Below are positions 1 to 64,000 of a stretch of 64,000 bases of DNA, piece after piece; within the stretch, counting starts at the first letter, position 1; every line of letters starts with the position of its first letter. The stretch is from Pseudothermotoga elfii DSM 9442 = NBRC 107921 (GTDB taxonomy: Bacteria > Thermotogota > Thermotogae > Thermotogales > DSM-5069). The translations under genes and the position numbers were made by a program. Under the pieces are notes generated by a model. The model had not been told where the DNA came from. It searched no databases and worked only from the letters and a program-made list of their open reading frames with translations. The DNA is taken from NCBI RefSeq assembly GCF_000504085.1, contig NC_022792.1, positions 2,012,001 through 2,076,000 of the forward strand, in the 5' to 3' direction.

Positions 1-312
1 CTCATAGGTATGTTCCAAGTTTTTCTCGCCCTGGATTACGTTATGAATGGCGCGCTTCGTGGAACGGGAAATACAGCTTTACCAATGATTATAACCTCCA
101 TATCCATGTGGCTCGTTAGATTGCCTCTCGGCTATCTACTGGTTTCCCGTTTCAACCTTGGATTGCTCGGTGCCTGGACAGGTATGCTGGCTGATATGGG
201 ATTCAGAAGTCTTTTGAAAATGGCATTCTATTTATCAGGACGATGGGAAAAAACTGCGAGAAAAACCATGATAAAAGCGAGCACAAAGATATTCGACCCC
301 CCACAGAACTAA
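1..312 (+). CDS. MATE family efflux protein, C-terminal part (5' truncated by window edge)
   Basis: The reading frame is open from base 1, so the gene begins outside the window; about 103 residues are visible. The segment NGALRGTGNT is typical of the second half of MATE (multidrug and toxin extrusion) transporters. It is followed by hydrophobic stretches and a basic, soluble C-terminal tail (GRWEKTARKTM...). By family knowledge it would be a 12-helix cation-coupled exporter in the cytoplasmic membrane. It ends two bases before the stop of the convergent gene, with no clear terminator between them. The family call is good; the substrate is unknown. Confidence 0.75.
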   Translation, partial: LIGMFQVFLALDYVMNGALRGTGNTALPMIITSISMWLVRLPLGYLLVSRFNLGLLGAWTGMLADMGFRSLLKMAFYLSGRWEKTARKTMIKASTKIFDPPQN

Positions 313-314
313 CT

Positions 315-1484
315 TCAATCATTTTCCTCCTTTTTAAACATTCTGCTCAGATCTTTTATACACTGGTATTCTTTCAGTGCCTGCTCAACATCGCCAAGCT
401 GTTCATAGAGCATTGCAAGTGAAAAACGGATTTTCAAATTGGAGGGGTCTTTGAGCAAAATCTTTTTGCAAATTTTCATAGCAGCTTTCTTCGCTCCGAG
501 TATTATAAAGATCCTCAATCTGAGACGATCAAAAGCCATCAGAATTACAATTATCGTCACAAAGCCAGCAATAAGAATTTTCATACCAGAGTGGTTTTCT
601 GAGTGAGATTTCTTCAAGAGCGCTGCTATTTGACTATCCCGCGACGATATTTCGCTGAATTTCTTGCCAGTCTGTTGAGCAGATTGAATTAAGAAAGAAA
701 GCCTTTTTCTCAGATCATTCTTTTCTATCGTGAGATTATCAAAATCGGAAATCATCTGGAAAAGCTGGTCTGCCGTCAGACTCAAACCGTCAGATCTTTC
801 TATTCTCGTAAGCAAACTTATATAAAGATCTATCTGGTTCTGCAAATAAGAAGGTTGTACATTACCTATCTGAGAAGTTATTCCAAAAAGCCTGTGCAAG
901 AATGGATAAAGGTCCTCTTGATACTTATAAATATTGCAAACATCGGCAATTTCCAGAGCTACTTTATCAGCGTTGGTAAGATTTTTTAAAAAGCCCAGCA
1001 GATTCCAGTCAAAAAAATAGGGGTCTTTCAGAAAATTCTCTACCAGCCATTTCCCAAAACCATCTGGTGCTGTCAGTTTTATTCCTATTTTCCATAAACT
1101 CTTTATTTTATACAGGGTCTCAAAATTACCACTTTCAAACTCCATGGAATATTTTTCAAATTGAGGAAAAATAAGAAATACCTCTTTAATCGCGTCAATT
1201 TGAAGATCTACGGAATCAGACAGGCTTTTTATAAACCCGTCGATATCCTCATTTATAACCGCCAGTTTTAAGTCATCAAACTCTGCAAGCCGCCTTTTTG
1301 CGGATATTTTTGGCCCTTCATATAAAACCACCGTAGAATCAGGGCTTCTTTTGATCTGCTCTATCAGCTCCTGCCAACTTTGATCGGGGTCCTTTCCAGG
1401 CAGATCAATAGCCGCATACAGATTGATAGATAAAATTACCACAGAAAAGAGGATAAATCTGGATATTCGATTATAAAATCTCAT
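315..1484 (-). CDS. Secreted or membrane-anchored protein with C-terminal TPR-like repeat, function unknown
   Basis: About 389 residues. The N-terminus is a signal peptide or signal anchor (MRFYNRISR followed by about 15 hydrophobic residues). A central helical region of roughly 280 residues follows, then a second membrane segment near residue 285 (ILIAGFVTIIVILMAF), then a short cytoplasmic-type tail with one TPR-like unit (DPSNLKIRFSLAMLYEQLGD). I chose the ATG at 1484 because it gives a normal-length signal peptide; an in-frame ATG at 1517, with AGGAGG about 15 bases upstream, would add 11 residues. It overlaps the end of rbsK slightly, so the two are probably co-transcribed. I do not recognise a family and assign no function. 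Confidence 0.6.
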   Translation of the reverse strand: MRFYNRISRFILFSVVILSINLYAAIDLPGKDPDQSWQELIEQIKRSPDSTVVLYEGPKISAKRRLAEFDDLKLAVINEDIDGFIKSLSDSVDLQIDAIKEVFLIFPQFEKYSMEFESGNFETLYKIKSLWKIGIKLTAPDGFGKWLVENFLKDPYFFDWNLLGFLKNLTNADKVALEIADVCNIYKYQEDLYPFLHRLFGITSQIGNVQPSYLQNQIDLYISLLTRIERSDGLSLTADQLFQMISDFDNLTIEKNDLRKRLSFLIQSAQQTGKKFSEISSRDSQIAALLKKSHSENHSGMKILIAGFVTIIVILMAFDRLRLRIFIILGAKKAAMKICKKILLKDPSNLKIRFSLAMLYEQLGDVEQALKEYQCIKDLSRMFKKEEND

Positions 1485-2397
1485 CTGTCTTTGTAAAATT
1501 ATTCCCCCCTCTTGCATTGAGAAATCCAGCTACCTCCTCGTAAAATGGAATAGAACTCTGTGCACCTTTGCGTGTAACGCTTATCGCTGCCGAAGCAGAC
1601 GCAAAAACCAGAGCTCTGTAGATATCCCCAAATCGGCAAAATCCTACTGCAAAAGCAGCATTAAAAATATCACCAGCAGCAGTTGTGTCAACAGCATTGA
1701 CTTTAAAAGATTCAACGTAGAATTCACCGTATTCACCCTTGAAAATACATCCCTTTTCCCCCATCTTTAAAAGCACATTTTTACAGCCGCTTTTGAGAAG
1801 TCTGTCAATTGCTTCTTTCACACTGGATATCTGTGTTAAAGCGATCAGTTCGGATTCGTTTGGAGTAATAATATCAACAAATTTGAAAATTGAACTATCT
1901 ATACCATGAGCCGGTGCTGGATCAAAAATCACCATCTTGCCATTTGCTTTAAAAAGTTTTGCTGCTTCGAAACTCGTCTGGAAAGGAATCTCATTTTGCA
2001 ACAAAAGCACACTCGCCTCAAGAAGATCTGGCGCGTTTTCTCTTACAGTCTCTGGCGTCAGAAAACCATTGGCACCAGCGTAAATTATTATTCGATTTTC
2101 ACCAGTCTTTGTAACCTCTATCATCGCAAAACCATTTGGCGAGCGAACTTTTACCGCAAACTCAGCAATACCATTTTCTGAAAAATTTTGCAAAATAAAT
2201 TGTCCATTTTCATCATCGCCCACGCATGTCAGAAACCTAACAGTCGCTCCCAATTTTTTGCACGCAATTGCCTGATTTGCCCCTTTACCCCCAGAAAATC
2301 TCTCGAAAGAAATACAACTCTGCGTTTCTCCCGGATTTGTGAAATGGTCTACTGTTAAAACAAGGTCAACGTTGTTACTTCCAATAACCGCAATCAC
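1471..2397 (-). CDS. rbsK: Ribokinase (PfkB family)
   Basis: About 308 residues. The protein starts IAVIGSNNVDLVL, has the PfkB N-terminal signature GGKGANQA, and the C-terminal signature DTTAAGD, in which the final Asp is the family's catalytic base. Ribokinase phosphorylates D-ribose at O5 with ATP in the cytoplasm, feeding the pentose phosphate pathway and PRPP synthesis. The start is a GTG at 2397 with GGAGGG six bases upstream; the longer open frame upstream lacks a ribosome-binding site and runs into the divergent gene. No ribose transporter is adjacent, so a related nucleoside or sugar kinase role cannot be excluded. Confidence 0.8.
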   Translation of the reverse strand: MIAVIGSNNVDLVLTVDHFTNPGETQSCISFERFSGGKGANQAIACKKLGATVRFLTCVGDDENGQFILQNFSENGIAEFAVKVRSPNGFAMIEVTKTGENRIIIYAGANGFLTPETVRENAPDLLEASVLLLQNEIPFQTSFEAAKLFKANGKMVIFDPAPAHGIDSSIFKFVDIITPNESELIALTQISSVKEAIDRLLKSGCKNVLLKMGEKGCIFKGEYGEFYVESFKVNAVDTTAAGDIFNAAFAVGFCRFGDIYRALVFASASAAISVTRKGAQSSIPFYEEVAGFLNARGGNNFTKTDEIL

Positions 2398-2493
2398 ATT
2401 CTTCCCTCCAGTTGAAAGTGTAACATAACAACACAGAATGGACGAGTTTGTGGTTAAATATTTCTTGAGATCAATTCTAAGGAGGGCTTTTCT

Positions 2494-4524
2494 GTGAACA
2501 ATGAAAACACGGAGCTTAGTCTGGCAGATATAATGAATATCTTTAAAAGAAGGATCTGGTGGTTTCTGGCTATTTTTCTCATCACGTCTTTTATCAGTGT
2601 AATTTATGTGATGTTTTTTGCAAAACCTGTTTATGAAGCAAGTGCACAATTACTCGTTCGTACAAGTCAATCTTCAATAAGTATTCCAAGTGCTGTTACC
2701 CAGTTGATAGGTATTTCAAATGTCAGCGGTGGATCTGATATATCAACAGAAATAGAGTTAATAAAAAGCAGAGACAACATAGAAAAATTGATTGAAAAAC
2801 TGAATTTGATGGAACTTTTCAAAGACCAGAAAAAGATTGAACCTCAAGATGTTGTTGAGGTCATCAGGGAAAAATGGTTGAAAGTCGAGTCTGTCAAAGA
2901 TACCAAAATAATAAAGATATCTATCGAACATAAAGATCCCAAACTTGCTGCAGAAATGGTCAACAATCTGATAGATATATATCAAGAAATGAGAAGTGAG
3001 TTAACAACAAACGAATCGGTTGTAAAACTCAGGTTCATAGAAAAACAACTGCCAAGAATTGAGCAAGAACTTAAAGATGTTGAAGAAGAAATCAAAAAAT
3101 TCAAGGAAGAAAATCAGATATACTCACTCAGTGAACAGGCAGACAATCTCGTCAAGTATATTGCGCAGTACGATTCGAAGACGAATGAAATTACTTTGAA
3201 TATTCAACAAGCAGAAGTTGAAATAAAGGCAGCAGAAGATTTACTTAAAAAGGTGGACCAGAAAATAATCTCCTCAGAAACAATAAGTACAAATCCTGTT
3301 GTACAGCAATTGAGATCAAAACTTGTGGATCTACAGGTCCAGCTTTCTGCCTTGCTTCAAAATTACTCAGAAGATGACAGAAGAGTTGTTGCATTGAAAA
3401 AGCAGATAGAAGAAACGCAGGATTTGCTTCAGAAAGAGATAAGCAAAGTTGTCAGTGCAGAAGTGCAAACCGTGAACCCAGCATACACTCAACTTTATAC
3501 GAACTTCATACTGAAGCAGGCAGAGCTTCAGGTTTTACAAGCAACGCTGTCAGCGGTAGAAAAAATCAGGGACGAATATTTAAAGAAAGTTTCCGTAATA
3601 CCAGCTATCGAACAAAAATTATTTGAATTAGAAAGAGAAAGGCAGGCAAAGCAAACCACTTATCTTGCGTTGCTCAGCCAGTACGAAGAAGCAAAAATCG
3701 GTGCTGCCGGAAGTATTGATAATATCAGGATAATCAGTAACGCGGTCGTGCCAAATAAACCTTCAAAACCAAATAAGAGATTAACAGTGGCTATAGGGGG
3801 CGTGCTTGGAATTTTCTTAGGAATCTTAACTGTGTTTTTAAGAGATGCGACAGACAAGAGATTTCGTTCTATAGACGAAATCAAAAGATTCTTTCCAAAC
3901 GAACCTCTGCTGGGAAAGATTTCTTCAGCAAGAGTAACTGGTAATGATTTGCTGATAAGTCTTCAACGCGATGATGAAAAGTTATGTGACGAATTCAAGC
4001 AAATTGCAGTCAAACTATTATATGAACCTGAAAAAATAATTGGTTTTACCAGCTTAAAAAAAGAAGAAGGCAAAACATATATCTCAAGCAATTTATCATA
4101 TATACTTTCAAAAATGTCTCAAAAAGTGCTGTTGATTGATCTGAATACGCATAATCCTTCTATAAGAAGGGTCTTTTCAATAGATGAAAATAGCTCATTG
4201 AAAAATGAAGATTTCAACGTATCTTTGGTGAAATTCTCAGACAAATTAAATATTTTGACATTGCAAGAAGAAGACAACTGGCCTTTGAGTGACCAAAAAT
4301 TGATTAAATGGATCAAAGATTCTGTTGATTCGTATGACAAAATTATCGTAGATATGCCACCACTTTGCACCGCAGAAGGCGTTTTTGTAAGCAAAATTGT
4401 TGATAAAATAGTTGTAATTATTTGCATAGGCAAAACAGAAAAAATATTGAGTTCCACAATAGAAGAACTACAAATATCAGGAAAATTATCAGGAATAGTG
4501 ATAAATGAAGGTCCTCGAAAATGA
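2494..4524 (+). CDS. Wzz/GumC-type polysaccharide co-polymerase with degenerate BY-kinase domain
   Basis: A 676-residue membrane protein. The N-terminal Wzz domain begins with a cytoplasmic stretch and a first helix around residues 22-42, then a long periplasmic coiled-coil region (about 150-380). A second helix lies near 430 (VAIGGVLGIFLGILTVF, preceded by the proline-rich PNKPSKPNK typical of the family). The C-terminal domain resembles bacterial tyrosine kinases, but its Walker A is SLKKEEGKT rather than a PGEGKS type. The Walker A' is IDLNTHNP rather than IDADLRRP, while Walker B (IIVDMPP) is kept. There is no C-terminal tyrosine cluster. It probably controls chain length of an exported polysaccharide. 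The GTG start has AGGAGGG upstream. No glycosyltransferase is nearby. Confidence 0.75.
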   Translation: MNNENTELSLADIMNIFKRRIWWFLAIFLITSFISVIYVMFFAKPVYEASAQLLVRTSQSSISIPSAVTQLIGISNVSGGSDISTEIELIKSRDNIEKLIEKLNLMELFKDQKKIEPQDVVEVIREKWLKVESVKDTKIIKISIEHKDPKLAAEMVNNLIDIYQEMRSELTTNESVVKLRFIEKQLPRIEQELKDVEEEIKKFKEENQIYSLSEQADNLVKYIAQYDSKTNEITLNIQQAEVEIKAAEDLLKKVDQKIISSETISTNPVVQQLRSKLVDLQVQLSALLQNYSEDDRRVVALKKQIEETQDLLQKEISKVVSAEVQTVNPAYTQLYTNFILKQAELQVLQATLSAVEKIRDEYLKKVSVIPAIEQKLFELERERQAKQTTYLALLSQYEEAKIGAAGSIDNIRIISNAVVPNKPSKPNKRLTVAIGGVLGIFLGILTVFLRDATDKRFRSIDEIKRFFPNEPLLGKISSARVTGNDLLISLQRDDEKLCDEFKQIAVKLLYEPEKIIGFTSLKKEEGKTYISSNLSYILSKMSQKVLLIDLNTHNPSIRRVFSIDENSSLKNEDFNVSLVKFSDKLNILTLQEEDNWPLSDQKLIKWIKDSVDSYDKIIVDMPPLCTAEGVFVSKIVDKIVVIICIGKTEKILSSTIEELQISGKLSGIVINEGPRK

Positions 4525-5249
4525 TTCACGAAACCCTGGCTAAGAAATTGATCACAAAAACGAAATTGCCAGTAGCAAAATATGTGATTAACCCTTACAT
4601 AGGCTGCACATTTGGCTGCAAATACTGTTATGCGAAATTCATAGGGCCTTTTAAACATACCAATTCCGAGTGGGGTAAAGATGTGTGGGTGAAAATAAAC
4701 GCTGCTGACATCCTTGAAAGGGAATTAAGCAAAAAACAAGGTGATTTTTTCTTATCGAGTATATGTGATCCTTATCAACAAATAGAAAAAAAATACCAGC
4801 TTACAAGAAAAATAATAGAAATTTTGAATGATCATTTTCGAAAAATTCACATTATGAGCAAATCAACGCTTATTTTGCGAGATATAGATTTGCTGAAAGA
4901 TGTCTCTGTAACAATAACTATAACCACTGATCGCGAGGATGTGAGAAGGATTCTCGAACCAGGTGCACCATCTATTGAGGAAAGAATTAATATTCTTAAG
5001 ATACTCAAAGAAAACAGAATAAGTGTATCTGTTTTTGTAGGTCCCGCCCTCCCAATGAACGCTGAAAAACTCTCAGAAACGCTTGCAAGATACACAGACA
5101 AGGTATTTCTTGATAAATTGAATTATCCCCAGCAAGTGAAAACTCTGTATGAAAAAAATGGCTGGTCTCCATGGCTGAGTTGTGAAAAATTCGATGAAGT
5201 GAGTTTCCATTTCAAAAAAGTATTTGGAAAAGAAAATGTTATACTTTGA
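4521..5249 (+). CDS. Radical SAM protein, spore photoproduct lyase-like (SplB/DUF-type) subfamily
   Basis: 242 residues. The N-terminal motif GCTFGCKYCYA supplies a CxxxCxxC triad for the radical-SAM 4Fe-4S cluster, and NPYIGC just before it is characteristic of the SPL-like group. Later segments (SSICDPYQ, SKSTLILRDIDLL, VTITTDRE, GPALPMN) fit the TIM-barrel strands of this group. The ATG overlaps the stop of the Wzz-like gene (ATGA), so translation is coupled. The 3' end overlaps purD by 11 bases, convergently. In non-sporulating bacteria these proteins have no assigned reaction; DNA repair is one possibility, but I infer only a SAM-dependent radical reaction. Confidence 0.75.
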   Translation: MIHETLAKKLITKTKLPVAKYVINPYIGCTFGCKYCYAKFIGPFKHTNSEWGKDVWVKINAADILERELSKKQGDFFLSSICDPYQQIEKKYQLTRKIIEILNDHFRKIHIMSKSTLILRDIDLLKDVSVTITITTDREDVRRILEPGAPSIEERINILKILKENRISVSVFVGPALPMNAEKLSETLARYTDKVFLDKLNYPQQVKTLYEKNGWSPWLSCEKFDEVSFHFKKVFGKENVIL

Positions 5250-6486
5250 AATCAGCTATATCTTTTCTATAGTGCATACCTTCAAAATAAATGCTTTCTG
5301 CAGATTTGTAGACTTTTTGCGCAGCTTCAGAGTAAGTTCTTGCTTTCGAACAGATGTTCAAAACTCTGCCTCCGGCCGTTATAAATTTTCCATTCACCCT
5401 TTTTGTTCCTGCGTGAAATACAACAGCGTCTTTAATTTTATCCAGCCCATAGATCTCATAGCCATCTGTGTATGATTCCGGATACCCACCACTTGCAATT
5501 ACTAAACAAACAGCTTTTTCATCAGACCAGGAAATCTTGACTTTAGAAAGCTCTCCTTCAATAACACTCTGAACAATTTCCAATAAATCATTCTCCAGAA
5601 GCAGGAGTATTGATTGGGTTTCCGGATCACCAAATCTGCAGTTAAATTCGAGAACTTTCGGACCATCTTTCGTAATCATTAATCCTGCATAAAGAATACC
5701 TTTGTATTCAATATCTTCTTTTTGCAGCGCCTCGACCATCTTGAACATAATTTTCCTGTAAACAAAATCAGATAGTTCATCCGTGTAGTGTGGTGCGGGA
5801 GTAACTGATCCCATCCCGCCCGTGTTGGGTCCTTTATTGCCATCGTAGGCTCTTTTATAATCCATACTGCTCAGCATGGGGACTATAGTTTTACCATCAC
5901 AAAAAGCAAGAGCCGAAACTTCAAAACCTTCAAGAAAATCTTCAATAACCACTTTATCTCCAGCTTCCTTGAATATCTTTTTTCTCATAAGACTATCTAT
6001 AGCTTTAAATGCATCTTTTTTCGTCCTCGCAACTATTGCTCCTTTACCGGCAGCAAGGCCATCAGCTTTCACAACCACAGGTTTGTCTATTTCTGAAATG
6101 TATTTTTCAGCAGAATCTGGGTCATCAAAAATCTTAAAAGAAGCTGTTGGGATGCCATATTTTGCCATCAAGATCTTTGCAAATACCTTGCTACCTTCTA
6201 CAAGTGCAGCCTGCTTTCTTGGACCAAAAACTCTCAATCCACGCTCCTCAAATTTATCCGCTATGCCATCCACAAGGTAATTTTCCGGCCCAACGATTGT
6301 AATATCTATCTTCTCTCTCAACGCAAAATCCAGTATTTGATCCATTCGATTTAACTGAAAGCATCTCGCATTTTCTTCAATCCCGCCATTCCCGGGAACA
6401 CAGTAAATCGATACATTTTTATTAAAAGCAAGCTTCCAAACCAAAGCGTGCTCTCTTCCACCGCGTCCTATCACAAGAATTTTCAC
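5239..6486 (-). CDS. purD: Phosphoribosylamine-glycine ligase (GARS)
   Basis: About 415 residues, ATP-grasp fold. It begins KILVIGRGGREHALVWKL and contains KADGLAAGKGA (ATP-binding loop), GPNTGGMG and LEFNCRFGDPETQ, all diagnostic of PurD. It makes glycinamide ribonucleotide (GAR) from phosphoribosylamine, glycine and ATP, step 2 of purine synthesis. It is the last gene of the pur operon. I chose the GTG at 6486 because GAGGTGAT lies five bases upstream; that Shine-Dalgarno contains the purH stop codon TGA. A GTG three codons further upstream is less likely. No terminator is visible before the convergent radical-SAM gene. Confidence 0.95.
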   Translation of the reverse strand: MKILVIGRGGREHALVWKLAFNKNVSIYCVPGNGGIEENARCFQLNRMDQILDFALREKIDITIVGPENYLVDGIADKFEERGLRVFGPRKQAALVEGSKVFAKILMAKYGIPTASFKIFDDPDSAEKYISEIDKPVVVKADGLAAGKGAIVARTKKDAFKAIDSLMRKKIFKEAGDKVVIEDFLEGFEVSALAFCDGKTIVPMLSSMDYKRAYDGNKGPNTGGMGSVTPAPHYTDELSDFVYRKIMFKMVEALQKEDIEYKGILYAGLMITKDGPKVLEFNCRFGDPETQSILLLLENDLLEIVQSVIEGELSKVKISWSDEKAVCLVIASGGYPESYTDGYEIYGLDKIKDAVVFHAGTKRVNGKFITAGGRVLNICSKARTYSEAAQKVYKSAESIYFEGMHYRKDIADFKV

Positions 6487-6496
6487 AAAAATCACC

Positions 6497-8017
6497 TCAA
6501 TGTTTAAAATGCCTTGTTCCTGTGAAAACCATAGCTATATTGTACAAATCTGCCACTTTTATAACTTGATCGTCTCTTATAGAGCCGCCCGGCTGAATCA
6601 CCGCTGACACACCAGCTTTTGCGGCCACCTCAAGCGCGTCTGGAAAAGGAAAAAATGCATCTGAAGCTAATGCCGAACCTTTTGCCTCTTTTTCCGCTAC
6701 TCTCACACAATGCTCTGTAGGCCAAACTCTGTTCATCTGACCTGCTCCAATAGCAAGCGTGCGGTGATTCTTTGCCAGGACGATTGCATTTGATTTTACA
6801 TGTTTGACTACCTTCCAGGCAAAGAGAAGATCTTCAAGTTCATTTTGCGTGGGAGATCTCTTCGTAACAACACTCAGTTTCTCATAATCAAAATCATCTT
6901 TTGTTTGAACAAGTATTCCCCCGCTAATTTTTCGAAACTCCAGATCACCATCATTCTTTGATAAATCTACTATCAAAACTCTCAAATTTTTCTTTCTCTT
7001 CAAAATATCAAGAGCTTCTTCAGAATACCCTGGTGCCAGGATTAACTCAAGATATATCTCGTTAAGCCTGCGAGCAAGTGATTCGTCCACTTCTCTATTA
7101 AATGCAACTATTCCACCGAATATCGACATTGGATCTGCTCTGTATGCCATTTCAAAGGCTTCATGTATATCACTGCTACAGGCTACTCCACATGGATTGG
7201 TATGTTTCACTGCAACAGCACACGGCATATCAAACTCTTTGACTATTGCCAATGCCGAATCTGCATCGCAAACGTTGTTATAAGAAAGTTCTTTCCCGTG
7301 CAATTGCTTTGCGCTCACAATTGACGAAGCTTTCGCAAAAGGTTCTCTGTAAAGAGCTGCTTTTTGATGAGGATTTTCACCATAACGGAGATCAGTAATT
7401 TTTTCAAAACCAGTCACAAGTACTTCTGGAAAGCATCTTTCGTGCGATTTTCTGGCAAAAAACTCACTGATCACAGCATCATAGCAGGCGGTGTGTCGAA
7501 AGGCTTTTAGCGCCAAACGCATTCTTTCTTCGAAAGTTATCTTTTCCTGATTTGAAAGTTTTCCCGTTAACCACGAATAATCTTTCGGATCACACAAAAC
7601 CAGCACATCTTTGAAATTCTTTGCAGCAGATCTTAACAGAGTCGGACCACCTATATCAATATTTTCAACAATTTCTTCCATATTGTCAGTTCTACTGACA
7701 GTTTCTTTAAAAGGATATAGATTGACAACAACGATATCAACAGGATGGATAGAAAACTTTTTGAGCTCTTCTGCATGAGAAAAACTATCCCTTTTTGCCA
7801 GGATTGCTCCGTGGATCAGAGGATGAAGAGTTTTCACTCTTCCATCAAGTATTTCCGGAAAAGAAGTTATCTCAGATACTTCGACGACTTTTATACCATG
7901 TTCTTTAAGATATCTCGCCGTACCTCCTGTACTGATTATTTCTACGCCAAACTGGACGAGGTTTCTGGCAAGATCGACAATGCCCGACTTGTTAGAAACA
8001 GAGATCAAAGCCCTCAT
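6497..8017 (-). CDS. purH: Bifunctional AICAR transformylase / IMP cyclohydrolase
   Basis: 506 residues. The N-terminal MGS-like IMP cyclohydrolase domain starts RALISVSNKSGIVDLA and includes STGGTARYL and GRVKTLHP. The C-terminal transformylase domain has DLRYGENPHQ, AVKHTNPCG, GQMNRVW and SDAFFPFPD. It catalyses the last two steps of IMP synthesis using 10-formyl-THF. The ATG is preceded by GAGGTGA, which contains the purN stop codon, indicating translational coupling. Confidence 0.95.
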   Translation of the reverse strand: MRALISVSNKSGIVDLARNLVQFGVEIISTGGTARYLKEHGIKVVEVSEITSFPEILDGRVKTLHPLIHGAILAKRDSFSHAEELKKFSIHPVDIVVVNLYPFKETVSRTDNMEEIVENIDIGGPTLLRSAAKNFKDVLVLCDPKDYSWLTGKLSNQEKITFEERMRLALKAFRHTACYDAVISEFFARKSHERCFPEVLVTGFEKITDLRYGENPHQKAALYREPFAKASSIVSAKQLHGKELSYNNVCDADSALAIVKEFDMPCAVAVKHTNPCGVACSSDIHEAFEMAYRADPMSIFGGIVAFNREVDESLARRLNEIYLELILAPGYSEEALDILKRKKNLRVLIVDLSKNDGDLEFRKISGGILVQTKDDFDYEKLSVVTKRSPTQNELEDLLFAWKVVKHVKSNAIVLAKNHRTLAIGAGQMNRVWPTEHCVRVAEKEAKGSALASDAFFPFPDALEVAAKAGVSAVIQPGGSIRDDQVIKVADLYNIAMVFTGTRHFKH

Positions 8018-8023
8018 TATTCT

Positions 8024-8644
8024 TCACCTCTCTATAAAAACCCTTCTGCCAATTACTTTGAGTTTGCCCTGTGCAAATAATTTCAGCGCTTCCGGAAGTA
8101 TCTCATGTTCTATTTCATGAACCTTCTGTGCGATTGTTTCGGGCGTATCAGAGTCTTCCACGGCGACAGCCTTTTGAATGATTATTGGCCCTGAATCTAC
8201 GTTTTCATCGACAAAATGAACTGTAGCCCCTGTGATCTTTACGCCATAATCAATTACAGCTTCATGAACTTTCATACCATAAAATCCTTTGCCGCAAAAT
8301 GCAGGGATCAAAGATGGATGAATGTTTATTATCCTTCCTTTAAAACTGTCAATAAAATGTGGGGATAAAATTTTCATGAAACCAGACAGCACAACTAATT
8401 CAGATCCGTGTTTTTTCAGTATATCAACCATTTGTTGCTCATATTCTCTTTGAGAATCATATTCACCGGGTTTAACAATATAGGCAGGAATGTTGTGATC
8501 ACGAGCTCTTCGAAGTGCAAAAGCGTTTCTGTCACTTATTACTACAGCAACCCTGACTGGTATCTGACCATTTTTGGATTTATCTATTATTGCTTGAAGA
8601 TTTGTTCCGTTACCGGATGCGAGAACTCCTACTTTGAGAATCAA
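8024..8644 (-). CDS. purN: Phosphoribosylglycinamide formyltransferase (GART, folate-dependent)
   Basis: 206 residues. LASGNGTNLQAI is the phosphate-binding loop. INIHPSLIPAF carries the catalytic Asn and His, and VHFVDENVDSGPII carries the catalytic Asp. It transfers formate from 10-formyl-THF to GAR. Translation probably begins at a TTG (8644) that overlaps the TGA stop of purM, with AGGTGTGAT just upstream. The segment after the catalytic loop reads CGKGFYGMKVHEA, the usual position of the folate-side helix. Confidence 0.93.
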   Translation of the reverse strand: MILKVGVLASGNGTNLQAIIDKSKNGQIPVRVAVVISDRNAFALRRARDHNIPAYIVKPGEYDSQREYEQQMVDILKKHGSELVVLSGFMKILSPHFIDSFKGRIINIHPSLIPAFCGKGFYGMKVHEAVIDYGVKITGATVHFVDENVDSGPIIIQKAVAVEDSDTPETIAQKVHEIEHEILPEALKLFAQGKLKVIGRRVFIER

Positions 8645-9654
8645 ATGATCACACCTTTCTCTCCAGGAACGATATCACCGATTATCCATGCGTTTTGACC
8701 CAGCTCATTTAATTTCCTCAAAAGATTCTCAACTTCATCTCTTTCTACCACCATCACAAACCCTATGCCCATATTGAAGGTTCTGTACATTTCTTTCGAA
8801 TCTATTTTTCCAAGACGCTGAATGATTTTAAAAATAACAGGAACTTCCCAGGAATTTTTGTCTATGCGAAACTCAAGACCTTCTGGCAAAATTCTGGGTA
8901 AATTCTCCAGCAAGCCACCACCAGTTATGTGTGCCATACCATGAATTTTATCGTTCAAGACATCAAGAACAGTTCTGACATAAATCTTTGTAGGGGTCAG
9001 CAATTCCTCACCTAATGTCTTTTTTAAATCACTTATATATTCATCAACCTTCATTTTCCCAAGCAAAACCTTCCTGACCAGAGAAAACCCATTGCTGTGC
9101 AACCCATTCGAAGCTAAACCAATCACAGCATCTCTTTGCTTTATTTTCGAACCATCCAGCAATTTTTCTCTTTCAACCACACCAACAGCAAAACCGGCAA
9201 GATCATATTCTTCTTCTTTGTACATATCCGGCATTTGTGCAGTTTCACCACCTATGAGTGCACAACCAGCCTGAGTACATCCCTCTGCTATACCTTTTAC
9301 AATCTGGCTAATTTTTTCAGGGATCAATTTACCAACAGCTATATAATCCAGAAAAAATAAGGGTCTTGCACCATGAACAAGTATGTCATTCACACACATA
9401 GCAACACAATCTATTCCAACGGTATCATGTTTATCCATCATGAAAGCAACCTTCAACTTTGTTCCAACTCCGTCCGCACCCGAGACCAGAACAGGTTGAC
9501 GCAAAGAATCATCAAGTTGAAAAAACGCACCAAAATTTCCAATATCGCCAAGAACACCATCTATGTGTGTTTGCCTGGCATATCTTTTAATCATCTGAAC
9601 TGAAAGGTCTGCTGCATCTATATCAACACCGCTATCTTTGTAGGTAAATCCCAC
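8641..9654 (-). CDS. purM: Phosphoribosylformylglycinamidine cyclo-ligase (AIR synthetase)
   Basis: About 337 residues. The opening TYKDSGVDIDA is the classic PurM signature; GADGVGTKLKVA, CVNDILVHGARPLFFLDY, GGETAQMPDMY and GLASNGLHSNG follow. It closes the imidazole ring, converting FGAM to AIR with ATP. The GTG at 9654 has GAGGTGAT four to five bases upstream, a site that contains the purF stop codon; a GTG three codons upstream is possible but would leave no spacing. Confidence 0.95.
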   Translation of the reverse strand: MGFTYKDSGVDIDAADLSVQMIKRYARQTHIDGVLGDIGNFGAFFQLDDSLRQPVLVSGADGVGTKLKVAFMMDKHDTVGIDCVAMCVNDILVHGARPLFFLDYIAVGKLIPEKISQIVKGIAEGCTQAGCALIGGETAQMPDMYKEEEYDLAGFAVGVVEREKLLDGSKIKQRDAVIGLASNGLHSNGFSLVRKVLLGKMKVDEYISDLKKTLGEELLTPTKIYVRTVLDVLNDKIHGMAHITGGGLLENLPRILPEGLEFRIDKNSWEVPVIFKIIQRLGKIDSKEMYRTFNMGIGFVMVVERDEVENLLRKLNELGQNAWIIGDIVPGEKGVII

Positions 9655-9659
9655 AGTAA

Positions 9660-11051
9660 TCACCTCTTTTCAAAAAGGTATTTTTTTCCTTTACGAGGTG
9701 CTTTCAAAGGATAATTGCCTGTGAAACAAGCCAGACAAAGATCTCTATCCTTCATACCAACTGCTTCAACTAATCCTTCTATGCTCAAGTAACCAACACT
9801 GTCAGCACCAACAAATTTTCTTATCGATTCTATATCATAGCTGGATGCTATTAATTCTTTTCTCGAAGAGGTATCTATACCAAAATAGCAGCTATACTTA
9901 ACTGGCGGTGAACTCACGCGAACGTGAACACTCCTTGCGCCACAATCTTTAAGCATATTCACAATCTGGCTCATCGTTGTCCCTCTGACGATAGAATCAT
10001 CAACCAAAACAACTTTCTTTCCATTTACCAGTTCTTTTAAGACACTGAGTTTCAGTTTCACTCCAAGGTTTCTTATTCTTTGGGAGGGCTGAATGAAAGT
10101 TCTTCCTATATAGCGATTCTTGATTAATCCCATTCCCACAGGTATACCTGTTCCATCTGAAAAACCTATGGCAGCAACATTTCCAGAATCTGGTACAGCA
10201 ACTACCAAATCCGCATCAACAGGATGTTCTTTCGAAAGGATCTTTCCTGCTTTCCATCGTGCCATGTAAACACTTACCCCATCGATAACACTATCTGGTC
10301 TCGCAAAATAAACAAATTCAAATATACACAGGGATTTTCTTTCGACACTTACATTGCAAGTTGACATACCAGATTTATCAAAAACAACTATTTCACCGGG
10401 ACAAACATCTCTCATAAAAGAAGCACCAATTGTATCGAGGGCAGCACTCTCAGAGGCAACAACATATGCGTCATTGTACGATCCTATGCACAGAGGACGA
10501 AAACCATGAGGATCTCTTACTGCGAGAAGTTTTTCTTTTGTCATTATCAGCAGCGAATAAGCTCCTTTTATTTTTTCTGTAAGCTGAATTGCAGATTCAA
10601 CTAAATCTGTGCCAGATTTTGCAATCAATGCGGCTATTACTTCACTATCAGTTGTCGTGTGAAACATGAATCCCTTTTTTTCAAGTTCTTGCCTTATTTC
10701 AAACGCGTTTATTAAATTACCGTTATGTACCACTGCAAGCTCACCAGAGTGATATCTTACAACCAGAGGCTGGGCATTATTGAGTGAATTACTGCCAGTA
10801 GTGGAATATCTGACATGCCCTACGGCGATTTTTCCAGTCAGATCTTCAAGATTCTTTTCATCAAAAACTTCTGATACTAAACCAAGTCCCTTGTGATATT
10901 TAATAGATCTCAAATCACTTACCGCAATCCCTGCACTCTCTTGGCCCCTGTGCTGCAGAGCAAAAAGTCCATAATAAACTGTTTTTGCAATAGAGCGGTC
11001 CATTCGAGATGAATATATTCCAAGTAAACCACAGGCCTCTTTAACTGGCAC
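9660..11051 (-). CDS. purF: Amidophosphoribosyltransferase (glutamine PRPP amidotransferase), Fe-S type
   Basis: 463 residues, Ntn-hydrolase plus PRTase domains. A short propeptide (VPVKEA) precedes Cys7, the N-terminal nucleophile after processing. RGQESAGIA and GHVRYSTTG mark the glutaminase; VVLVDDSIVRGTT is the PRPP loop. Cysteines in LCIFEF, YSCYFGID and CLACF occupy the positions that ligate the 4Fe-4S cluster in Bacillus subtilis PurF, so this should be the cluster-containing, oxygen-labile type. It catalyses the committed step of purine synthesis. The GTG start shares one base with the purL stop. Confidence 0.95.
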   Translation of the reverse strand: MPVKEACGLLGIYSSRMDRSIAKTVYYGLFALQHRGQESAGIAVSDLRSIKYHKGLGLVSEVFDEKNLEDLTGKIAVGHVRYSTTGSNSLNNAQPLVVRYHSGELAVVHNGNLINAFEIRQELEKKGFMFHTTTDSEVIAALIAKSGTDLVESAIQLTEKIKGAYSLLIMTKEKLLAVRDPHGFRPLCIGSYNDAYVVASESAALDTIGASFMRDVCPGEIVVFDKSGMSTCNVSVERKSLCIFEFVYFARPDSVIDGVSVYMARWKAGKILSKEHPVDADLVVAVPDSGNVAAIGFSDGTGIPVGMGLIKNRYIGRTFIQPSQRIRNLGVKLKLSVLKELVNGKKVVLVDDSIVRGTTMSQIVNMLKDCGARSVHVRVSSPPVKYSCYFGIDTSSRKELIASSYDIESIRKFVGADSVGYLSIEGLVEAVGMKDRDLCLACFTGNYPLKAPRKGKKYLFEKR

Positions 11052-13225
11052 TATTCATTCACCCGCTTTTCAAGAGATGTATAATATACCTCTCTGATTT
11101 CGTCGATGTTCAAATCAATCACCTTTTCTCCATCCACAGAGATGATAAATTTTTTACCAGCCACTCTTCCAATGACACAGATGGAAATGTTATTATCTTC
11201 AGCAATTTTTTTAAGAAGCGGAAGATTTTCTTTTTTGATTGTTACAATCATTCTCGACTGCTGTTCTCCAAAAAGTACAAAATCTCTTCTGATATTCGCC
11301 CTCAGATCACAGATAACTCCTATATTACCTAAAATAGAAGACTCCGCGAGAGATACTGCCAACCCTCCTTCCGAAAGGTCGTGCGCGGAACTGACGATTT
11401 TTTCCCTTATTGCTTTCAAACAAACCTGCTGAACTCGCTTTTCTACTTCCAGATCTATACTCGGTACTTTCCCATAATCGATGCCCCAGATAACCTTTGT
11501 ATATTCACACGCACTCTCAGAAAAATTTTCTCCGATGAGAACCACAAGATCTCCCTCATTTTTAAAAGCAGCATCACAAATGTAGCTGATATCTTCTATC
11601 AAACCAACCATTCCAATTACAGGCGTTGGATATATCTTTCTCTTCTTGCTCTCGTTGTAGAGGCTAACGTTCCCACTCACAATGGGTATCCTTAAAAATC
11701 TTGCAGCTTCAGCCATACCTTCAACAGCTCTTTTTAACTGGTAAGCAACCTTTGGATCATCTGGACTGGCAAAATTTAAGCAATCTGTTATACCAACCGG
11801 CATAGCCCCTGTGGCAACTAAGTTCCTGGCCGCTTCTGCTACAGCTATTTTTGCACCCTCATAAGGGTCGAGAAAACAATAAAAACCATTGCAATCTGTT
11901 GTAACAGCAATAGCCTTACTGCTACCTTTAATCCTAAGTACGGCAGCATCAGAACCAGGAAGCACTACTGTATTGATACCAACACGATGATCATATCTTT
12001 CATAAACAGACCTTCTACTGCAGATGTTTTCACTTGAAAGTAATTTGAGAAATGTTTCCTGCAAATTTTCTGGCTCCGGAACATCGGCGTTTCCCGAATT
12101 AACCCACTTCTCAAAACTCATCTCGACAACAGGCACTTTTTCTGTTAGCGCTTTTGTTGGTACCTGCGCGACAATCTTTCCATTCATTTTGACAGTGAAA
12201 AGCCCATCATCTGTTATAACGCCAATTTTTTGAGAATAGAGGTCCCAGCGTTGGAAAATCTGTTTTACTTCGTCTTCATATTCAGGTTTAACTACCAGAA
12301 GCATTCGTTCCTGTGATTCAGAAAGTACTATTTCATACGGTGTCATACCTTTTTCTCTCTGAGGAACGAAAGCAAGGTCTATCTCAATTCCTTTGTTTCC
12401 TCTAGAGGCTATCTCAGAACATGCAGAGGTTAGTCCTGCTGCGCCAAGATCCTGAACAGCCAAAACACCTTCAATCTTGATAGCTTCAAGACATGCTTCT
12501 ATCAGCAATTTTTCCATGAATGGATCCCCAACCTGGACGGAAGGCCTCTTTTCCTGGGATTTTTCAGAAAGATTTTCCGATGCAAAACTCGCTCCATGTA
12601 TTCCATCACGACCAGTCATAGCGCCAACGAGCATAACCGAGGCACCTGAAAATTGAGCTCTCGCAAACTTTATTTCATCTTTTTTTGCTATACCAACACA
12701 CATGACATTCACGATCGGATTATCTGTATAACAATCGTCGAAATAGATCTCTCCAGCAACCGTTGGAACACCTATGCAATTTCCATAATGTGCTATACCA
12801 GACACCACACCTGAGAAAAGATATTTCACTTTTGCACTTTTCAGATCACCAAATCTCAACGAATCAAGAAGTGCTATTGGCCTTGCTCCCATGGCAAATA
12901 TGTCCCTGACTATTCCGCCTATCCCAGTTGCTGCTCCTTGAAAAGGCTCGATTGCAGAAGGATGATTGTGACTTTCCATTTTGAAAACAATTACCAGATT
13001 ATCACCGATATCAACAACCCCAGCATTTTCTCCTGGTCCTTGAATCACTCTTTCACCACTTGTAGGAAGATCTCTGAGAAGGTGTTTTGTGTGTTTATAG
13101 CTGCAGTGTTCAGACCACATTACTGAAAACATACCGAGTTCTACTTCGTTCGGCTCACGATGAAGAAGCTCCACAATTTTCTCATATTCTTTATCAGTAA
13201 GCCCCAGATCTCTATGCGAAAGCAT
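11051..13225 (-). CDS. purL: FGAM synthase, large subunit (PurL, small form)
   Basis: 724 residues, the short PurL that needs separate PurS and PurQ. Markers are [62 protein letters not shown] and [13 protein letters not shown]. It uses ATP and ammonia from PurQ to convert FGAR to FGAM. The ATG lies inside the end of purQ (14-base overlap), and the stop overlaps the purF start, consistent with tightly coupled synthesis of complex subunits. Confidence 0.95.
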
Positions 13226-13916
13226 GATCTTTCCTCCGTTCTAAATACAGAGCAACTGATTCGAAAATTTTTTTGCCATTATCTGAACCAAGTAACTTTT
13301 CAGAACATCTTTCGGGATGAGGCATCAAACCAAAAACATTTCCATTTTTGCTAACTATACCAGCTATATTGAGAACAGAACCGTTCGGATTTGAATCTTC
13401 TGTGATATTTCCATTCCTGTCGCAATATCGAAGAACTATCTTATCCTCAATTTCTTTACAATGATCGAAATAGTAGTTTCCCTCTCCATGTGCTATATTC
13501 ATCTTGATTACTTCTCCCTCTGAATACGCTAATGTAAACGGGGTTTTATTATTATCAACACGCAAATACACATCATGACAATGAAATCTCAAATCTTTAT
13601 TTTTCATAAGCACACCTGGAAGTAATCCTGCTTCGGTCAATATTTGAAAGCCGTTGCATATACCAATAATCAAAACACCATTTTCTGCCGCTTTAGAAAC
13701 ACTTCTCATGACCGGTGAAAACCTCGCAATCGCCCCTGCTCTTAAATAATCACCGTAAGAAAACCCACCTGGAAGAACTATCAGATCAAACTCTTTTTCA
13801 TAAAAATGATCTTTGTGGAAAACATAATAACAATCAAAACCCATCACATACTTAAGGACATAAAAAGTATCCTTGTCACAATTAGATCCAGGAAAAACTA
13901 CGACGGCCGCTTTCAT
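13212..13916 (-). CDS. purQ: FGAM synthase, glutaminase subunit
   Basis: 234 residues, class I glutamine amidotransferase. The nucleophile Cys is in [23 protein letters not shown] is the PurQ signature, and [11 protein letters not shown] provides the His and Glu of the triad. It releases ammonia from glutamine for PurL. The ATG overlaps the purS stop (ATGA) and the end overlaps purL. Confidence 0.95.
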
Positions 13917-14167
13917 TCTATTTCCTCCAGTGAGAGAACTCTGTATTCCTCTATCACAGGATTGGCAAGCAACTGTTCACACATTTGTTTAATTTGATTC
14001 TCGGCGTCCAACGGTGTTTGCGAGCTGATAAGAATTTCCACTAATCTGCCTATTTTCACATCTTTTACTGATACAAAGCCAAGATGATGCAAAGCTTGCT
14101 TGACGGCACTGCCCTGGGGGTCAAGTACGCCATTTTTGAAAGTTATTTGAATTTTTGCTTTGTACAC
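13913..14167 (-). CDS. purS: FGAM synthase, PurS subunit
   Basis: About 84 residues, normal length for Pur[19 protein letters not shown] and the helix [17 protein letters not shown] are typical. It bridges PurL and PurQ in the FGAM synthase complex. I place the start at GTG 14167: the sequence GTGAGGAGTGA just upstream is both the purC 3' end with its TGA stop and a good Shine-Dalgarno. An in-frame GTG five codons upstream would lie inside purC. Confidence 0.93.
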
Positions 14168-14171
14168 AAGC

Positions 14172-14876
14172 TCACTCCTCACTTATTCTTTTATAGATTT
14201 CCCAGTACGCCTGTTCAACATTTCCAAGATCCCTTCTGAATCTATCTTTATCAAGTTTTTCCCTTGTTGAACCATCCCAGAACCTGCAAGTATCTGGTGA
14301 AATCTCATCGGCAAGCAAGATTTTTCCATTTGCTCTGCCAAATTCAAGTTTAAAATCAACAAGGATTATGTTCTTTGACCCAAGAAAATTCTTCATAATT
14401 TCATTCACTTTAAGTGCTGTTTGCTCGATTCGGTTGAGCTCTTCCTCTGTTGCGAGTTCCATAGCAAGTGCATGGTAGCGGTTTATCATCGGATCTGATA
14501 ATTCATCGTTTTTATAACACAGTTCAAGCACAGTTTTTTTCAGAATAGTTCCTTCTTCAAGTCCAAGCCTTTTTGAAAGACTTCCGGCAGCTATATTTCT
14601 GACTATAACTTCTATAGGTATTATCCCCACGGCTCTGACGAGCATCTCTCTTTCACTCAACAACCTTACAAAATGGGTTTCTATACCATGTTTCTGGAGG
14701 AGTTCAAAAAAAATAGCCGAAATTTTGTTGTTCAGGACACCTTTATTGTTAATCGTACCTCGCTTCTTGCCATCAAAAGCGGTTGCGTCATCTTTGTACT
14801 CAATCACAAAAAATTCGGGATTATCGGTTTTGAAAACCTTCTTTGCTTTACCCTCATAAAGTATCTCTTTTTTCAT
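14172..14876 (-). CDS. purC: SAICAR synthetase
   Basis: 234 residues. Starts [14 protein letters not shown]; contains [43 protein letters not shown] and [13 protein letters not shown], all diagnostic. It joins aspartate to CAIR in an ATP-dependent step. The ATG overlaps the purE stop codon (ATGA). Confidence 0.95.
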
Positions 14877-15358
14877 TGAGGTTCACCCCTTTTAAAATCT
14901 TCGTTTTTCTGAAGAACTCCTCTTCTCAGATCTTCTCTGTACTCTTTCAATTTTTCCCTTAACTTTGAACTATTCAAAGACAATATCTCAACCGCAAACA
15001 GAGCAGCATTTTTTGCGCTATCCACACCCATTGTTGCAACAGGTATTCCATCGGGCATCTGTACTATTGAAAATAGCGAATCAATTCCGCTTATGGAAGC
15101 AGAAAGAGGAACACCTATGACTGGTAGAGATGTCATTGAAGCGATCACTCCCGGCAGATGTGCCGCTTTACCAGCCATGGCTATTATCACAGAAAATTCT
15201 TTTTCCGCATTTTTTGCAAAATCCATAACTTCGAGTGGGGTCCTGTGGGCGGAAAGAATAAATATTTCATGGGCGAGCTCAAATATTCTCAGAGTATCAG
15301 AAGCCTGTCTGGCATGTTCTAAATCACTGCTGCTACCTACAACAATAGCAACTTTCAT
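14873..15358 (-). CDS. purE: N5-CAIR mutase, PurE
   Basis: About 161 residues, the size of a class I Pur[15 protein letters not shown] binds the phosphate, SAHRTP holds the catalytic His, and [19 protein letters not shown] and [11 protein letters not shown] follow. It produces CAIR. Class I PurE normally works with PurK, which is not in this window. The ATG at 15358 has GGAGGTG seven bases upstream; the longer open frame runs into the riboswitch terminator and is not used. It is the first gene of the operon. Confidence 0.95.
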
Positions 15359-15370
15359 GTGTCCACCTCC

Positions 15371-15405
15371 AAAATAAAAAATCGGTAGCAAAAGTCTCTA
15401 CCGAT
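15371..15405 (-). terminator. Riboswitch-controlled intrinsic terminator before purE
   Basis: On the minus strand an 8-bp stem (ATCGGTAG / CTACCGAT) with a 9-base loop is followed by a T-rich tract (TTTTTATTTT), ending 13 bases before the purE ATG. The 5' arm and loop (CGGTAGAGACTT, 15392-15403) are perfectly complementary to 15447-15458 of the purine aptamer, so the terminator and that alternative pairing are mutually exclusive. Confidence 0.85.
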
Positions 15406-15415
15406 AAAAGATAAG

Positions 15416-15489
15416 GCCCTTGTAGCCAGGACAGTTTACGGCTGTCCGGTAGAGACTTCCGAGCCCTATTCTCGGAATTATACAAGGGC
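15416..15489 (-). promoter_or_regulatory. Purine riboswitch, guanine class
   Basis: The minus strand folds into the purine aptamer. P1 pairs GCCCTTG (15489-15483) with CAAGGGC (15422-15416). J1/2 reads TATAAT. The P2 hairpin starts TCCGAG. J2/3 reads GTCTCTACC. P3 pairs GGACAG with CTGTCC. J3/1 reads GGCTA. The base equivalent to position 74 of the xpt aptamer is C (in GGC TAC), which in this family specifies guanine/hypoxanthine rather than adenine. With the downstream terminator this should be an OFF switch for the whole pur operon. A short hairpin (ATTCCCC/GGGGAAT, 15490-15509) precedes the aptamer. Confidence 0.9.
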
Positions 15490-15527
15490 ATTCCCCGTGG
15501 GAGGGGAATATTCACTTGTACATTCTG

Positions 15528-15536
15528 ATCATAACA
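15528..15536 (-). promoter_or_regulatory. Probable pur operon promoter (extended -10)
   Basis: On the minus strand TGT-TATGAT forms an extended -10 element about 40 bases upstream of P1 of the riboswitch. No convincing -35 hexamer is visible at 17 bases. Expected transcript start is near 15521, so the full aptamer would be in the leader. Confidence 0.55.
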
Positions 15537-15583
15537 CAAAATCTCCGGCCTTTTGCCTATTTTCAGAAATCAGAAAATTTCAT

Positions 15584-16369
15584 TTAACCTTTGAGCACAC
15601 ATATTGAAGAAGGCTCATTGATGAGCAAAGCAAGACTTTCAGAAATAGAAAATTCGAACCGTTCCTCTGCAGGTCCTATGAAACCTATTGATAAATCCTG
15701 ACCGAGTATTATTGAAGCATAGGCTTCAGAATCGCTCATCAAGACACCGCTATTTTTCAAAACAGGTGCTTTATAAATGCCTTTGATTATCATTGATAAG
15801 TGTTCATACTCCGTTTGATTGCCACTTTCATACCTTCTAAAAAGCAAATTGTATCTATCAGGTGAAAGTGCAAGCAAATAAGGCCCATGAAATCCGGCTT
15901 CATCGAGTTTTGTAACAGCCTCAATAACATCACTGGCGGCCTGCCCAACATTTTTCCAATCGCTGAGCTCCATAGAAATTGTCCCGGGCGCGCTGACAAG
16001 TCCGTGCGAATTAATTCCTTCGAAGATTAACCTGTCCTCTATGGTTGCACACTCCCTGACAGCAGTTATCAAATTTTTCAAATCAAGCGTGACACCTTCT
16101 CTTTCATAAGAAGCTATGTCCCTCTTAGAAATATTGAATGTTTTGTGGATGTAAAAGAGAGGAAGAGTTTTGTTAGAAAAAACCCCCGGCTCAATCTGCA
16201 CATCAGTTATGGAAATTTGCTTCAAACCAAGACCAAAAGGACCTTTAACAGAAAGAATTCTCCTTCCAACAAGTTGAGCTTTTGCGATATCTGTCATGGT
16301 CTCATTGAAAAGTTGCCAGAGTTTTGGATCAAACGGTGCATCTTCCTGCATCAGATATTTATTTGCCAT
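15584..16369 (-). CDS. Encapsulin nanocompartment shell protein (family 1, HK97 fold)
   Basis: About 261 residues, matching family 1 encapsulins (formerly linocin/bacteriocin-like). Recognisable segments are APFDPKLWQLFNETM near the N-terminus, GRRILSVKGPFGLG, RDIASYEREG (E-loop region), EDRLIFEGI, HGPYLLALSPDRYNLLFR and the C-terminal FSISESLALLINEPSSICVL. Copies self-assemble into an icosahedral shell that holds a cargo enzyme. The ATG at 16369 overlaps the cargo gene by 11 bases. Cargo is almost certainly the ferritin-like protein just upstream. Confidence 0.93.
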   Translation of the reverse strand: MANKYLMQEDAPFDPKLWQLFNETMTDIAKAQLVGRRILSVKGPFGLGLKQISITDVQIEPGVFSNKTLPLFYIHKTFNISKRDIASYEREGVTLDLKNLITAVRECATIEDRLIFEGINSHGLVSAPGTISMELSDWKNVGQAASDVIEAVTKLDEAGFHGPYLLALSPDRYNLLFRRYESGNQTEYEHLSMIIKGIYKAPVLKNSGVLMSDSEAYASIILGQDLSIGFIGPAEERFEFSISESLALLINEPSSICVLKG

Positions 16370-16709
16370 CTTTCTCACCGTCCTTTAAAGATCCTATGGT
16401 CGGCTCTTCGTTATTTTCCACCATCATTTCTTCAACTTCTTTTGCTCCCTCAGACATATACTGAGCTTCATCTTTCGTGAGAATCTCGAGGAGCTTCGTG
16501 AATTCACCAATATGGACTCTCTCTTCGTTTGCAATATCAATAAGAACTTTCTTTGCCAGAGGATGATCTGTCGCATCAGCATGTGCCATATAAAGATGAA
16601 CTGCTTCATGCTCGGCAGCAATATTCAATCTAATAGCCCTTATAAGTTCTGAAAGTGAGAGTTTTCTGTCTGGTACTTTTCCACTGAAAGGATTAACAAA
16701 TTCAGGCAT
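16359..16709 (-). CDS. Encapsulated ferritin-like protein (EncFtn cargo)
   Basis: About 116 residues. Two helices carry metal ligands of an encapsulated ferritin: EHEAVHLYM and EERVHIGEF. The Glu and ExxH residues form the di-iron ferroxidase site when two chains pair. The C-terminal tail after a Glu-rich linker ends EEPTIGSLKDGEKDGK; TIGSLK resembles the known encapsulin targeting peptide. It oxidises Fe(II) so that the shell can store mineral iron. The ATG at 16709 has GGAGGTGAAT upstream; it is the first gene of a two-gene operon with the encapsulin. Confidence 0.9.
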   Translation of the reverse strand: MPEFVNPFSGKVPDRKLSLSELIRAIRLNIAAEHEAVHLYMAHADATDHPLAKKVLIDIANEERVHIGEFTKLLEILTKDEAQYMSEGAKEVEEMMVENNEEPTIGSLKDGEKDGK

Positions 16710-16869
16710 GAGATTCACCTCCATCATATTTTTAACTAACATTGACATGGCATAATAATAATGAGTAATGCTAATTTAATAGCTCATATAAAGTATATCA
16801 CAGTCTGAAAAAATTACAGAAACTTTGCTCATTTCAAGGTTATGACATGGTGCAAAAGGAGGATCAAAA

Positions 16870-17703
16870 ATGCTGTTGAAATTCCAGAAAAATGAAATTA
16901 CAGAGTATTTTGTTTACTCAAAACTTTCAAAAATAGATAAGGCCAATTCAGATATTCTGCGCAAAATCGCACTTGATGAATTGAAACATTACGAGAAACT
17001 CAAAAGCAGAACAGGAAAAGAAGCAAAGCCAAATAATTTTAAAGTATTTTTCTATTTATTGATCGCAAAATTTTTGGGGATAACATTTGCACTGAAATTG
17101 ATGGAGCAAAATGAAGATAAAGCCCAGCTATCTTATAAGAAATCTAATGAGAAACTATTTGAAGAAATCATTAAAGACGAAGAAGAACACGAGAAAACTC
17201 TGCTTAGCTTGGTGAACGAAGAAAGAATCGAGTACATAGGCTCGATGGTACTCGGTTTGAACGATGCACTTGTTGAGCTAACGGGTGCACTTGCTGGATT
17301 AACTCTCGCTATTCAAAAAACTGCCATTGTTGCCCTTTCTGGTATAATCACTGGAATAGCAGCTGCCTTGTCAATGTCGGCATCGGACTATCTTTCGAGA
17401 AAATCAGAGGGCAGCGAGAAAAAACCTCTCAAATCTGCCCTGTACACGGGTATTGCCTATATCATCACTGTGTTATTTCTGACATTTCCGTATCTTGTAT
17501 TTGTAAATCCATTTGTTGCACTTGCAATGACGGTATGTAATGCTATTCTGGTGATATTTGTTTTTACTTTCTTCGTTTCAGTAGTGAAAGAACAAAATTT
17601 CAAGAAAAATTTTTTGGAAATGACTTCTATAAGTATGGGAGTAGCAGCTGTCTCGTTTTTCATAGGTCTTTTAGTGAAAAAATTTTTCAACATAGAGTTA
17701 TGA
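16870..17703 (+). CDS. Rubrerythrin/ferritin-like domain fused to VIT1/CCC1-type membrane domain (MbfA-like)
   Basis: 277 residues. Residues 1-115 form a four-helix rubrerythrin-like domain with ligands in EITEYFVY, DELKHYEKL and KDEEEHEKTL. Residues 125-277 are a VIT1/CCC1 domain with about five membrane helices and the signatures GLNDALVELTGALAGLT and AAALSMSASDYLSRKSEG. Proteins of this architecture move iron or manganese across the membrane. It is divergent from the encapsulin-ferritin operon with a 160-bp shared upstream region, so the locus looks like an iron-homeostasis unit. The ATG has AGGAGGATC upstream. The stop abuts the convergent pyrE stop (TGATCA). Confidence 0.85.
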   Translation: MLLKFQKNEITEYFVYSKLSKIDKANSDILRKIALDELKHYEKLKSRTGKEAKPNNFKVFFYLLIAKFLGITFALKLMEQNEDKAQLSYKKSNEKLFEEIIKDEEEHEKTLLSLVNEERIEYIGSMVLGLNDALVELTGALAGLTLAIQKTAIVALSGIITGIAAALSMSASDYLSRKSEGSEKKPLKSALYTGIAYIITVLFLTFPYLVFVNPFVALAMTVCNAILVIFVFTFFVSVVKEQNFKKNFLEMTSISMGVAAVSFFIGLLVKKFFNIEL

Positions 17704-18261
17704 TCATCTGCTACCGGGTTTAAATAACGGAATACCTTCTTTACACAGTGGACAGCTATCGGGTTCGTAAATTGGTAGCTGCAATCTTATCAAAGAATAA
17801 AACGGAACATTGAATGGCAACGGTTTAACAGATCGATCTACGATGCTTGCTACGCAACATAGCTGACCCTGGCATTCTTCAACAATTTGCGCAACCTCCA
17901 TTACTGAGCCACCAGTGGTGGTAACATCTTCAACAATAACTACTCTGTCTCCTTTTTCGATCTTAAAATCCCTTCTCAACTTCATTGTTCCACTCTCTCT
18001 CTCTGCAAAAATAGCCTTCACTTTTAAAGCGCGCGCGACAACATACGAAAGTATCACCCCGCCAATAGCTGGACCTATTATTACATCCGGATTATAATGT
18101 TTTACCTTTTCTGCGATCATCTCACCTATCTGGTCGCCGAAATCTGGATTTTCGAAAAGTTTTGCACACTGTATATACTTTGAAGAATGTTTCCCTGAAG
18201 ACAATAAAAAGTGCCCTTCAAGTAATGCCCCCGTTTTTCTAAGAATCTCAAGCATAGACAA
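17704..18261 (-). CDS. pyrE: Orotate phosphoribosyltransferase
   Basis: 185 residues. HFLLSSGKHSSKYIQ at the N-terminus, PAIGGVILSYVVA and the PRPP motif VVIVEDVTTTGGSV identify it. It transfers ribose phosphate from PRPP to orotate, giving OMP. The C-terminus contains CPLCKEGIP, a Cys pair found in a subset of bacterial PyrE proteins. Last gene of the pyr operon; start overlaps pyrF by 14 bases. Confidence 0.93.
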   Translation of the reverse strand: MSMLEILRKTGALLEGHFLLSSGKHSSKYIQCAKLFENPDFGDQIGEMIAEKVKHYNPDVIIGPAIGGVILSYVVARALKVKAIFAERESGTMKLRRDFKIEKGDRVVIVEDVTTTGGSVMEVAQIVEECQGQLCCVASIVDRSVKPLPFNVPFYSLIRLQLPIYEPDSCPLCKEGIPLFKPGSR

Positions 18262-18856
18262 TCCTCCTTATTCTTTCCATAGCTTCTGATGGATCTACAC
18301 TTCTGTAGACTTCTCTCCCTATTACAGCATAATCCGCAACTTGCAAAATATCTTCAAGATTAACCACATCTCTTTGATCATCCGCCTGTCTGAGCATTCT
18401 GATCCCTGCAACGAGTATTTTTGCAGGTATCTGCTTTCTCAATTTCATTGCCCACTTACCGGGTAAAACAAATGAACAACCAAGGATCTTTATAGAGTTT
18501 ATCTGGTCAAGATAATCCTCCAATTCTCCCTCGACAGAAGTTAACTTAACAACTGCAAACACGATCTTATCAGTACTTTCAAGTGCGGCTTTCAAACTGT
18601 CTACACCTGCTGCGGCATGAACTGTAAAGCCAACGATACATGGATGATCCCAGGATCTTATAGATCGTGCCACAGTAGAAGGAATATCAGCAAATTTCAA
18701 ATCGAGTATTGCTTTAAGATTTCTTTTTTCAAGCTCACCCAGAACTTGTTTTCCGCTGCACGCAAGGTTGTGACCAACTTTGACATAATCAAAACTTCCA
18801 TATCTGTCAATAAATTCAAATGGGTCTTCCATATCTAAACTTAAAACTGGTATCAC
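18248..18856 (-). CDS. pyrF: Orotidine-5'-phosphate decarboxylase
   Basis: 202 residues. The DxKxxD catalytic array is present as DLKFADIP, with an earlier VKVGHNL lysine and a C-terminal VIGREVYRS phosphate-binding segment. It decarboxylates OMP to UMP. The ATG overlaps the pyrD stop (ATGA-type). Confidence 0.93.
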   Translation of the reverse strand: MIPVLSLDMEDPFEFIDRYGSFDYVKVGHNLACSGKQVLGELEKRNLKAILDLKFADIPSTVARSIRSWDHPCIVGFTVHAAAGVDSLKAALESTDKIVFAVVKLTSVEGELEDYLDQINSIKILGCSFVLPGKWAMKLRKQIPAKILVAGIRMLRQADDQRDVVNLEDILQVADYAVIGREVYRSVDPSEAMERIRRIVYA

Positions 18857-19683
18857 TTTAACTCCCTCCTCGAAATATGTTTGGCTATTTTTGATACGAT
18901 TTTTGGATCTTTGAAGATGGCGGTTCCAATGCTTACGGCATCTGCCCCTGCTTTTATAAAATCATCCGCATCCTCTTCATTCATGATGCCACCGCCTCCT
19001 ATCACATAAAGATCGCTCACCCTATTTTTAACCTCATAAACCGCTCTCAAAGCTACCGGCTTTAGAACCGGACCGGAAAGTCCTCCTTTGATAATCTTTT
19101 TACCGATAATGTATAGAGAACGAATAGTATTTATCAAACTCAATCCCTGCCAGCCGCACTTTTTCAAAATTTCTGCCGCTGCTTCAACAAAAATTCCCTC
19201 TATTCCGATTTTTGCTATGAGAAAGCCATTAAGTTCTCTTCGAATAGACAACAATAAATTCTCCAGACCATGGATATCAGAAAGTAAACCTAGTCCACCT
19301 TTCGATACATTAGGGCATGAAAGATTAAATTCTATGGCGATAAACTTTTTTTCGAATGGCTTAATTTTTTTTGCAATCTGGAGCATTTGATCAACATCAT
19401 CACCAGAGAAACTTGCTATCACCTTTGTTTTTGCGAAAAGTTCCTCAAATTCTCCGCTGGAAAGTTGTTGTAGAAATTTTTCTAAACCGACATTTTCTAA
19501 ACCTATCGAGTTGATCAAGTAATTTTCTGTGGCAAAGAGTCTTGGCGGTGGATTGCCTTTTTTCGGAAAAAATGTTATGGTTTTGAGTGTATATGCACCT
19601 ATATATTCGGGATCTATCAATTTCAGATATTCGCCCATACCTCCAGTGCCGGATGCAATAATCAGTGGAATTTTTAAATGCAT
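18853..19683 (-). CDS. pyrD: Dihydroorotate dehydrogenase, class 1B catalytic subunit
   Basis: 276 residues, FMN TIM barrel. The active-site base is Cys123 in NLSCPNVSKGG; Cys at this position is typical of class 1 enzymes. IIASGTGG and GGGGIMNEEDA (FMN phosphate site) are also present. With PyrK next door it should be the NAD-dependent heterotetramer oxidising dihydroorotate to orotate. It overlaps pyrK by 10 bases. Confidence 0.92.
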   Translation of the reverse strand: MHLKIPLIIASGTGGMGEYLKLIDPEYIGAYTLKTITFFPKKGNPPPRLFATENYLINSIGLENVGLEKFLQQLSSGEFEELFAKTKVIASFSGDDVDQMLQIAKKIKPFEKKFIAIEFNLSCPNVSKGGLGLLSDIHGLENLLLSIRRELNGFLIAKIGIEGIFVEAAAEILKKCGWQGLSLINTIRSLYIIGKKIIKGGLSGPVLKPVALRAVYEVKNRVSDLYVIGGGGIMNEEDADDFIKAGADAVSIGTAIFKDPKIVSKIAKHISRRELK

Positions 19684-20324
19684 AACAAATCACCCCTGAA
19701 AACTGGGCCATCGACGCAAACATGTTTGATACCATCCCTTGTCTCTACAGCGCAACCCTTACAGGCACCTATGCCGCAAGCCATATACTCGTTAAGTGAT
19801 AGAAAAACCTCACCCCTGTCTTTAAGCAATTCATAGGAAACTTTCTCCATACCTTCAGAACCAACTATTAAATACCAGTCATATCCGTTCAATGATTTCA
19901 GCAATTCGGTAAATTGCTCATCGCCTATAACTACCTTAAAAGGCAATTCGACAAATGGTTTTTTCAGCGAACCTACAAAAACCTCACCTAAAAGCCTCTG
20001 CTGTAAATCAAAGGCCATGGCTACACATGCTAAGGAAACAATGATTGCGCCCCTACCAGATGGTTGGAACGGTCTGCCTAAGGGACCGTGAGCTCTGAGT
20101 ATCTTCTGTTTTGCAATGTACTCTGTGCCGGGGCCAACCACCTGTATCCCTATTGCAAGATCTCCTTTCCATCTTCCAAGGGCAAATGGCTTTCTGGTTA
20201 CTGAAGAATTCTCTATCATGATAAATTGCGTGGGCTCAAAATCAAGCTTTTCTTCAAAAGTAAATAAGTAAGAATCTTCACTGAGCCTCACCGTGTTCTT
20301 TTTAGTTAAGAAAAAATTCTCCAT
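19674..20324 (-). CDS. pyrK: Dihydroorotate dehydrogenase, electron-transfer subunit
   Basis: 216 residues. The N-terminal half is an FAD/NAD reductase-type domain (RKPFALGRW, RAHGPLGRPF). The C-terminus has the 2Fe-2S motif in CGIGACKGC with a further Cys in VCVDGPVF. It passes electrons from PyrD to NAD+. The NAD-binding half is short and diverged (IIVSLACVAMAF instead of the usual GGGxG(A/I)P-type loop), so the final acceptor is less certain than the subunit assignment. The gene overlaps pyrC by 23 bases. Confidence 0.88.
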   Translation of the reverse strand: MENFFLTKKNTVRLSEDSYLFTFEEKLDFEPTQFIMIENSSVTRKPFALGRWKGDLAIGIQVVGPGTEYIAKQKILRAHGPLGRPFQPSGRGAIIVSLACVAMAFDLQQRLLGEVFVGSLKKPFVELPFKVVIGDEQFTELLKSLNGYDWYLIVGSEGMEKVSYELLKDRGEVFLSLNEYMACGIGACKGCAVETRDGIKHVCVDGPVFRGDLLCI

Positions 20325-21417
20325 CCCAGTACACCCACTTTCCTTTCATTTTCACACCAACTATTTTTCCATTTAATTTCATTCCATCAAAAACACAGTT
20401 TCTGCCTTTACTGAAAAACTTGTTTGAATCAACAGTATAACGAGCATCCGGATCAATAAGGACTATATTATCAAGATCGAAATTAAGTCTCAGACCCATT
20501 AAATTTCCTGGAGCAATGGTCATTTTTTCTATAACTTTTTCAATGTTGCCTATAATCGTGTAAAAAGCGCTGAAAGCAATTTCTATGCCGCTTGTTCCGA
20601 AAGGAGCCCTTTCAAAATCGTCCGGTTTTTCCGGATGGGGTGCATGATCTGTTGCAAGCACATCAACAACATCATTCTCAATTGCTTTTATCAAAGTTTC
20701 TCTATCGAAATCATTGGCAAAAGGCGGGTTGACTTTGAAATTCGTATTTTTTATATCATGCATATTGAAAAACAAATGATGGGGGGTCACCTCACATGTA
20801 ATCTCTGCATATTTACGCAGATATATAATGGTCTCAATCGATCTTTGAGTACTAACGTGCTGGATATGAAACCTTTTAAAACCATATTCTAATCCAAGCA
20901 TGACATTTCTAAATATAGATATTGCCTCATTCGACACAGGACGAGTCTTATTACTCAAATTCGTTCCATCATAAAAAATCCCATCCAATTCGTGCAGTTG
21001 ACTGTGATCAAGTAAAAGATATGGCTTTTTATTTTTAAAAGCATTGAGAATTCTTCTGGTATCGTATTCAAAACCATCATTTGAATAACACAGAATCTTT
21101 CTTCCATCTGGATGAAGTTCTCCAAAGATAGAACATGCCCAGTAAAAGTCAACAATTTTATCTCTTGCAAGTTCTAAATGTTCGTGAAAAATCTGGTATG
21201 TTTCGATTGAAGGTAAAGTATTCGGCTGTATCAGGACCCTTCCAAAACCGCCAGCTATAGCTGCTTTTTGAAGCGAGGAATAATCTTCCTGACCATTCAA
21301 CCTCACATGCGTGTGGATGTCAAAAAATGTCGGACAGGCTATAAGACCCCGGGTCTTTACAGGCGTTATTATATCTACTTCATGCCATAGTTTCTTGAAT
21401 GGATCATAAGCTTTCAA
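20302..21417 (-). CDS. pyrC: Dihydroorotase
   Basis: 371 residues, amidohydrolase fold. FFDIHTHVRLNGQED carries the HxH metal ligands and the substrate Arg, IQPNT is the substrate-binding Asn, HIQHVST supplies a His, and ATDHAPHP holds the catalytic Asp. The usual first-shell Lys appears to be absent, as in several class I enzymes with a different bridging ligand. It cyclises carbamoyl-aspartate. The start is a TTG at 21417 with GAGGTGA upstream, inside the end of the leader ORF. No pyrB or carAB is in the window. Confidence 0.9.
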   Translation of the reverse strand: MKAYDPFKKLWHEVDIITPVKTRGLIACPTFFDIHTHVRLNGQEDYSSLQKAAIAGGFGRVLIQPNTLPSIETYQIFHEHLELARDKIVDFYWACSIFGELHPDGRKILCYSNDGFEYDTRRILNAFKNKKPYLLLDHSQLHELDGIFYDGTNLSNKTRPVSNEAISIFRNVMLGLEYGFKRFHIQHVSTQRSIETIIYLRKYAEITCEVTPHHLFFNMHDIKNTNFKVNPPFANDFDRETLIKAIENDVVDVLATDHAPHPEKPDDFERAPFGTSGIEIAFSAFYTIIGNIEKVIEKMTIAPGNLMGLRLNFDLDNIVLIDPDARYTVDSNKFFSKGRNCVFDGMKLNGKIVGVKMKGKWVYWDGEFFLN

Positions 21418-21535
21418 TATCGCTCACCTCACATTTTTTGCAAAATAAAAGGGGCTTAAAGCCCCTTTCAATAAAAACAACAATACCTTTATATAGATCA
21501 AAAATATTCATTTTTTTGAGATTGAAAAAAAACAT
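21404..21535 (-). CDS. Leader peptide ORF of the pyr operon (pyrL-like)
   Basis: A 43-codon ORF with an ATG at 21535 and a strong Shine-Dalgarno, AAAGGAGAG, eight bases upstream. It opens with Phe codons inside an uninterrupted run of eight T (21532-21525), continues through more U-rich codons, reads straight through the attenuator hairpin, and stops 14 bases inside pyrC. The encoded peptide has a CKKC near its end. The arrangement matches the Escherichia coli pyrBI leader, where translation closely behind a polymerase pausing at U-rich sequence (low UTP) prevents terminator folding. The role is inferred from layout only. Confidence 0.7.
   Translation of the reverse strand: MFFFNLKKMNIFDLYKGIVVFIERGFKPLLFCKKCEVSDIESL
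21437..21468 (-). terminator. Attenuator-type terminator within the pyr leader ORF
   Basis: On the minus strand AAAGGGGCTTTAAGCCCCTTT forms an 8-10 bp stem followed by TATTTTG. It lies about 67 bases after the leader ATG and 31 bases before the pyrC start. A ribosome translating the leader would sit on the hairpin and block it. Confidence 0.8.
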
Positions 21536-21570
21536 ATTAACCGCTCTCCTTTTAATTCTCAAGAAGAAAC

Positions 21571-21578
21571 TTTATCAC
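21571..21578 (-). promoter_or_regulatory. Probable pyr operon promoter
   Basis: The minus strand has TGTGATAAAG: an extended -10 of the form TGn-GATAAA, 36 bases upstream of the leader ATG. The predicted start near 21563 gives a 5' UTR of about 28 bases containing the leader Shine-Dalgarno. No clear -35. Upstream lie two copies of TGATAATTT (21616-21624 and 21631-21639 on the opposite strand) of unknown meaning. Confidence 0.4.
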
Positions 21579-21748
21579 ATTTCAAAAACTGTACTATTAC
21601 CTGAAAATAACATACAAATTATCAAATGGTAAATTATCATGAATCAACAGATAATCAGTAAATAATAATTGTTTCATTCGTTAACGAGAAGAATTTATTT
21701 AAAAATTAGAGTTCAATAAGAAGATAATTGATTGGTTTTGGTAAGTTG

Positions 21749-21781
21749 TATAATCATTATGTACCTACCCAGGTGGGTAGG
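21749..21781 (+). promoter_or_regulatory. Promoter with CsoR/RcnR-like operator
   Basis: A consensus -10 TATAAT (21749-21754) is followed, at and just after the expected start of transcription, by a perfect 7-bp inverted repeat: CCTACCC-AGGT-GGGTAGG (21764-21781). TACCC...GGGTA with a short AT/GC spacer is the pattern of CsoR-family operators (Cu(I), Ni(II) or persulfide sensors). The position would block transcription when bound. The downstream genes encode a SHOCT membrane protein and a YHS metal-binding peptide, consistent with metal control. No csoR gene is in the window. Confidence 0.65.
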
Positions 21782-21799
21782 AAGAAAGGAGGCGAGTTT

Positions 21800-22048
21800 A
21801 TGTGCTGGTGGTGGTTTGGAAGATGGAACTTTTTTAGTCACTGGAATTGGTTTGGAGCCGTAATTATGATTGTCTGGAGCATAGTAGTAATAGTTGCTGC
21901 AGCAATGTTTTTTAGATGGTTTTTTTCTTCATTTGGTGCAAATGCTATGGAAAAATCAAACAGGGCTCTGGAAATTCTTAAAGAACGTTTAGCGAAAGGT
22001 GAGATTACAGAAGAGGAATATGAAAGGCTCAAAAAAACACTGGTTTGA
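21800..22048 (+). CDS. Small membrane protein with C-terminal SHOCT domain
   Basis: About 82 residues. The N-terminus is unusually rich in Trp and Phe (MCWWWFGRWNFFSHWNWFG), followed by one membrane helix (MIVWSIVVIVAAAMFF). The tail LEILKERLAKGEITEEEYERLKKTL is a textbook SHOCT module. SHOCT domains are short helical oligomerisation motifs without enzymatic activity. I start at the ATG at 21800 with AAAGGAGG upstream; the longer open frame would begin before the promoter. First gene after the CsoR-like operator. Confidence 0.85.
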   Translation: MCWWWFGRWNFFSHWNWFGAVIMIVWSIVVIVAAAMFFRWFFSSFGANAMEKSNRALEILKERLAKGEITEEEYERLKKTLV

Positions 22049-22069
22049 ACTCAGAATAGAGGTGATATC

Positions 22070-22243
22070 ATGAAAGTCAAAGATCCTGTTTGTGGCATGA
22101 AAATAAAAATACATGAAGCTGCGGAAAAGTTTGAATATATGGGAAAAGAATATTACTTTTGCAGCAAAGAATGTTCAGAAAAGTTTAAGTCTGACCCGAA
22201 TAAATTCATCCAGCCTTCTAAAAAACATGGATGTTGTCATTGA
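22070..22243 (+). CDS. YHS-domain metal-binding small protein
   Basis: 57 residues. It starts MKVKDPVCGMKI and has YYFCSKECSEKF, giving the conserved cysteines of the YHS domain, a TRASH-like fold found in copper/heavy-metal ATPases and chaperones. The C-terminal HGCCH could bind extra metal. GAGGTGAT is six bases before the ATG. It is followed at once by a strong terminator, so it closes the CsoR-controlled transcript. Confidence 0.85.
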   Translation: MKVKDPVCGMKIKIHEAAEKFEYMGKEYYFCSKECSEKFKSDPNKFIQPSKKHGCCH

Positions 22244-22269
22244 AAAGCTGGCGCCCGCCAGCTTTTTTT
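22244..22269 (+). terminator. Intrinsic terminator after the YHS gene
   Basis: AAAGCTGGC-GCCC-GCCAGCTTT, a 9-bp perfect stem with a 4-base loop, followed by a run of seven T. It begins right after the YHS stop codon. A TATAAT at 22272-22277 directly after it may be the -10 for the next gene. Confidence 0.9.
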
Positions 22270-22316
22270 ACTATAATATTGCTGTAGTTTCAACAACAAA
22301 AACGGGAGGATCTGTT

Positions 22317-23555
22317 GTGCAAAAACATAGAGTTTTCCTGTATTCTTTTGGTTTTCTCTTTATTATCTTTGGTTTAATCACAGGTGGACTGTGGCACCCA
22401 GTAGACCTGATTGCAAATCTTTTGAAAATAATAACCGTTCCAGATTATTTGCTAACCGATTATATCGAAATTGGTGGGCTATCCGCTGCTTTCATAAATT
22501 CCGGTATCCTGATGATCACTTTCACCTGGTTTCTGCACCTCATGAAATTGCCTACCACCGGATTGTCCTTTGCTTCAATACTGACAGTTGGTGGTTTTGC
22601 CTTATTTGGAAAAAATATTTTCAATGTCTGGCCAATCTTAATAGGTGTCTTTTTATACTCTCTTTACAAACGAGAACCATTTTCAAGATACGTATACGTT
22701 GCATATTTCGGTACAGCCATAGCCCCACTCGTCACACAAATTGCGTTTTTTCTCCCTGTGAAAGGAGTCAACGAGATCCTTGTTTCATATATTGTTGCTA
22801 TAGCCATCGGATTTGTTTTGCCAGATCTCGCCGGATATTTTTTGACCACTCACAAGGGTTACAATTTATATAATGTTGGGTTTACGTGTGGCATGATCGG
22901 TATGGTTGCTGCAGCACTCCTCAGAACCTACGGCTATGAAATACCATCGCAAAAAGTCTGGTCAATCGGCAATAATATCGTTCTATCAATTTTTCTATTT
23001 TTTGTTTTTGCTTTAATGATGTACTATGGCTGGAAAATGAACAGAAAATCACTTTCGAATTATAGCAAGCTTATGAAACACTCTGGAAGATTGGTCAGTG
23101 ATTTTGTCATATTTGAGGGATTTCCGATAACACTTTTCAACATGGGATTACTCGGTTTTTCAATGACCTTCTATGTGCTGATAACCGGTAGTCAACTGAA
23201 TGGACCAACTGTGGGTGGAATTCTTACCGTAACCGGTTTTGGAGCCTTTGGAAAACATCCAAGAAATGTTCTACCAGTTTTATTCGGCATAACTATCGGA
23301 GGTCTCACGAATAAATACAGTTTATCAGACCCCAACAATGTACTTGCCGCCTTGTTTGGAACAACGCTTTCACCAATTGCCGGAGAATTTGGACCAATAT
23401 GGGGTATTATCGCTGGCTTCCTCCATATAGCTGTTGTAAACAATGTGGGATTCCTGCATGGTGGGCTCAATCTTTATAATAACGGATTTGCCGCAGGGCT
23501 TGTGGCGATGTTTTTAATTCCTTTGATAAAAGTAATCCACAAGAAGGAGGATTAA
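22317..23555 (+). CDS. DUF1576-type polytopic membrane protein
   Basis: About 412 residues with roughly ten to twelve hydrophobic helices. Two regions repeat the same pattern: a TVGGFALFGKN segment in the first half and TVTGFGAFGKHPRN in the second, each followed by a helix, and YNLYNVGFTCGM versus LNLYNNGFAAGL. The protein therefore looks like an internal duplication, as in many transporters with inverted or direct repeats. I recall such proteins as DUF1576, of unknown function. The GTG at 22317 has GGGAGGATC upstream. Its product may be a transporter, but no substrate can be inferred. Confidence 0.65.
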   Translation: MQKHRVFLYSFGFLFIIFGLITGGLWHPVDLIANLLKIITVPDYLLTDYIEIGGLSAAFINSGILMITFTWFLHLMKLPTTGLSFASILTVGGFALFGKNIFNVWPILIGVFLYSLYKREPFSRYVYVAYFGTAIAPLVTQIAFFLPVKGVNEILVSYIVAIAIGFVLPDLAGYFLTTHKGYNLYNVGFTCGMIGMVAAALLRTYGYEIPSQKVWSIGNNIVLSIFLFFVFALMMYYGWKMNRKSLSNYSKLMKHSGRLVSDFVIFEGFPITLFNMGLLGFSMTFYVLITGSQLNGPTVGGILTVTGFGAFGKHPRNVLPVLFGITIGGLTNKYSLSDPNNVLAALFGTTLSPIAGEFGPIWGIIAGFLHIAVVNNVGFLHGGLNLYNNGFAAGLVAMFLIPLIKVIHKKED

Positions 23556-23558
23556 CTC

Positions 23559-23909
23559 ATGCCAAGAAAAATTGAAATAGCAACGAAACTCTGCGCTCAA
23601 CTAATCAGGTATCTTCTGTCAAAAAACGCGAGTAACATGAGTATCAAAATTGACAACTGTGAAAGCCAACTTTCGATAGTCATAGAGTCTCGAGCACTTC
23701 TAAATAATCATGACATTGATTCTCTCAAGTCTTATCTGAAAACCGAGAGCCACGAGGAAATGGGTTATTATTACTTACCCCTGGTTGGTGAATACGGCTC
23801 GGATGAAGATATCGCCTTAATAGCAATGCTTGTAAATAAGGTAGAAATTGACTATGATAAAAATTCATCGATTCTGAGAATGAGTTTCCTCATAGGAAGA
23901 AATAAATAA
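23559..23909 (+). CDS. Conserved-looking hypothetical protein
   Basis: 116 residues, soluble, no signal peptide. Begins MPRKIEIATKLCAQLIRYLLSK and ends with a strand-rich region (VEIDYDKNSSILRMSFLIGR). It has an ATG with AGGAGG upstream, and only three bases separate it from the DUF1576 gene, so they form an operon. A single helical head with two or three strands slightly resembles small anti-sigma or histidine-kinase ATPase fragments, but I do not recognise the family and assign no function. Confidence 0.6.
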   Translation: MPRKIEIATKLCAQLIRYLLSKNASNMSIKIDNCESQLSIVIESRALLNNHDIDSLKSYLKTESHEEMGYYYLPLVGEYGSDEDIALIAMLVNKVEIDYDKNSSILRMSFLIGRNK

Positions 23910-24053
23910 CACAATTTTGATAAAAAACTAATCCTGCAAGCCCTTCTGATACAAGCCAGATTGTCACAGGTACAGCATTTAATTTGCATGGGTTTGGTCA
24001 CAGATTTGCGAAAAATCAGCTGCGAATTTGGGATTATTTATATATCAGTGTGA

Positions 24054-24059
24054 TATAAT
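24054..24059 (+). promoter_or_regulatory. Probable promoter of the family-5 ABC transporter operon
   Basis: A consensus TATAAT preceded by GTGTGA lies 36 bases before the substrate-binding-protein start. The Shine-Dalgarno GGGGAGGGAAGG follows. A -35 is not clear; TTGGGA is 18-20 bases too far to be certain. Confidence 0.45.
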
Positions 24060-24095
24060 ACACGCTAAGAAAACTCTTATCGGGGAGGGAAGGGT

Positions 24096-25604
24096 ATGAA
24101 GAAATATCTTGTGCTGTTATTTGTTTTGCTTGTTATTGCCGTGTTTTCCGCTGAATTCATTGTAGTTGGTACCACAGACAAGATTCGAACACTTGATCCT
24201 GCCAATTGTTATGATTATTTTTCCAGCAACATTCTTCAAAATATCCTGGCTGGCCCTGTAGACTACAAATTAGGAACAGCCGAAATCATACCGTGGTTGT
24301 TTGAAAACTGGAGTGTTTCTGATGATGGACTTACTTACATTTTTTCCATTAAAAAAGGAGCAATGTTTGAGGACGGCACACCAATTGATGCAGAAGTATT
24401 CAAATGGTCATGGGAACGCGTATTAAGGTTGAATGGGGATCCGGCGTTCTTGCTGAGTGATGTCATTGATAAAATTGAGGTTGTTGACCAGCACACGTTG
24501 AAAGTGAAACTTAAATACAAATTCTCGGCTTTTGTTTCAGTGCTTGGTTACACTGTCGCATTTCCGGTCAATCCAAAAGTAACTCCGGAGAATCAATTTT
24601 TTGATGAAGCCCCGTTAGCTTCAGGACCTTACAGGATCACAGAATGGCAAAGAGACGTCAGAATCGTTCTTGAAGCCAATCCAAAATATTTCGGACCTGC
24701 TCCAAAGACTCCAAAAATAATCATCCAATTTTTTGAAAACTCCGCACAGTTGAGGATGGCTCTTGAAACAGGGCAAATAGATGTCGCATACAGGCACATG
24801 GATCCAAGAGATATTCTCGATCTGAAAAACATGGAATCACAGCTCGGAATAAAGGTCTATTTAGGAACAAGCCCTCAGATTCGTTACTTAGTTATAAATG
24901 TTAAACAGCAACCATTTGACAATGTCTATGTGCGACAAGCGTTATCCTATGCCGTTGATAGAGATGTGATTACAAAAACAGTCTTCTCTGATCTGGCAAA
25001 ACCTCTATATTCCATGATCCCAATGGGATGGTGGAGCCATATTGATGCAATGCCAAAGCGTGACGTGAATATGGCAGTTGAGCTGCTGAAAAAAGCAGGT
25101 TATTCTTCTTCAAAGCCCTTGCAGATCGATTTGTGGTATACGCCTTCTCATTACGGTTCTACAGAGGCTGATGTCGCGCAACTTTTGAAAAGATCTTTCG
25201 AAGAAACAAAAGCGATAAAAGTAAATATCAAATATGCCGAATGGTCAACGTATGTCGAATATTTCTTGAATGGAACAATGGGATTATTCCTGCTTGGATG
25301 GTACCCGGATTATCTCGACCCGGACGATTACGTATGGCCATTCCTGAGTGAAAGCGGAGCCAAGTCGCTCGGTAGTTTTTACAGCAACATGGAAGTTGAG
25401 AATTTGATGATGCAAGCACGTGGTATTGAATCCGTTGAAGAAAGATCGAAACTTTATGAGCAAGTTCAAAAATCCTTAGCCCAGGATGTCCCATACATAC
25501 CTCTCTGGCAAGGTTTTGCAGATTGTGAAGCAAAAGCCAATATATCTGGCATAATCCTTGAACCTACACAAATATTCAGATATTATGTACTTGAGAAAAA
25601 GTAA
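24096..25604 (+). CDS. ABC transporter substrate-binding protein, family 5 (peptide/oligosaccharide)
   Basis: 502 residues. Signal peptide MKKYLVLLFVLLVIAVFSA ends in a type I site (FSA/EF) with no lipobox Cys, as is common for Thermotogae periplasmic proteins. The mature part has the SBP_bac_5 pattern: RTLDPANCYD, WLFENWSVSDDGLTYIFSIKKGAMFEDGTP, ASGPYRITEWQ and RQALSYAVDRD. In this phylum such proteins bind peptides or short sugar chains; specificity cannot be read here. First gene of the operon with two permeases and two ATPases; a terminator follows it. Confidence 0.9.
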   Translation: MKKYLVLLFVLLVIAVFSAEFIVVGTTDKIRTLDPANCYDYFSSNILQNILAGPVDYKLGTAEIIPWLFENWSVSDDGLTYIFSIKKGAMFEDGTPIDAEVFKWSWERVLRLNGDPAFLLSDVIDKIEVVDQHTLKVKLKYKFSAFVSVLGYTVAFPVNPKVTPENQFFDEAPLASGPYRITEWQRDVRIVLEANPKYFGPAPKTPKIIIQFFENSAQLRMALETGQIDVAYRHMDPRDILDLKNMESQLGIKVYLGTSPQIRYLVINVKQQPFDNVYVRQALSYAVDRDVITKTVFSDLAKPLYSMIPMGWWSHIDAMPKRDVNMAVELLKKAGYSSSKPLQIDLWYTPSHYGSTEADVAQLLKRSFEETKAIKVNIKYAEWSTYVEYFLNGTMGLFLLGWYPDYLDPDDYVWPFLSESGAKSLGSFYSNMEVENLMMQARGIESVEERSKLYEQVQKSLAQDVPYIPLWQGFADCEAKANISGIILEPTQIFRYYVLEKK

Positions 25605-25621
25605 TTAATTTTTTTATCTAT

Positions 25622-25648
25622 AAAGCCCGCCTGTGCGCGGGCTTTTTT
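25622..25648 (+). terminator. Intrinsic terminator between binding-protein and permease genes
   Basis: AAAGCCCGC-CTGTGC-GCGGGCTTT followed by T residues. It lies 17 bases after the binding-protein stop and just before the permease start. Probably partial, giving more binding protein than membrane components. Confidence 0.85.
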
Positions 25649-25671
25649 GCAGAACTTGCGGGGTGATAATC

Positions 25672-26679
25672 TTGTCATTGAAGAGCTATATAATAACAAG
25701 GATAATTCTTGCCCTTCCAATGATTTTCATTTTGCTCGCTGTTATATTTTTCATCCTTCGGATCATACCTGGAGATCCTGTGCTCGCTATCCTGGGAGGT
25801 AAAGCTCCCATTGAAGTTATCCAGCAAAAGCGCCATGAGTTAGGTTTAGATAAACCTGTGTTAATTCAATTCTTTGACTACATTAAAGGAATTATGACTG
25901 GTAACCTTGGTACATCCACACTTACTAACAGACCTGTTTTCGAAGAGCTTAAAGATCGTTTTCCAGCAACTCTGGAACTGACTATTTTTTCTTTCTTGAT
26001 AGCCCTAATAATTGGGTTATTCTGGGGAGCAGAAAGTGCGTGGAGAAAAGATGAAGGATTGGACATTGTAGCAAGGGTTTATTCATTATTACTGTACGCA
26101 ATACCTGTTTTCTGGTTTGGTTTGATCTTACAATTAGTGTTTGCTTCATATTTACGATGGCTTCCTGTGGGTGGAAGAATCCCTGCTTCAGCTGAATTTA
26201 AAATTGTCACAGGACTTTATGTTCTGGACGCTATTCTCTCGAAAGACTGGCATGGATTGATCGATGTCTTTCGTTATTTAGCACTACCAAGTATAACACT
26301 TGGTATGGTTATCTCAAGCGTATTTTTACGAATGGTCCGCAACAACACCGTCTTGATGTTATCCAAAGATTTTGTAAAAGCTGCCAGAGCGAGGGGCTTA
26401 AGAAAAAAGATAGTTCTTTATGGACATGCTGTGAGAAATGCCTTTGTCCCGATATTCACAATAATGGGTATGGAATTCGCCATATTGCTCGCGGGTGCTA
26501 TTCTAACAGAAACGACTTTCTCCTGGCCGGGCATAGGTAGCTACTTAGTTATGAAAATACGTTATAGAGATTTCCCTGCAATTCAGGGCACTATAGTCTT
26601 TTTCGCATTATTCATAGTGATAATAAGCATAATCATAGATATAGTGAATGCCTTGGTAGACCCAAGAGTCCGGTACTAA
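25672..26679 (+). CDS. ABC transporter permease, DppB/OppB type
   Basis: About 335 residues, six membrane helices. The N-terminus (RIILALPMIFILLAVIFFILRIIPGDP) is typical of DppB-like permeases. The coupling loop KDFVKAARARGLRKKIVLYGHAVRNAFVP is the EAA motif that contacts the ATPases, and the C-terminus (VNALVDPRVRY) is conserved. The start is probably TTG 25672, with GGGGTGAT upstream; the longer frame starts inside the terminator. Forms the membrane channel with the next gene. Confidence 0.9.
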   Translation: MSLKSYIITRIILALPMIFILLAVIFFILRIIPGDPVLAILGGKAPIEVIQQKRHELGLDKPVLIQFFDYIKGIMTGNLGTSTLTNRPVFEELKDRFPATLELTIFSFLIALIIGLFWGAESAWRKDEGLDIVARVYSLLLYAIPVFWFGLILQLVFASYLRWLPVGGRIPASAEFKIVTGLYVLDAILSKDWHGLIDVFRYLALPSITLGMVISSVFLRMVRNNTVLMLSKDFVKAARARGLRKKIVLYGHAVRNAFVPIFTIMGMEFAILLAGAILTETTFSWPGIGSYLVMKIRYRDFPAIQGTIVFFALFIVIISIIIDIVNALVDPRVRY

Positions 26680-26690
26680 GGGGTGGTTAG

Positions 26691-27569
26691 GTGGCCAAGA
26701 ACAGAGGTTTTATGAGCGAAAAGATAGGGGAATTCATGAGAGATTTGACAGGTTCTGGAACCGGCAGATTGACAATCATTGGTTCCTCCATTTTGATTTT
26801 TTTCATCATTTTAGCTGCCTTCGCGCCATACATAGCACCATATGATCCGACAGAAAAGGTCGGTCTGTCTCTTGAACCACCTTCGAAACAATTCTGGTTT
26901 GGAACGGATAATTTAGGGAGAGATATACTTAGCAGGGTCATATATGGAGCAAGAATAGCTCTAAGTATCTCTTTTATGGGAGTTGCGATAGCATTCGCCA
27001 TAGGTGTACCATTGGGATTGATCTCTGGATATCTCGGTGGATGGATTGACAGGATTTTAACTTTAATAATGGATGCGATGTATATTTTCCCCGGACTGGT
27101 TCTTGCCATAGCTATTGCAGCCGTTCTGGGACCAGGAGTGGTAAACATATCACTTTCAATCGCCGTTGTTTACGCCCCCACATATTTTAGAATCATTAGA
27201 AACCAGGTAGCATCAATCAAAAACGAGCTTTACGTAGAAGCTGCCAGGGCTCTTGGCGCTAAAAATTGGGAAATACTTATAAGGTACATCTTTCCAAATG
27301 TCCTGCCATCTGTTGTTGTCGTTCTATCGATGAATCTCGCAGACGCACTTATGACAGAGGCAGGCCTGTCTTTTCTTGGACTTGGTATAGCTCCTCCGAC
27401 TCCGGACTGGGGATTTGATCTGAGCAGTGGACAGAGATTTGTTCTGAGCAGAGCCTGGTGGGGAATAATGTTCCCGGGACTTGCAATTGTTTTAGCAGCT
27501 CTCGGTTTTTCTATGTTCAGCGAGGGGATCAACGAGCTGCTAAATCCAACAATTCGCGAGAGAAGGTGA
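26691..27569 (+). CDS. ABC transporter permease, DppC/OppC type
   Basis: 292 residues. FAPYIAPYDPTEKV, FGTDNLGRDILSRVIYGARIALSI and the EAA loop VEAARALGAKNWEILIRYIFPNVLP are diagnostic of DppC. LSFLGLGIAPPTPDWG follows. The start is a GTG with AGGGGTGG upstream, 11 bases after the DppB-type stop. Partner of the preceding permease. Confidence 0.92.
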   Translation: MAKNRGFMSEKIGEFMRDLTGSGTGRLTIIGSSILIFFIILAAFAPYIAPYDPTEKVGLSLEPPSKQFWFGTDNLGRDILSRVIYGARIALSISFMGVAIAFAIGVPLGLISGYLGGWIDRILTLIMDAMYIFPGLVLAIAIAAVLGPGVVNISLSIAVVYAPTYFRIIRNQVASIKNELYVEAARALGAKNWEILIRYIFPNVLPSVVVVLSMNLADALMTEAGLSFLGLGIAPPTPDWGFDLSSGQRFVLSRAWWGIMFPGLAIVLAALGFSMFSEGINELLNPTIRERR

Positions 27570-27574
27570 TAAAC

Positions 27575-28540
27575 ATGGATTGCAGCGAAGATAAAATAGT
27601 CTTGAAAGCTGAAAGCCTTAAAATACATTATCACACCCAGAAAGGATATGTCAGAGCTGTTGATGGTATAGATCTTGTGTTAAAAAAGGGTGAAACCATA
27701 GGTATTGTTGGAGAATCCGGATGTGGGAAATCAACTTTTGGTCAGGGCATACTGAAACTACTGCCTGCGAAAACAAAATATGAAGGCAAATTATCGGTTG
27801 GAAAAATTGACATAATTCCCTTAAACGAGAAAGAAATGAAAAAAGTGCGTGGAAAAGTCGTGGGAATGATTTTCCAAGATCCAATGACATCTCTGAATCC
27901 AATAATAAAAGTTGAAAAATTATTCTACGAAACACTCCGAGAACACGAACCGGGTATATCTTTTGATGTGGCTCGAGAAAGAGCTGCTCGAATCTTGGAA
28001 AAAGTTGGTATTGAACCGGAAAGAATGAGAGAGTACCCATTTCAATTCAGTGGAGGAATGCGCCAGAGAGTCATGATAGCACTCGCACTCGTTTTGAATC
28101 CAGATATAGTAATCGCTGACGAACCAACAACATCACTTGATGTAATTGTTCAAGCACAAATTCTGGAGCTCTTAGATGAACTCAGAAGAAGCTATGACAC
28201 TTCTGTCATATTGATTACACATGATCTCGGTGTGGTTGCTCAAATGGCCGATAAAATAGCTGTCATGTATGCCGGACAGATGGTAGAACAGAATGTCAAG
28301 AACAAAATTTATTATGAACCCAAACACCCATACACAAAATTACTTTTGAAAAGTATTCCAAACACCAACCCAGAAGATCTTCAGCTCAATTTCATTCCTG
28401 GATCACCTCCCTCTTTGCTGAACGTGCCAGAAAGATGCCGATTCACCAGTAGATGTCCATTCAGAATGGACATTTGCGAAAAAGAACCGCCTGTTTTTGA
28501 TGTGGACGGAGGACAAGTCAAATGCTGGTTGTATCGCTAA
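27575..28540 (+). CDS. ABC transporter ATP-binding protein, DppD/OppD type
   Basis: About 321 residues. Walker A GESGCGKST, Q-loop FQDPMTSLNP, signature FSGGMRQR, Walker B VIADEPTTSLD, and the switch His in LITHDLG. The C-terminal oligopeptide-transporter extension has the four-Cys pattern (CRFTSRCPFRMDIC and KCW) that may bind a metal or Fe-S cluster in this family. ATG at 27575 with GAGAAGGTGAT upstream. Hydrolyses ATP as a heterodimer with the next protein. Confidence 0.93.
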   Translation: MDCSEDKIVLKAESLKIHYHTQKGYVRAVDGIDLVLKKGETIGIVGESGCGKSTFGQGILKLLPAKTKYEGKLSVGKIDIIPLNEKEMKKVRGKVVGMIFQDPMTSLNPIIKVEKLFYETLREHEPGISFDVARERAARILEKVGIEPERMREYPFQFSGGMRQRVMIALALVLNPDIVIADEPTTSLDVIVQAQILELLDELRRSYDTSVILITHDLGVVAQMADKIAVMYAGQMVEQNVKNKIYYEPKHPYTKLLLKSIPNTNPEDLQLNFIPGSPPSLLNVPERCRFTSRCPFRMDICEKEPPVFDVDGGQVKCWLYR

Positions 28541-28552
28541 GGAGTGAGGAAA

Positions 28553-29542
28553 ATGAGCTTACTTCGTGTTTCAAACCTGAAAAAATACTTTGCTGTTAAA
28601 AGAAGCGCGGGAGAAATATTAATGAGAGTTCCGCAAAAATTTGTCAAAGCTGTCGATGGTGTTTCTTTTGAGATAAACGAGGGAGAGACTTTCGGATTAG
28701 TAGGGGAATCAGGAAGCGGAAAAACCACAACAGGCAGGCTTGTTCTCAGGTTGATAGAACCAACTGAGGGAACTATAGAATTTGACGGGGTTGATATCAC
28801 CAGATTGAGTAACAATGAGATGAGATCCTTCAGAAGGAAAATGCAGGTAATCTTTCAGGACCCTATGGCTGCCCTGAACCCCTATATGAAAATAGGGGAT
28901 GCCGTGAAACACGGTCTGGAAATACACAACATTGGAAAAAGCGAGCAAGAAAGAAGGAATATGGTTCTTGAGATGCTCGAAAAAGTCAATCTTCAACCGG
29001 AAATTTATCCTCGTTATCCCCATGAACTTTCCGGTGGTCAGAGGCAACGTGTAGTGATAGCCCGAGCACTGATTTTAAAGCCGAAATTTGTTGTTGCCGA
29101 TGAGGCGCTGGCCATGCTCGATGTCTCTGTAAGGTCACAACTTCTAAAACTCCTTCTTGATTTGAAAAAAGAAATGAACCTGACCTTTTTGTTTATAACT
29201 CACGATCTTGCAACTACCAAATACATCTGCAATAAAATAGGGGTAATGTACCTTGGAAAATTTGTTGAAATAGGTACATATAATCACATCTACAAATCTC
29301 CCATGCATCCGTACACTAAAGCTCTGATATCGGCTATTCCAGAGCCAGATCCAGATATCATGAGCTCAAAAAAAAGATTTATCCCTGAAGGAGAAGTTCC
29401 AAATCCAATCAATCCACCAAAAGGATGTCGATTTCATCCAAGATGTCCTTTTTCAATGAGCATCTGTGGTTCAGTTGAGCCTGAACTTGTTAAAATGGAA
29501 GATGGTAGAATTATTGCGTGCCACCTTTACAAATCTAATTAG
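28553..29542 (+). CDS. ABC transporter ATP-binding protein, DppF/OppF type
   Basis: About 329 residues. Walker A GESGSGKTT, FQDPMAALNPYM, signature LSGGQRQR, Walker B VVADEALAMLDVSV, H-loop FITHDLA. The D-loop region reads EALAMLD where EPVSALD is usual. It keeps the C-terminal Cys-rich extension (CRFHPRCPFSMSIC). ATG at 28553 with AAGGAGTGAGG upstream; 12 bases after the previous stop. Completes the transporter. Confidence 0.92.
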   Translation: MSLLRVSNLKKYFAVKRSAGEILMRVPQKFVKAVDGVSFEINEGETFGLVGESGSGKTTTGRLVLRLIEPTEGTIEFDGVDITRLSNNEMRSFRRKMQVIFQDPMAALNPYMKIGDAVKHGLEIHNIGKSEQERRNMVLEMLEKVNLQPEIYPRYPHELSGGQRQRVVIARALILKPKFVVADEALAMLDVSVRSQLLKLLLDLKKEMNLTFLFITHDLATTKYICNKIGVMYLGKFVEIGTYNHIYKSPMHPYTKALISAIPEPDPDIMSSKKRFIPEGEVPNPINPPKGCRFHPRCPFSMSICGSVEPELVKMEDGRIIACHLYKSN

Positions 29543-29555
29543 GAGGAAGAAGATC

Positions 29556-29759
29556 ATGAAATATTCACTGAGAGTCCCGGATATTTCGTGTCAGCACTGT
29601 AAAATGAGAATTTCGAAAGTATTCGATGACATCGGATTGAAGGAGTATGAGATCAGCATTGAAAAGAAAACTGTTATTGTTGATACTGAAGATATCAAAA
29701 CAGTCTTGAGCAAAATGGAAGAAATAGGATATCCCGTGGAAAGTTATGAAGCACTTTAA
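29556..29759 (+). CDS. Heavy-metal-associated (HMA) domain protein, CopZ-like
   Basis: 67 residues with the HMA fold: first strand YSLRVPDISC, CxxC motif in DISCQHCKMR, then IEKKTVIVDTED and a final helix. Usual members begin MxCxxC; here the motif is SCQHC, so Cu(I) or another soft metal can still be bound. AGGAGGAAG precedes the ATG, 13 bases after the ABC ATPase gene, so it may be read from that operon, which is an unexpected neighbour for a metallochaperone. Confidence 0.85.
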   Translation: MKYSLRVPDISCQHCKMRISKVFDDIGLKEYEISIEKKTVIVDTEDIKTVLSKMEEIGYPVESYEAL

Positions 29760-29904
29760 CCAGAGACAAAAATTTTCCACTTTTATAAGTGAATAATGAA
29801 TATCGTTTGCTCTCAGCACATAATGTCACAACTTAACACTAAGAGAACGGATAATTTGTACGTCTGTTCACAGTAAGAATATAAATGTGGCAAAAATAAA
29901 ATTA

Positions 29905-30210
29905 GCCATATGTTAATATAACAGCTCTTTGAGCGTGGAAAATCTGACAGCAGAAGCTACTTTGACTGTGAAAACCTCTTCTATAAGCAATGATAGTTTA
30001 TGATTCCCCGCCGGGAAAACCCATGATTTTCAAACATGAGACGAAAGGCAGGATAGATACCTGATAAAAATAGGAAAAGAGAGTATACTAAGAAATAGCT
30101 TGGATATCCAAGCTGTAGGAGTGGACCATTCCGATCTTAAACCTGCGGAGAGGCGAAAGTTTTTATAAAGCAGGAAGCCCACTTTTTTAGAAATGGGGGG
30201 AGGTCACAGA
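29905..30210 (+). mobile_element. Relic of an IS200/IS605-family element: TnpB 3' tail and omegaRNA-like region
   Basis: The stretch between the HMA gene and 5S rRNA is not coding. Its right part resembles omegaRNA scaffolds at tnpB 3' ends as I remember them: a perfect 18-base palindrome at 30097-30114, then GTAGGAGTGGACC, CCTGCGGAGAGGCGAAAG and AAGCAGGAAGCCC (30166-30180 region). This is followed by an imperfect hairpin CCCACTTT...AAATGGG (30178-30198), as in IS605 right ends. Around 29923-30003 a short frame ending in TGA could be the last 25 codons of tnpB, with a frameshift near VNITAL (29912). The rest of tnpB and any tnpA are absent. Base content is AT-rich. Confidence 0.45.
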
Positions 30211-30218
30211 TAGCAATA

Positions 30219-30250
30219 CAAAAAAGAGGCTGCTTCAAAGCAGCCTCTTT
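30219..30250 (-). terminator. rRNA operon terminator
   Basis: On the minus strand AAAGAGGCTGCTT and AAGCAGCCTCTTT form a 12-13 bp stem with a very short loop, followed by TTTTTTG. It begins five bases after the 3' end of 5S rRNA. Confidence 0.92.
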
Positions 30251-30254
30251 AAAT

Positions 30255-30374
30255 CCCCGGGCACTACCTACTCTCACATGGAGTCGCCTCCATACTACCA
30301 TCGGCCCAGAGCGGCTTAACGGCCGGGTTCGGAATGGGACCGGGTGTTTCCCGCTCTGGTATCTGCACCCGAGG
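30255..30374 (-). rRNA. rrf: 5S ribosomal RNA
   Basis: About 120 nt. The ends pair as helix I (CCTCGGGTGC with GTGCCCGGGG). Inside, CCCATTCCGAACCCGG is the conserved loop B/helix III region, and GATGGTAGTATGG matches loop E/helix IV. Last RNA of the operon, directly before the terminator. Ends are estimated from the helix. Confidence 0.93.
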
Positions 30375-30380
30375 AAACCT

Positions 30381-30409
30381 GAAGGATCACTGGAAACTGC
30401 ATAGGAAGC
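30381..30409 (-). other. 23S processing stem, 3' side
   Basis: This segment pairs with 33411-33439 across the whole 23S gene; GCTTCCTATGCAGTTT and its complement are nearly perfect over about 28 bases with a few mismatches. It is the expected RNase III substrate that frees pre-23S rRNA. Confidence 0.75.
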
Positions 30410-30414
30410 TGTAA

Positions 30415-33405
<2,991 letters not shown>

Positions 33406-33410
33406 TTTTC

Positions 33411-33439
33411 GCTTCCTATGCAGTTTTCAATGACCCTTC
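33411..33439 (-). other. 23S processing stem, 5' side
   Basis: Partner of 30381-30409; the two form the long helix that brackets pre-23S rRNA. It sits four bases from the encoded CCA of tRNA-Ala. Confidence 0.75.
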
Positions 33440-33442
33440 CAT

Positions 33443-33518
33443 TGGTGGAGACGAGGGGATTCGAACCCCTGACTTCCTGCTTGCAAAGCAGGCGCTCTCC
33501 CAGCTGAGCTACGTCCCC
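33443..33518 (-). tRNA. tRNA-Ala (anticodon TGC)
   Basis: 76 nt with encoded CCA. Acceptor GGGGACG pairs with CGTCTCC; the anticodon stem-loop reads CTGCTTTGCAAGCAG with anticodon TGC. T-loop GTTCGAATCC is canonical. Located in the 16S-23S spacer. Confidence 0.97.
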
Positions 33519-33523
33519 GCCCA

Positions 33524-33600
33524 TGGTGGGCTCGGGAGGATTCGAACCTCCGACCTCACGCTTATCAGGCGTGCGCTCTCACCAACTGAGCTACGAGCCC
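33524..33600 (-). tRNA. tRNA-Ile (anticodon GAT)
   Basis: 77 nt with encoded CCA. Acceptor GGGCTCG pairs with CGAGCCC; anticodon loop CTGATAA with anticodon GAT. Five bases separate it from tRNA-Ala, the usual Ile-Ala order in bacterial rRNA spacers. Confidence 0.97.
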
Positions 33601-33613
33601 GCTTGAGCCACTC

Positions 33614-33633
33614 AAATATGGATAGCAGTCCCG
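33614..33633 (-). other. 16S processing stem, 3' side
   Basis: This 20-base segment is complementary, with one mismatch, to 35250-35269 upstream of the 16S gene (core GGACTGCTATCCA). The pair brackets 16S rRNA and is the expected RNase III site. Confidence 0.8.
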
Positions 33634-33644
33634 ATTTCTCCCTA

Positions 33645-35200
<1,556 letters not shown>

Positions 35201-35249
35201 ACTTATAGTGAAGGTTTTGATTCCTGACTTTCAATTATATTTCGATTGG

Positions 35250-35269
35250 CGGGACTGCTATCCACATTT
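35250..35269 (-). other. 16S processing stem, 5' side
   Basis: Partner of 33614-33633 (19 of 20 bases complementary). Upstream of it the leader also holds two small hairpins (CCAGG/CCTGG at about 35277-35298; GGTCTT/AAGACC at about 35298-35312). Confidence 0.8.
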
Positions 35270-35376
35270 CAATGACCCAGGGACACAATACTCCTGGTCT
35301 TAACAAGACCTTTTCTACTTCTATTCAATTCGTAAGACCCATCATTTTCATCATCTTATTCGAGCGACCGGATATC

Positions 35377-35405
35377 ATAGTATCACTTAGTCAACACAGT
35401 GTCAA
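35377..35405 (-). promoter_or_regulatory. rRNA operon promoter
   Basis: Minus strand TTGACA (35405-35400), a 17-base spacer and TACTAT (35382-35377): close to sigma-70 consensus. The predicted start near 35370 gives a leader of about 170 bases before mature 16S. It begins immediately downstream of the livF stop. The 240 bases between livF and 16S contain only this promoter, the leader hairpins and the processing stem. Confidence 0.8.
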
Positions 35406-35440
35406 GTTACGAAAAAGTAAACACCGCACAAATTTTAAAT

Positions 35441-36145
35441 TCAGCCTCCAAGATAAGCATACTTCACCTTTTCATTGTTCAAAAGCTCTTTCCCGTTACC
35501 GTGCAAAACTATCCTGCCAGTTTCAACAACATATGCATAATCCGCTATATTAAGCGCTGCATAAGCATTCTGTTCAATTAAAAGTATTGTTTTACCCTCT
35601 TTGTGTATTTTTTGGATTATCTCAAAGAGCTCTTCGACTATTATCGGCGCCAGTCCCAGGGATGGTTCATCAAGCATCAACAAATCCGGTTTACTCATCA
35701 ACGCTCTTCCAATAGCAAGCATCTGTTGTTCACCGCCTGATAATGTTCCACCTTTCTGATCAACTCTCTCTTTAAGTCTTGGAAACAAAGAGAAAACGAA
35801 TTCCATATCTTCTTTTATGCCATTTTTATCCGATCTCTGATAAGCTCCTATCAGTAAATTTTCATATACGGTAAGATTCGGAAAAATTCGCCGGCCTTCC
35901 GGAACCATCGTAATTCTTCTGGAAACAATCTGATTTGTCGGTTTGTTTGTAATATCTTCGTCATTGAATAAAATCTTCCCGGATCTGATCTTCACAAGAC
36001 CGCAGATGGCTTTCAGAGTTGTCGTTTTTCCTGCACCATTTGAACCAATCAAGGCAACTATACTACCTCGGTCCACACGAAAAGAAATACCTTTGAGTGC
36101 TTTTATTGCACCATAATTTACGCAAAGATCATTAACCACGAGCAT
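35441..36145 (-). CDS. livF: Branched-chain amino acid ABC transporter, ATPase LivF
   Basis: About 234 residues. Walker A GSNGAGKTT, LivF-specific PEGRRIFPNLTVYENL, signature LSGGEQQML, Walker B LLMLDEPSLGLAP, H-loop replaced by LLIEQNA as usual for LivF. ATG at 36145 with GGAAGTGG upstream, inside the end of livG. Last gene of the liv operon; the rrn promoter follows its stop with no terminator seen. Confidence 0.93.
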   Translation of the reverse strand: MLVVNDLCVNYGAIKALKGISFRVDRGSIVALIGSNGAGKTTTLKAICGLVKIRSGKILFNDEDITNKPTNQIVSRRITMVPEGRRIFPNLTVYENLLIGAYQRSDKNGIKEDMEFVFSLFPRLKERVDQKGGTLSGGEQQMLAIGRALMSKPDLLMLDEPSLGLAPIIVEELFEIIQKIHKEGKTILLIEQNAYAALNIADYAYVVETGRIVLHGNGKELLNNEKVKYAYLGG

Positions 36146-36902
36146 AAGCACCACTTCCCAAATAAGCTTTTATAACTTCCGGGTTATTCTGAATTTCCAG
36201 GGGTGTTCCGCGAGCAATAATGTTTCCATGATCAAGAACAGTTATTTCTTCGCAAATTCCCATGACTACTTTCATGTCATGTTCTATTAGAAGAATTGTC
36301 AGATCAAATTCATTGCGTATTCTGACAATAAATTTCATCAGGTCTAATGTTTCTTCCGGGTTCATGCCTGCAGCAGGTTCGTCAAGCAAAAGTAATTCGG
36401 GTCTTGTAGCAAGCGCGCGAGCTATCTCTAATTTTCTCTGGTGACCATAAGGCAAGGAACTTGCACGTTCATTCCTTAATTCATACAACCCAACAGCTTC
36501 CAGTAACTTCAAGGATTCTTCCGTTATAGATTTTTCCTGTTTTGAATAACCGGGAAGGTCAAACACAGCAGATAATATTGATGCCTTTAACCTGAAATGG
36601 CATGCAACCCTCACATTATCAAGAACGGTCATTCTGTAGAAGAGTTTTATGTTTTGAAAAGTTCTCGCCACCCCAAGTGACGTTATTCTGTGAGGTTTTT
36701 CCCCAGTGATTTCACGATCTTTAAAGTAAACTCTGCCATTTTCTGGTCTATAAACACCAGTAATAATATTGAAAATAGTCGTTTTTCCCGCACCATTAGG
36801 TCCTATAAGGCCAGCAAGTTTCCCCTTTTCAATATTAATTGATACATCATTAACGGCTATCAATCCACCAAATTTTTTTGTCACGTGATCTAATTTCAGC
36901 AT
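36132..36902 (-). CDS. livG: Branched-chain amino acid ABC transporter, ATPase LivG
   Basis: 256 residues. Walker A GPNGAGKTT, GVARTFQNIKLF (LivG signature), LPYGHQRKLEIARAL signature region, Walker B LLLDEPAAGMNPEE, and LIEHDM. Pairs with LivF to drive uptake of Leu, Ile and Val. Three bases separate it from livM. Confidence 0.93.
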   Translation of the reverse strand: MLKLDHVTKKFGGLIAVNDVSINIEKGKLAGLIGPNGAGKTTIFNIITGVYRPENGRVYFKDREITGEKPHRITSLGVARTFQNIKLFYRMTVLDNVRVACHFRLKASILSAVFDLPGYSKQEKSITEESLKLLEAVGLYELRNERASSLPYGHQRKLEIARALATRPELLLLDEPAAGMNPEETLDLMKFIVRIRNEFDLTILLIEHDMKVVMGICEEITVLDHGNIIARGTPLEIQNNPEVIKAYLGSGAYARG

Positions 36903-36905
36903 AAT

Positions 36906-37955
36906 TCATTCTCCTTTTTTCACCCTTCTACTTTTCAAAATTAAAAACATACCTTCCCAAGAAAATTCTCTGTCCCCGAGTATTCCATGTCTGAAAAATA
37001 GTACTGCTATCATCAAGATAATCGAAAAAATCAGCATCCTCATGCCAGCTATTCCAGGAATCGTAATACCAAATAAAGTCATTGGCGTCTCGACAATTCT
37101 CAACCATTCCATTAAAAAAGCTATCAAAACACCCGATATCACAGTACCAGTTATGCTTCCAAGCCCACCAAGAAGAACTATCAAGACTATTTGGAATGTA
37201 AGCATTATGTTGAAAGCATTTGGATCTATCGTCATCACCAAACTTCCAAGCAAACCACCCGCAATACCAGCAAAAAAAGCTCCTACCACAAATGCCAAAA
37301 CTTTATGGAAAAACAAATTTACCCCCATAGCCTCCGCTGCTTCTTCATCATCTCTTATAGCTTTGAGGGCTCTCCCATAGCTGGAGTCGATTAATCTCTT
37401 CACAAAAAAGATCGTGAAGATAGCCAGTCCCCAGCTCCACCAGAGATTCGTATATGTCGGCAAACCTTTTAAACCAAGAGGACCATTTGTCACACTTTGA
37501 AGGTTGTTAAACAGAACTCTTATTATTTCCGAAAATCCGTAGGTAACTATGGCAAGATAATCCCCCTTAACTCGCATACATGGTGCCCCAACCAGAAAAC
37601 CAGCACCTGCAGCAAGTAGTCCCCCTATAAGTAGAGCTGGAAAAAAAGGAATTTGAATCTGATTTAGAGGCCAGATGAGTGGTTTTATAAAAAAATTCAT
37701 CGCTTTGAGTTCAGGAGACATGTAAAGTAGCGCTGAAGTATAAGCGCCTATCGCCATAAAACCGGCATGTCCTAAGGAAAATTGCCCTGTGAAACCATTT
37801 ATCAAATTCAAACTAACTCCAAGAATAACATATATAGCGGCAACATTCATGATTCTTAGAATATAAGCATCAAAATTGCCCTGTGCGTAAGCAATGAATA
37901 AGAAAAATGCGAATACAGTTGCCACACTAAGCCAGAAGGAGCTTTTTCTGTACAT
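36906..37955 (-). CDS. livM: Branched-chain amino acid ABC transporter, permease LivM
   Basis: 349 residues, about nine membrane helices. NGFTGQFSLGHAGFMAIGAYTSALL is the LivM signature; GDYLAIVTYGFSEIIRVL and AIRDDEEAAEAMGVNLF (ATPase-coupling loop) are typical. Lies between livG and livH in one operon. Confidence 0.92.
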   Translation of the reverse strand: MYRKSSFWLSVATVFAFFLFIAYAQGNFDAYILRIMNVAAIYVILGVSLNLINGFTGQFSLGHAGFMAIGAYTSALLYMSPELKAMNFFIKPLIWPLNQIQIPFFPALLIGGLLAAGAGFLVGAPCMRVKGDYLAIVTYGFSEIIRVLFNNLQSVTNGPLGLKGLPTYTNLWWSWGLAIFTIFFVKRLIDSSYGRALKAIRDDEEAAEAMGVNLFFHKVLAFVVGAFFAGIAGGLLGSLVMTIDPNAFNIMLTFQIVLIVLLGGLGSITGTVISGVLIAFLMEWLRIVETPMTLFGITIPGIAGMRMLIFSIILMIAVLFFRHGILGDREFSWEGMFLILKSRRVKKGE

Positions 37956-37967
37956 TGTTACAACCCC

Positions 37968-38846
37968 CTATGCTTCACCAAACAAACCTTTTGGTTTGAA
38001 AAGAAGCACTAAAACAAGCATGATAAAAATGAAGGCATCTCTGTATCCTGCCAGGTCGGGTAAAAAAGCGACAAGCAAAATCGAAATCATACCTATTAAA
38101 AAACCACCCGTCATTGCACCTTTAATGCTTCCAATACCTCCTATTATCGCTGCCGTAAAAGCGCGCCACCCCGGGAAAACCCCCATGAATGGCCATATTT
38201 GAGGATATCTCAAAGCCCAGAATATGGCACTAATAGCAGCGAGAGCAGATCCAACAGCAAATGTAAAAGTAATAGTTCTATCCACATTTATGCCCATTAA
38301 TTTTGCTGTATCAAAATCATGTGCAAGAGCTCTCATTGCCAGACCCATTTTTGTTCTGTAAACGAGATAATTCAAAAATAATAAAGCGACTATCGACACA
38401 ACAATTGTAATTATTGTTACAAATTGTATTCTCACATTATATATTTCTATCGTTCTGTTCAGAACATTTGGTTGATAGAAAGGCTTTTGTCTTCCCCCAA
38501 ACACAACTGTTGCAAAATTTTCCAGCAGGAAGGACATTCCGATTGCTGAACACAGCGAAGAAATTCTCGGTGCGCTTCTTAAAGGTTTGTAGGCAATCTT
38601 TTCAACAGAAATCCCCAGGAGAATTGTAAGAAAAATGGCAAAAACAAAAGATAACCACCACGGAATTGAAAAAAGCGTAATGCTGTAATAAACGAAAAAT
38701 GTAGCCATCATGAATATGTCACCATGAGCAAAATTAACCAGCTTAACCACACCATAGACCAAAGTATAACCGATAGCTACAAGACCAAAAACAAATCCTA
38801 ACGCTATACCATTCGCCAGATGCTGTAAAAATAGAGTCCAGTTCAT
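37968..38846 (-). CDS. livH: Branched-chain amino acid ABC transporter, permease LivH
   Basis: 292 residues. The N-terminus GIALGFVFGLVAIGYTLVYGVVKLVNFAHGD is diagnostic of LivH; the coupling loop MALRALAHDFDTAKLMGINVDR (usually RACAED...) and FWALRYPQIWPFMG follow. Forms the channel with LivM. Confidence 0.92.
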   Translation of the reverse strand: MNWTLFLQHLANGIALGFVFGLVAIGYTLVYGVVKLVNFAHGDIFMMATFFVYYSITLFSIPWWLSFVFAIFLTILLGISVEKIAYKPLRSAPRISSLCSAIGMSFLLENFATVVFGGRQKPFYQPNVLNRTIEIYNVRIQFVTIITIVVSIVALLFLNYLVYRTKMGLAMRALAHDFDTAKLMGINVDRTITFTFAVGSALAAISAIFWALRYPQIWPFMGVFPGWRAFTAAIIGGIGSIKGAMTGGFLIGMISILLVAFLPDLAGYRDAFIFIMLVLVLLFKPKGLFGEA

Positions 38847-38862
38847 TTCAGCACCTCCGAAA

Positions 38863-38885
38863 GGTGCAGGCGTTCTGCCTGCACC
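38863..38885 (-). terminator. Hairpin between livK and livH
   Basis: GGTGCAGGC-AGAAC-GCCTGCACC forms a perfect 9-bp stem on the minus strand, but only TTT follows. It lies just after the binding-protein stop; it is more likely an mRNA-stabilising or partly terminating hairpin than a full terminator. Its right half also abuts the livH Shine-Dalgarno CGGAGGTGC. Confidence 0.6.
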
Positions 38886-38890
38886 GAAAG

Positions 38891-40012
38891 TTACTCACTA
38901 GGTCTAACTGTTGCAACATAAACAAATTTACCGTCTTTCACCATCCTTATAACAGCATCTTTCACCGCATCGCCGTTTTGGTCGAGCGTTATGTAGCCCG
39001 TTGCGCCTTCAAAATTCTTGGTAGTTGCGAGTGCGTCCCTGATTGCCTTTGGATCTGCAGAATTTGCCCGTTTAATGGCATCTATAACGAGCATGTATGC
39101 ATCATAACCAAGAGCAGCAAAAGCACTTGGATCTTTGCCATATTTTTCTCTAAAGGCTTTTATAAATTCCGCGGCTTTCGGTGTTGTCACTGCTTCTGTG
39201 TCGAAATGGGTGCTGAAATAACTGCCCTCGACAGATTTTCCACCAACTTCAAGGAACTCCGGTGCCTCCCATGTGTCACCACCCAAGAAAACCTGTTTCA
39301 TTCCGAGCTCACGTGCCTGTTTTATGATAAGAGCAGCCTCACCGTACGCCGCAGCAGGTATGAAAATCACATCTGGATTTTTACTGTTAGCAAATGTAAG
39401 CTGAGCTGTAAAATCCTGATCGCCAGTTTGATAGGAGATCACACCCAGAACAGATTTGTTATTTTTGGTCAATTTTTTGAAAGCTTCCTGAAAATAATGT
39501 GACAAACCTACAGAATAATCTGAGGCAATATCCTGTATTACAACAGCCGTTTTTGCACCAAGTTTTTCAACAGCAAATTGAGCCATAACAGTACCCTGAA
39601 ATGGGTCGATAAAACATACTCTGAAAGCAAATGGTTTTCCAAGGGTCACTAACGGATTTGTTGGCGAACATCCAACCATTGGAACTCCAAGCTTATTAGC
39701 AACTTCACTACCAGGTATTGCAACTGCACTACCATAACTACCTATGATTGCTACAGCTTTGTGATATTCAATCAATCTTGCAACAGCATTTGCCGCTTCA
39801 ACTTTGTCACTTTTGTTATCCACCAGAACAAGCTCAATCTTTCTTCCAAGAACTTCTTTTACCTGTTCATACGCAAGGTTGATGCCTTCCATGGTCATCT
39901 GTCCACCAGCTGCATACGGTCCCGTCATGGGTTCATAAACTCCGATAACTATAGGTTCAGCAGCAAAACAAAGCACCATAGCAAATAACATAAGAAAAGA
40001 TAGCCACCTCAT
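38891..40012 (-). CDS. livK: Branched-chain amino acid ABC transporter, periplasmic binding protein
   Basis: 373 residues. Signal peptide MRWLSFLMLFAMVLCFAAEP, cleaved after CFA or FAA; a Cys is present but the context is not a convincing lipobox. IVIGVYEPMTGPYAAGGQMTMEGI and DNKSDKVEAANAVARLI are typical of the LivJ/LivK (Peripla_BP_6) family. First gene of the liv operon. The 168-bp upstream region is shared with the divergent threonine aldolase. Confidence 0.9.
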   Translation of the reverse strand: MRWLSFLMLFAMVLCFAAEPIVIGVYEPMTGPYAAGGQMTMEGINLAYEQVKEVLGRKIELVLVDNKSDKVEAANAVARLIEYHKAVAIIGSYGSAVAIPGSEVANKLGVPMVGCSPTNPLVTLGKPFAFRVCFIDPFQGTVMAQFAVEKLGAKTAVVIQDIASDYSVGLSHYFQEAFKKLTKNNKSVLGVISYQTGDQDFTAQLTFANSKNPDVIFIPAAAYGEAALIIKQARELGMKQVFLGGDTWEAPEFLEVGGKSVEGSYFSTHFDTEAVTTPKAAEFIKAFREKYGKDPSAFAALGYDAYMLVIDAIKRANSADPKAIRDALATTKNFEGATGYITLDQNGDAVKDAVIRMVKDGKFVYVATVRPSE

Positions 40013-40078
40013 AAATACACCCCCTCCAAATGTGGTTTTTCACAAATATTTAAGATGAAAAACACCTTTTCGCCGAGA

Positions 40079-40084
40079 ATTATA
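40079..40084 (-). promoter_or_regulatory. Probable liv operon -10 element
   Basis: Minus strand TATAAT, with TG one base upstream (TGTTATAAT), 66 bases from the livK start. No good -35. The leader between them has no clear hairpin. Confidence 0.5.
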
Positions 40085-40150
40085 ACATAAAATACACTTA
40101 AATATCTTTTTCAAAATTTTCCATGCGGGATTTTTTACAAAGGTTAGCTG

Positions 40151-40156
40151 TATAAT
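40151..40156 (+). promoter_or_regulatory. Probable threonine aldolase -10 element
   Basis: TATAAT, 24 bases upstream of the GTG start of the threonine aldolase gene, followed by GGAGGGATT as Shine-Dalgarno. No clear -35. Confidence 0.5.
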
Positions 40157-40180
40157 ATTTATGTTTATGGAGGGATTGAA

Positions 40181-41197
40181 GTGATAGACCTTCGAAGCGA
40201 TACTGTCACAACCCCAACAGAGAAAATGAGAAGATCAATGTTTGAAGCAGAAGTTGGAGATGATGTGTATCAGGATGACCCCACAGTTAACAAATTGCAG
40301 GAACTCGCAGCCGAAAAAATAGGCAAGGAAGCTGCCCTTTTTGTTCCGTCTGGCACCTTTGGAAATCAGCTTGCTATATTCACCCATACACTCAGAGGAG
40401 ATGAAGTCATAGTGCCTTCTTCAAACCACATTTTTGTTCATGAAGTGGGCGCACCTGCCGTAATATCAAATGTTCAACTTCGAACAATAGATGATCCTTA
40501 CGGTATGCCCTCCATCGATAAAATAGCAAAGGCAATAAGAAATGAAGACATACATAATCCAAGAACAGGCTTGATTTGCATGGAGAACGCTCATTCAAGT
40601 GGAAAAGTAATACCGATAGATTATTTAGAAAATGTTCACAAACTTGCGAGAAAATGCTCAATACCGGTTCATTTAGATGGTGCAAGAATATTTAATGCAG
40701 CTATTGCATTAAATGTAGATGCAAAGCAAATAGCTTCAAGTGCCGACTCAGTTATGTTCTGCTTATCCAAAGGACTTTCTGCTCCAGTTGGATCAATTCT
40801 GGCAGGTACAAAAGATTTTGTCGCGAAAGCCAGGAAGGGAAGAAAATTAATGGGTGGAGGAATGAGACAGGCTGGAGTTCTCGCTGCTGCCGGGATAATA
40901 GCACTGAATGAAATGATAGACAGACTTGCCGAAGATCATGAAAATGCAAAGTTGCTGGCAAATCTTCTAGATGAAATCCCTCAGATTCACGTTTTGAAAG
41001 ATCAGCTCGATATAAACATGGTGTTTTTCAGTTTTAATACCATTGAACCAGAAATTTTTGTTGGTAAAATGTTAGAAAATGGCGTGAAAATCAATCCACC
41101 TCATGAAGGCATATACAGATTTGTGACTCACAAAGATATTTCAAAAGAAGATATTTACACAGTTGTGAAAATTATAAAAAGGATAGTAAAAATCTGA
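40181..41197 (+). CDS. ltaE: Low-specificity L-threonine (allo-threonine) aldolase
   Basis: 338 residues, PLP fold type I. Begins [41 protein letters not shown] and the PLP lysine Lys197 in [12 protein letters not shown] are all diagnostic. Cleaves threonine/allo-threonine to glycine and acetaldehyde, so its product can feed the glycine cleavage genes at 54-58 kb. GTG start with GGAGGG seven bases upstream. Single-gene unit. Confidence 0.92.
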
Positions 41198-41208
41198 TTC
41201 GGCTCTAT

Positions 41209-42228
41209 TTACCATCTCGCGTAATGTTCTTCAGCCCATCCAAGGGCATCTCTGATTATGTAAACTTTTCTATCTCCATCCCTTACAAAACCTTTGAAGG
41301 TACCTACCATCTGATTAACGTTCGAACTGAGTAATATCAAGTTTGTTTTTGCAGAGCGGTGAAAGTATGGCTGAAACTCTATATCTACCTCATCACCGTT
41401 GAATGAATATATGTGCCAGGGTTTCATAAGGTCTGTTTTGTCATAAACAAATCTTACATCGCTTTCAATTTTGCTGAGTTTCCCATTTATCAAAACAGCA
41501 TTCTCGTTCGTACCTGTTCCATCTGTCCAGCCAGCTCCAAGATTTACCCCGATAACAGTCCCATCATCTAAGCGCGTTGCAAAATTTGCCCAGTTCCAAA
41601 AAGTTAAATATTTCCACACACCCCTTCCAAAATCAAGTGTAGCGAAACTGTTATCTGGATCAAAATCATAACATTTCTCAGAAACAAATACTTTCCCCCT
41701 CACAGGCAAACAATATTGTTTACTTGTGAATTGATATCTATTCCAGTTCCATGGCACAACAACATTCAAAGATTCTATATTCTCTTGCAAAACCTCTAAA
41801 TGGGCTTCTATTCTTTTGCCTTTTGCGACAAAGTGTGATTCTATAAATGTTTTTTCATCTCGCCTCAGAAATCTAATTTTCATATCTTTTGAATTGAATT
41901 CCACGTCTTTGTTCACAACATCTGGTAAATTGCAACCTGTTCCAAATGGAGTTAGAACCGTTCGCTCAATAAGTTCACCACTTTTTAGATCAAGAAAATA
42001 ACAGAAAACAACACCTAAGTAATCTATATTTGAAACAGTCGCCGAGAACATGCAATTTTGATTGATAAATGCCCAGTAGTTCCATTTTTTCTTTCTCAAA
42101 AAATGACCATGAATATTGCAACGAATTAACGGCCGTCTGGACCATCCAAGTGCCATTGGATTGAGTTTGCCACTGGGCGTACATAAATCTGCCGAGTCTT
42201 TTATTTCAATGCTCATACGTTTCTTCAT
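41209..42228 (-). CDS. DUF2804 family protein
   Basis: 339 residues, soluble, no signal peptide. Begins with SGKLNPMALGWSRRPL, a hallmark of DUF2804, and is rich in aromatic beta-strand segments (RKKKWNYWAFIN, WNRYQFTSKQY, GVWKYLTFWNWANFA, GVNLGAGWTDGTGTNENAVLING). The C-terminal part ends with FKGFVRDGDRKVYIIRDALGWAEEHYARW. Biochemical role is unknown. Its ATG overlaps the sdaAA end by 23 bases, so it is translated from the same operon. Confidence 0.7.
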   Translation of the reverse strand: MKKRMSIEIKDSADLCTPSGKLNPMALGWSRRPLIRCNIHGHFLRKKKWNYWAFINQNCMFSATVSNIDYLGVVFCYFLDLKSGELIERTVLTPFGTGCNLPDVVNKDVEFNSKDMKIRFLRRDEKTFIESHFVAKGKRIEAHLEVLQENIESLNVVVPWNWNRYQFTSKQYCLPVRGKVFVSEKCYDFDPDNSFATLDFGRGVWKYLTFWNWANFATRLDDGTVIGVNLGAGWTDGTGTNENAVLINGKLSKIESDVRFVYDKTDLMKPWHIYSFNGDEVDIEFQPYFHRSAKTNLILLSSNVNQMVGTFKGFVRDGDRKVYIIRDALGWAEEHYARW

Positions 42229-43087
42229 TCAGATCACTCCTGATTTTTTCAAGAATAGATTTAGCTGTTTCTGTCGATGCGATGCCCCCGAGTCCAGTTT
42301 CACGAAGTTCCTCGGGAATAGATCTTCCAACTTTTGCCATTGCCTCAACTACTTCATCAAAGGGAATTATGCTTTTTATACCACAGAGTGCCATCTCAGC
42401 ACATGCTATTGCTATATTAACCGCTACAGCGTTTCTTTTGATACATGGCACTTCAACAAATCCACCAACTGGATCGCAAACAAGTCCCATCATAGATTTC
42501 AAAACCAAGGCAGCTGCATGAGAAACTTTTTCGGCATCATTTGAAAAACTATAAACAGCCACAGCACTTGCCATAGCTGCTGCGGTTCCTATTTCCGCTT
42601 GACATCCTGCGACTGCACCTGATGTAGAAACTACTCTGGCTATTTCATCTCCTACCGCCCCTGCCACTATTAGACTGTCTATCAACACATTATCAGGAAA
42701 GTCTTCAACCATTTTGAGTGCAAACAATACGCCGGGTACAACGCCACAAGAACCAGCAGTCGGGCACGCAACAATTTTACACATAGAAGCATTGGCCTCT
42801 GACACAGACAAAGCAGTGATCATGGCAACGTGTGCAAATTTACCAATCATGTGAGGTTCGTATTGCGATAACAACTCAGCATTTCCTCCACAGAGACCAG
42901 TTAATGTACGGTGTCTTTTGGCGTAATTTTTTTCGCAGACTTCGAACATTGTCTTCAGTAGAAAAGTTATCTTTTCTCTTACAATATTTGGATCAGAACC
43001 ATTTTCCATCATCTGAGAAATCAGCACAATTTCGTGAAAAGGTTGACCTGTTTTATTTTTCAACTCAATTAGTTCTGAGAAATTCAT
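42206..43087 (-). CDS. sdaAA: L-serine dehydratase, iron-sulfur type, alpha subunit
   Basis: About 293 residues. Cluster-binding cysteines appear in KIVACPTAGSCGVVPG and LVCDPVGGFVEVPC, the standard pattern of the oxygen-sensitive [4Fe-4S] enzyme. MGLVCDPVGG is conserved. It deaminates serine to pyruvate and ammonia. ATG at 43087 with GGGTGGGTGATT upstream, which includes the stop of the beta subunit gene. Confidence 0.93.
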   Translation of the reverse strand: MNFSELIELKNKTGQPFHEIVLISQMMENGSDPNIVREKITFLLKTMFEVCEKNYAKRHRTLTGLCGGNAELLSQYEPHMIGKFAHVAMITALSVSEANASMCKIVACPTAGSCGVVPGVLFALKMVEDFPDNVLIDSLIVAGAVGDEIARVVSTSGAVAGCQAEIGTAAAMASAVAVYSFSNDAEKVSHAAALVLKSMMGLVCDPVGGFVEVPCIKRNAVAVNIAIACAEMALCGIKSIIPFDEVVEAMAKVGRSIPEELRETGLGGIASTETAKSILEKIRSDLNEETYEH

Positions 43088-43089
43088 AA

Positions 43090-43758
43090 TCACCCACCCA
43101 GAAAATCCTGTACCGTATCGTCTCTCGGAATAAAATAATATTCAACAACAAACGGATTTTTCGACAAATTGAAAACATTTACTGGTGAATCAAGCTCGAT
43201 TATAGTCAAAGCCCTTCCAACCAGGAGATTTATTCTCCTAAGATAAAGATTTGCAATATTTGCACCCAAATTGCTAAGTATCTTTGAAAGTGCGCCTTGT
43301 TCATCTTTATTGATTATTATCAAGGTATCGTAAGCCCATGTCAAATTGCAATCGATACCATTGATTTTCGTGATTCTTATAGCCCCCCCACCAACAGAGC
43401 AACCTTCTATTTCGTGGTGATAATCTCCAGCTTCAACTTTTACGCAAACAGTATTAGGGTGCACATCACCAAGATTAGCTTTTGAGAACTGATAAGAAAG
43501 TCCAACTTTATCTACTATTTCGTAAATAGCTCTTATTTTTTCATCATCGTATCTTAACCCCAGAATGCCAGCCAGAAGTGCCCTATCTGTACCATGTCCT
43601 CTAAAAGTCTCTGCAAAAGAACCATGGAGCAGGAATTCTACCTTTTTCGGAACCATCCCTATCATCCTGTTGACAAACTTAGCTATTCTCATGGCTCCAA
43701 GAGTATGAGAACTCGACGGCCCTACCATAACCGGACCAACAACATCAAGCAAGGACAT
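43090..43758 (-). CDS. sdaAB: L-serine dehydratase, iron-sulfur type, beta subunit (ACT domain)
   Basis: About 222 residues. The N-terminal VVGPVMVGPSSSHTLGAMRIAKF is the SDH_beta signature; GHGTDRALLAGILG follows. The last 70 residues (LIIINKDEQGALSKILSNLGANIANL) form an ACT domain that may sense an amino acid. ATG at 43758 with GAGGGGATC upstream. Partner of sdaAA in a type 2 (two-subunit) enzyme. Confidence 0.92.
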   Translation of the reverse strand: MSLLDVVGPVMVGPSSSHTLGAMRIAKFVNRMIGMVPKKVEFLLHGSFAETFRGHGTDRALLAGILGLRYDDEKIRAIYEIVDKVGLSYQFSKANLGDVHPNTVCVKVEAGDYHHEIEGCSVGGGAIRITKINGIDCNLTWAYDTLIIINKDEQGALSKILSNLGANIANLYLRRINLLVGRALTIIELDSPVNVFNLSKNPFVVEYYFIPRDDTVQDFLGG

Positions 43759-43768
43759 TTTGATCCCC

Positions 43769-44779
43769 TCAATAAAAAAGTTTTGCAAGATTTTTCAGAT
43801 GTTCCTCGACAGTTCGTACATTAATCATAGTATCTGAATATGGCACCTCTGTCACTGTCAATCCCTTCATACCAACAGCATGGTACACTCTTGCCGCCTT
43901 AACCATTTCTACTGCTCTCGTCGCCATCTGAATTGCTATTAATCTATCCATAGACACAGGACTGCCTCCTCTTTGTAAATATCCGAGATTTGTATATCTC
44001 CATTCCATGTTTATATCTTTCAATTGTTTTTCGAGAAACTCACCTATGGCTTCTGCTGGAGGTATGTGAGAATCCATATTAGCAAGCTGGTATATTTCAC
44101 CCGGAAGGTTGACATCGTTCTCTACAATAACGAGAGAAAACCTTTTTTGACTTTCATAACGGCTGCGAATCTTCTTCAAAAGTTCTTGGATATCAAGAGG
44201 CTCGGCACTGGTTATTATATAATCAGCCCCTCCTGCAAGACCTCCAACTACTGCTATCCAGCCACCTGGTTTACCCATCGTTTCAACAATCATTACTCTG
44301 TGATGTGATTCCGCCGTCGCGTGCAAAATATCAAGGGCATCTTTAACGTGTTCAACAGCCGTAAAAAATCCTATGGAAAAGTCACTAAAGGAAAGATCGT
44401 TGTCGATGGTTGCCGGAACAAGAACAGATGGAACACCACTCTGCATCAGTTTCAATGCGGCTCTCACTCCAAGTCTTCCACCAAGTATCAGTAAACATGT
44501 TATAGAATACTGTTCAACCTTTTCTGCTACCTGCACAATGTCTTCTTCATTCACAGGTAAAAACAGAGAGGTTCCAAGAATGGTTCCTCCTTTATGCAAT
44601 ATTCCAGAAACGGTGTTTCTTGTCATAACTTCTATTTTTCCGCTCAGGAATCCCTCAAAACCATCCTTAACACCAAGAATCTCTATATTTAGCTCTGAAG
44701 CTTTAACAGTTGCTGCTCTGATAGCTGCATTCAATCCCGGGCAATCATTTCCGACGCAAAGAACAGCTATTCTTTTCAT
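43769..44779 (-). CDS. Phosphofructokinase-family paralogue with altered catalytic residues
   Basis: About 336 residues, clearly a PFK fold: NDCPGLNAAIR, TIDND, IGFFTAVEHVKDAL, ETMGKPGGWIA and GYLQRGGSPVSMDR. Two sites differ from working enzymes. The nucleotide/PPi loop GGDGS or GGDDT is GGRLG (about residue 102), losing the Mg-binding Asp. The Arg of GTxLxSAR is Leu (GTILGTSLF). Catalytic TIDND is retained. It may be a regulatory subunit, or use another substrate, or be inactive. ATG at 44779 with GGGAGGTAGG upstream. It sits between the serine dehydratase and membrane pyrophosphatase genes. Two normal PFKs occur elsewhere in the window. Confidence 0.75.
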   Translation of the reverse strand: MKRIAVLCVGNDCPGLNAAIRAATVKASELNIEILGVKDGFEGFLSGKIEVMTRNTVSGILHKGGTILGTSLFLPVNEEDIVQVAEKVEQYSITCLLILGGRLGVRAALKLMQSGVPSVLVPATIDNDLSFSDFSIGFFTAVEHVKDALDILHATAESHHRVMIVETMGKPGGWIAVVGGLAGGADYIITSAEPLDIQELLKKIRSRYESQKRFSLVIVENDVNLPGEIYQLANMDSHIPPAEAIGEFLEKQLKDINMEWRYTNLGYLQRGGSPVSMDRLIAIQMATRAVEMVKAARVYHAVGMKGLTVTEVPYSDTMINVRTVEEHLKNLAKLFY

Positions 44780-44783
44780 ATTC

Positions 44784-46730
44784 CTACCTCCCAACAAAAA
44801 TTGCAGTTACAACAGATGTTATTGCCATGAGTTTAATCAGTATATTTATAGATGGACCAGCGGTATCTTTAAGTGGATCACCAACGGTGTCTCCTATAAC
44901 AGTAGCTCTATGCGTCAGAGAACCTTTGCCACCGTAATGCCCTTCTTCTACATATTTTTTTGCATTATCCCAGGCTCCTCCAGAATTAGCCATAAATATG
45001 GCGAGCATAACTCCGGAAACAGTTGAACCAATAAGAATTCCCGCTGTTCCTGATGGTCCAAGAACAAAGTATGTCATAACCGGACTGATAACTGCAAGCA
45101 ATGATGGAAAAACCATCCTTTTCAGAGCACCTTTCGTGGCTATTTGAATACATCGATTGTAATCCGGCTGAACCTGTCCAGAGATTATACCAGGCACTTC
45201 TTTTATTTGCCTTCTTATTTCTTCAACCATGATATCTGCAGTATTACCAACAGCTTTCATTGTCAAAGCACTGAACAAAAATGGTAGCATGGCACCGATC
45301 ATGGCACCCGTGAAAAGCGTTGGATCTTTTATATCAAGTGTACTTACATGGGCTACATTTGCGTAATTTGAAAATAAAGCTAAGGAAGTCAAAGCAGCCG
45401 AAGTTATTGCAAACCCTTTACCCATAGCTGCTGTTGTATTGCCAACAGAATCAAGTTTATCTGTTATCTCTCTTACTTTGCTATCAAGACCGGCCATCTG
45501 AGCAATTCCACCAGCATTATCCGCAATGGGACCATAAGCGTCAACCGATAAACTCATGCCGATAGTAGAAAGCATTCCCACAGCTGACAGAGCTACTCCA
45601 AAAAGTCCAAGTAATCTGAACGAAATTAAAACAACGAGAACTATAAGTACAGTAACAACACTTGTTGATTCCATACCGAGGGATATACCATTTATCATTG
45701 AATTTGCTGGGCCCATGGTTGCTGATTTTGCCAGATTAATTACTTTTTTGCCCGATGTATAAAATTCCGTCACGAACCCAACAACTACGCCAACAAAAAT
45801 TCCAAGAATAACAACAAAGAAAATATTGTAAAGATTGATCACCGCGGAGTAAACGAACATACATACTGCAACAAGAACGCTTGACAGAATTGTTCCAAAT
45901 CTCAAAGCAGATGACGGATCTCTGAATTTCTTCCCAGCTGTTAAGGTAATTACAACAGAAGCGATAGAAGACAATAATCCGAAGGTAACCAGCGCAAAAA
46001 TAGCATCTGTAAATCTTGCGTCAATAATAGTTGCGAGAGCGAGCGCCGAAAAAATCGATCCAACATAAGATTCATAAAGATCAGCACCCATTCCAGCTAC
46101 ATCTCCCACATTATCTCCAACATTGTCAGCTATTACGGCAGGATTTCTCGGATCATCTTCTGGCAAATTTGCCTCAGTCTTTCCAACTATATCAGCACCT
46201 ACATCAGCTGCTTTCGTGTATATTCCGCCTCCAACTCTTGCAAACAAAGCCACGAAAGATGCACCAAGCGAATAATAACTTATATACTCTACATTACGCG
46301 TCAGTTTATATATTAGTCCAATGCCTAATAAACCAAGAGTTGATACGCTTATTCCCATGACTGCTCCACCGGAAAAAGCTATCCTCAATGCGCTTGGTAA
46401 ACCTTTAATGGCTCCCCAGCTTGTTCTGGCATTCGATTTCGTAGCAATTATCATGCCAAAAAAACCGGCAAGAGATGAAAAAACAGCACCGGCAATGAAA
46501 GAAATTGCACAAATCCAGTTAAGAAAAATGAATATCAAAAGCGCAATCACAAAAATAATTGGGAAAAAAATAGCATACTCTTGAAACAAAAATGACTTTG
46601 CACCCTTCTGTATCATCTCAGATAGCCTTATAGTTTCCTCATTGCCAGGACTGCTGTCCAGAATCCTAAAAATCAGAATAATTACACAACACACTGCAAT
46701 AACTATGGCTCCAAACAACAGCGCCAGCAA
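44784..46730 (-). CDS. hppA: Membrane-bound ion-translocating pyrophosphatase (K+-dependent type)
   Basis: About 648 residues with some 16 helices. Motifs GADIVGKTEANLPEDDPRNPAVIADNVGDNVGD (split: DVGADIVGK and DDPRNPAVIADNVGDNVGD), GNTTAAMGKGFAI and GDTVGDPLKDTAGPS are definitive. Ala in GNTTAAMGK is the family mark of the K+-dependent subgroup. Glu in DLYESYVGS is the conserved ion-gate region residue; Thermotoga homologues pump Na+, so Na+ (or H+) export coupled to PPi hydrolysis is expected. A TTG at 46730 has AAGGGGGTG at good spacing; the GTG at 46739 would overlap the Shine-Dalgarno. Confidence 0.93.
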   Translation of the reverse strand: MLALLFGAIVIAVCCVIILIFRILDSSPGNEETIRLSEMIQKGAKSFLFQEYAIFFPIIFVIALLIFIFLNWICAISFIAGAVFSSLAGFFGMIIATKSNARTSWGAIKGLPSALRIAFSGGAVMGISVSTLGLLGIGLIYKLTRNVEYISYYSLGASFVALFARVGGGIYTKAADVGADIVGKTEANLPEDDPRNPAVIADNVGDNVGDVAGMGADLYESYVGSIFSALALATIIDARFTDAIFALVTFGLLSSIASVVITLTAGKKFRDPSSALRFGTILSSVLVAVCMFVYSAVINLYNIFFVVILGIFVGVVVGFVTEFYTSGKKVINLAKSATMGPANSMINGISLGMESTSVVTVLIVLVVLISFRLLGLFGVALSAVGMLSTIGMSLSVDAYGPIADNAGGIAQMAGLDSKVREITDKLDSVGNTTAAMGKGFAITSAALTSLALFSNYANVAHVSTLDIKDPTLFTGAMIGAMLPFLFSALTMKAVGNTADIMVEEIRRQIKEVPGIISGQVQPDYNRCIQIATKGALKRMVFPSLLAVISPVMTYFVLGPSGTAGILIGSTVSGVMLAIFMANSGGAWDNAKKYVEEGHYGGKGSLTHRATVIGDTVGDPLKDTAGPSINILIKLMAITSVVTAIFVGR

Positions 46731-46818
46731 AAAATACACCCCCTTAAAAAATCTCTTGATTATATTATGATTGTACCAAAGAAATGTAGCTTATACTTTT
46801 TTGTACAAAATATGGTAA

Positions 46819-47556
46819 CTAATGATCTCTCTGCCTTAATATCTCAATGATTTTCGTTTTTTCTATCGTTTTTTCATCAACCTTCTTGATGAACTTTGCC
46901 GGAATACCTGCAACAACAGTGTATGGATCAACATCACTTACCACCACAGCGCCAGCTGCAACAACTGAGCCTTTTCCAACTTTCACTCCTTCCAAAACAA
47001 CGGCATTTGCACCTACCATGACATTATCTTCAATCACAACTGGTGTTGCGCTTGGTGGCTCTATAACACCGGCAATAACAGCACCGGCACCTATATGACA
47101 ATTCCTTCCTATAATTGCTCTCCCTCCTATCACTGCGTTCATGTCAATCATGGTTTTTTCTCCGATAACAGCACCCACATTGATAATTGCTCCCATCATA
47201 ATAACTGCACCGTCGCCGATTTTAACCAGATCTCTAATTACCGCACCTGGCTCAACGCGTGCATTAAATTTTGTAATGTCTGCCATGGGAAGCGCGGAGT
47301 TTCTGGCTTTAGCTTCTATGTGCACATCATGAATTTTATTTCCATTCTTTTCCAGGAATTGCCTCAGATCTTCATAGTCGGCAAAAATAATTCCAAAATT
47401 ATCTGTTCCAAAAAACTGAACACCACTCATATCAATATCACTCAAATGGCCTTTCACGTATGCGATTACCGGTGTTTTCTTTTTCGAACTACTGATCATT
47501 TCAATAATGGAATCAGCTGTTAAATCATTATTCATCTCGGTAAAATTATCTTGCAT
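46819..47556 (-). CDS. dapH: Tetrahydrodipicolinate N-acetyltransferase
   Basis: About 245 residues. An N-terminal domain is followed by a left-handed beta helix with hexapeptide repeats ([23 protein letters not shown], then [21 protein letters not shown]) and the tail [26 protein letters not shown]. This matches DapH/DapD-type acetyltransferases of the DAP pathway. ATG at 47556 with GGGGAGGTCAG upstream; it overlaps dapF by 25 bases. It takes tetrahydrodipicolinate into the N-acetyl branch to DAP and lysine. Confidence 0.9.
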
Positions 47557-48254
47557 CTTCTGACCTCCCCCTGCAAAAAAATTGAATCTCCGTTTATATA
47601 GACGCACAATATTCCACCAGGGACCTCAACCAACAATCTATCCGTCTGACATATGGAAAAGACAGCCGCAGCACCACTACCGCATGCTTTTGTTTCTCTT
47701 TCCACGCCTTTCTCAAAAGTCCTCATTTTTACACAATTTTTTTCAAGAATCTGATAAAAGTCTATATTGGCATCTGTCAGAGCCCTCAGCCTCTTACCCT
47801 CATGAATAACGTCCATTCTGTCAACAGATTTTACTTTCAATACAAAGTGCAGAACACCTACCCGGATTAGATGGCCCTCGAATTCCTCTACCACCCTTTT
47901 CCCAAGGTATATCGGACCAGGCATCTGTACCGATATCTTTTCTTTCTGAATAAAACCTTTCAGGGTGCCAGATTTTGTATGAAATATGAGATGATCGTCT
48001 TTCAGAAACCCCTCATCACGTAAAAATGCCACAAAAGCTCTCGCACCGTTGCCGCAAAAAATCGCCCTCTTTCCATCACGATTAAAATAATCCATGAAAA
48101 AGTCCTGGCCTGATTTTTCAACAAATATTGCACCATCCTGATCAGTAATATAGTTTAGAATTAAATCGCGCTTGGTGTCATCCCCTAAAAGATTTGTCAT
48201 CGAATCAAATATCAAAAATGTGTTTCCATTCGCCGAATATTCAACGATTTTCAT
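47532..48254 (-). CDS. dapF: Diaminopimelate epimerase
   Basis: 240 residues, slightly shorter than most Dap[18 protein letters not shown] at the N-terminus and the two catalytic Cys in FCGNGARAF and [12 protein letters not shown] identify it. It converts LL-DAP to meso-DAP for lysine and peptidoglycan. GGGAGTGATT precedes the ATG. Upstream lies a terminator-containing leader. Confidence 0.92.
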
Positions 48255-48270
48255 TTCTAATCACTCCCAA

Positions 48271-48303
48271 TAAAAAAATCGGGCCGCCTTACTGGCAGCC
48301 CGG
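48271..48303 (-). terminator. Terminator in the dapF leader (probable attenuator)
   Basis: On the minus strand CGGGCTGCC-AGTAA-GGCGGCCCG is a 9-bp stem (one GU) followed by A and seven T, ending 17 bases before the dapF ATG. Its 5' base overlaps ATCACCGG (48307-48300), which can pair instead with CCGGTGAT (48359-48352). The two structures exclude one another. Confidence 0.8.
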
Positions 48304-48323
48304 TGATCTTTTCAGGTTGTGTG

Positions 48324-48431
48324 TCAATATAAACACACACGCCCTTCCACAATCACCGGACAGTAGCGCTTTATATTTGCACCTAAAACACTTAAAATTT
48401 TTTCATTCAACAAAGACTCATAAAATCGCAA
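48324..48431 (-). CDS. Small leader ORF upstream of dapF
   Basis: 35 codons starting at TTG 48431 with a strong AGGAGGG eight bases upstream. The peptide begins MRFYESLLNEKILSVLG and contains IKRYCPVIVEGR. It stops inside a (GT)4 repeat region. If the repeat had one more GT unit the frame would continue as VCVYIDTQPEKITG, run through the terminator hairpin and stop three bases before dapF, making a 58-residue peptide. So it is either an attenuator leader peptide or a small gene broken by a dinucleotide-repeat contraction. Its 3' part covers the antiterminator arm at 48352-48359. Confidence 0.5.
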   Translation of the reverse strand: MRFYESLLNEKILSVLGANIKRYCPVIVEGRVCLY

Positions 48432-48566
48432 ATCTCTTTCCCTCCTGTTTCTACATATGATACACCTGTGCATTAATCTGGAATATTAAAAATATAAAAA
48501 ACAAAACGTAAATGCATTGTTAATTAAGGCAAGCTAAAAAAATCTCTAAACTCAGGTGAGTTGGAG

Positions 48567-48572
48567 TATAAT
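48567..48572 (+). promoter_or_regulatory. Probable PPi-PFK -10 element
   Basis: TATAAT 35 bases upstream of the GTG start. No clear -35. The remainder of the 48432-48606 spacer shows only the probable divergent dap promoter (TATCAT-like near 48464-48470, minus strand) and AT-rich DNA. Confidence 0.45.
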
Positions 48573-48606
48573 TCTTTCGATAAACTACGAGAAGGGGTGT
48601 TTTAAC

Positions 48607-49869
48607 GTGTCTGGGAAAGTCGGAATTCTCGTTGGTGGAGGTCCCGCACCAGGCATCAATAGCGTGATCAACGCCGTGACAATTGAAGCCATTAACAATG
48701 GCTTGGAGGTAGTGGGTATTTACGACGGTTTCGAGCACCTGATGAAAGCACAAACGACCTTTGTCCGCCATTTAACTATTTCAGATGTCTCTCGCATTCA
48801 CATTGAAGGAGGTTCTATCTTAAGAACATCGCGCGCAAATCCCACAAAAAAAGCTGAGGATCTGCAAAATGTCGTTAGAGCTCTTAAAGAACTGCAGGTG
48901 AGGTACCTGGTCACAATAGGTGGGGATGATACCGCATTTTCAGCTTCATCAGTGATGAAAGTGAGCAATGGAGCACTACGTGTTGCACATGTTCCGAAAA
49001 CTATCGATAACGATCTACCACTCCCTGGAGGCATGCCAACTTTCGGTTTTGAAACAGCACGCCATGTTGGAACAGAACTTGTCTATAACTTGATGCAGGA
49101 TTCAAGAACTACAAACAGATGGTATTTCGTCGTAGTAATGGGAAGAAAAGCAGGTCATTTAGCGCTCGGTATAGGTAAAGCAGCAAGCGCAGCATTAACC
49201 GTTATTGGAGAAGAATTCAGAAAGGAAAGGATAAAACTTTCTGAAGTATGTGATCTGCTTGAGGCAGCTATAATAAAAAGAAAAGCACTGGGGCGTAACG
49301 ATGGTTTAGCAGTAATAGCTGAAGGAATAGGAGAAATGATCGATCCGAAAGAACTTGCAAGTATTCCCGGCGTAGTAGTTGAAACTGATCCGCATGGTCA
49401 TATAAGACTGAGCGAAATTCCTCTTGCAACTATTCTCAAAAGGGAAATTCAGAAACGTTTCGCTCAGAGAGATGAAAAGATAAATATAATCGACGTGACA
49501 CTTGGATATGAACTCAGATGTGCAAGGCCAACACCCTTCGATATTGATTACACAAGAACCTTAGGTTACGGAGCAATGCGATTTTTACTTGGAGAATATG
49601 AAGAAAATTTGACTGGTGGTATGGTGTGCCTTGACAATGGAAGAATTAGAATACTGCCTTTCGAAGAACTTATAGATCCATCCACCGGTAGGACAAAAGT
49701 CCGTATGGTAGATATAAATTCTGAGCACTATAGAGTTGCACGCAGCTACATGATCAGATTAACCAGAAAAGATTTACAAGATGAAGAAATGCTGTCCAGA
49801 CTAACCAGAGTCGCCAGAATAAGCAGAGAAGAATTTCTTGAAAAATTCTCAAAGGTCGCCGAGATATGA
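48607..49869 (+). CDS. pfp: Pyrophosphate-dependent 6-phosphofructokinase
   Basis: About 420 residues. GGGPAPGINSVINA is the N-terminal loop. IGGDDTAFSA has the GGDDT motif in which the second Asp marks PPi- rather than ATP-users; KTIDNDLPL holds the catalytic Asp and VVMGRKAGH follows. Converts fructose-6-phosphate and PPi reversibly. GTG at 48607 with AAGGGGTG upstream. Single-gene transcript closed by a GC-rich hairpin. It complements the ATP-PFK at 58.6 kb. Confidence 0.93.
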   Translation: MSGKVGILVGGGPAPGINSVINAVTIEAINNGLEVVGIYDGFEHLMKAQTTFVRHLTISDVSRIHIEGGSILRTSRANPTKKAEDLQNVVRALKELQVRYLVTIGGDDTAFSASSVMKVSNGALRVAHVPKTIDNDLPLPGGMPTFGFETARHVGTELVYNLMQDSRTTNRWYFVVVMGRKAGHLALGIGKAASAALTVIGEEFRKERIKLSEVCDLLEAAIIKRKALGRNDGLAVIAEGIGEMIDPKELASIPGVVVETDPHGHIRLSEIPLATILKREIQKRFAQRDEKINIIDVTLGYELRCARPTPFDIDYTRTLGYGAMRFLLGEYEENLTGGMVCLDNGRIRILPFEELIDPSTGRTKVRMVDINSEHYRVARSYMIRLTRKDLQDEEMLSRLTRVARISREEFLEKFSKVAEI

Positions 49870-49873
49870 AAAC

Positions 49874-49891
49874 CCCCGGCTCAGGCCGGGG
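49874..49891. terminator. Bidirectional hairpin between pfp and the small Lys-rich ORF
   Basis: CCCCGGC-TCAG-GCCGGGG, a 7-bp stem. On the plus strand a T-rich stretch follows after eight bases; on the minus strand GTTTTC follows. It probably terminates both convergent transcripts, weakly. Confidence 0.65.
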
Positions 49892-49895
49892 CATT

Positions 49896-49973
49896 CTATT
49901 TTTTCTTCTTTTCTGTTTTCTTAGGCTTTTCTTCTATTTTTTTTGGCTCAGGATTCTTTTTTGAACACGGCAT
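49896..49973 (-). CDS. Tiny lysine-rich protein (25 residues)
   Basis: ATG at 49973 with GGGGGTGAG six bases upstream; stop TAG at 49896. The peptide begins MPCSKKNPEPKK and ends in KKTEKKKK: about half of it is Lys/Glu/Pro. It is followed by the shared terminator hairpin. Function unknown; possibly a nucleic-acid-binding or RNA-stabilising peptide. The strong ribosome-binding site and tidy terminator argue that it is real, although a run of A-rich codons can arise by chance. Confidence 0.5.
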   Translation of the reverse strand: MPCSKKNPEPKKIEEKPKKTEKKKK

Positions 49974-50015
49974 TATCTCACCCCCATCCTCAAATAATTA
50001 TACTATAACTAATTT

Positions 50016-50672
50016 TCAACTGAGGTACCTCAAAATTCTGAGAAAAACCTCCGGTGGCTTTTCAGCAAAAAAAGCCCCGGCTTCAATCAACGAACGAGCA
50101 TTGTTGCGGTCATGCAACACACCTATTATGCACTTAATCCCCGCGCCAACAGCAGATTTAACTCCATTTACAGAATCCTCAAAAACGATACTTTCTGCAC
50201 AATTGACTTTCAATCTTCTCAAACATTCAATGTATATATCTGGATCTGGCTTGCTTTTTTCAACATCATCCCCAAAAACCATGGAGTCAAACAAACCGCA
50301 CAAATTAGCTTTTTTAAGCCTTTTTAAGGCTTCTTCTTTGATTGTAGAAGTTGCAACTCCCAGTTTGATATGCATTTTTTTAAGTTGACCGATAATTTCT
50401 GAAACACATTCTCTGGGTTTAAGATCATACGAAAGCTCTTCGAATAGATCGTGCACTAATTCAATAAACGCAAACTCATCAATGTTCAAGCCAAATTTCT
50501 TTATGATTTTTCTTGCTCCACCGCGTTCCAGAGTTGTGCCTGCCAATTCGTCAAACAAATTATCCTGAAAATCTACACCAAACTTTGAGAAGATCTGATG
50601 GAAAATATCCCTATAAAGTCTTTCGCTATCTATAAGAACACCATCCATGTCGAATATAACAGCTTTAATCAT
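50016..50672 (-). CDS. HAD-superfamily phosphatase (beta-phosphoglucomutase-like)
   Basis: About 218 residues. HAD motif I DMDGVLIDSE, motif II ATSTIKEEALKRL (Thr), motif III Lys in KSKPDPDIY and motif IV FEDSVNG. The helical cap between motifs I and II is the subfamily I type of beta-phosphoglucomutase and sugar phosphatases. The ATG overlaps the previous stop (ATGA). It may be a phosphoglycolate/sugar phosphatase; no phosphoglucomutase-type evidence beyond family. Confidence 0.8.
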   Translation of the reverse strand: MIKAVIFDMDGVLIDSERLYRDIFHQIFSKFGVDFQDNLFDELAGTTLERGGARKIIKKFGLNIDEFAFIELVHDLFEELSYDLKPRECVSEIIGQLKKMHIKLGVATSTIKEEALKRLKKANLCGLFDSMVFGDDVEKSKPDPDIYIECLRRLKVNCAESIVFEDSVNGVKSAVGAGIKCIIGVLHDRNNARSLIEAGAFFAEKPPEVFLRILRYLS

Positions 50673-51274
50673 TCGACTGTTTGGTTTTGACATATAATAT
50701 CCCAGTTTTCAACTACGTGAAAAAATTCTTTGAGATTTTTGACTCTTGGAAGATCAACGAATTGTCTATTGTGTGGCCAATCCATAACGACAACCGAGAC
50801 ACCATGGCAGATCAGATTATCAATATGGTGTGGAGCATCATCAAGTGCAATGCTTATATTCATCTTTTCACATAACGCACCTTTCTTTGAAGTTACATAC
50901 ACAAGTGGCGAGATAGAACCGCCTATGTGACGTTTTATCCATCGGCAAGTCTGCTCCTCAACACTCCTTCCTCGCACTGGGAAGCGGGATGTCACGAAAA
51001 AAATCTCGTATCTTTTCGACAGAATAACCTCTCTTAGCAAGGAGAAGTCTTCCTCTCTGGCGAATGGTTTCAGGGTTTCGTAAAAATTCTCCCTGTTTTT
51101 AATGATATTCCAGACTTCCTGTTCCATTTCCCTGGTCAGCCCAGGAATACATCTGTAAAAATCCCATTCAGTTATCTCAACATCTTTCGGCGTACCAAAA
51201 AGCTCATGGCTCAAATCTATAAAAGCTCCATTGAAATCAGCAAGCACGTCATCAACATCTATCATGATCTTCAA
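50669..51274 (-). CDS. HAD-family 5'-nucleotidase-like protein
   Basis: 201 residues. Begins MKIMIDVDDVLADFNGAF (DxDD motif I), followed by FVTSRFPVRG (motif II Thr) and ALDDAPHHIDNL (motif IV). This combination, with SPLVYVTSKKGALC, resembles 5'(3')-deoxyribonucleotidases (NT5C/YqfW-type). Probable start TTG 51274 with AGGTGAT upstream, overlapping the preceding stop; an ATG three codons later is possible. Likely dephosphorylates a nucleotide, but the substrate is not known. Confidence 0.75.
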   Translation of the reverse strand: MKIMIDVDDVLADFNGAFIDLSHELFGTPKDVEITEWDFYRCIPGLTREMEQEVWNIIKNRENFYETLKPFAREEDFSLLREVILSKRYEIFFVTSRFPVRGRSVEEQTCRWIKRHIGGSISPLVYVTSKKGALCEKMNISIALDDAPHHIDNLICHGVSVVVMDWPHNRQFVDLPRVKNLKEFFHVVENWDIICQNQTVE

Positions 51275-51996
51275 ACATTTATCACCTGCCTGAGCCTTTG
51301 ATCAGCGTCAATATACTGGTTTATTTCGCTTGAAAGTTTTATCAAAAGATACCACCAGTATATACCGAGCGTAACTATAACCAGCAAAATGAACACACCT
51401 ATATTTCTGGATTTAATATACGTCAACATGGGTGTTTCAACACCTAAGAGTGGGTACATAATATTCTTAATTTCTTCCAACCTTTTCGAGACAGTGAATA
51501 CGCTTTGCAGATATACAGCCAGAAAGATTATCGCCAGTATTGAAAAAACAAATGAAGCTACTCCCGTAAAAAGTGCCAGTACATAGAAAATTAAATAAAC
51601 CCAATATGCCCACGTATAGAGCTGTAAGCCTGACAGATGACCTTCTAAAACAACCAGGTTAGTCTGCTTCTCTGAATCACCTTTCTGTTTTAAATAAGTC
51701 AACAATGTTTTGGTGTTTTGAATATTGTCTGTCAGAGCACTGCTCCACTGATTCAAAACAATAAGAGTAAAAACAGCAGCCAGTATGCCAAATATCCCTG
51801 CAAAAATCGCTGCGACCATACCACCAAACATCTGACCATATCCAAATTCATAATCAGAGAAAAAACCTTCAACTATGCCCTCAAGCATGTGTGCAGTTCC
51901 TACAATACCAGCCAAGCCAGCAACTACTGATAGAACAATGGCAACTATAGCAAAAGCTGTGTTGACCTTTCTTTCATTCAACATCGGTATTGCCAT
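51271..51996 (-). CDS. Polytopic membrane protein, function unknown
   Basis: About 241 residues with five predicted helices: residues 14-38, 62-84, 132-148, 150-172 and a last one (IGVFILLVIVTLGIYWWYLLIKL) whose pattern resembles DUF4234 ends. Between helices 2 and 3 is a soluble coiled region with KQKGDSEKQ. ATG at 51996 with AGGAGGTGGGG upstream; 23-base overlap with the HAD gene before it. Part of an operon with three HAD proteins, but no function is suggested. Confidence 0.65.
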   Translation of the reverse strand: MAIPMLNERKVNTAFAIVAIVLSVVAGLAGIVGTAHMLEGIVEGFFSDYEFGYGQMFGGMVAAIFAGIFGILAAVFTLIVLNQWSSALTDNIQNTKTLLTYLKQKGDSEKQTNLVVLEGHLSGLQLYTWAYWVYLIFYVLALFTGVASFVFSILAIIFLAVYLQSVFTVSKRLEEIKNIMYPLLGVETPMLTYIKSRNIGVFILLVIVTLGIYWWYLLIKLSSEINQYIDADQRLRQVINV

Positions 51997-52639
51997 GTTC
52001 CCCACCTCCTAATTGAATTTTGTCGATTTCCTTTACATTAATAAATTCAATACCTATTTTCTCACATGAGCGATCAAAATATTCATCATTACCAACCATA
52101 GTGCAATCGCCTGGAGCAACTTTCAATATAGAAATTATTTGCTGAAAATATCTTGGATCAGGTTTACAGTAATATGAATTTTCCATATGCGTTATCAAAT
52201 CAAAACTGCATTCTGTCATACCTATCCACTCTAATCTCTTAATAATCGCTATTTTTGGGAACACCGGATTGGTCGCGAGAACTGTTAAAATACCATGTTC
52301 TTTTGCCCTGTTTACCAAGTTTACCACAGAAATGTTAGGTTTCACAAAAACACTTAAATTTTCAAAATATTTACTTCTGTAAAATGTGTCAAATATTCCT
52401 TTCAAGTCAGCAAAATTTAGCTGGCTTTTTTTTGAAAAGCATTCCAGAAACCTTTCATAATTGTTGGCTTTCCCATCAGCAAAATTGGTAATTTGCTCAA
52501 TGCATTCCATGATCTCTTTACCTGAAAATGACATCCTATTTTCAGCAAAAGCTTTGAGTTGCACAAAATATTCTTTTGTAAATTTTTCTTCGTTAACTTC
52601 GACAAGCGTTCCATCATAATCTACCAATAAAGCCCTCAT
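51974..52639 (-). CDS. HAD-superfamily hydrolase
   Basis: About 221 residues. Motif I VDYDGTLVEV, motif II TVLATNPVFPK, a Lys in YCKPDPRYF and motif IV VGNDEYFDRSC. I set the start at the ATG 52639 with GAAAGGAGAG upstream; the longer open frame has no ribosome-binding site and crosses the divergent promoter. Head of a minus-strand operon with a membrane protein and two more HAD enzymes. Substrate unknown. Confidence 0.75.
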   Translation of the reverse strand: MRALLVDYDGTLVEVNEEKFTKEYFVQLKAFAENRMSFSGKEIMECIEQITNFADGKANNYERFLECFSKKSQLNFADLKGIFDTFYRSKYFENLSVFVKPNISVVNLVNRAKEHGILTVLATNPVFPKIAIIKRLEWIGMTECSFDLITHMENSYYCKPDPRYFQQIISILKVAPGDCTMVGNDEYFDRSCEKIGIEFINVKEIDKIQLGGGEHGNTDVE

Positions 52640-52719
52640 TAAAACTCTCCTTTCTTGAAAAAGCTGTGGTACAATTTTACCAGTCATCAATATGTATTGT
52701 GCCAAAAGGGGGTTAAAAA

Positions 52720-54063
52720 ATGAGAAAGTTATCGTACATTTTGCTATCAATAACAGGACTGATAGCATTGTTTCTCCAAGGATGTACTGGTATCAGCGAC
52801 TGGTTTGGTGGGGGTCAAACTACCAACAGAGCCCCTGATAAACCATCACTCATCAATCCATCTGATAATCAAACACTGAACACGATGTACGTGGAATTTG
52901 AATGGACATGTTCTGACCCGGATAAAGATACCCTGACTTACGATCTTTATCTGTCTGAACAGGGTCAACCGCTGGATGTAATAGAAGAAAATTATTCTCT
53001 CACAAAATATTCTACAGTATTAGAACCAGGTAAATCTTATCAATGGAAAGTAGTTGCAAAAGATTTGAAAGGCGCAACAAGTTCAAGTGAAATATACACT
53101 TTCTCTATCTCTCAAAGCCCTACCTCTCCAAATCTTTACGATTTTCTGTATATCTCTGGCGGTACAAGCAAGCTCGTCATATATGACATAAACCAGCCAA
53201 ACGCATTGAGATATCCAATAAGATACGAAGAAGGCATCAACAGCACAAAAGAATTAGCATTCTTAGATGGATGGGCTTACGTGGTTGATTCGTCAGGCGA
53301 CATAATTTGCGTAAATCTGAAAGACTATCTCTCAGGGAAGCAAACTCAGCCCAATATTATCTCATTAGCAATTAACGCTAAGCGCGTCGATGCTGGAAGT
53401 TTTAATGGGTCAAATTATCTTATCGTGGCAGGTGATGAAAGAGTTCTGGTCTACAACATTGCTACAGAATCTACTCAACCTTATGATATGAGCTCAGTTG
53501 GCGCCATAGCAATAAACCAGGACACAATATATTTGGCAGGGGTTAAAGACGAAAAATTAAAGCTGGTTAAGATGTCCATTGAATCGCAAGGATTTCTCAA
53601 CCATCAAGGAGAAGTTGAGATTAATTATACACCTGTGGACATGATATTGAAAGATGACTACATACTGATCATTGGAAGAGACTCAGATCAGCTTTATCTG
53701 GAAGCTTACAGAAATGACTTAACACCTTACGCCACAAGTGTGGCACTCGGAGAAATTGCTGAGAATTTTGCCGGAATAACAGCTTACGATGATAAGGTTT
53801 TTGTTGCGGCGGGTAACAGTGGTATATTGTGTTTCAACGTCGATGATCTTGCTGGAAATCTTGAGGAAACGGAGATCATCTTTCCCATCGGCTGGAACAC
53901 ATCTGCCTATGCTCATGACGTAGTTATCAGAGAGCTTTCAGGCGCATTGTATGCATATGTTTCAGCCAGCGATGGATTATATGTTTTCGACGTTGATGAT
54001 ATTCCTCAAAAAATAAGCAAAGTGGACTTCGTATCACCGCTTTATAGAATTTCTGCTCAATAA
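52720..54063 (+). CDS. Lipoprotein with FN3-like and beta-propeller (LVIVD-like) regions
   Basis: 447 residues. Lipoprotein signal peptide with lipobox LFLQGC (Cys22). A TTNRAPDKPSLINPSDNQ linker leads to a fibronectin III-like domain (EFEWTCSDPDKDTLTYDLYL ... SYQWKVVAKDLKG, residues 45-125). From about residue 140 to the end, repeats such as LVIYDINQP, VDSSGDIICVNL, FVAAGNSGILCFNVDDL and LYVFDVDDI look like LVIVD/beta-propeller blades. It is probably an outer-surface or periplasmic protein with a binding role. Single gene, GGGGG Shine-Dalgarno, terminator after it. Not further identifiable. Confidence 0.75.
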   Translation: MRKLSYILLSITGLIALFLQGCTGISDWFGGGQTTNRAPDKPSLINPSDNQTLNTMYVEFEWTCSDPDKDTLTYDLYLSEQGQPLDVIEENYSLTKYSTVLEPGKSYQWKVVAKDLKGATSSSEIYTFSISQSPTSPNLYDFLYISGGTSKLVIYDINQPNALRYPIRYEEGINSTKELAFLDGWAYVVDSSGDIICVNLKDYLSGKQTQPNIISLAINAKRVDAGSFNGSNYLIVAGDERVLVYNIATESTQPYDMSSVGAIAINQDTIYLAGVKDEKLKLVKMSIESQGFLNHQGEVEINYTPVDMILKDDYILIIGRDSDQLYLEAYRNDLTPYATSVALGEIAENFAGITAYDDKVFVAAGNSGILCFNVDDLAGNLEETEIIFPIGWNTSAYAHDVVIRELSGALYAYVSASDGLYVFDVDDIPQKISKVDFVSPLYRISAQ

Positions 54064-54069
54064 ACATTC

Positions 54070-54093
54070 AAAGGGGGCTGAGTGCCCCCTTTT
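54070..54093 (+). terminator. Terminator after the lipoprotein gene (shared with gcvPB end)
   Basis: AAAGGGGGC-TGAGT-GCCCCCTTTT: a 9-bp stem with four T. The other strand reads the same stem right after the gcvPB stop codon, so both convergent genes can use it. Confidence 0.75.
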
Positions 54094-55531
54094 AACTTAA
54101 TCTGTATCTATAAACAGGTTTTTTGGTTGCTGTTATGTCGTCAAGTCTCTTAACAGGCGTTGTATGAGGTGCTGTTTTCACAACTTCTGGTGTTTTTTTC
54201 GCTTCTTCGACTATTTTCTCAAGCACCTTCGCGAAATAGTCCAGGGTATTTTTGTTTTCAGTTTCAGTTGGTTCTATCATCATATCTTCATGAACAATGA
54301 GAGGGAAATACACTGTTGGTGCATGAAGTCCATAATCAAGAATCCTCTTTGCAACATCAAGTATCTTTACTCCTGTTTCTTTTACAAACTGGCTTCCATC
54401 AACTACAAACTCGTGCATGCAAATTCCCGGTGAAGCTATTTTAAGAAATTTCGATATCAAGGAACGCAGATAATTTGCATTCAGAACTGCCATTTCAGAA
54501 GCCCTGGTCAGCCCATCTTTCCCCATAGACAGTATGTATACATAAGCCTTTAAGAGAACCAGAAAGTTTCCATAAAAACTTCTGGTTCTACCTATGCTAT
54601 TTGGCAATTTGAAGTCTGGATAATATTTATCACCGTCTTTTCTAATAATTGGGATCGGAAGAAATTCACTTAGAAAAGCTTTTACCCCAACTGGGCCGCT
54701 CCCGGGACCTCCCATTCCGTGTGGTGCCGAGAAAGTTTTGTGTAAATTGAGATGAACTATATCAAATCCCATTTCTCCAGGCTTGATTTTACCCATTATC
54801 GCATTCAGGTTCGCTCCATCATAATAAAGAAGAGCACCAGCCTGATGAACCTTCTCTGCTATTTTTACAATATCTTTTTCAAACAATCCAAGTGTATTTG
54901 GATTTGTGAGCATCAGCACAGCTATTTCATCATTAAGGTGATTTTCGAGTTGTTCAAGGTCAACGAGCCCATCTTCCGTTGATTTAATTTCCACAACATC
55001 AAAACCTGCCATTGCCGCAGAAGCCGGGTTTGTACCATGTGCTGAGTCTGGCACCAGTGCCACATGTCTTTTTTTGTCATTACGAGAAAGGTGATATGCA
55101 CGAACGATAAGCATTCCCGTTAATTCCCCATGGGCACCGGCAGCTGGTTGAAGAGTCATTTCATCCATACCTGTAATTTCGCAAAGAAATTCTTTCAGCT
55201 CATACATCACCTGCAGCGCACCCTGAACTGACTCCCATGGCTGGTATGGATGAATATCTGTGAAACCTTCCAGGCCTGCAACATACTCATTCAGCTTTGG
55301 ATTGTATTTCATCGTGCATGACCCGAGTGGATAAAAACCTTTATCAACAGAATAGTTTTTTTCTGCAAGAGCAGTGTAGTGCCTGACCACGTCGGGCTCT
55401 GATAATTCCGGCAATCTTAATGGGCGGGTTCTTTTCAAATGCTCTGGAAAAACAGGATCAATCCTTTGAAGCTCTTCATCTGGTAATCTGTAAGCTTTCC
55501 TGCCGGGAACTGATTTTTCAAAGATTATCAT
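54092..55531 (-). CDS. gcvPB: Glycine dehydrogenase (decarboxylating), subunit 2
   Basis: 479 residues. [38 protein letters not shown] and the PLP lysine (Lys265) in [17 protein letters not shown] are diagnostic of the beta half of split P-protein. With GcvPA it decarboxylates glycine and loads the aminomethyl group on GcvH. The ATG overlaps the gcvPA stop. Confidence 0.95.
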
Positions 55532-56859
55532 ACAATATCACGCCCCAAAAGATCAACCAGTTTTTCTATGCTTTCTTTTGTATTTACTTCTGTTGCACAG
55601 GCAAGTGCGCAATCTTTGAATTCAGAATAATACCACTCAAGAGGGAGAGGAGCGAGTATTCCATTGTTAAACAGCTTTCTCCAGATCTTATCATATTCAG
55701 AACGCATTCGTACAATGAATTCATTATAAAATGGACCATCAAAAACAAGTTCAAATCCACTTTCTAACAATTTCTTGGCCAGATAATGAGCATTAGTGTA
55801 ACTTCTTTCAGCAACCTCTCTCATGCCCTGTGGACCCAGAATACTCATAAATATCGCATTCGTTACGGCCATAAGTGCATGATTTGTACATATATTTGAC
55901 GTGGCTTTCTCTCTTCTTATGTGTTGTTCGCGTGTCTGTAAAATCATGACATATCCTGTCTTTTCCTCACTATCTTTTGTCTCTCCTATCAATCGCCCGG
56001 GCATTTTGCGAACATATTTTTCAAGCGTAGCAAAGAAACCAACCCCCGGTCCACCGTAATTCATCGATACTCCAAGGGGTTGTCCTTCTCCAACAACAAT
56101 ATCGGCTCCAAAACTGCCCGGTGGCTCTAACAAAGACAAAGCGAAAGGTTCTGTTACAACTATCAAAACAAGACCATCAGCATACTCTCTGATCATTTTC
56201 AAATCTTCCACAATACCAAAAAAATTTGGATATTGCACAACAACAGCTGACGTATCATCATCTATGAGTTTTTTTAAGACTGCCAGATCTGTCATTCCGG
56301 ACTTAGTAACAGGAACCGTTTCAAATTCTATATCCTGGGCAGTTGCGTATGTATAGCATGTCTGAATATATTCTGGATGAACAGCCCGGCTTATAAGAAC
56401 TTTGCGTTTATTACTTATCCTGTGAGCCATTAGAACTGCTTCTGCAAGAGCGCTTGCACCATCATACATTGAAGAATTTGCAACTTCCATACCTGTGAGT
56501 TCACAAACCATTGTTTGATATTCAAATAGGGCTTGTAATGTTCCCTGAGAAACCTCTGCCTGATATGGGGTATAAGCTGTGACAAACTCAGGTCGTGAAG
56601 ATAAAAACTTCACAATCTGTGGAATGTAGTGAGCATATACTCCAGCACCCATAAAAATATTCGGTTTCTCGATCACCATATTTTTTAAAGATAGATTCTT
56701 GAGTTTTGAGACAACTGTGAACTCATCCAGACCGTCTGGAAGATTAAGATTCTTCGACGTAACAGGGATATCTCTGTAAAGTTCCTCTACTGTCTCAATA
56801 CCAATAACTTCTAACATTTGTCGTATTTCATCTTCTGTATGAGGAATATATGGATTCAT
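55528..56859 (-). CDS. gcvPA: Glycine dehydrogenase (decarboxylating), subunit 1
   Basis: About 443 residues. [71 protein letters not shown] and [15 protein letters not shown] all match the alpha half of P-protein. ATG at 56859 with GAGGAGGAAGG upstream, overlapping the gcvH stop (TAATG). Confidence 0.95.
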
Positions 56860-57230
56860 TATCCTTCCTCCTCGCAAAACTTTCTGTACGCCTCCTCGTC
56901 GAGAAGTTCTTCCAGCTCGCTTACGTTACTCATCTCAATTTTCACAAGCCATCCTTCTCCTTCCGGATCCTTATTCACAAGTTCCGGTTCATTGTTCAAT
57001 TTTTCATTAACCCCGGTAACCTTTCCACTTACAGGTGCATATACATCACTTGCTGCCTTCACTGACTCAATGCTCATAAGCATTTCTCCTTTTTTAACTA
57101 CCTTGCCAACTTGTGGAAGATCGACGTATACAACATCTCCAAGTTTTTCCTGTGCAAAATTTGTAATACCAACAATAGCAATATTCCCATCAGCCGAGAC
57201 CCATTCATGAGTCTTTGCATACCTTTTCAT
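56859..57230 (-). CDS. gcvH: Glycine cleavage system H protein
   Basis: 123 residues. KTHEWVSADG, GDVVYVDLPQVG and the lipoylation site ESVKAASDVYAPVSG with Lys58 are classic. Carries the lipoyl arm between P, T and L proteins. Lies 13 bases after gcvT. Confidence 0.95.
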   Translation of the reverse strand: MKRYAKTHEWVSADGNIAIVGITNFAQEKLGDVVYVDLPQVGKVVKKGEMLMSIESVKAASDVYAPVSGKVTGVNEKLNNEPELVNKDPEGEGWLVKIEMSNVSELEELLDEEAYRKFCEEEG

Positions 57231-57243
57231 CTCACCGCACCTC

Positions 57244-58332
57244 CTAAGAACTTTTTACAGAACCTCTGTAAAAAGGCAATTTCACAATCATAGCCTTCAC
57301 TTTACTTCCCCTTATATCCACTTCAATTTCATCTGAAATCTTTATCTCACTGCTTAACATTGCAAGCGCTACGGGTTTCTCGAGTGTTGGTGAAAAAGTT
57401 CCACTGGTTACCACACCTACTCTTTTCTCCCCTTTGAATACATACATCCCATGACGTGCGATTCTTCTGTCAGAGATCTCAAGACCTCTTATTCTTTTCT
57501 GTAAACCCAACTCCTTTTGCTTTATTAAGCTATCTTTTCCAATAAAATCTTTGTCAAACTTCACTACCCAAGATAAACCGACTTCAAGAGGTGTTGTGGT
57601 TTCATCCATATCATTTCCGTAGAGCATATATGAAGCCTCAAGTCTGCAAACATCCCTTGCACCAAGGCCTGCCGGTTTTACACCAAAGTTATTTCCCCGT
57701 TGAAGCAATTCATTCCACACAGTAAAAGTATCATCCCAATGACAATAAATTTCAAATCCATCTTCACCTGTGTATCCAGTCCTAGAAACAATACAGTTTT
57801 TTCCAAAGACCGAATAACTGGCGAAGGTGTAGTAAGAAAGAGAATCGATATCTGAAACAAACGTTTTTAAAAATCTTTCGCTCAGTGGCCCTTGAACAGC
57901 TATCAAACCATACTGGTCGGATAAGTTTCGAACTGTAACATTAAACTGTTTTGATTGATTTACTATCCAGTCGAAATCTTTCTCTATGTTGGCAGCGTTA
58001 ACAACAAGCATTGCCTGCTTTTCCCCAAATCTGTAAGTCAGCAAGTCGTCTATGATACCACCCATTTCATTACACATAACTGTATACATGACCTGACCAA
58101 TTCTCAAATTTTTAAAAGAATTTGTCAATAGATAATCCACAAATTCAACCGTATCTTCCCCCTCCACGAAGATCTCACCCATATGAGAAACATCAAAAAG
58201 CGCTACGTTTTTTCTAACAGTTGCAACTTCATCGTTTATCGAAGTATACTGGAGTGGCATCTCCCAGCCAGCAAAATCTATCATCTTTGCTCCAAGAGAT
58301 ACATGACTTTCATATAGAGGTGTTCTCCTCAT
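57244..58332 (-). CDS. gcvT: Aminomethyltransferase (glycine cleavage T protein)
   Basis: 362 residues. Begins RRTPLYESHVSLGAKMIDFAGWEMPLQY; VALFDVSHMGE, SRTGYTGEDGFEIY and GLGARDVCRLEASY (folate/aminomethyl site) confirm it. Transfers the methylene to THF and releases ammonia. Its start overlaps the DUF2007 gene by 23 bases. No gcvL (lpd) is in the window. Confidence 0.95.
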   Translation of the reverse strand: MRRTPLYESHVSLGAKMIDFAGWEMPLQYTSINDEVATVRKNVALFDVSHMGEIFVEGEDTVEFVDYLLTNSFKNLRIGQVMYTVMCNEMGGIIDDLLTYRFGEKQAMLVVNAANIEKDFDWIVNQSKQFNVTVRNLSDQYGLIAVQGPLSERFLKTFVSDIDSLSYYTFASYSVFGKNCIVSRTGYTGEDGFEIYCHWDDTFTVWNELLQRGNNFGVKPAGLGARDVCRLEASYMLYGNDMDETTTPLEVGLSWVVKFDKDFIGKDSLIKQKELGLQKRIRGLEISDRRIARHGMYVFKGEKRVGVVTSGTFSPTLEKPVALAMLSSEIKISDEIEVDIRGSKVKAMIVKLPFYRGSVKSS

Positions 58333-58534
58333 TTTTCGACGCCTCCCTTAAAATTTTTTGTGCTTTTTCGAAATCTTCTTCCGTCACGAGAATCTGGACC
58401 AGCCCACCCTGTCCAAAAATAACGGGATCAAAACTGCCTGGTTTGATCAGAACCTCTATACCACTCTCCTCGAGCAACGATTTCAAAATATTTGCGGTAG
58501 GTAAATCAACCTCTTCAAGAAGTATTCTCCACAA
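58310..58534 (-). CDS. DUF2007 domain protein (putative signal-transducing small protein)
   Basis: 74 residues: WRILLEEVDLPTANILKSLLEESGIEVLI, then VQILVTEEDFEKAQKILREA. Members of DUF2007 fold like small PII/GlnB-related or ACT-like domains, often with nitrogen or transport genes. TTG start (58534) with AGGAGGA seven bases upstream. It is translationally coupled to gcvT and begins the glycine-cleavage operon. Role unproven. Confidence 0.75.
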   Translation of the reverse strand: MWRILLEEVDLPTANILKSLLEESGIEVLIKPGSFDPVIFGQGGLVQILVTEEDFEKAQKILREASKNEENTSI

Positions 58535-58552
58535 TTTAATTTCCTCCTGTTA

Positions 58553-58558
58553 TATAAT
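58553..58558 (+). promoter_or_regulatory. Probable pfkA -10 element, overlapping the divergent gcv promoter
   Basis: TATAAT on the plus strand, 42 bases before pfkA. The same 66-bp spacer must also hold the promoter for the minus-strand DUF2007-gcv operon (TTATAT-like). The expected glycine riboswitch is not seen between them. Confidence 0.4.
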
Positions 58559-58600
58559 TAATCAGTTCAGTGTCTATTTTACACCAGGAGGTGTGTGAAA

Positions 58601-59560
58601 ATGAAAACCATAGGCGTCTTAACAAGTGGCGGGGATTCACCAGGAATGAATGCTGCTATAAGAGCAGTTGTTAGATTTGGCGTAAAAAATGGCCTGAAAG
58701 TGATAGGAATACAAAGAGGTTATTGTGGGATGATCGATGGTGCTTTCAAGGAAATGAACTTTTCGGATGTTGCCGGAATAATGGAAAGAGGAGGAACAAT
58801 ACTCAGAACAAGCAGATGTGGGGAATTTTATACACCAGAAGGCCGGGCAAAAGCAGCCGCAAAATTGAAGAATGCCGGTATAGAAGGACTCGTTGTCATC
58901 GGTGGCGAAGGCAGTTTAACTGGTGCTAAACTATTGTATGAAGAGCATAGAATACCTGTAGTTGGTATACCAGGAACCATAGATAACGATATAGCGCAAA
59001 CAGATATGTGCATAGGAGTTGACACATGTTTAAATACAGTTATAGATGCTATACAAAAATTGAAAGACACTGCCACGTCGCATGAAAGAGCTTTCGTTGT
59101 TGAAGTAATGGGAAGAGAATCAGGATATATAGCATTGAATGCTGCCCTTGCAACTGGTTCTGAAGCTGCAATAGTCCCGGAAGTTCCCGTTGATTTTGAC
59201 AAGCTGGCCGAAAGATTATTCGAAGAAAGAAAAAGAGGAAAAATAAATTGCATCATTGTCGTCGCCGAGGGAGCCGGTGGTGCAATACAGGTAGCAAAAA
59301 ACTTACAGGACAGAATAGGGTATGAAACAAGAATAACTATACTCGGTCACGTTCAGCGTGGAGGAAGCCCAACAGCTTTTGACAGACTCTTAGCAAGTAG
59401 AATGGGGGCAGAAGCAGTTAAAGCATTGATGAATGGTGAGACATGCATGATGATGGCGTTGAGGATGAACAGAATAGAGCATGTCCCCATAGCAGAAGCA
59501 TTAAAGTCCAAAAAAGGCCTGGATATGTCTCTGTATGAACTTTCATTAACACTCTCTTGA
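58601..59560 (+). CDS. pfkA: ATP-dependent 6-phosphofructokinase
   Basis: 319 residues, E. coli PfkA size. [29 protein letters not shown] (conserved Arg), [10 protein letters not shown] (GGEGS, with Glu replacing Asp of GGDGS, as in Thermotoga enzymes), PGTIDNDI with the catalytic Asp, EVMGRESGY and [14 protein letters not shown]. Phosphorylates fructose-6-phosphate. ATG at 58601 with AGGAGG upstream. In an operon with pyruvate kinase, so glycolytic flux entry and exit enzymes are co-expressed. Confidence 0.95.
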
Positions 59561-59569
59561 GGTGAAAAA

Positions 59570-60988
59570 ATGAGAAAAACCAAGCTTATATGTTCGATAG
59601 GACCTAAAACCGAGAAACCAGAGAAAATAAAGGAATTGCTAAAAAGAGGGGTAAATGCTTTTAGGATAAGCGCAGTTCATTACACGATGGAAAAAATCAC
59701 AGAGCTGGTAGAGCTAATCAAAGATATTAGATATGAACTCAAAATGCCTGTTTCCATCATTCTTGATTTACCAGGTTGCAAACTCCGGACGGGAGATCAG
59801 AAAGAAGAAATCATCGAACTTAGACAAGGTGAAAAAGTGACTGTAACAAGCGAAAAAACTTTTTCTTCTCGGGATACTATAAGCATAAATTTTTCCGGAC
59901 CATTTCAGGGTGTAAAAACCGGCGATTTAATCCTCGTAGATGATGGAAAAATACAACTCAGAGTGGAAAGAATTTCTCCAAAAAAAGTAGAATGCGTCGT
60001 GGAGATAGGAGGAATTTTGAAGAAAAACAGTGGCGTCAATTTTCCCAATTCTGATCTACCTGTCGAAGTACCAACAGAAGAAGATATTAAGATCATAGCT
60101 GAAACTGTCAATATGGGACTGGACTATTACTGTGTATCATTTGCAAGAAACGCAAAAGATGTTCAAAAAATCAAAAAACATCTTGAATCTTTCGATTCAA
60201 GTGCGAAAATTCTTACGAAAATAGAAACAAAAAAATCCATAGAAACGCTGGAAGATATATGTCGCGTGAGCGATGGAATAATCGTAGCAAGAGGAGATTT
60301 AGCGGTGGAGACATCTCTGATAGATTTGCCGATATTGCAAAAAAAGATAATAAATACCGCATCAAATTATAAAATACCTGTGATCGTCGCAACCGAAATA
60401 CTCAATTCTATGATCAACAGTTCATCACCAACAAGGGTTGAAATAATGGATGTTGCAAACATAGTTTTAGATGGAGCAGATGCTATACTGCTAACCTCTG
60501 AAACAGCTGTGGGGAACTTTCCGATCGAAACAGTTGAAAAAATTAATGAGATTGTTGAAAATGTTGAGAACTACCTACCCGAAATCAATGCTCATTTTAA
60601 AGAACGCAGGTTTGAAAAAATCGAAGATCCATCTGAAGCTATTGCAAGGAGTAGTTACTACATTTCTGAAGAAATAAATGCCAAAGCTATAATAATATCA
60701 ACAGCTTCTGGAAGCACTGCAAGAAGGGTGGCCTATTTCAAGCCACTTCGTCCTATCATAGCTACGACCCCAGATGAAAACACCTTTCATCAGTTGTCTA
60801 TTGTTTGGGGGATAGTTCCGATGCTAATTCCAGAAGTCCATTCCACAGATATAATGATCCACGTGGCCGTCGAGAAGGTTAAAGCTGTCGGATATGTTCA
60901 AAATTCCGACATTGTGGTTGTTACTTCTGGTGCTCCGTGTGGTATTGTTGGAACAACTAACATGCTCAAAGTTCACATAGTTGAGTAG
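59570..60988 (+). CDS. pyk: Pyruvate kinase
   Basis: 472 residues. TKLICSIGPKTEKPEKI, the active-site lysine in KIETKKSIETL, ARGDLAVE, EILNSMINSSSPTRVEIMDVANIVLDGADAILLTSETAVG and the C-terminal NSDIVVVTSGAPCGIVGTTN domain. The substrate loop usually written NFSHG is ISAVHY, and GPEIRTG is GCKLRTG; Lys in place of Glu fits K+-independent members. Converts PEP and ADP to pyruvate. Nine bases after pfkA. Confidence 0.93.
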   Translation: MRKTKLICSIGPKTEKPEKIKELLKRGVNAFRISAVHYTMEKITELVELIKDIRYELKMPVSIILDLPGCKLRTGDQKEEIIELRQGEKVTVTSEKTFSSRDTISINFSGPFQGVKTGDLILVDDGKIQLRVERISPKKVECVVEIGGILKKNSGVNFPNSDLPVEVPTEEDIKIIAETVNMGLDYYCVSFARNAKDVQKIKKHLESFDSSAKILTKIETKKSIETLEDICRVSDGIIVARGDLAVETSLIDLPILQKKIINTASNYKIPVIVATEILNSMINSSSPTRVEIMDVANIVLDGADAILLTSETAVGNFPIETVEKINEIVENVENYLPEINAHFKERRFEKIEDPSEAIARSSYYISEEINAKAIIISTASGSTARRVAYFKPLRPIIATTPDENTFHQLSIVWGIVPMLIPEVHSTDIMIHVAVEKVKAVGYVQNSDIVVVTSGAPCGIVGTTNMLKVHIVE

Positions 60989-60998
60989 GTGAAAAGCC

Positions 60999-62399
60999 AT
61001 GAAAGAAAACTCAATACGTTCATTTATTCAGCTGCTCGGCATCCCCACGTTCATAATAGATGAAGATACAACGATAATTGCGCTCAATGAGGAAGCATGC
61101 AAACTGATTAAGTTGCCAAAAAGTGTCGTGGAAGGTAAAAAGAGCTGGACTGCTTTCGTTCATCCCAAGGACCTCGAAACAATGAAAAAATATCATTACG
61201 AAAGAAGAAAATCTTGCCATGTTCCAGAGAAATATTATTTTACCCTTGTTGATTCTGAAAAAAATTATCGGGAAATTCTCATTAATGTAAGCATGATACC
61301 AAACTCAAGTAGATCGATAGTAACTCTCATAGATGTGACAGAATTAAAACATTTAACTGATAAATTTGAAAGAAAAACAAGGTGTCAGCAGGCAATAATG
61401 CATTTTACTGGTGAAGTTCTTAAAGGAAAAAGAAAAAACCATTATCAATTTTTGCTTGAAAAAGCTGTTGAAATTATCCCGGGAGCACAGGCAGGAAGTG
61501 TCTTGCTAAGAGGAAAGAGAGGTATCTTTTATTACAAGGCCGCTGTTGGATACGACTTTCAGCAACTTTCGAGAGTCTTTTTCAGGGAAAATGAGCTTGC
61601 ACAGGGACTTGCAAAAGATGTGGTAAAAGTGACTGATTTTTCAATCAACGAAACTCTCGACAAAGAGAGATCCTCCATATTGAAGGCTTTTGGCAAAATC
61701 AACGAAATCAAGGTGATGCTTTCCATACCAATTGTAGTCCAGAAAGAAACAATAGGTTTTTTCAACTTAGATAACTTCGAGGATGTCGATGCTTTCGATG
61801 AAGAGGCTGTTGAAACTGCAAAAATTTTTGCCGGTCAGATTGGTGTTGTCTTCGAAAGATTAAACCTTGAGAAAAAAATCAAAGATCAAAACAAAACGAT
61901 GCGTTTTCTTTCATATCATGATCCTCTCACCGGGCTACCCAACAGGCGTATGCTTGAAGAAGAAGCTGAAAGAATACTTTCTTCATCAAATAGATCTGGA
62001 AAAACTGTTTCTGTAATTTACATCGATTTAATGGGTTTCAAGAAAATCAACGATCAATATGGCCACAGTACAGGTGACAAAGTGTTATCGGTTGTTGCAA
62101 AAAGGCTCAAAAAGTGTATGAGAAAAAGCGATTTCGTTGCCAGATTGGGCGGAGATGAATTCGTTTTTCTCCTGCCAGGTACGCCTGCCCGGCTGGCAGT
62201 TAAATTGATTGAGCGTGTTATAGAGCAAATAGAAACTCCTATAATTCAGGAGGGAAAAAAGCTTAAAATATCTGCAAACGCCGGTATAGCAGAATATCCC
62301 AAAGACGGAGGATATTTTGAAAAAATCCTCCGCAACGCTGATAGAGCTATGTACCATGCAAAATTTCAAAAACTAACTTATTGCATCTTTGAAAGCTGA
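60999..62399 (+). CDS. PAS-GAF-GGDEF diguanylate cyclase
   Basis: 466 residues, cytoplasmic, no membrane helix. Residues 5-115 are a PAS domain (GIPTFIIDEDTTIIALNEEAC), 140-290 a GAF domain, and 300-466 a GGDEF domain with HDPLTGLPNRR and RLGGDEFVFLLP. The I-site RKSD lies five residues before GGDEF-Arg, so product inhibition by c-di-GMP is expected. It makes c-di-GMP in response to an unknown signal. 10 bases after pyk with a weak Shine-Dalgarno, probably the same operon. Its end overlaps psuG by 22 bases, convergently. Confidence 0.93.
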   Translation: MKENSIRSFIQLLGIPTFIIDEDTTIIALNEEACKLIKLPKSVVEGKKSWTAFVHPKDLETMKKYHYERRKSCHVPEKYYFTLVDSEKNYREILINVSMIPNSSRSIVTLIDVTELKHLTDKFERKTRCQQAIMHFTGEVLKGKRKNHYQFLLEKAVEIIPGAQAGSVLLRGKRGIFYYKAAVGYDFQQLSRVFFRENELAQGLAKDVVKVTDFSINETLDKERSSILKAFGKINEIKVMLSIPIVVQKETIGFFNLDNFEDVDAFDEEAVETAKIFAGQIGVVFERLNLEKKIKDQNKTMRFLSYHDPLTGLPNRRMLEEEAERILSSSNRSGKTVSVIYIDLMGFKKINDQYGHSTGDKVLSVVAKRLKKCMRKSDFVARLGGDEFVFLLPGTPARLAVKLIERVIEQIETPIIQEGKKLKISANAGIAEYPKDGGYFEKILRNADRAMYHAKFQKLTYCIFES

Positions 62400-63235
62400 T
62401 TCAATATTTCACAGGCAACCTTAACATTGTTTTTCAGAAGTTCGACATTACTCCTAACAGTTTTTCCTTTCGAATAATGAGCCAGCCTCGACAAAAGAAA
62501 TGGAGTAACACCTTTACCCTTCACAGAAGATGCATCAAGGTCATGCTCAGATAGTCTGTACCATTCTTCAAATTGTTCAACCTCAATTGCATGTTCGTCA
62601 GGTATGGGATTGAAAACAAGAACTGCACCGGGTAGATTAAATTTCTCTTTGAATAAAAAAATAGATGCAATCTCTTCAAAACTGTCAACTCTATTAATGT
62701 GTATGCTGGTGGATTTACAGTAGAAAGCCGGTAGCTCATCAGTTTTATAGCCAACAACAGTTATTTGAAATGTCTCCAGCATTTCAACAGTAGATCTCAA
62801 ATCCAGTATTGATTTAGGACCAGCGCTGACTACTATCATTCTGGTTCTGGAGAGTTCGGCTAAATCCTGAGAAACATCCCATTGATCTATTTTGTGAACT
62901 CCTCCTATTCCACCTGTTGCAAAAACTTTTATATTGTTCAAATGTGCAATGCGCATTGTAGCGCTCACTGTCGTTGCAGCCCACATTTTTTTAGCAAGTG
63001 CAAATGGAATTTCTGCGGTTCCTATTTTTAAAACATCTTTTCTCGAAGCAATTTGAACAATCTCCTCCCTGCTTAACCCAACTTTTATCTGACCAGCAAT
63101 TATTCCTATAGTCTTTGCAGAACATCCAGTTTCAGCTGCAAGCTCTTCAAGCTCAACAGCTGTATCAATATTGATTGGAAATGGCAATCCATGGGCGATA
63201 ACGGTCGACTCTAAAGCCAGAATTTTCTCCATCAT
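62378..63235 (-). CDS. psuG: Pseudouridine-5'-phosphate glycosidase
   Basis: About 285 residues. LALESTVIAHGLPFP, TIGIIAGQIKVGLS, GTAEIPFALAKKMWAATTVSATM, FATGGIGGVHK and VKGKGVTPFLLSRLAHYSKGKTVRSN are conserved PsuG segments. Cleaves (or forms) the C-C bond in pseudouridine monophosphate; salvages tRNA-derived pseudouridine. Its kinase partner PsuK is not adjacent. ATG 63235 or 63232, both after GGTGAG, two bases from the nitroreductase stop. Confidence 0.93.
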   Translation of the reverse strand: MMEKILALESTVIAHGLPFPINIDTAVELEELAAETGCSAKTIGIIAGQIKVGLSREEIVQIASRKDVLKIGTAEIPFALAKKMWAATTVSATMRIAHLNNIKVFATGGIGGVHKIDQWDVSQDLAELSRTRMIVVSAGPKSILDLRSTVEMLETFQITVVGYKTDELPAFYCKSTSIHINRVDSFEEIASIFLFKEKFNLPGAVLVFNPIPDEHAIEVEQFEEWYRLSEHDLDASSVKGKGVTPFLLSRLAHYSKGKTVRSNVELLKNNVKVACEILNQLSKMQ

Positions 63236-63237
63236 TC

Positions 63238-63738
63238 TCACCATCTTTCGAAATGCAATCTGTCTTTTCGAAATCTATCAACAGTGCCTGGTTTTTCAGC
63301 AGGATATCCAATTGGTATCAGTGAAAATGCTACAATATCTTTAGGAAGACCGAGGAATTTACGAAAACTTTCTACTCTTAATTCGTCAGGATATATACCA
63401 CACCAAACAGCACCGAGCCCAAGTTCGGCAGCCCTGAGAAGAATATTTTCCGTAGCAGCTGCGCAATCTTGAACCCAGAACCCGGGATATTTTACCGAAG
63501 ACAAATCCGCGCAAACAATTACTGCGACAGGAGCACTAATTACTGATTTTGCATAGGGATGTATCTCTGCTATCTTTTCTTTCGTGCTTTGATTTTTAAT
63601 CACGACAAAGTGCCACGGCTGTTCATTACCAGCAGATGGCGCATGCATCGCCGCTCTGATAATTTCCAAAATTGTATCCTCGCTTACATCGCGGGGTTGA
63701 AATTTTCTAACGCTTCTTCTTGCGTATATTATACTCAT
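63238..63738 (-). CDS. Nitroreductase-family FMN oxidoreductase
   Basis: About 166 residues. RRSVRKFQPRDV and APSAGNEQPWHFVVI bind FMN phosphate, and LGLGAVWCGIYPDE followed by IPIGYPAEKP is typical of the family. It reduces an unknown substrate with NAD(P)H. ATG at 63738 with GGAGGTGATTG upstream, the site containing the EamA gene stop. Confidence 0.88.
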   Translation of the reverse strand: MSIIYARRSVRKFQPRDVSEDTILEIIRAAMHAPSAGNEQPWHFVVIKNQSTKEKIAEIHPYAKSVISAPVAVIVCADLSSVKYPGFWVQDCAAATENILLRAAELGLGAVWCGIYPDELRVESFRKFLGLPKDIVAFSLIPIGYPAEKPGTVDRFRKDRLHFERW

Positions 63739-63739
63739 T

Positions 63740-64000
63740 TCAATCACCTCCAGAATCTCTTTTATAAGCTATCCCAAAAATTATCGCACAGATAAGCAAA
63801 ATCATACCAGAGATCTGTAAAAACGAGAGTTTCTCTGAGAGTATTAAAAATGAAAAAATAGCCGCGAAAACTGGTTCCCCAACATAGATCAAAGCAGATA
63901 CATTAGATCCTACTTCCTTTTGAAATTTTAACTGGACCCAGAGAGCAAAAATAGTTGCCAGAAGAGCTGAGAATACCATCGCAAAAATGAATTCCATGCT
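63740..64000 (-). CDS. EamA/DMT-family permease, C-terminal part (5' truncated by window edge)
   Basis: The frame is open to the window edge; the last 86 residues are present. Three hydrophobic helices with ALIYVGEPVFAAIFSFLILSEKL and ISGMILLICAIIFG match the second EamA domain of drug/metabolite transporters. Ends with a charged tail (YKRDSGGD). One base separates its stop from the nitroreductase ATG. Substrate unknown. Confidence 0.85.
   Translation of the reverse strand, partial: SMEFIFAMVFSALLATIFALWVQLKFQKEVGSNVSALIYVGEPVFAAIFSFLILSEKLSFLQISGMILLICAIIFGIAYKRDSGGD

Follow-up and report, generated by a model that had tools for sequence, protein, structure and literature searches.

A leader open reading frame running through the terminator of the pyr operon in Pseudothermotoga elfii: a candidate for pyrBI-type attenuation in the Thermotogota

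The pyrimidine biosynthesis (pyr) operon of Pseudothermotoga elfii DSM 9442, encoded on the minus strand of the 64,000-nt stretch of DNA analysed here (the window), is preceded by a short open reading frame (ORF) that traverses an intrinsic terminator and ends inside the first gene. The best-supported interpretation is that this leader functions like that of pyrBI in Escherichia coli, and would thus represent a known mechanism in a new phylum. The anatomy of the leader, its conservation among relatives and the missing PyrR box are read directly from the sequences; on these grounds the operon is probably controlled by ribosome-coupled, PyrR-independent attenuation of the E. coli pyrBI type. That UTP is sensed via pausing of the polymerase appears likely, at a clearly lower level of confidence, and the scheme as a whole (pyrBI-kind attenuation, UTP-dependent pausing, PyrR not acting on the leader) is one that we favor with moderate confidence.

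Anatomy of the pyr leader

The first gene of the operon is pyrC, encoding dihydroorotase (20302-21417; NCBIfam NF006840, 652.9 bits, above the cut-off), followed on the minus strand by a pyrK-like gene for the dihydroorotate dehydrogenase electron transfer subunit (19674-20324; NCBIfam matches below the cut-off), pyrD (18853-19683; NCBIfam NF005574, 209.9 bits, below the cut-off), pyrF (18248-18856; TIGR01740, 136.5 bits, above the cut-off) and pyrE (17704-18261; TIGR01367, 244.7 bits, above the cut-off). The window also contains an ordinary purine riboswitch (15403-15505, minus strand). All leader elements described below lie on the minus strand as well. The putative -10 region of the inferred promoter (21569-21576, GATAAAGT) has counterparts at the matching place in three relatives of the g1 group (L011, L012 and L015), namely the -10-like segments TGATAAAAT, TGATAGAAT and TGATAAAGT. 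It is followed by the Shine-Dalgarno (SD) sequence of the leader ORF (21544-21552, AAAGGAGAG), whose pairing energy of -8.7 kcal/mol is the best among all starts 5' of the terminator. The ORF itself comprises 43 codons (21404-21535, MFFFNLKKMNIFDLYKGIVVFIERGFKPLLFCKKCEVSDIESL), with the ATG at 21535 and a TGA that ends at 21404, and it contains a run of eight T residues directly 3' of the ATG (21525-21532), a TGAATA element that recurs among the pyr leaders of the family (21505-21510) and a U-rich stretch (21470-21485, TATTGTTGTTTTTATT), the candidate UTP-sensitive pause region, located just 5' of the terminator. The latter (21442-21468, AAAGGGGCTTTAAGCCCCTTTTATTTT) is a typical intrinsic terminator and putative attenuator, with a hairpin core GGGGC-TTTAA-GCCCC (21465-21451) and the U tail TTTTATTTT. 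Having passed through it, the ORF stops 14 bases inside pyrC, the start codon of which is a TTG at 21417, while the pyrC SD (GAGGTGA) is located within the leader ORF. The description of these elements in the earlier note, from the strong SD and the T8 run next to the ATG to the passage through the terminator and the 14-base overlap with pyrC, is correct in every detail by coordinates. Because the intergenic region is devoid of a same-strand gene upstream, the hairpin can be assigned to the leader, and because the upstream neighbor is divergent, it can act on pyr transcripts only.

From this arrangement we infer that the leader is translated, that the terminator is active, that transcription and translation are coupled and that UTP is the signal. 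The transcript would begin approximately 20-30 nt 5' of the leader ATG and carry an efficiently initiated ORF that overlaps the terminator. With the leading ribosome close to the RNA polymerase, the 5' arm of the hairpin would be covered and the polymerase would continue into pyrC; if the polymerase outruns the ribosome, the hairpin would form and transcription would end. Low levels of pyrimidine nucleotides are predicted to make the polymerase pause in the U-rich stretch before the hairpin, allowing the ribosome to catch up. Ribosomes that complete the leader ORF would do so within pyrC, and for this reason some may be passed on to that gene as well. PyrR would act elsewhere, its single recognized site being in the uracil permease mRNA.

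Leaders across the Thermotogota

Taken by itself, the P. elfii leader ORF is not significant, as 18% of dinucleotide shuffles also leave it without a stop as far as the hairpin, and therefore the leaders in front of whichever gene opens the pyr operon (pyrC, pyrB or pyrR) were gathered across the Thermotogota. In each leader the start codon was picked by SD pairing energy only, and an ORF was considered open if it extended to within 12 nt of the terminator; one leader was counted per genus and gene, with the Fervidobacterium-like leaders that carry PyrR boxes left out. The genus names used here for the relatives (Pseudothermotoga, Fervidobacterium, Thermosipho, Thermotoga) are our own presumed assignments. 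ORFs open into the terminator were found in 16 of the 20 genus-level leaders, compared to 4.05 expected from the shuffles (P = 9e-10, an approximate value, because genus groups are not fully independent). The result was 14 of 18 (P = 8e-8) after dropping two debatable leaders, and 13 of 16 (P = 2e-8) before the pyrR-first leaders, which joined the set after that result, were added. In the g4 relatives the ORF passes two tandem terminators and overlaps the start codon of pyrB, and in the f9 genomes its end overlaps the start of pyrR. The SD-based test was failed by the g1 pyrB leaders (which by eye possess open ORFs with a weak SD or none), the pyrC leader of G034, the leaders of G048 and G060 and the purine-riboswitch leader of G051, as well as by several Fervidobacterium-like leaders, whose true start is outside the scanned stretch.

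The position and openness of the leader ORF are retained in the relatives; its sequence is not, and the leader peptides differ between genera. In close pairs the substitutions are distributed over codon positions as 6/3/8, with no third-position bias and no sign of selection at the peptide level. Taken together, the lack of peptide conservation and of third-position bias suggests that it is the act of translation that is conserved rather than the peptide. The comparison of leaders proposed in the earlier note thus yielded a mixed answer: the layout of the SD-chosen ORF is maintained while the sequence drifts, as anticipated, but the T8 run is absent in every relative and appears specific to this species. 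The proposed logic of a leader ORF that reads through the terminator, on the other hand, is borne out by a layout conserved across the phylum, including genomes without pyrR. Among five pyrC leaders the terminator is the sole conserved structure, with no conserved competing RNA structure or antiterminator beyond it, which argues against an antiterminator mechanism. In two Thermotogota genomes from metagenomes, a purine riboswitch (RF00167) lies 5' of pyrB (L123:1128-1230 and L124:126-228), an arrangement that may place a pyrimidine gene under purine control. The carAB leader in the family revealed no attenuator by eye, and the sequence upstream of carA resembles the end of an upstream gene.

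Candidate sensors and PyrR

As a UTP sensor, the U-rich stretch that precedes the terminator is more plausible than the T8 run. In the pyrC leader, T accounts for 48% of the 44 nt 5' of the terminator, more than at any other of the 22 terminator-like sites in the window, and the pyrB leader of this genome likewise reaches 48% over 44 nt, in agreement with a UTP-sensitive pause. Across the phylum, the T content before the terminator is 0.35 vs 0.25 at control sites, all taken from the window (P = 3e-4); T/(A+T) is not significantly higher than in the window controls (P = 0.09). Leaders of g4, g37 and g17 are not U-rich, and in some relatives the stretch is weak or missing; strong U-richness is not a phylum-wide feature. 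As the ORF and the terminator are conserved even where this stretch is not (g4, g37), ribosome-coupled attenuation might be governed by a sensor other than UTP-limited elongation, such as control of leader initiation, start-site switching, pausing of the NusG type or the coupling status itself, which we consider rather unlikely, yet the strongest of the alternatives. This idea gains some weight from the T[GC]AATA element, which 13 of 15 family leaders carry at a distance of 12-42 nt 5' of the terminator (1.2 expected from shuffles, with related leaders counted separately), and from the DNA between the -10 region and the SD, which by eye is palindromic in some f8 leaders. However, a specific sensor element conserved throughout the phylum is lacking (among sequence motifs, TGAAT-like k-mers are mildly enriched, not convincingly across genera), and the strong U-richness of both leaders in the genome studied here speaks for UTP. 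Palindromes between the -10 region and the leader SD, which by eye pair with the SD (e.g. CCTCTTTGGCTTAAGGAGG), were observed in L162, L166, L219 and L223, and recall the start-site switching of E. coli pyrC and pyrD.

PyrR is encoded in this genome (G000:C1:470070-470588, 228.7 bits vs the cut-off of 138, with PyrR proteins as relatives in the PDB) and throughout the family (11 of 11 genomes), but scores above the cut-off in only 42 of the 103 genomes of the phylum. The protein complexed with UMP could therefore be envisaged to bind the leader RNA and to block translation of the leader ORF, allowing the terminator to form, particularly as Fervidobacterium-like genomes exhibit a canonical PyrR box (ATGGTTAATTTGGTCCAGCGAGGCC) on the ATG and first codons of the same ORF (box at the start region of the leader ORF in L033-L035, L037-L039, L171 and L173). 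We regard such control as improbable in P. elfii. A covariance model (R1) built from 26 Thermotogales PyrR boxes with clear covariation identified no box in any pyr leader of the family, the best scores being 10-13 bits (values up to 12.8 correspond to chance) vs 30-59 bits for true boxes, and on this basis PyrR control of the pyrC leader was rejected. RF00515 produced no match in the window, and a permissive run of Rfam on the leader returned chance matches only. The R1 model detected exactly one box per genome in the family, which in the seven genomes read (G000, G002, G004, G006, G008, G009 and G010) lies across the SD of a permease gene. In the genome of P. elfii (G000) this only box (L110:2047-2081, minus strand, i.e. 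G000:C1:663446-663480) overlaps the SD of a gene whose product matches uracil permease and passes the cut-off of the NCS2 family; the box is scored by RF00515 at 32.4 bits, vs a gathering cut-off of 54. Its position suggests translational repression of the permease gene. Moreover, the same leader layout is present in genomes without pyrR, belonging to several families, e.g. a pyrB leader ORF that enters the terminator was found in G033, G046, G049, G052, G054, G055, G080 and G100, none of which has a PyrR match. Of these, G033, G046 and G049 were scored explicitly as lacking one, whereas the other five do not appear among the listed matches. The earlier suggestion that the leader contains no PyrR-binding signature is thus confirmed by the covariance model, and the broader idea of control without a repressor protein in this phylum is supported as far as the box-less leader and the pyrR-less genomes are concerned, but not in its literal form, since PyrR is present throughout the family. 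PyrR boxes were also seen in a different context: in Thermosipho-like genomes and one Fervidobacterium-like genome (L090-L093, and L094 around 1503), purE is preceded by a leader ORF and a terminator, and the box overlaps the SD of that ORF, apparently a case of pyrimidine control of a purine operon.

UTP-dependent slippage of the polymerase on the T8 run could in principle shift the leader frame and would then favor termination, because the shifted frames stop before the terminator (with 6, 7, 9 or 10 U the ORF ends 32-42 nt before the hairpin core), but a run that is missing from all relatives makes this highly improbable. That the frame is open by coincidence, across a leader terminator of the ordinary kind, as the shuffles of this one sequence would permit, is scarcely credible given a layout conserved phylum-wide (P about 1e-9) and, in several genera, an ORF that extends over the start of the first gene.

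We tentatively propose, without regarding it as the likelier course of events, that PyrR-independent ribosome-coupled attenuation is ancestral and phylum-wide in the Thermotogota, and that PyrR acquired a site on this leader ORF in the Fervidobacterium-like lineage, while elsewhere it became confined to uracil uptake or was lost. If this is true, nature has switched between polymerase-ribosome coupling and an RNA-binding protein as the nucleotide sensor on one and the same leader. Attenuation of pyrBI is the textbook example known from the enterics, and how closely transcription and translation are coupled outside E. coli is debated. The occurrence of pyrBI anatomy throughout a thermophilic phylum that branches deeply, whether or not PyrR is present, suggests a coupling that may be tight enough there to serve as a sensor. 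Close relatives in which either PyrR or coupling alone may act on the same leader would make the evolution of such a switch directly testable.

Comparison with known attenuation systems

The family shares with the PyrR attenuation of Bacillus (RF00515) both PyrR and PyrR boxes, but the leader described here has no PyrR box, antiterminator or anti-antiterminator. For the pyr leader of Thermus ZO5, Van de Casteele and colleagues reportedly proposed in 1997 that a ribosome on the leader ORF blocks the terminator without any antiterminator, with PyrR as the sensor. The first part of that model resembles our proposal; the second does not, as the Pseudothermotoga leader is devoid of a PyrR box, and the Fervidobacterium-like relatives fit the Thermus model better. 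In the attenuator of E. coli pyrE, the upstream gene rph ends just 5' of the terminator. A comparable layout precedes pyrB in Thermotoga-like genomes without pyrR (g12/g13; L115-L117, L119, L121 and L125), where the stop codon of the upstream gene lies inside the terminator, and the gene upstream of Thermosipho-like pyrB likewise stops inside the terminator. The Pseudothermotoga pyrC leader differs from E. coli pyrE in having a dedicated ORF of its own.

In the literature searched, for the most part short of full texts, no description of pyrBI-type control in the Thermotogales was found. The closest counterpart of the leader is the E. coli pyrBI attenuator with its pyrL leader peptide, worked out by Turnbough, Roland and colleagues (described in PMC3641672 and PMC5021804). 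Measured alongside, pyrL proved to share this geometry, being a 44-codon ORF with a T5 run followed by the terminator and a stop 3 nt before pyrB. The Pseudothermotoga system differs in that the ORF overlaps the first gene, which is pyrC or pyrB, that the U-rich segment is not universal among the relatives and that the g4 relatives possess tandem terminators. In common with pyrBI, an SD-bearing short ORF near the 5' end of the transcript passes the terminator towards the first pyr gene, and a U-rich segment is located 5' of the intrinsic terminator in the pyrC as well as the pyrB leader of P. elfii.
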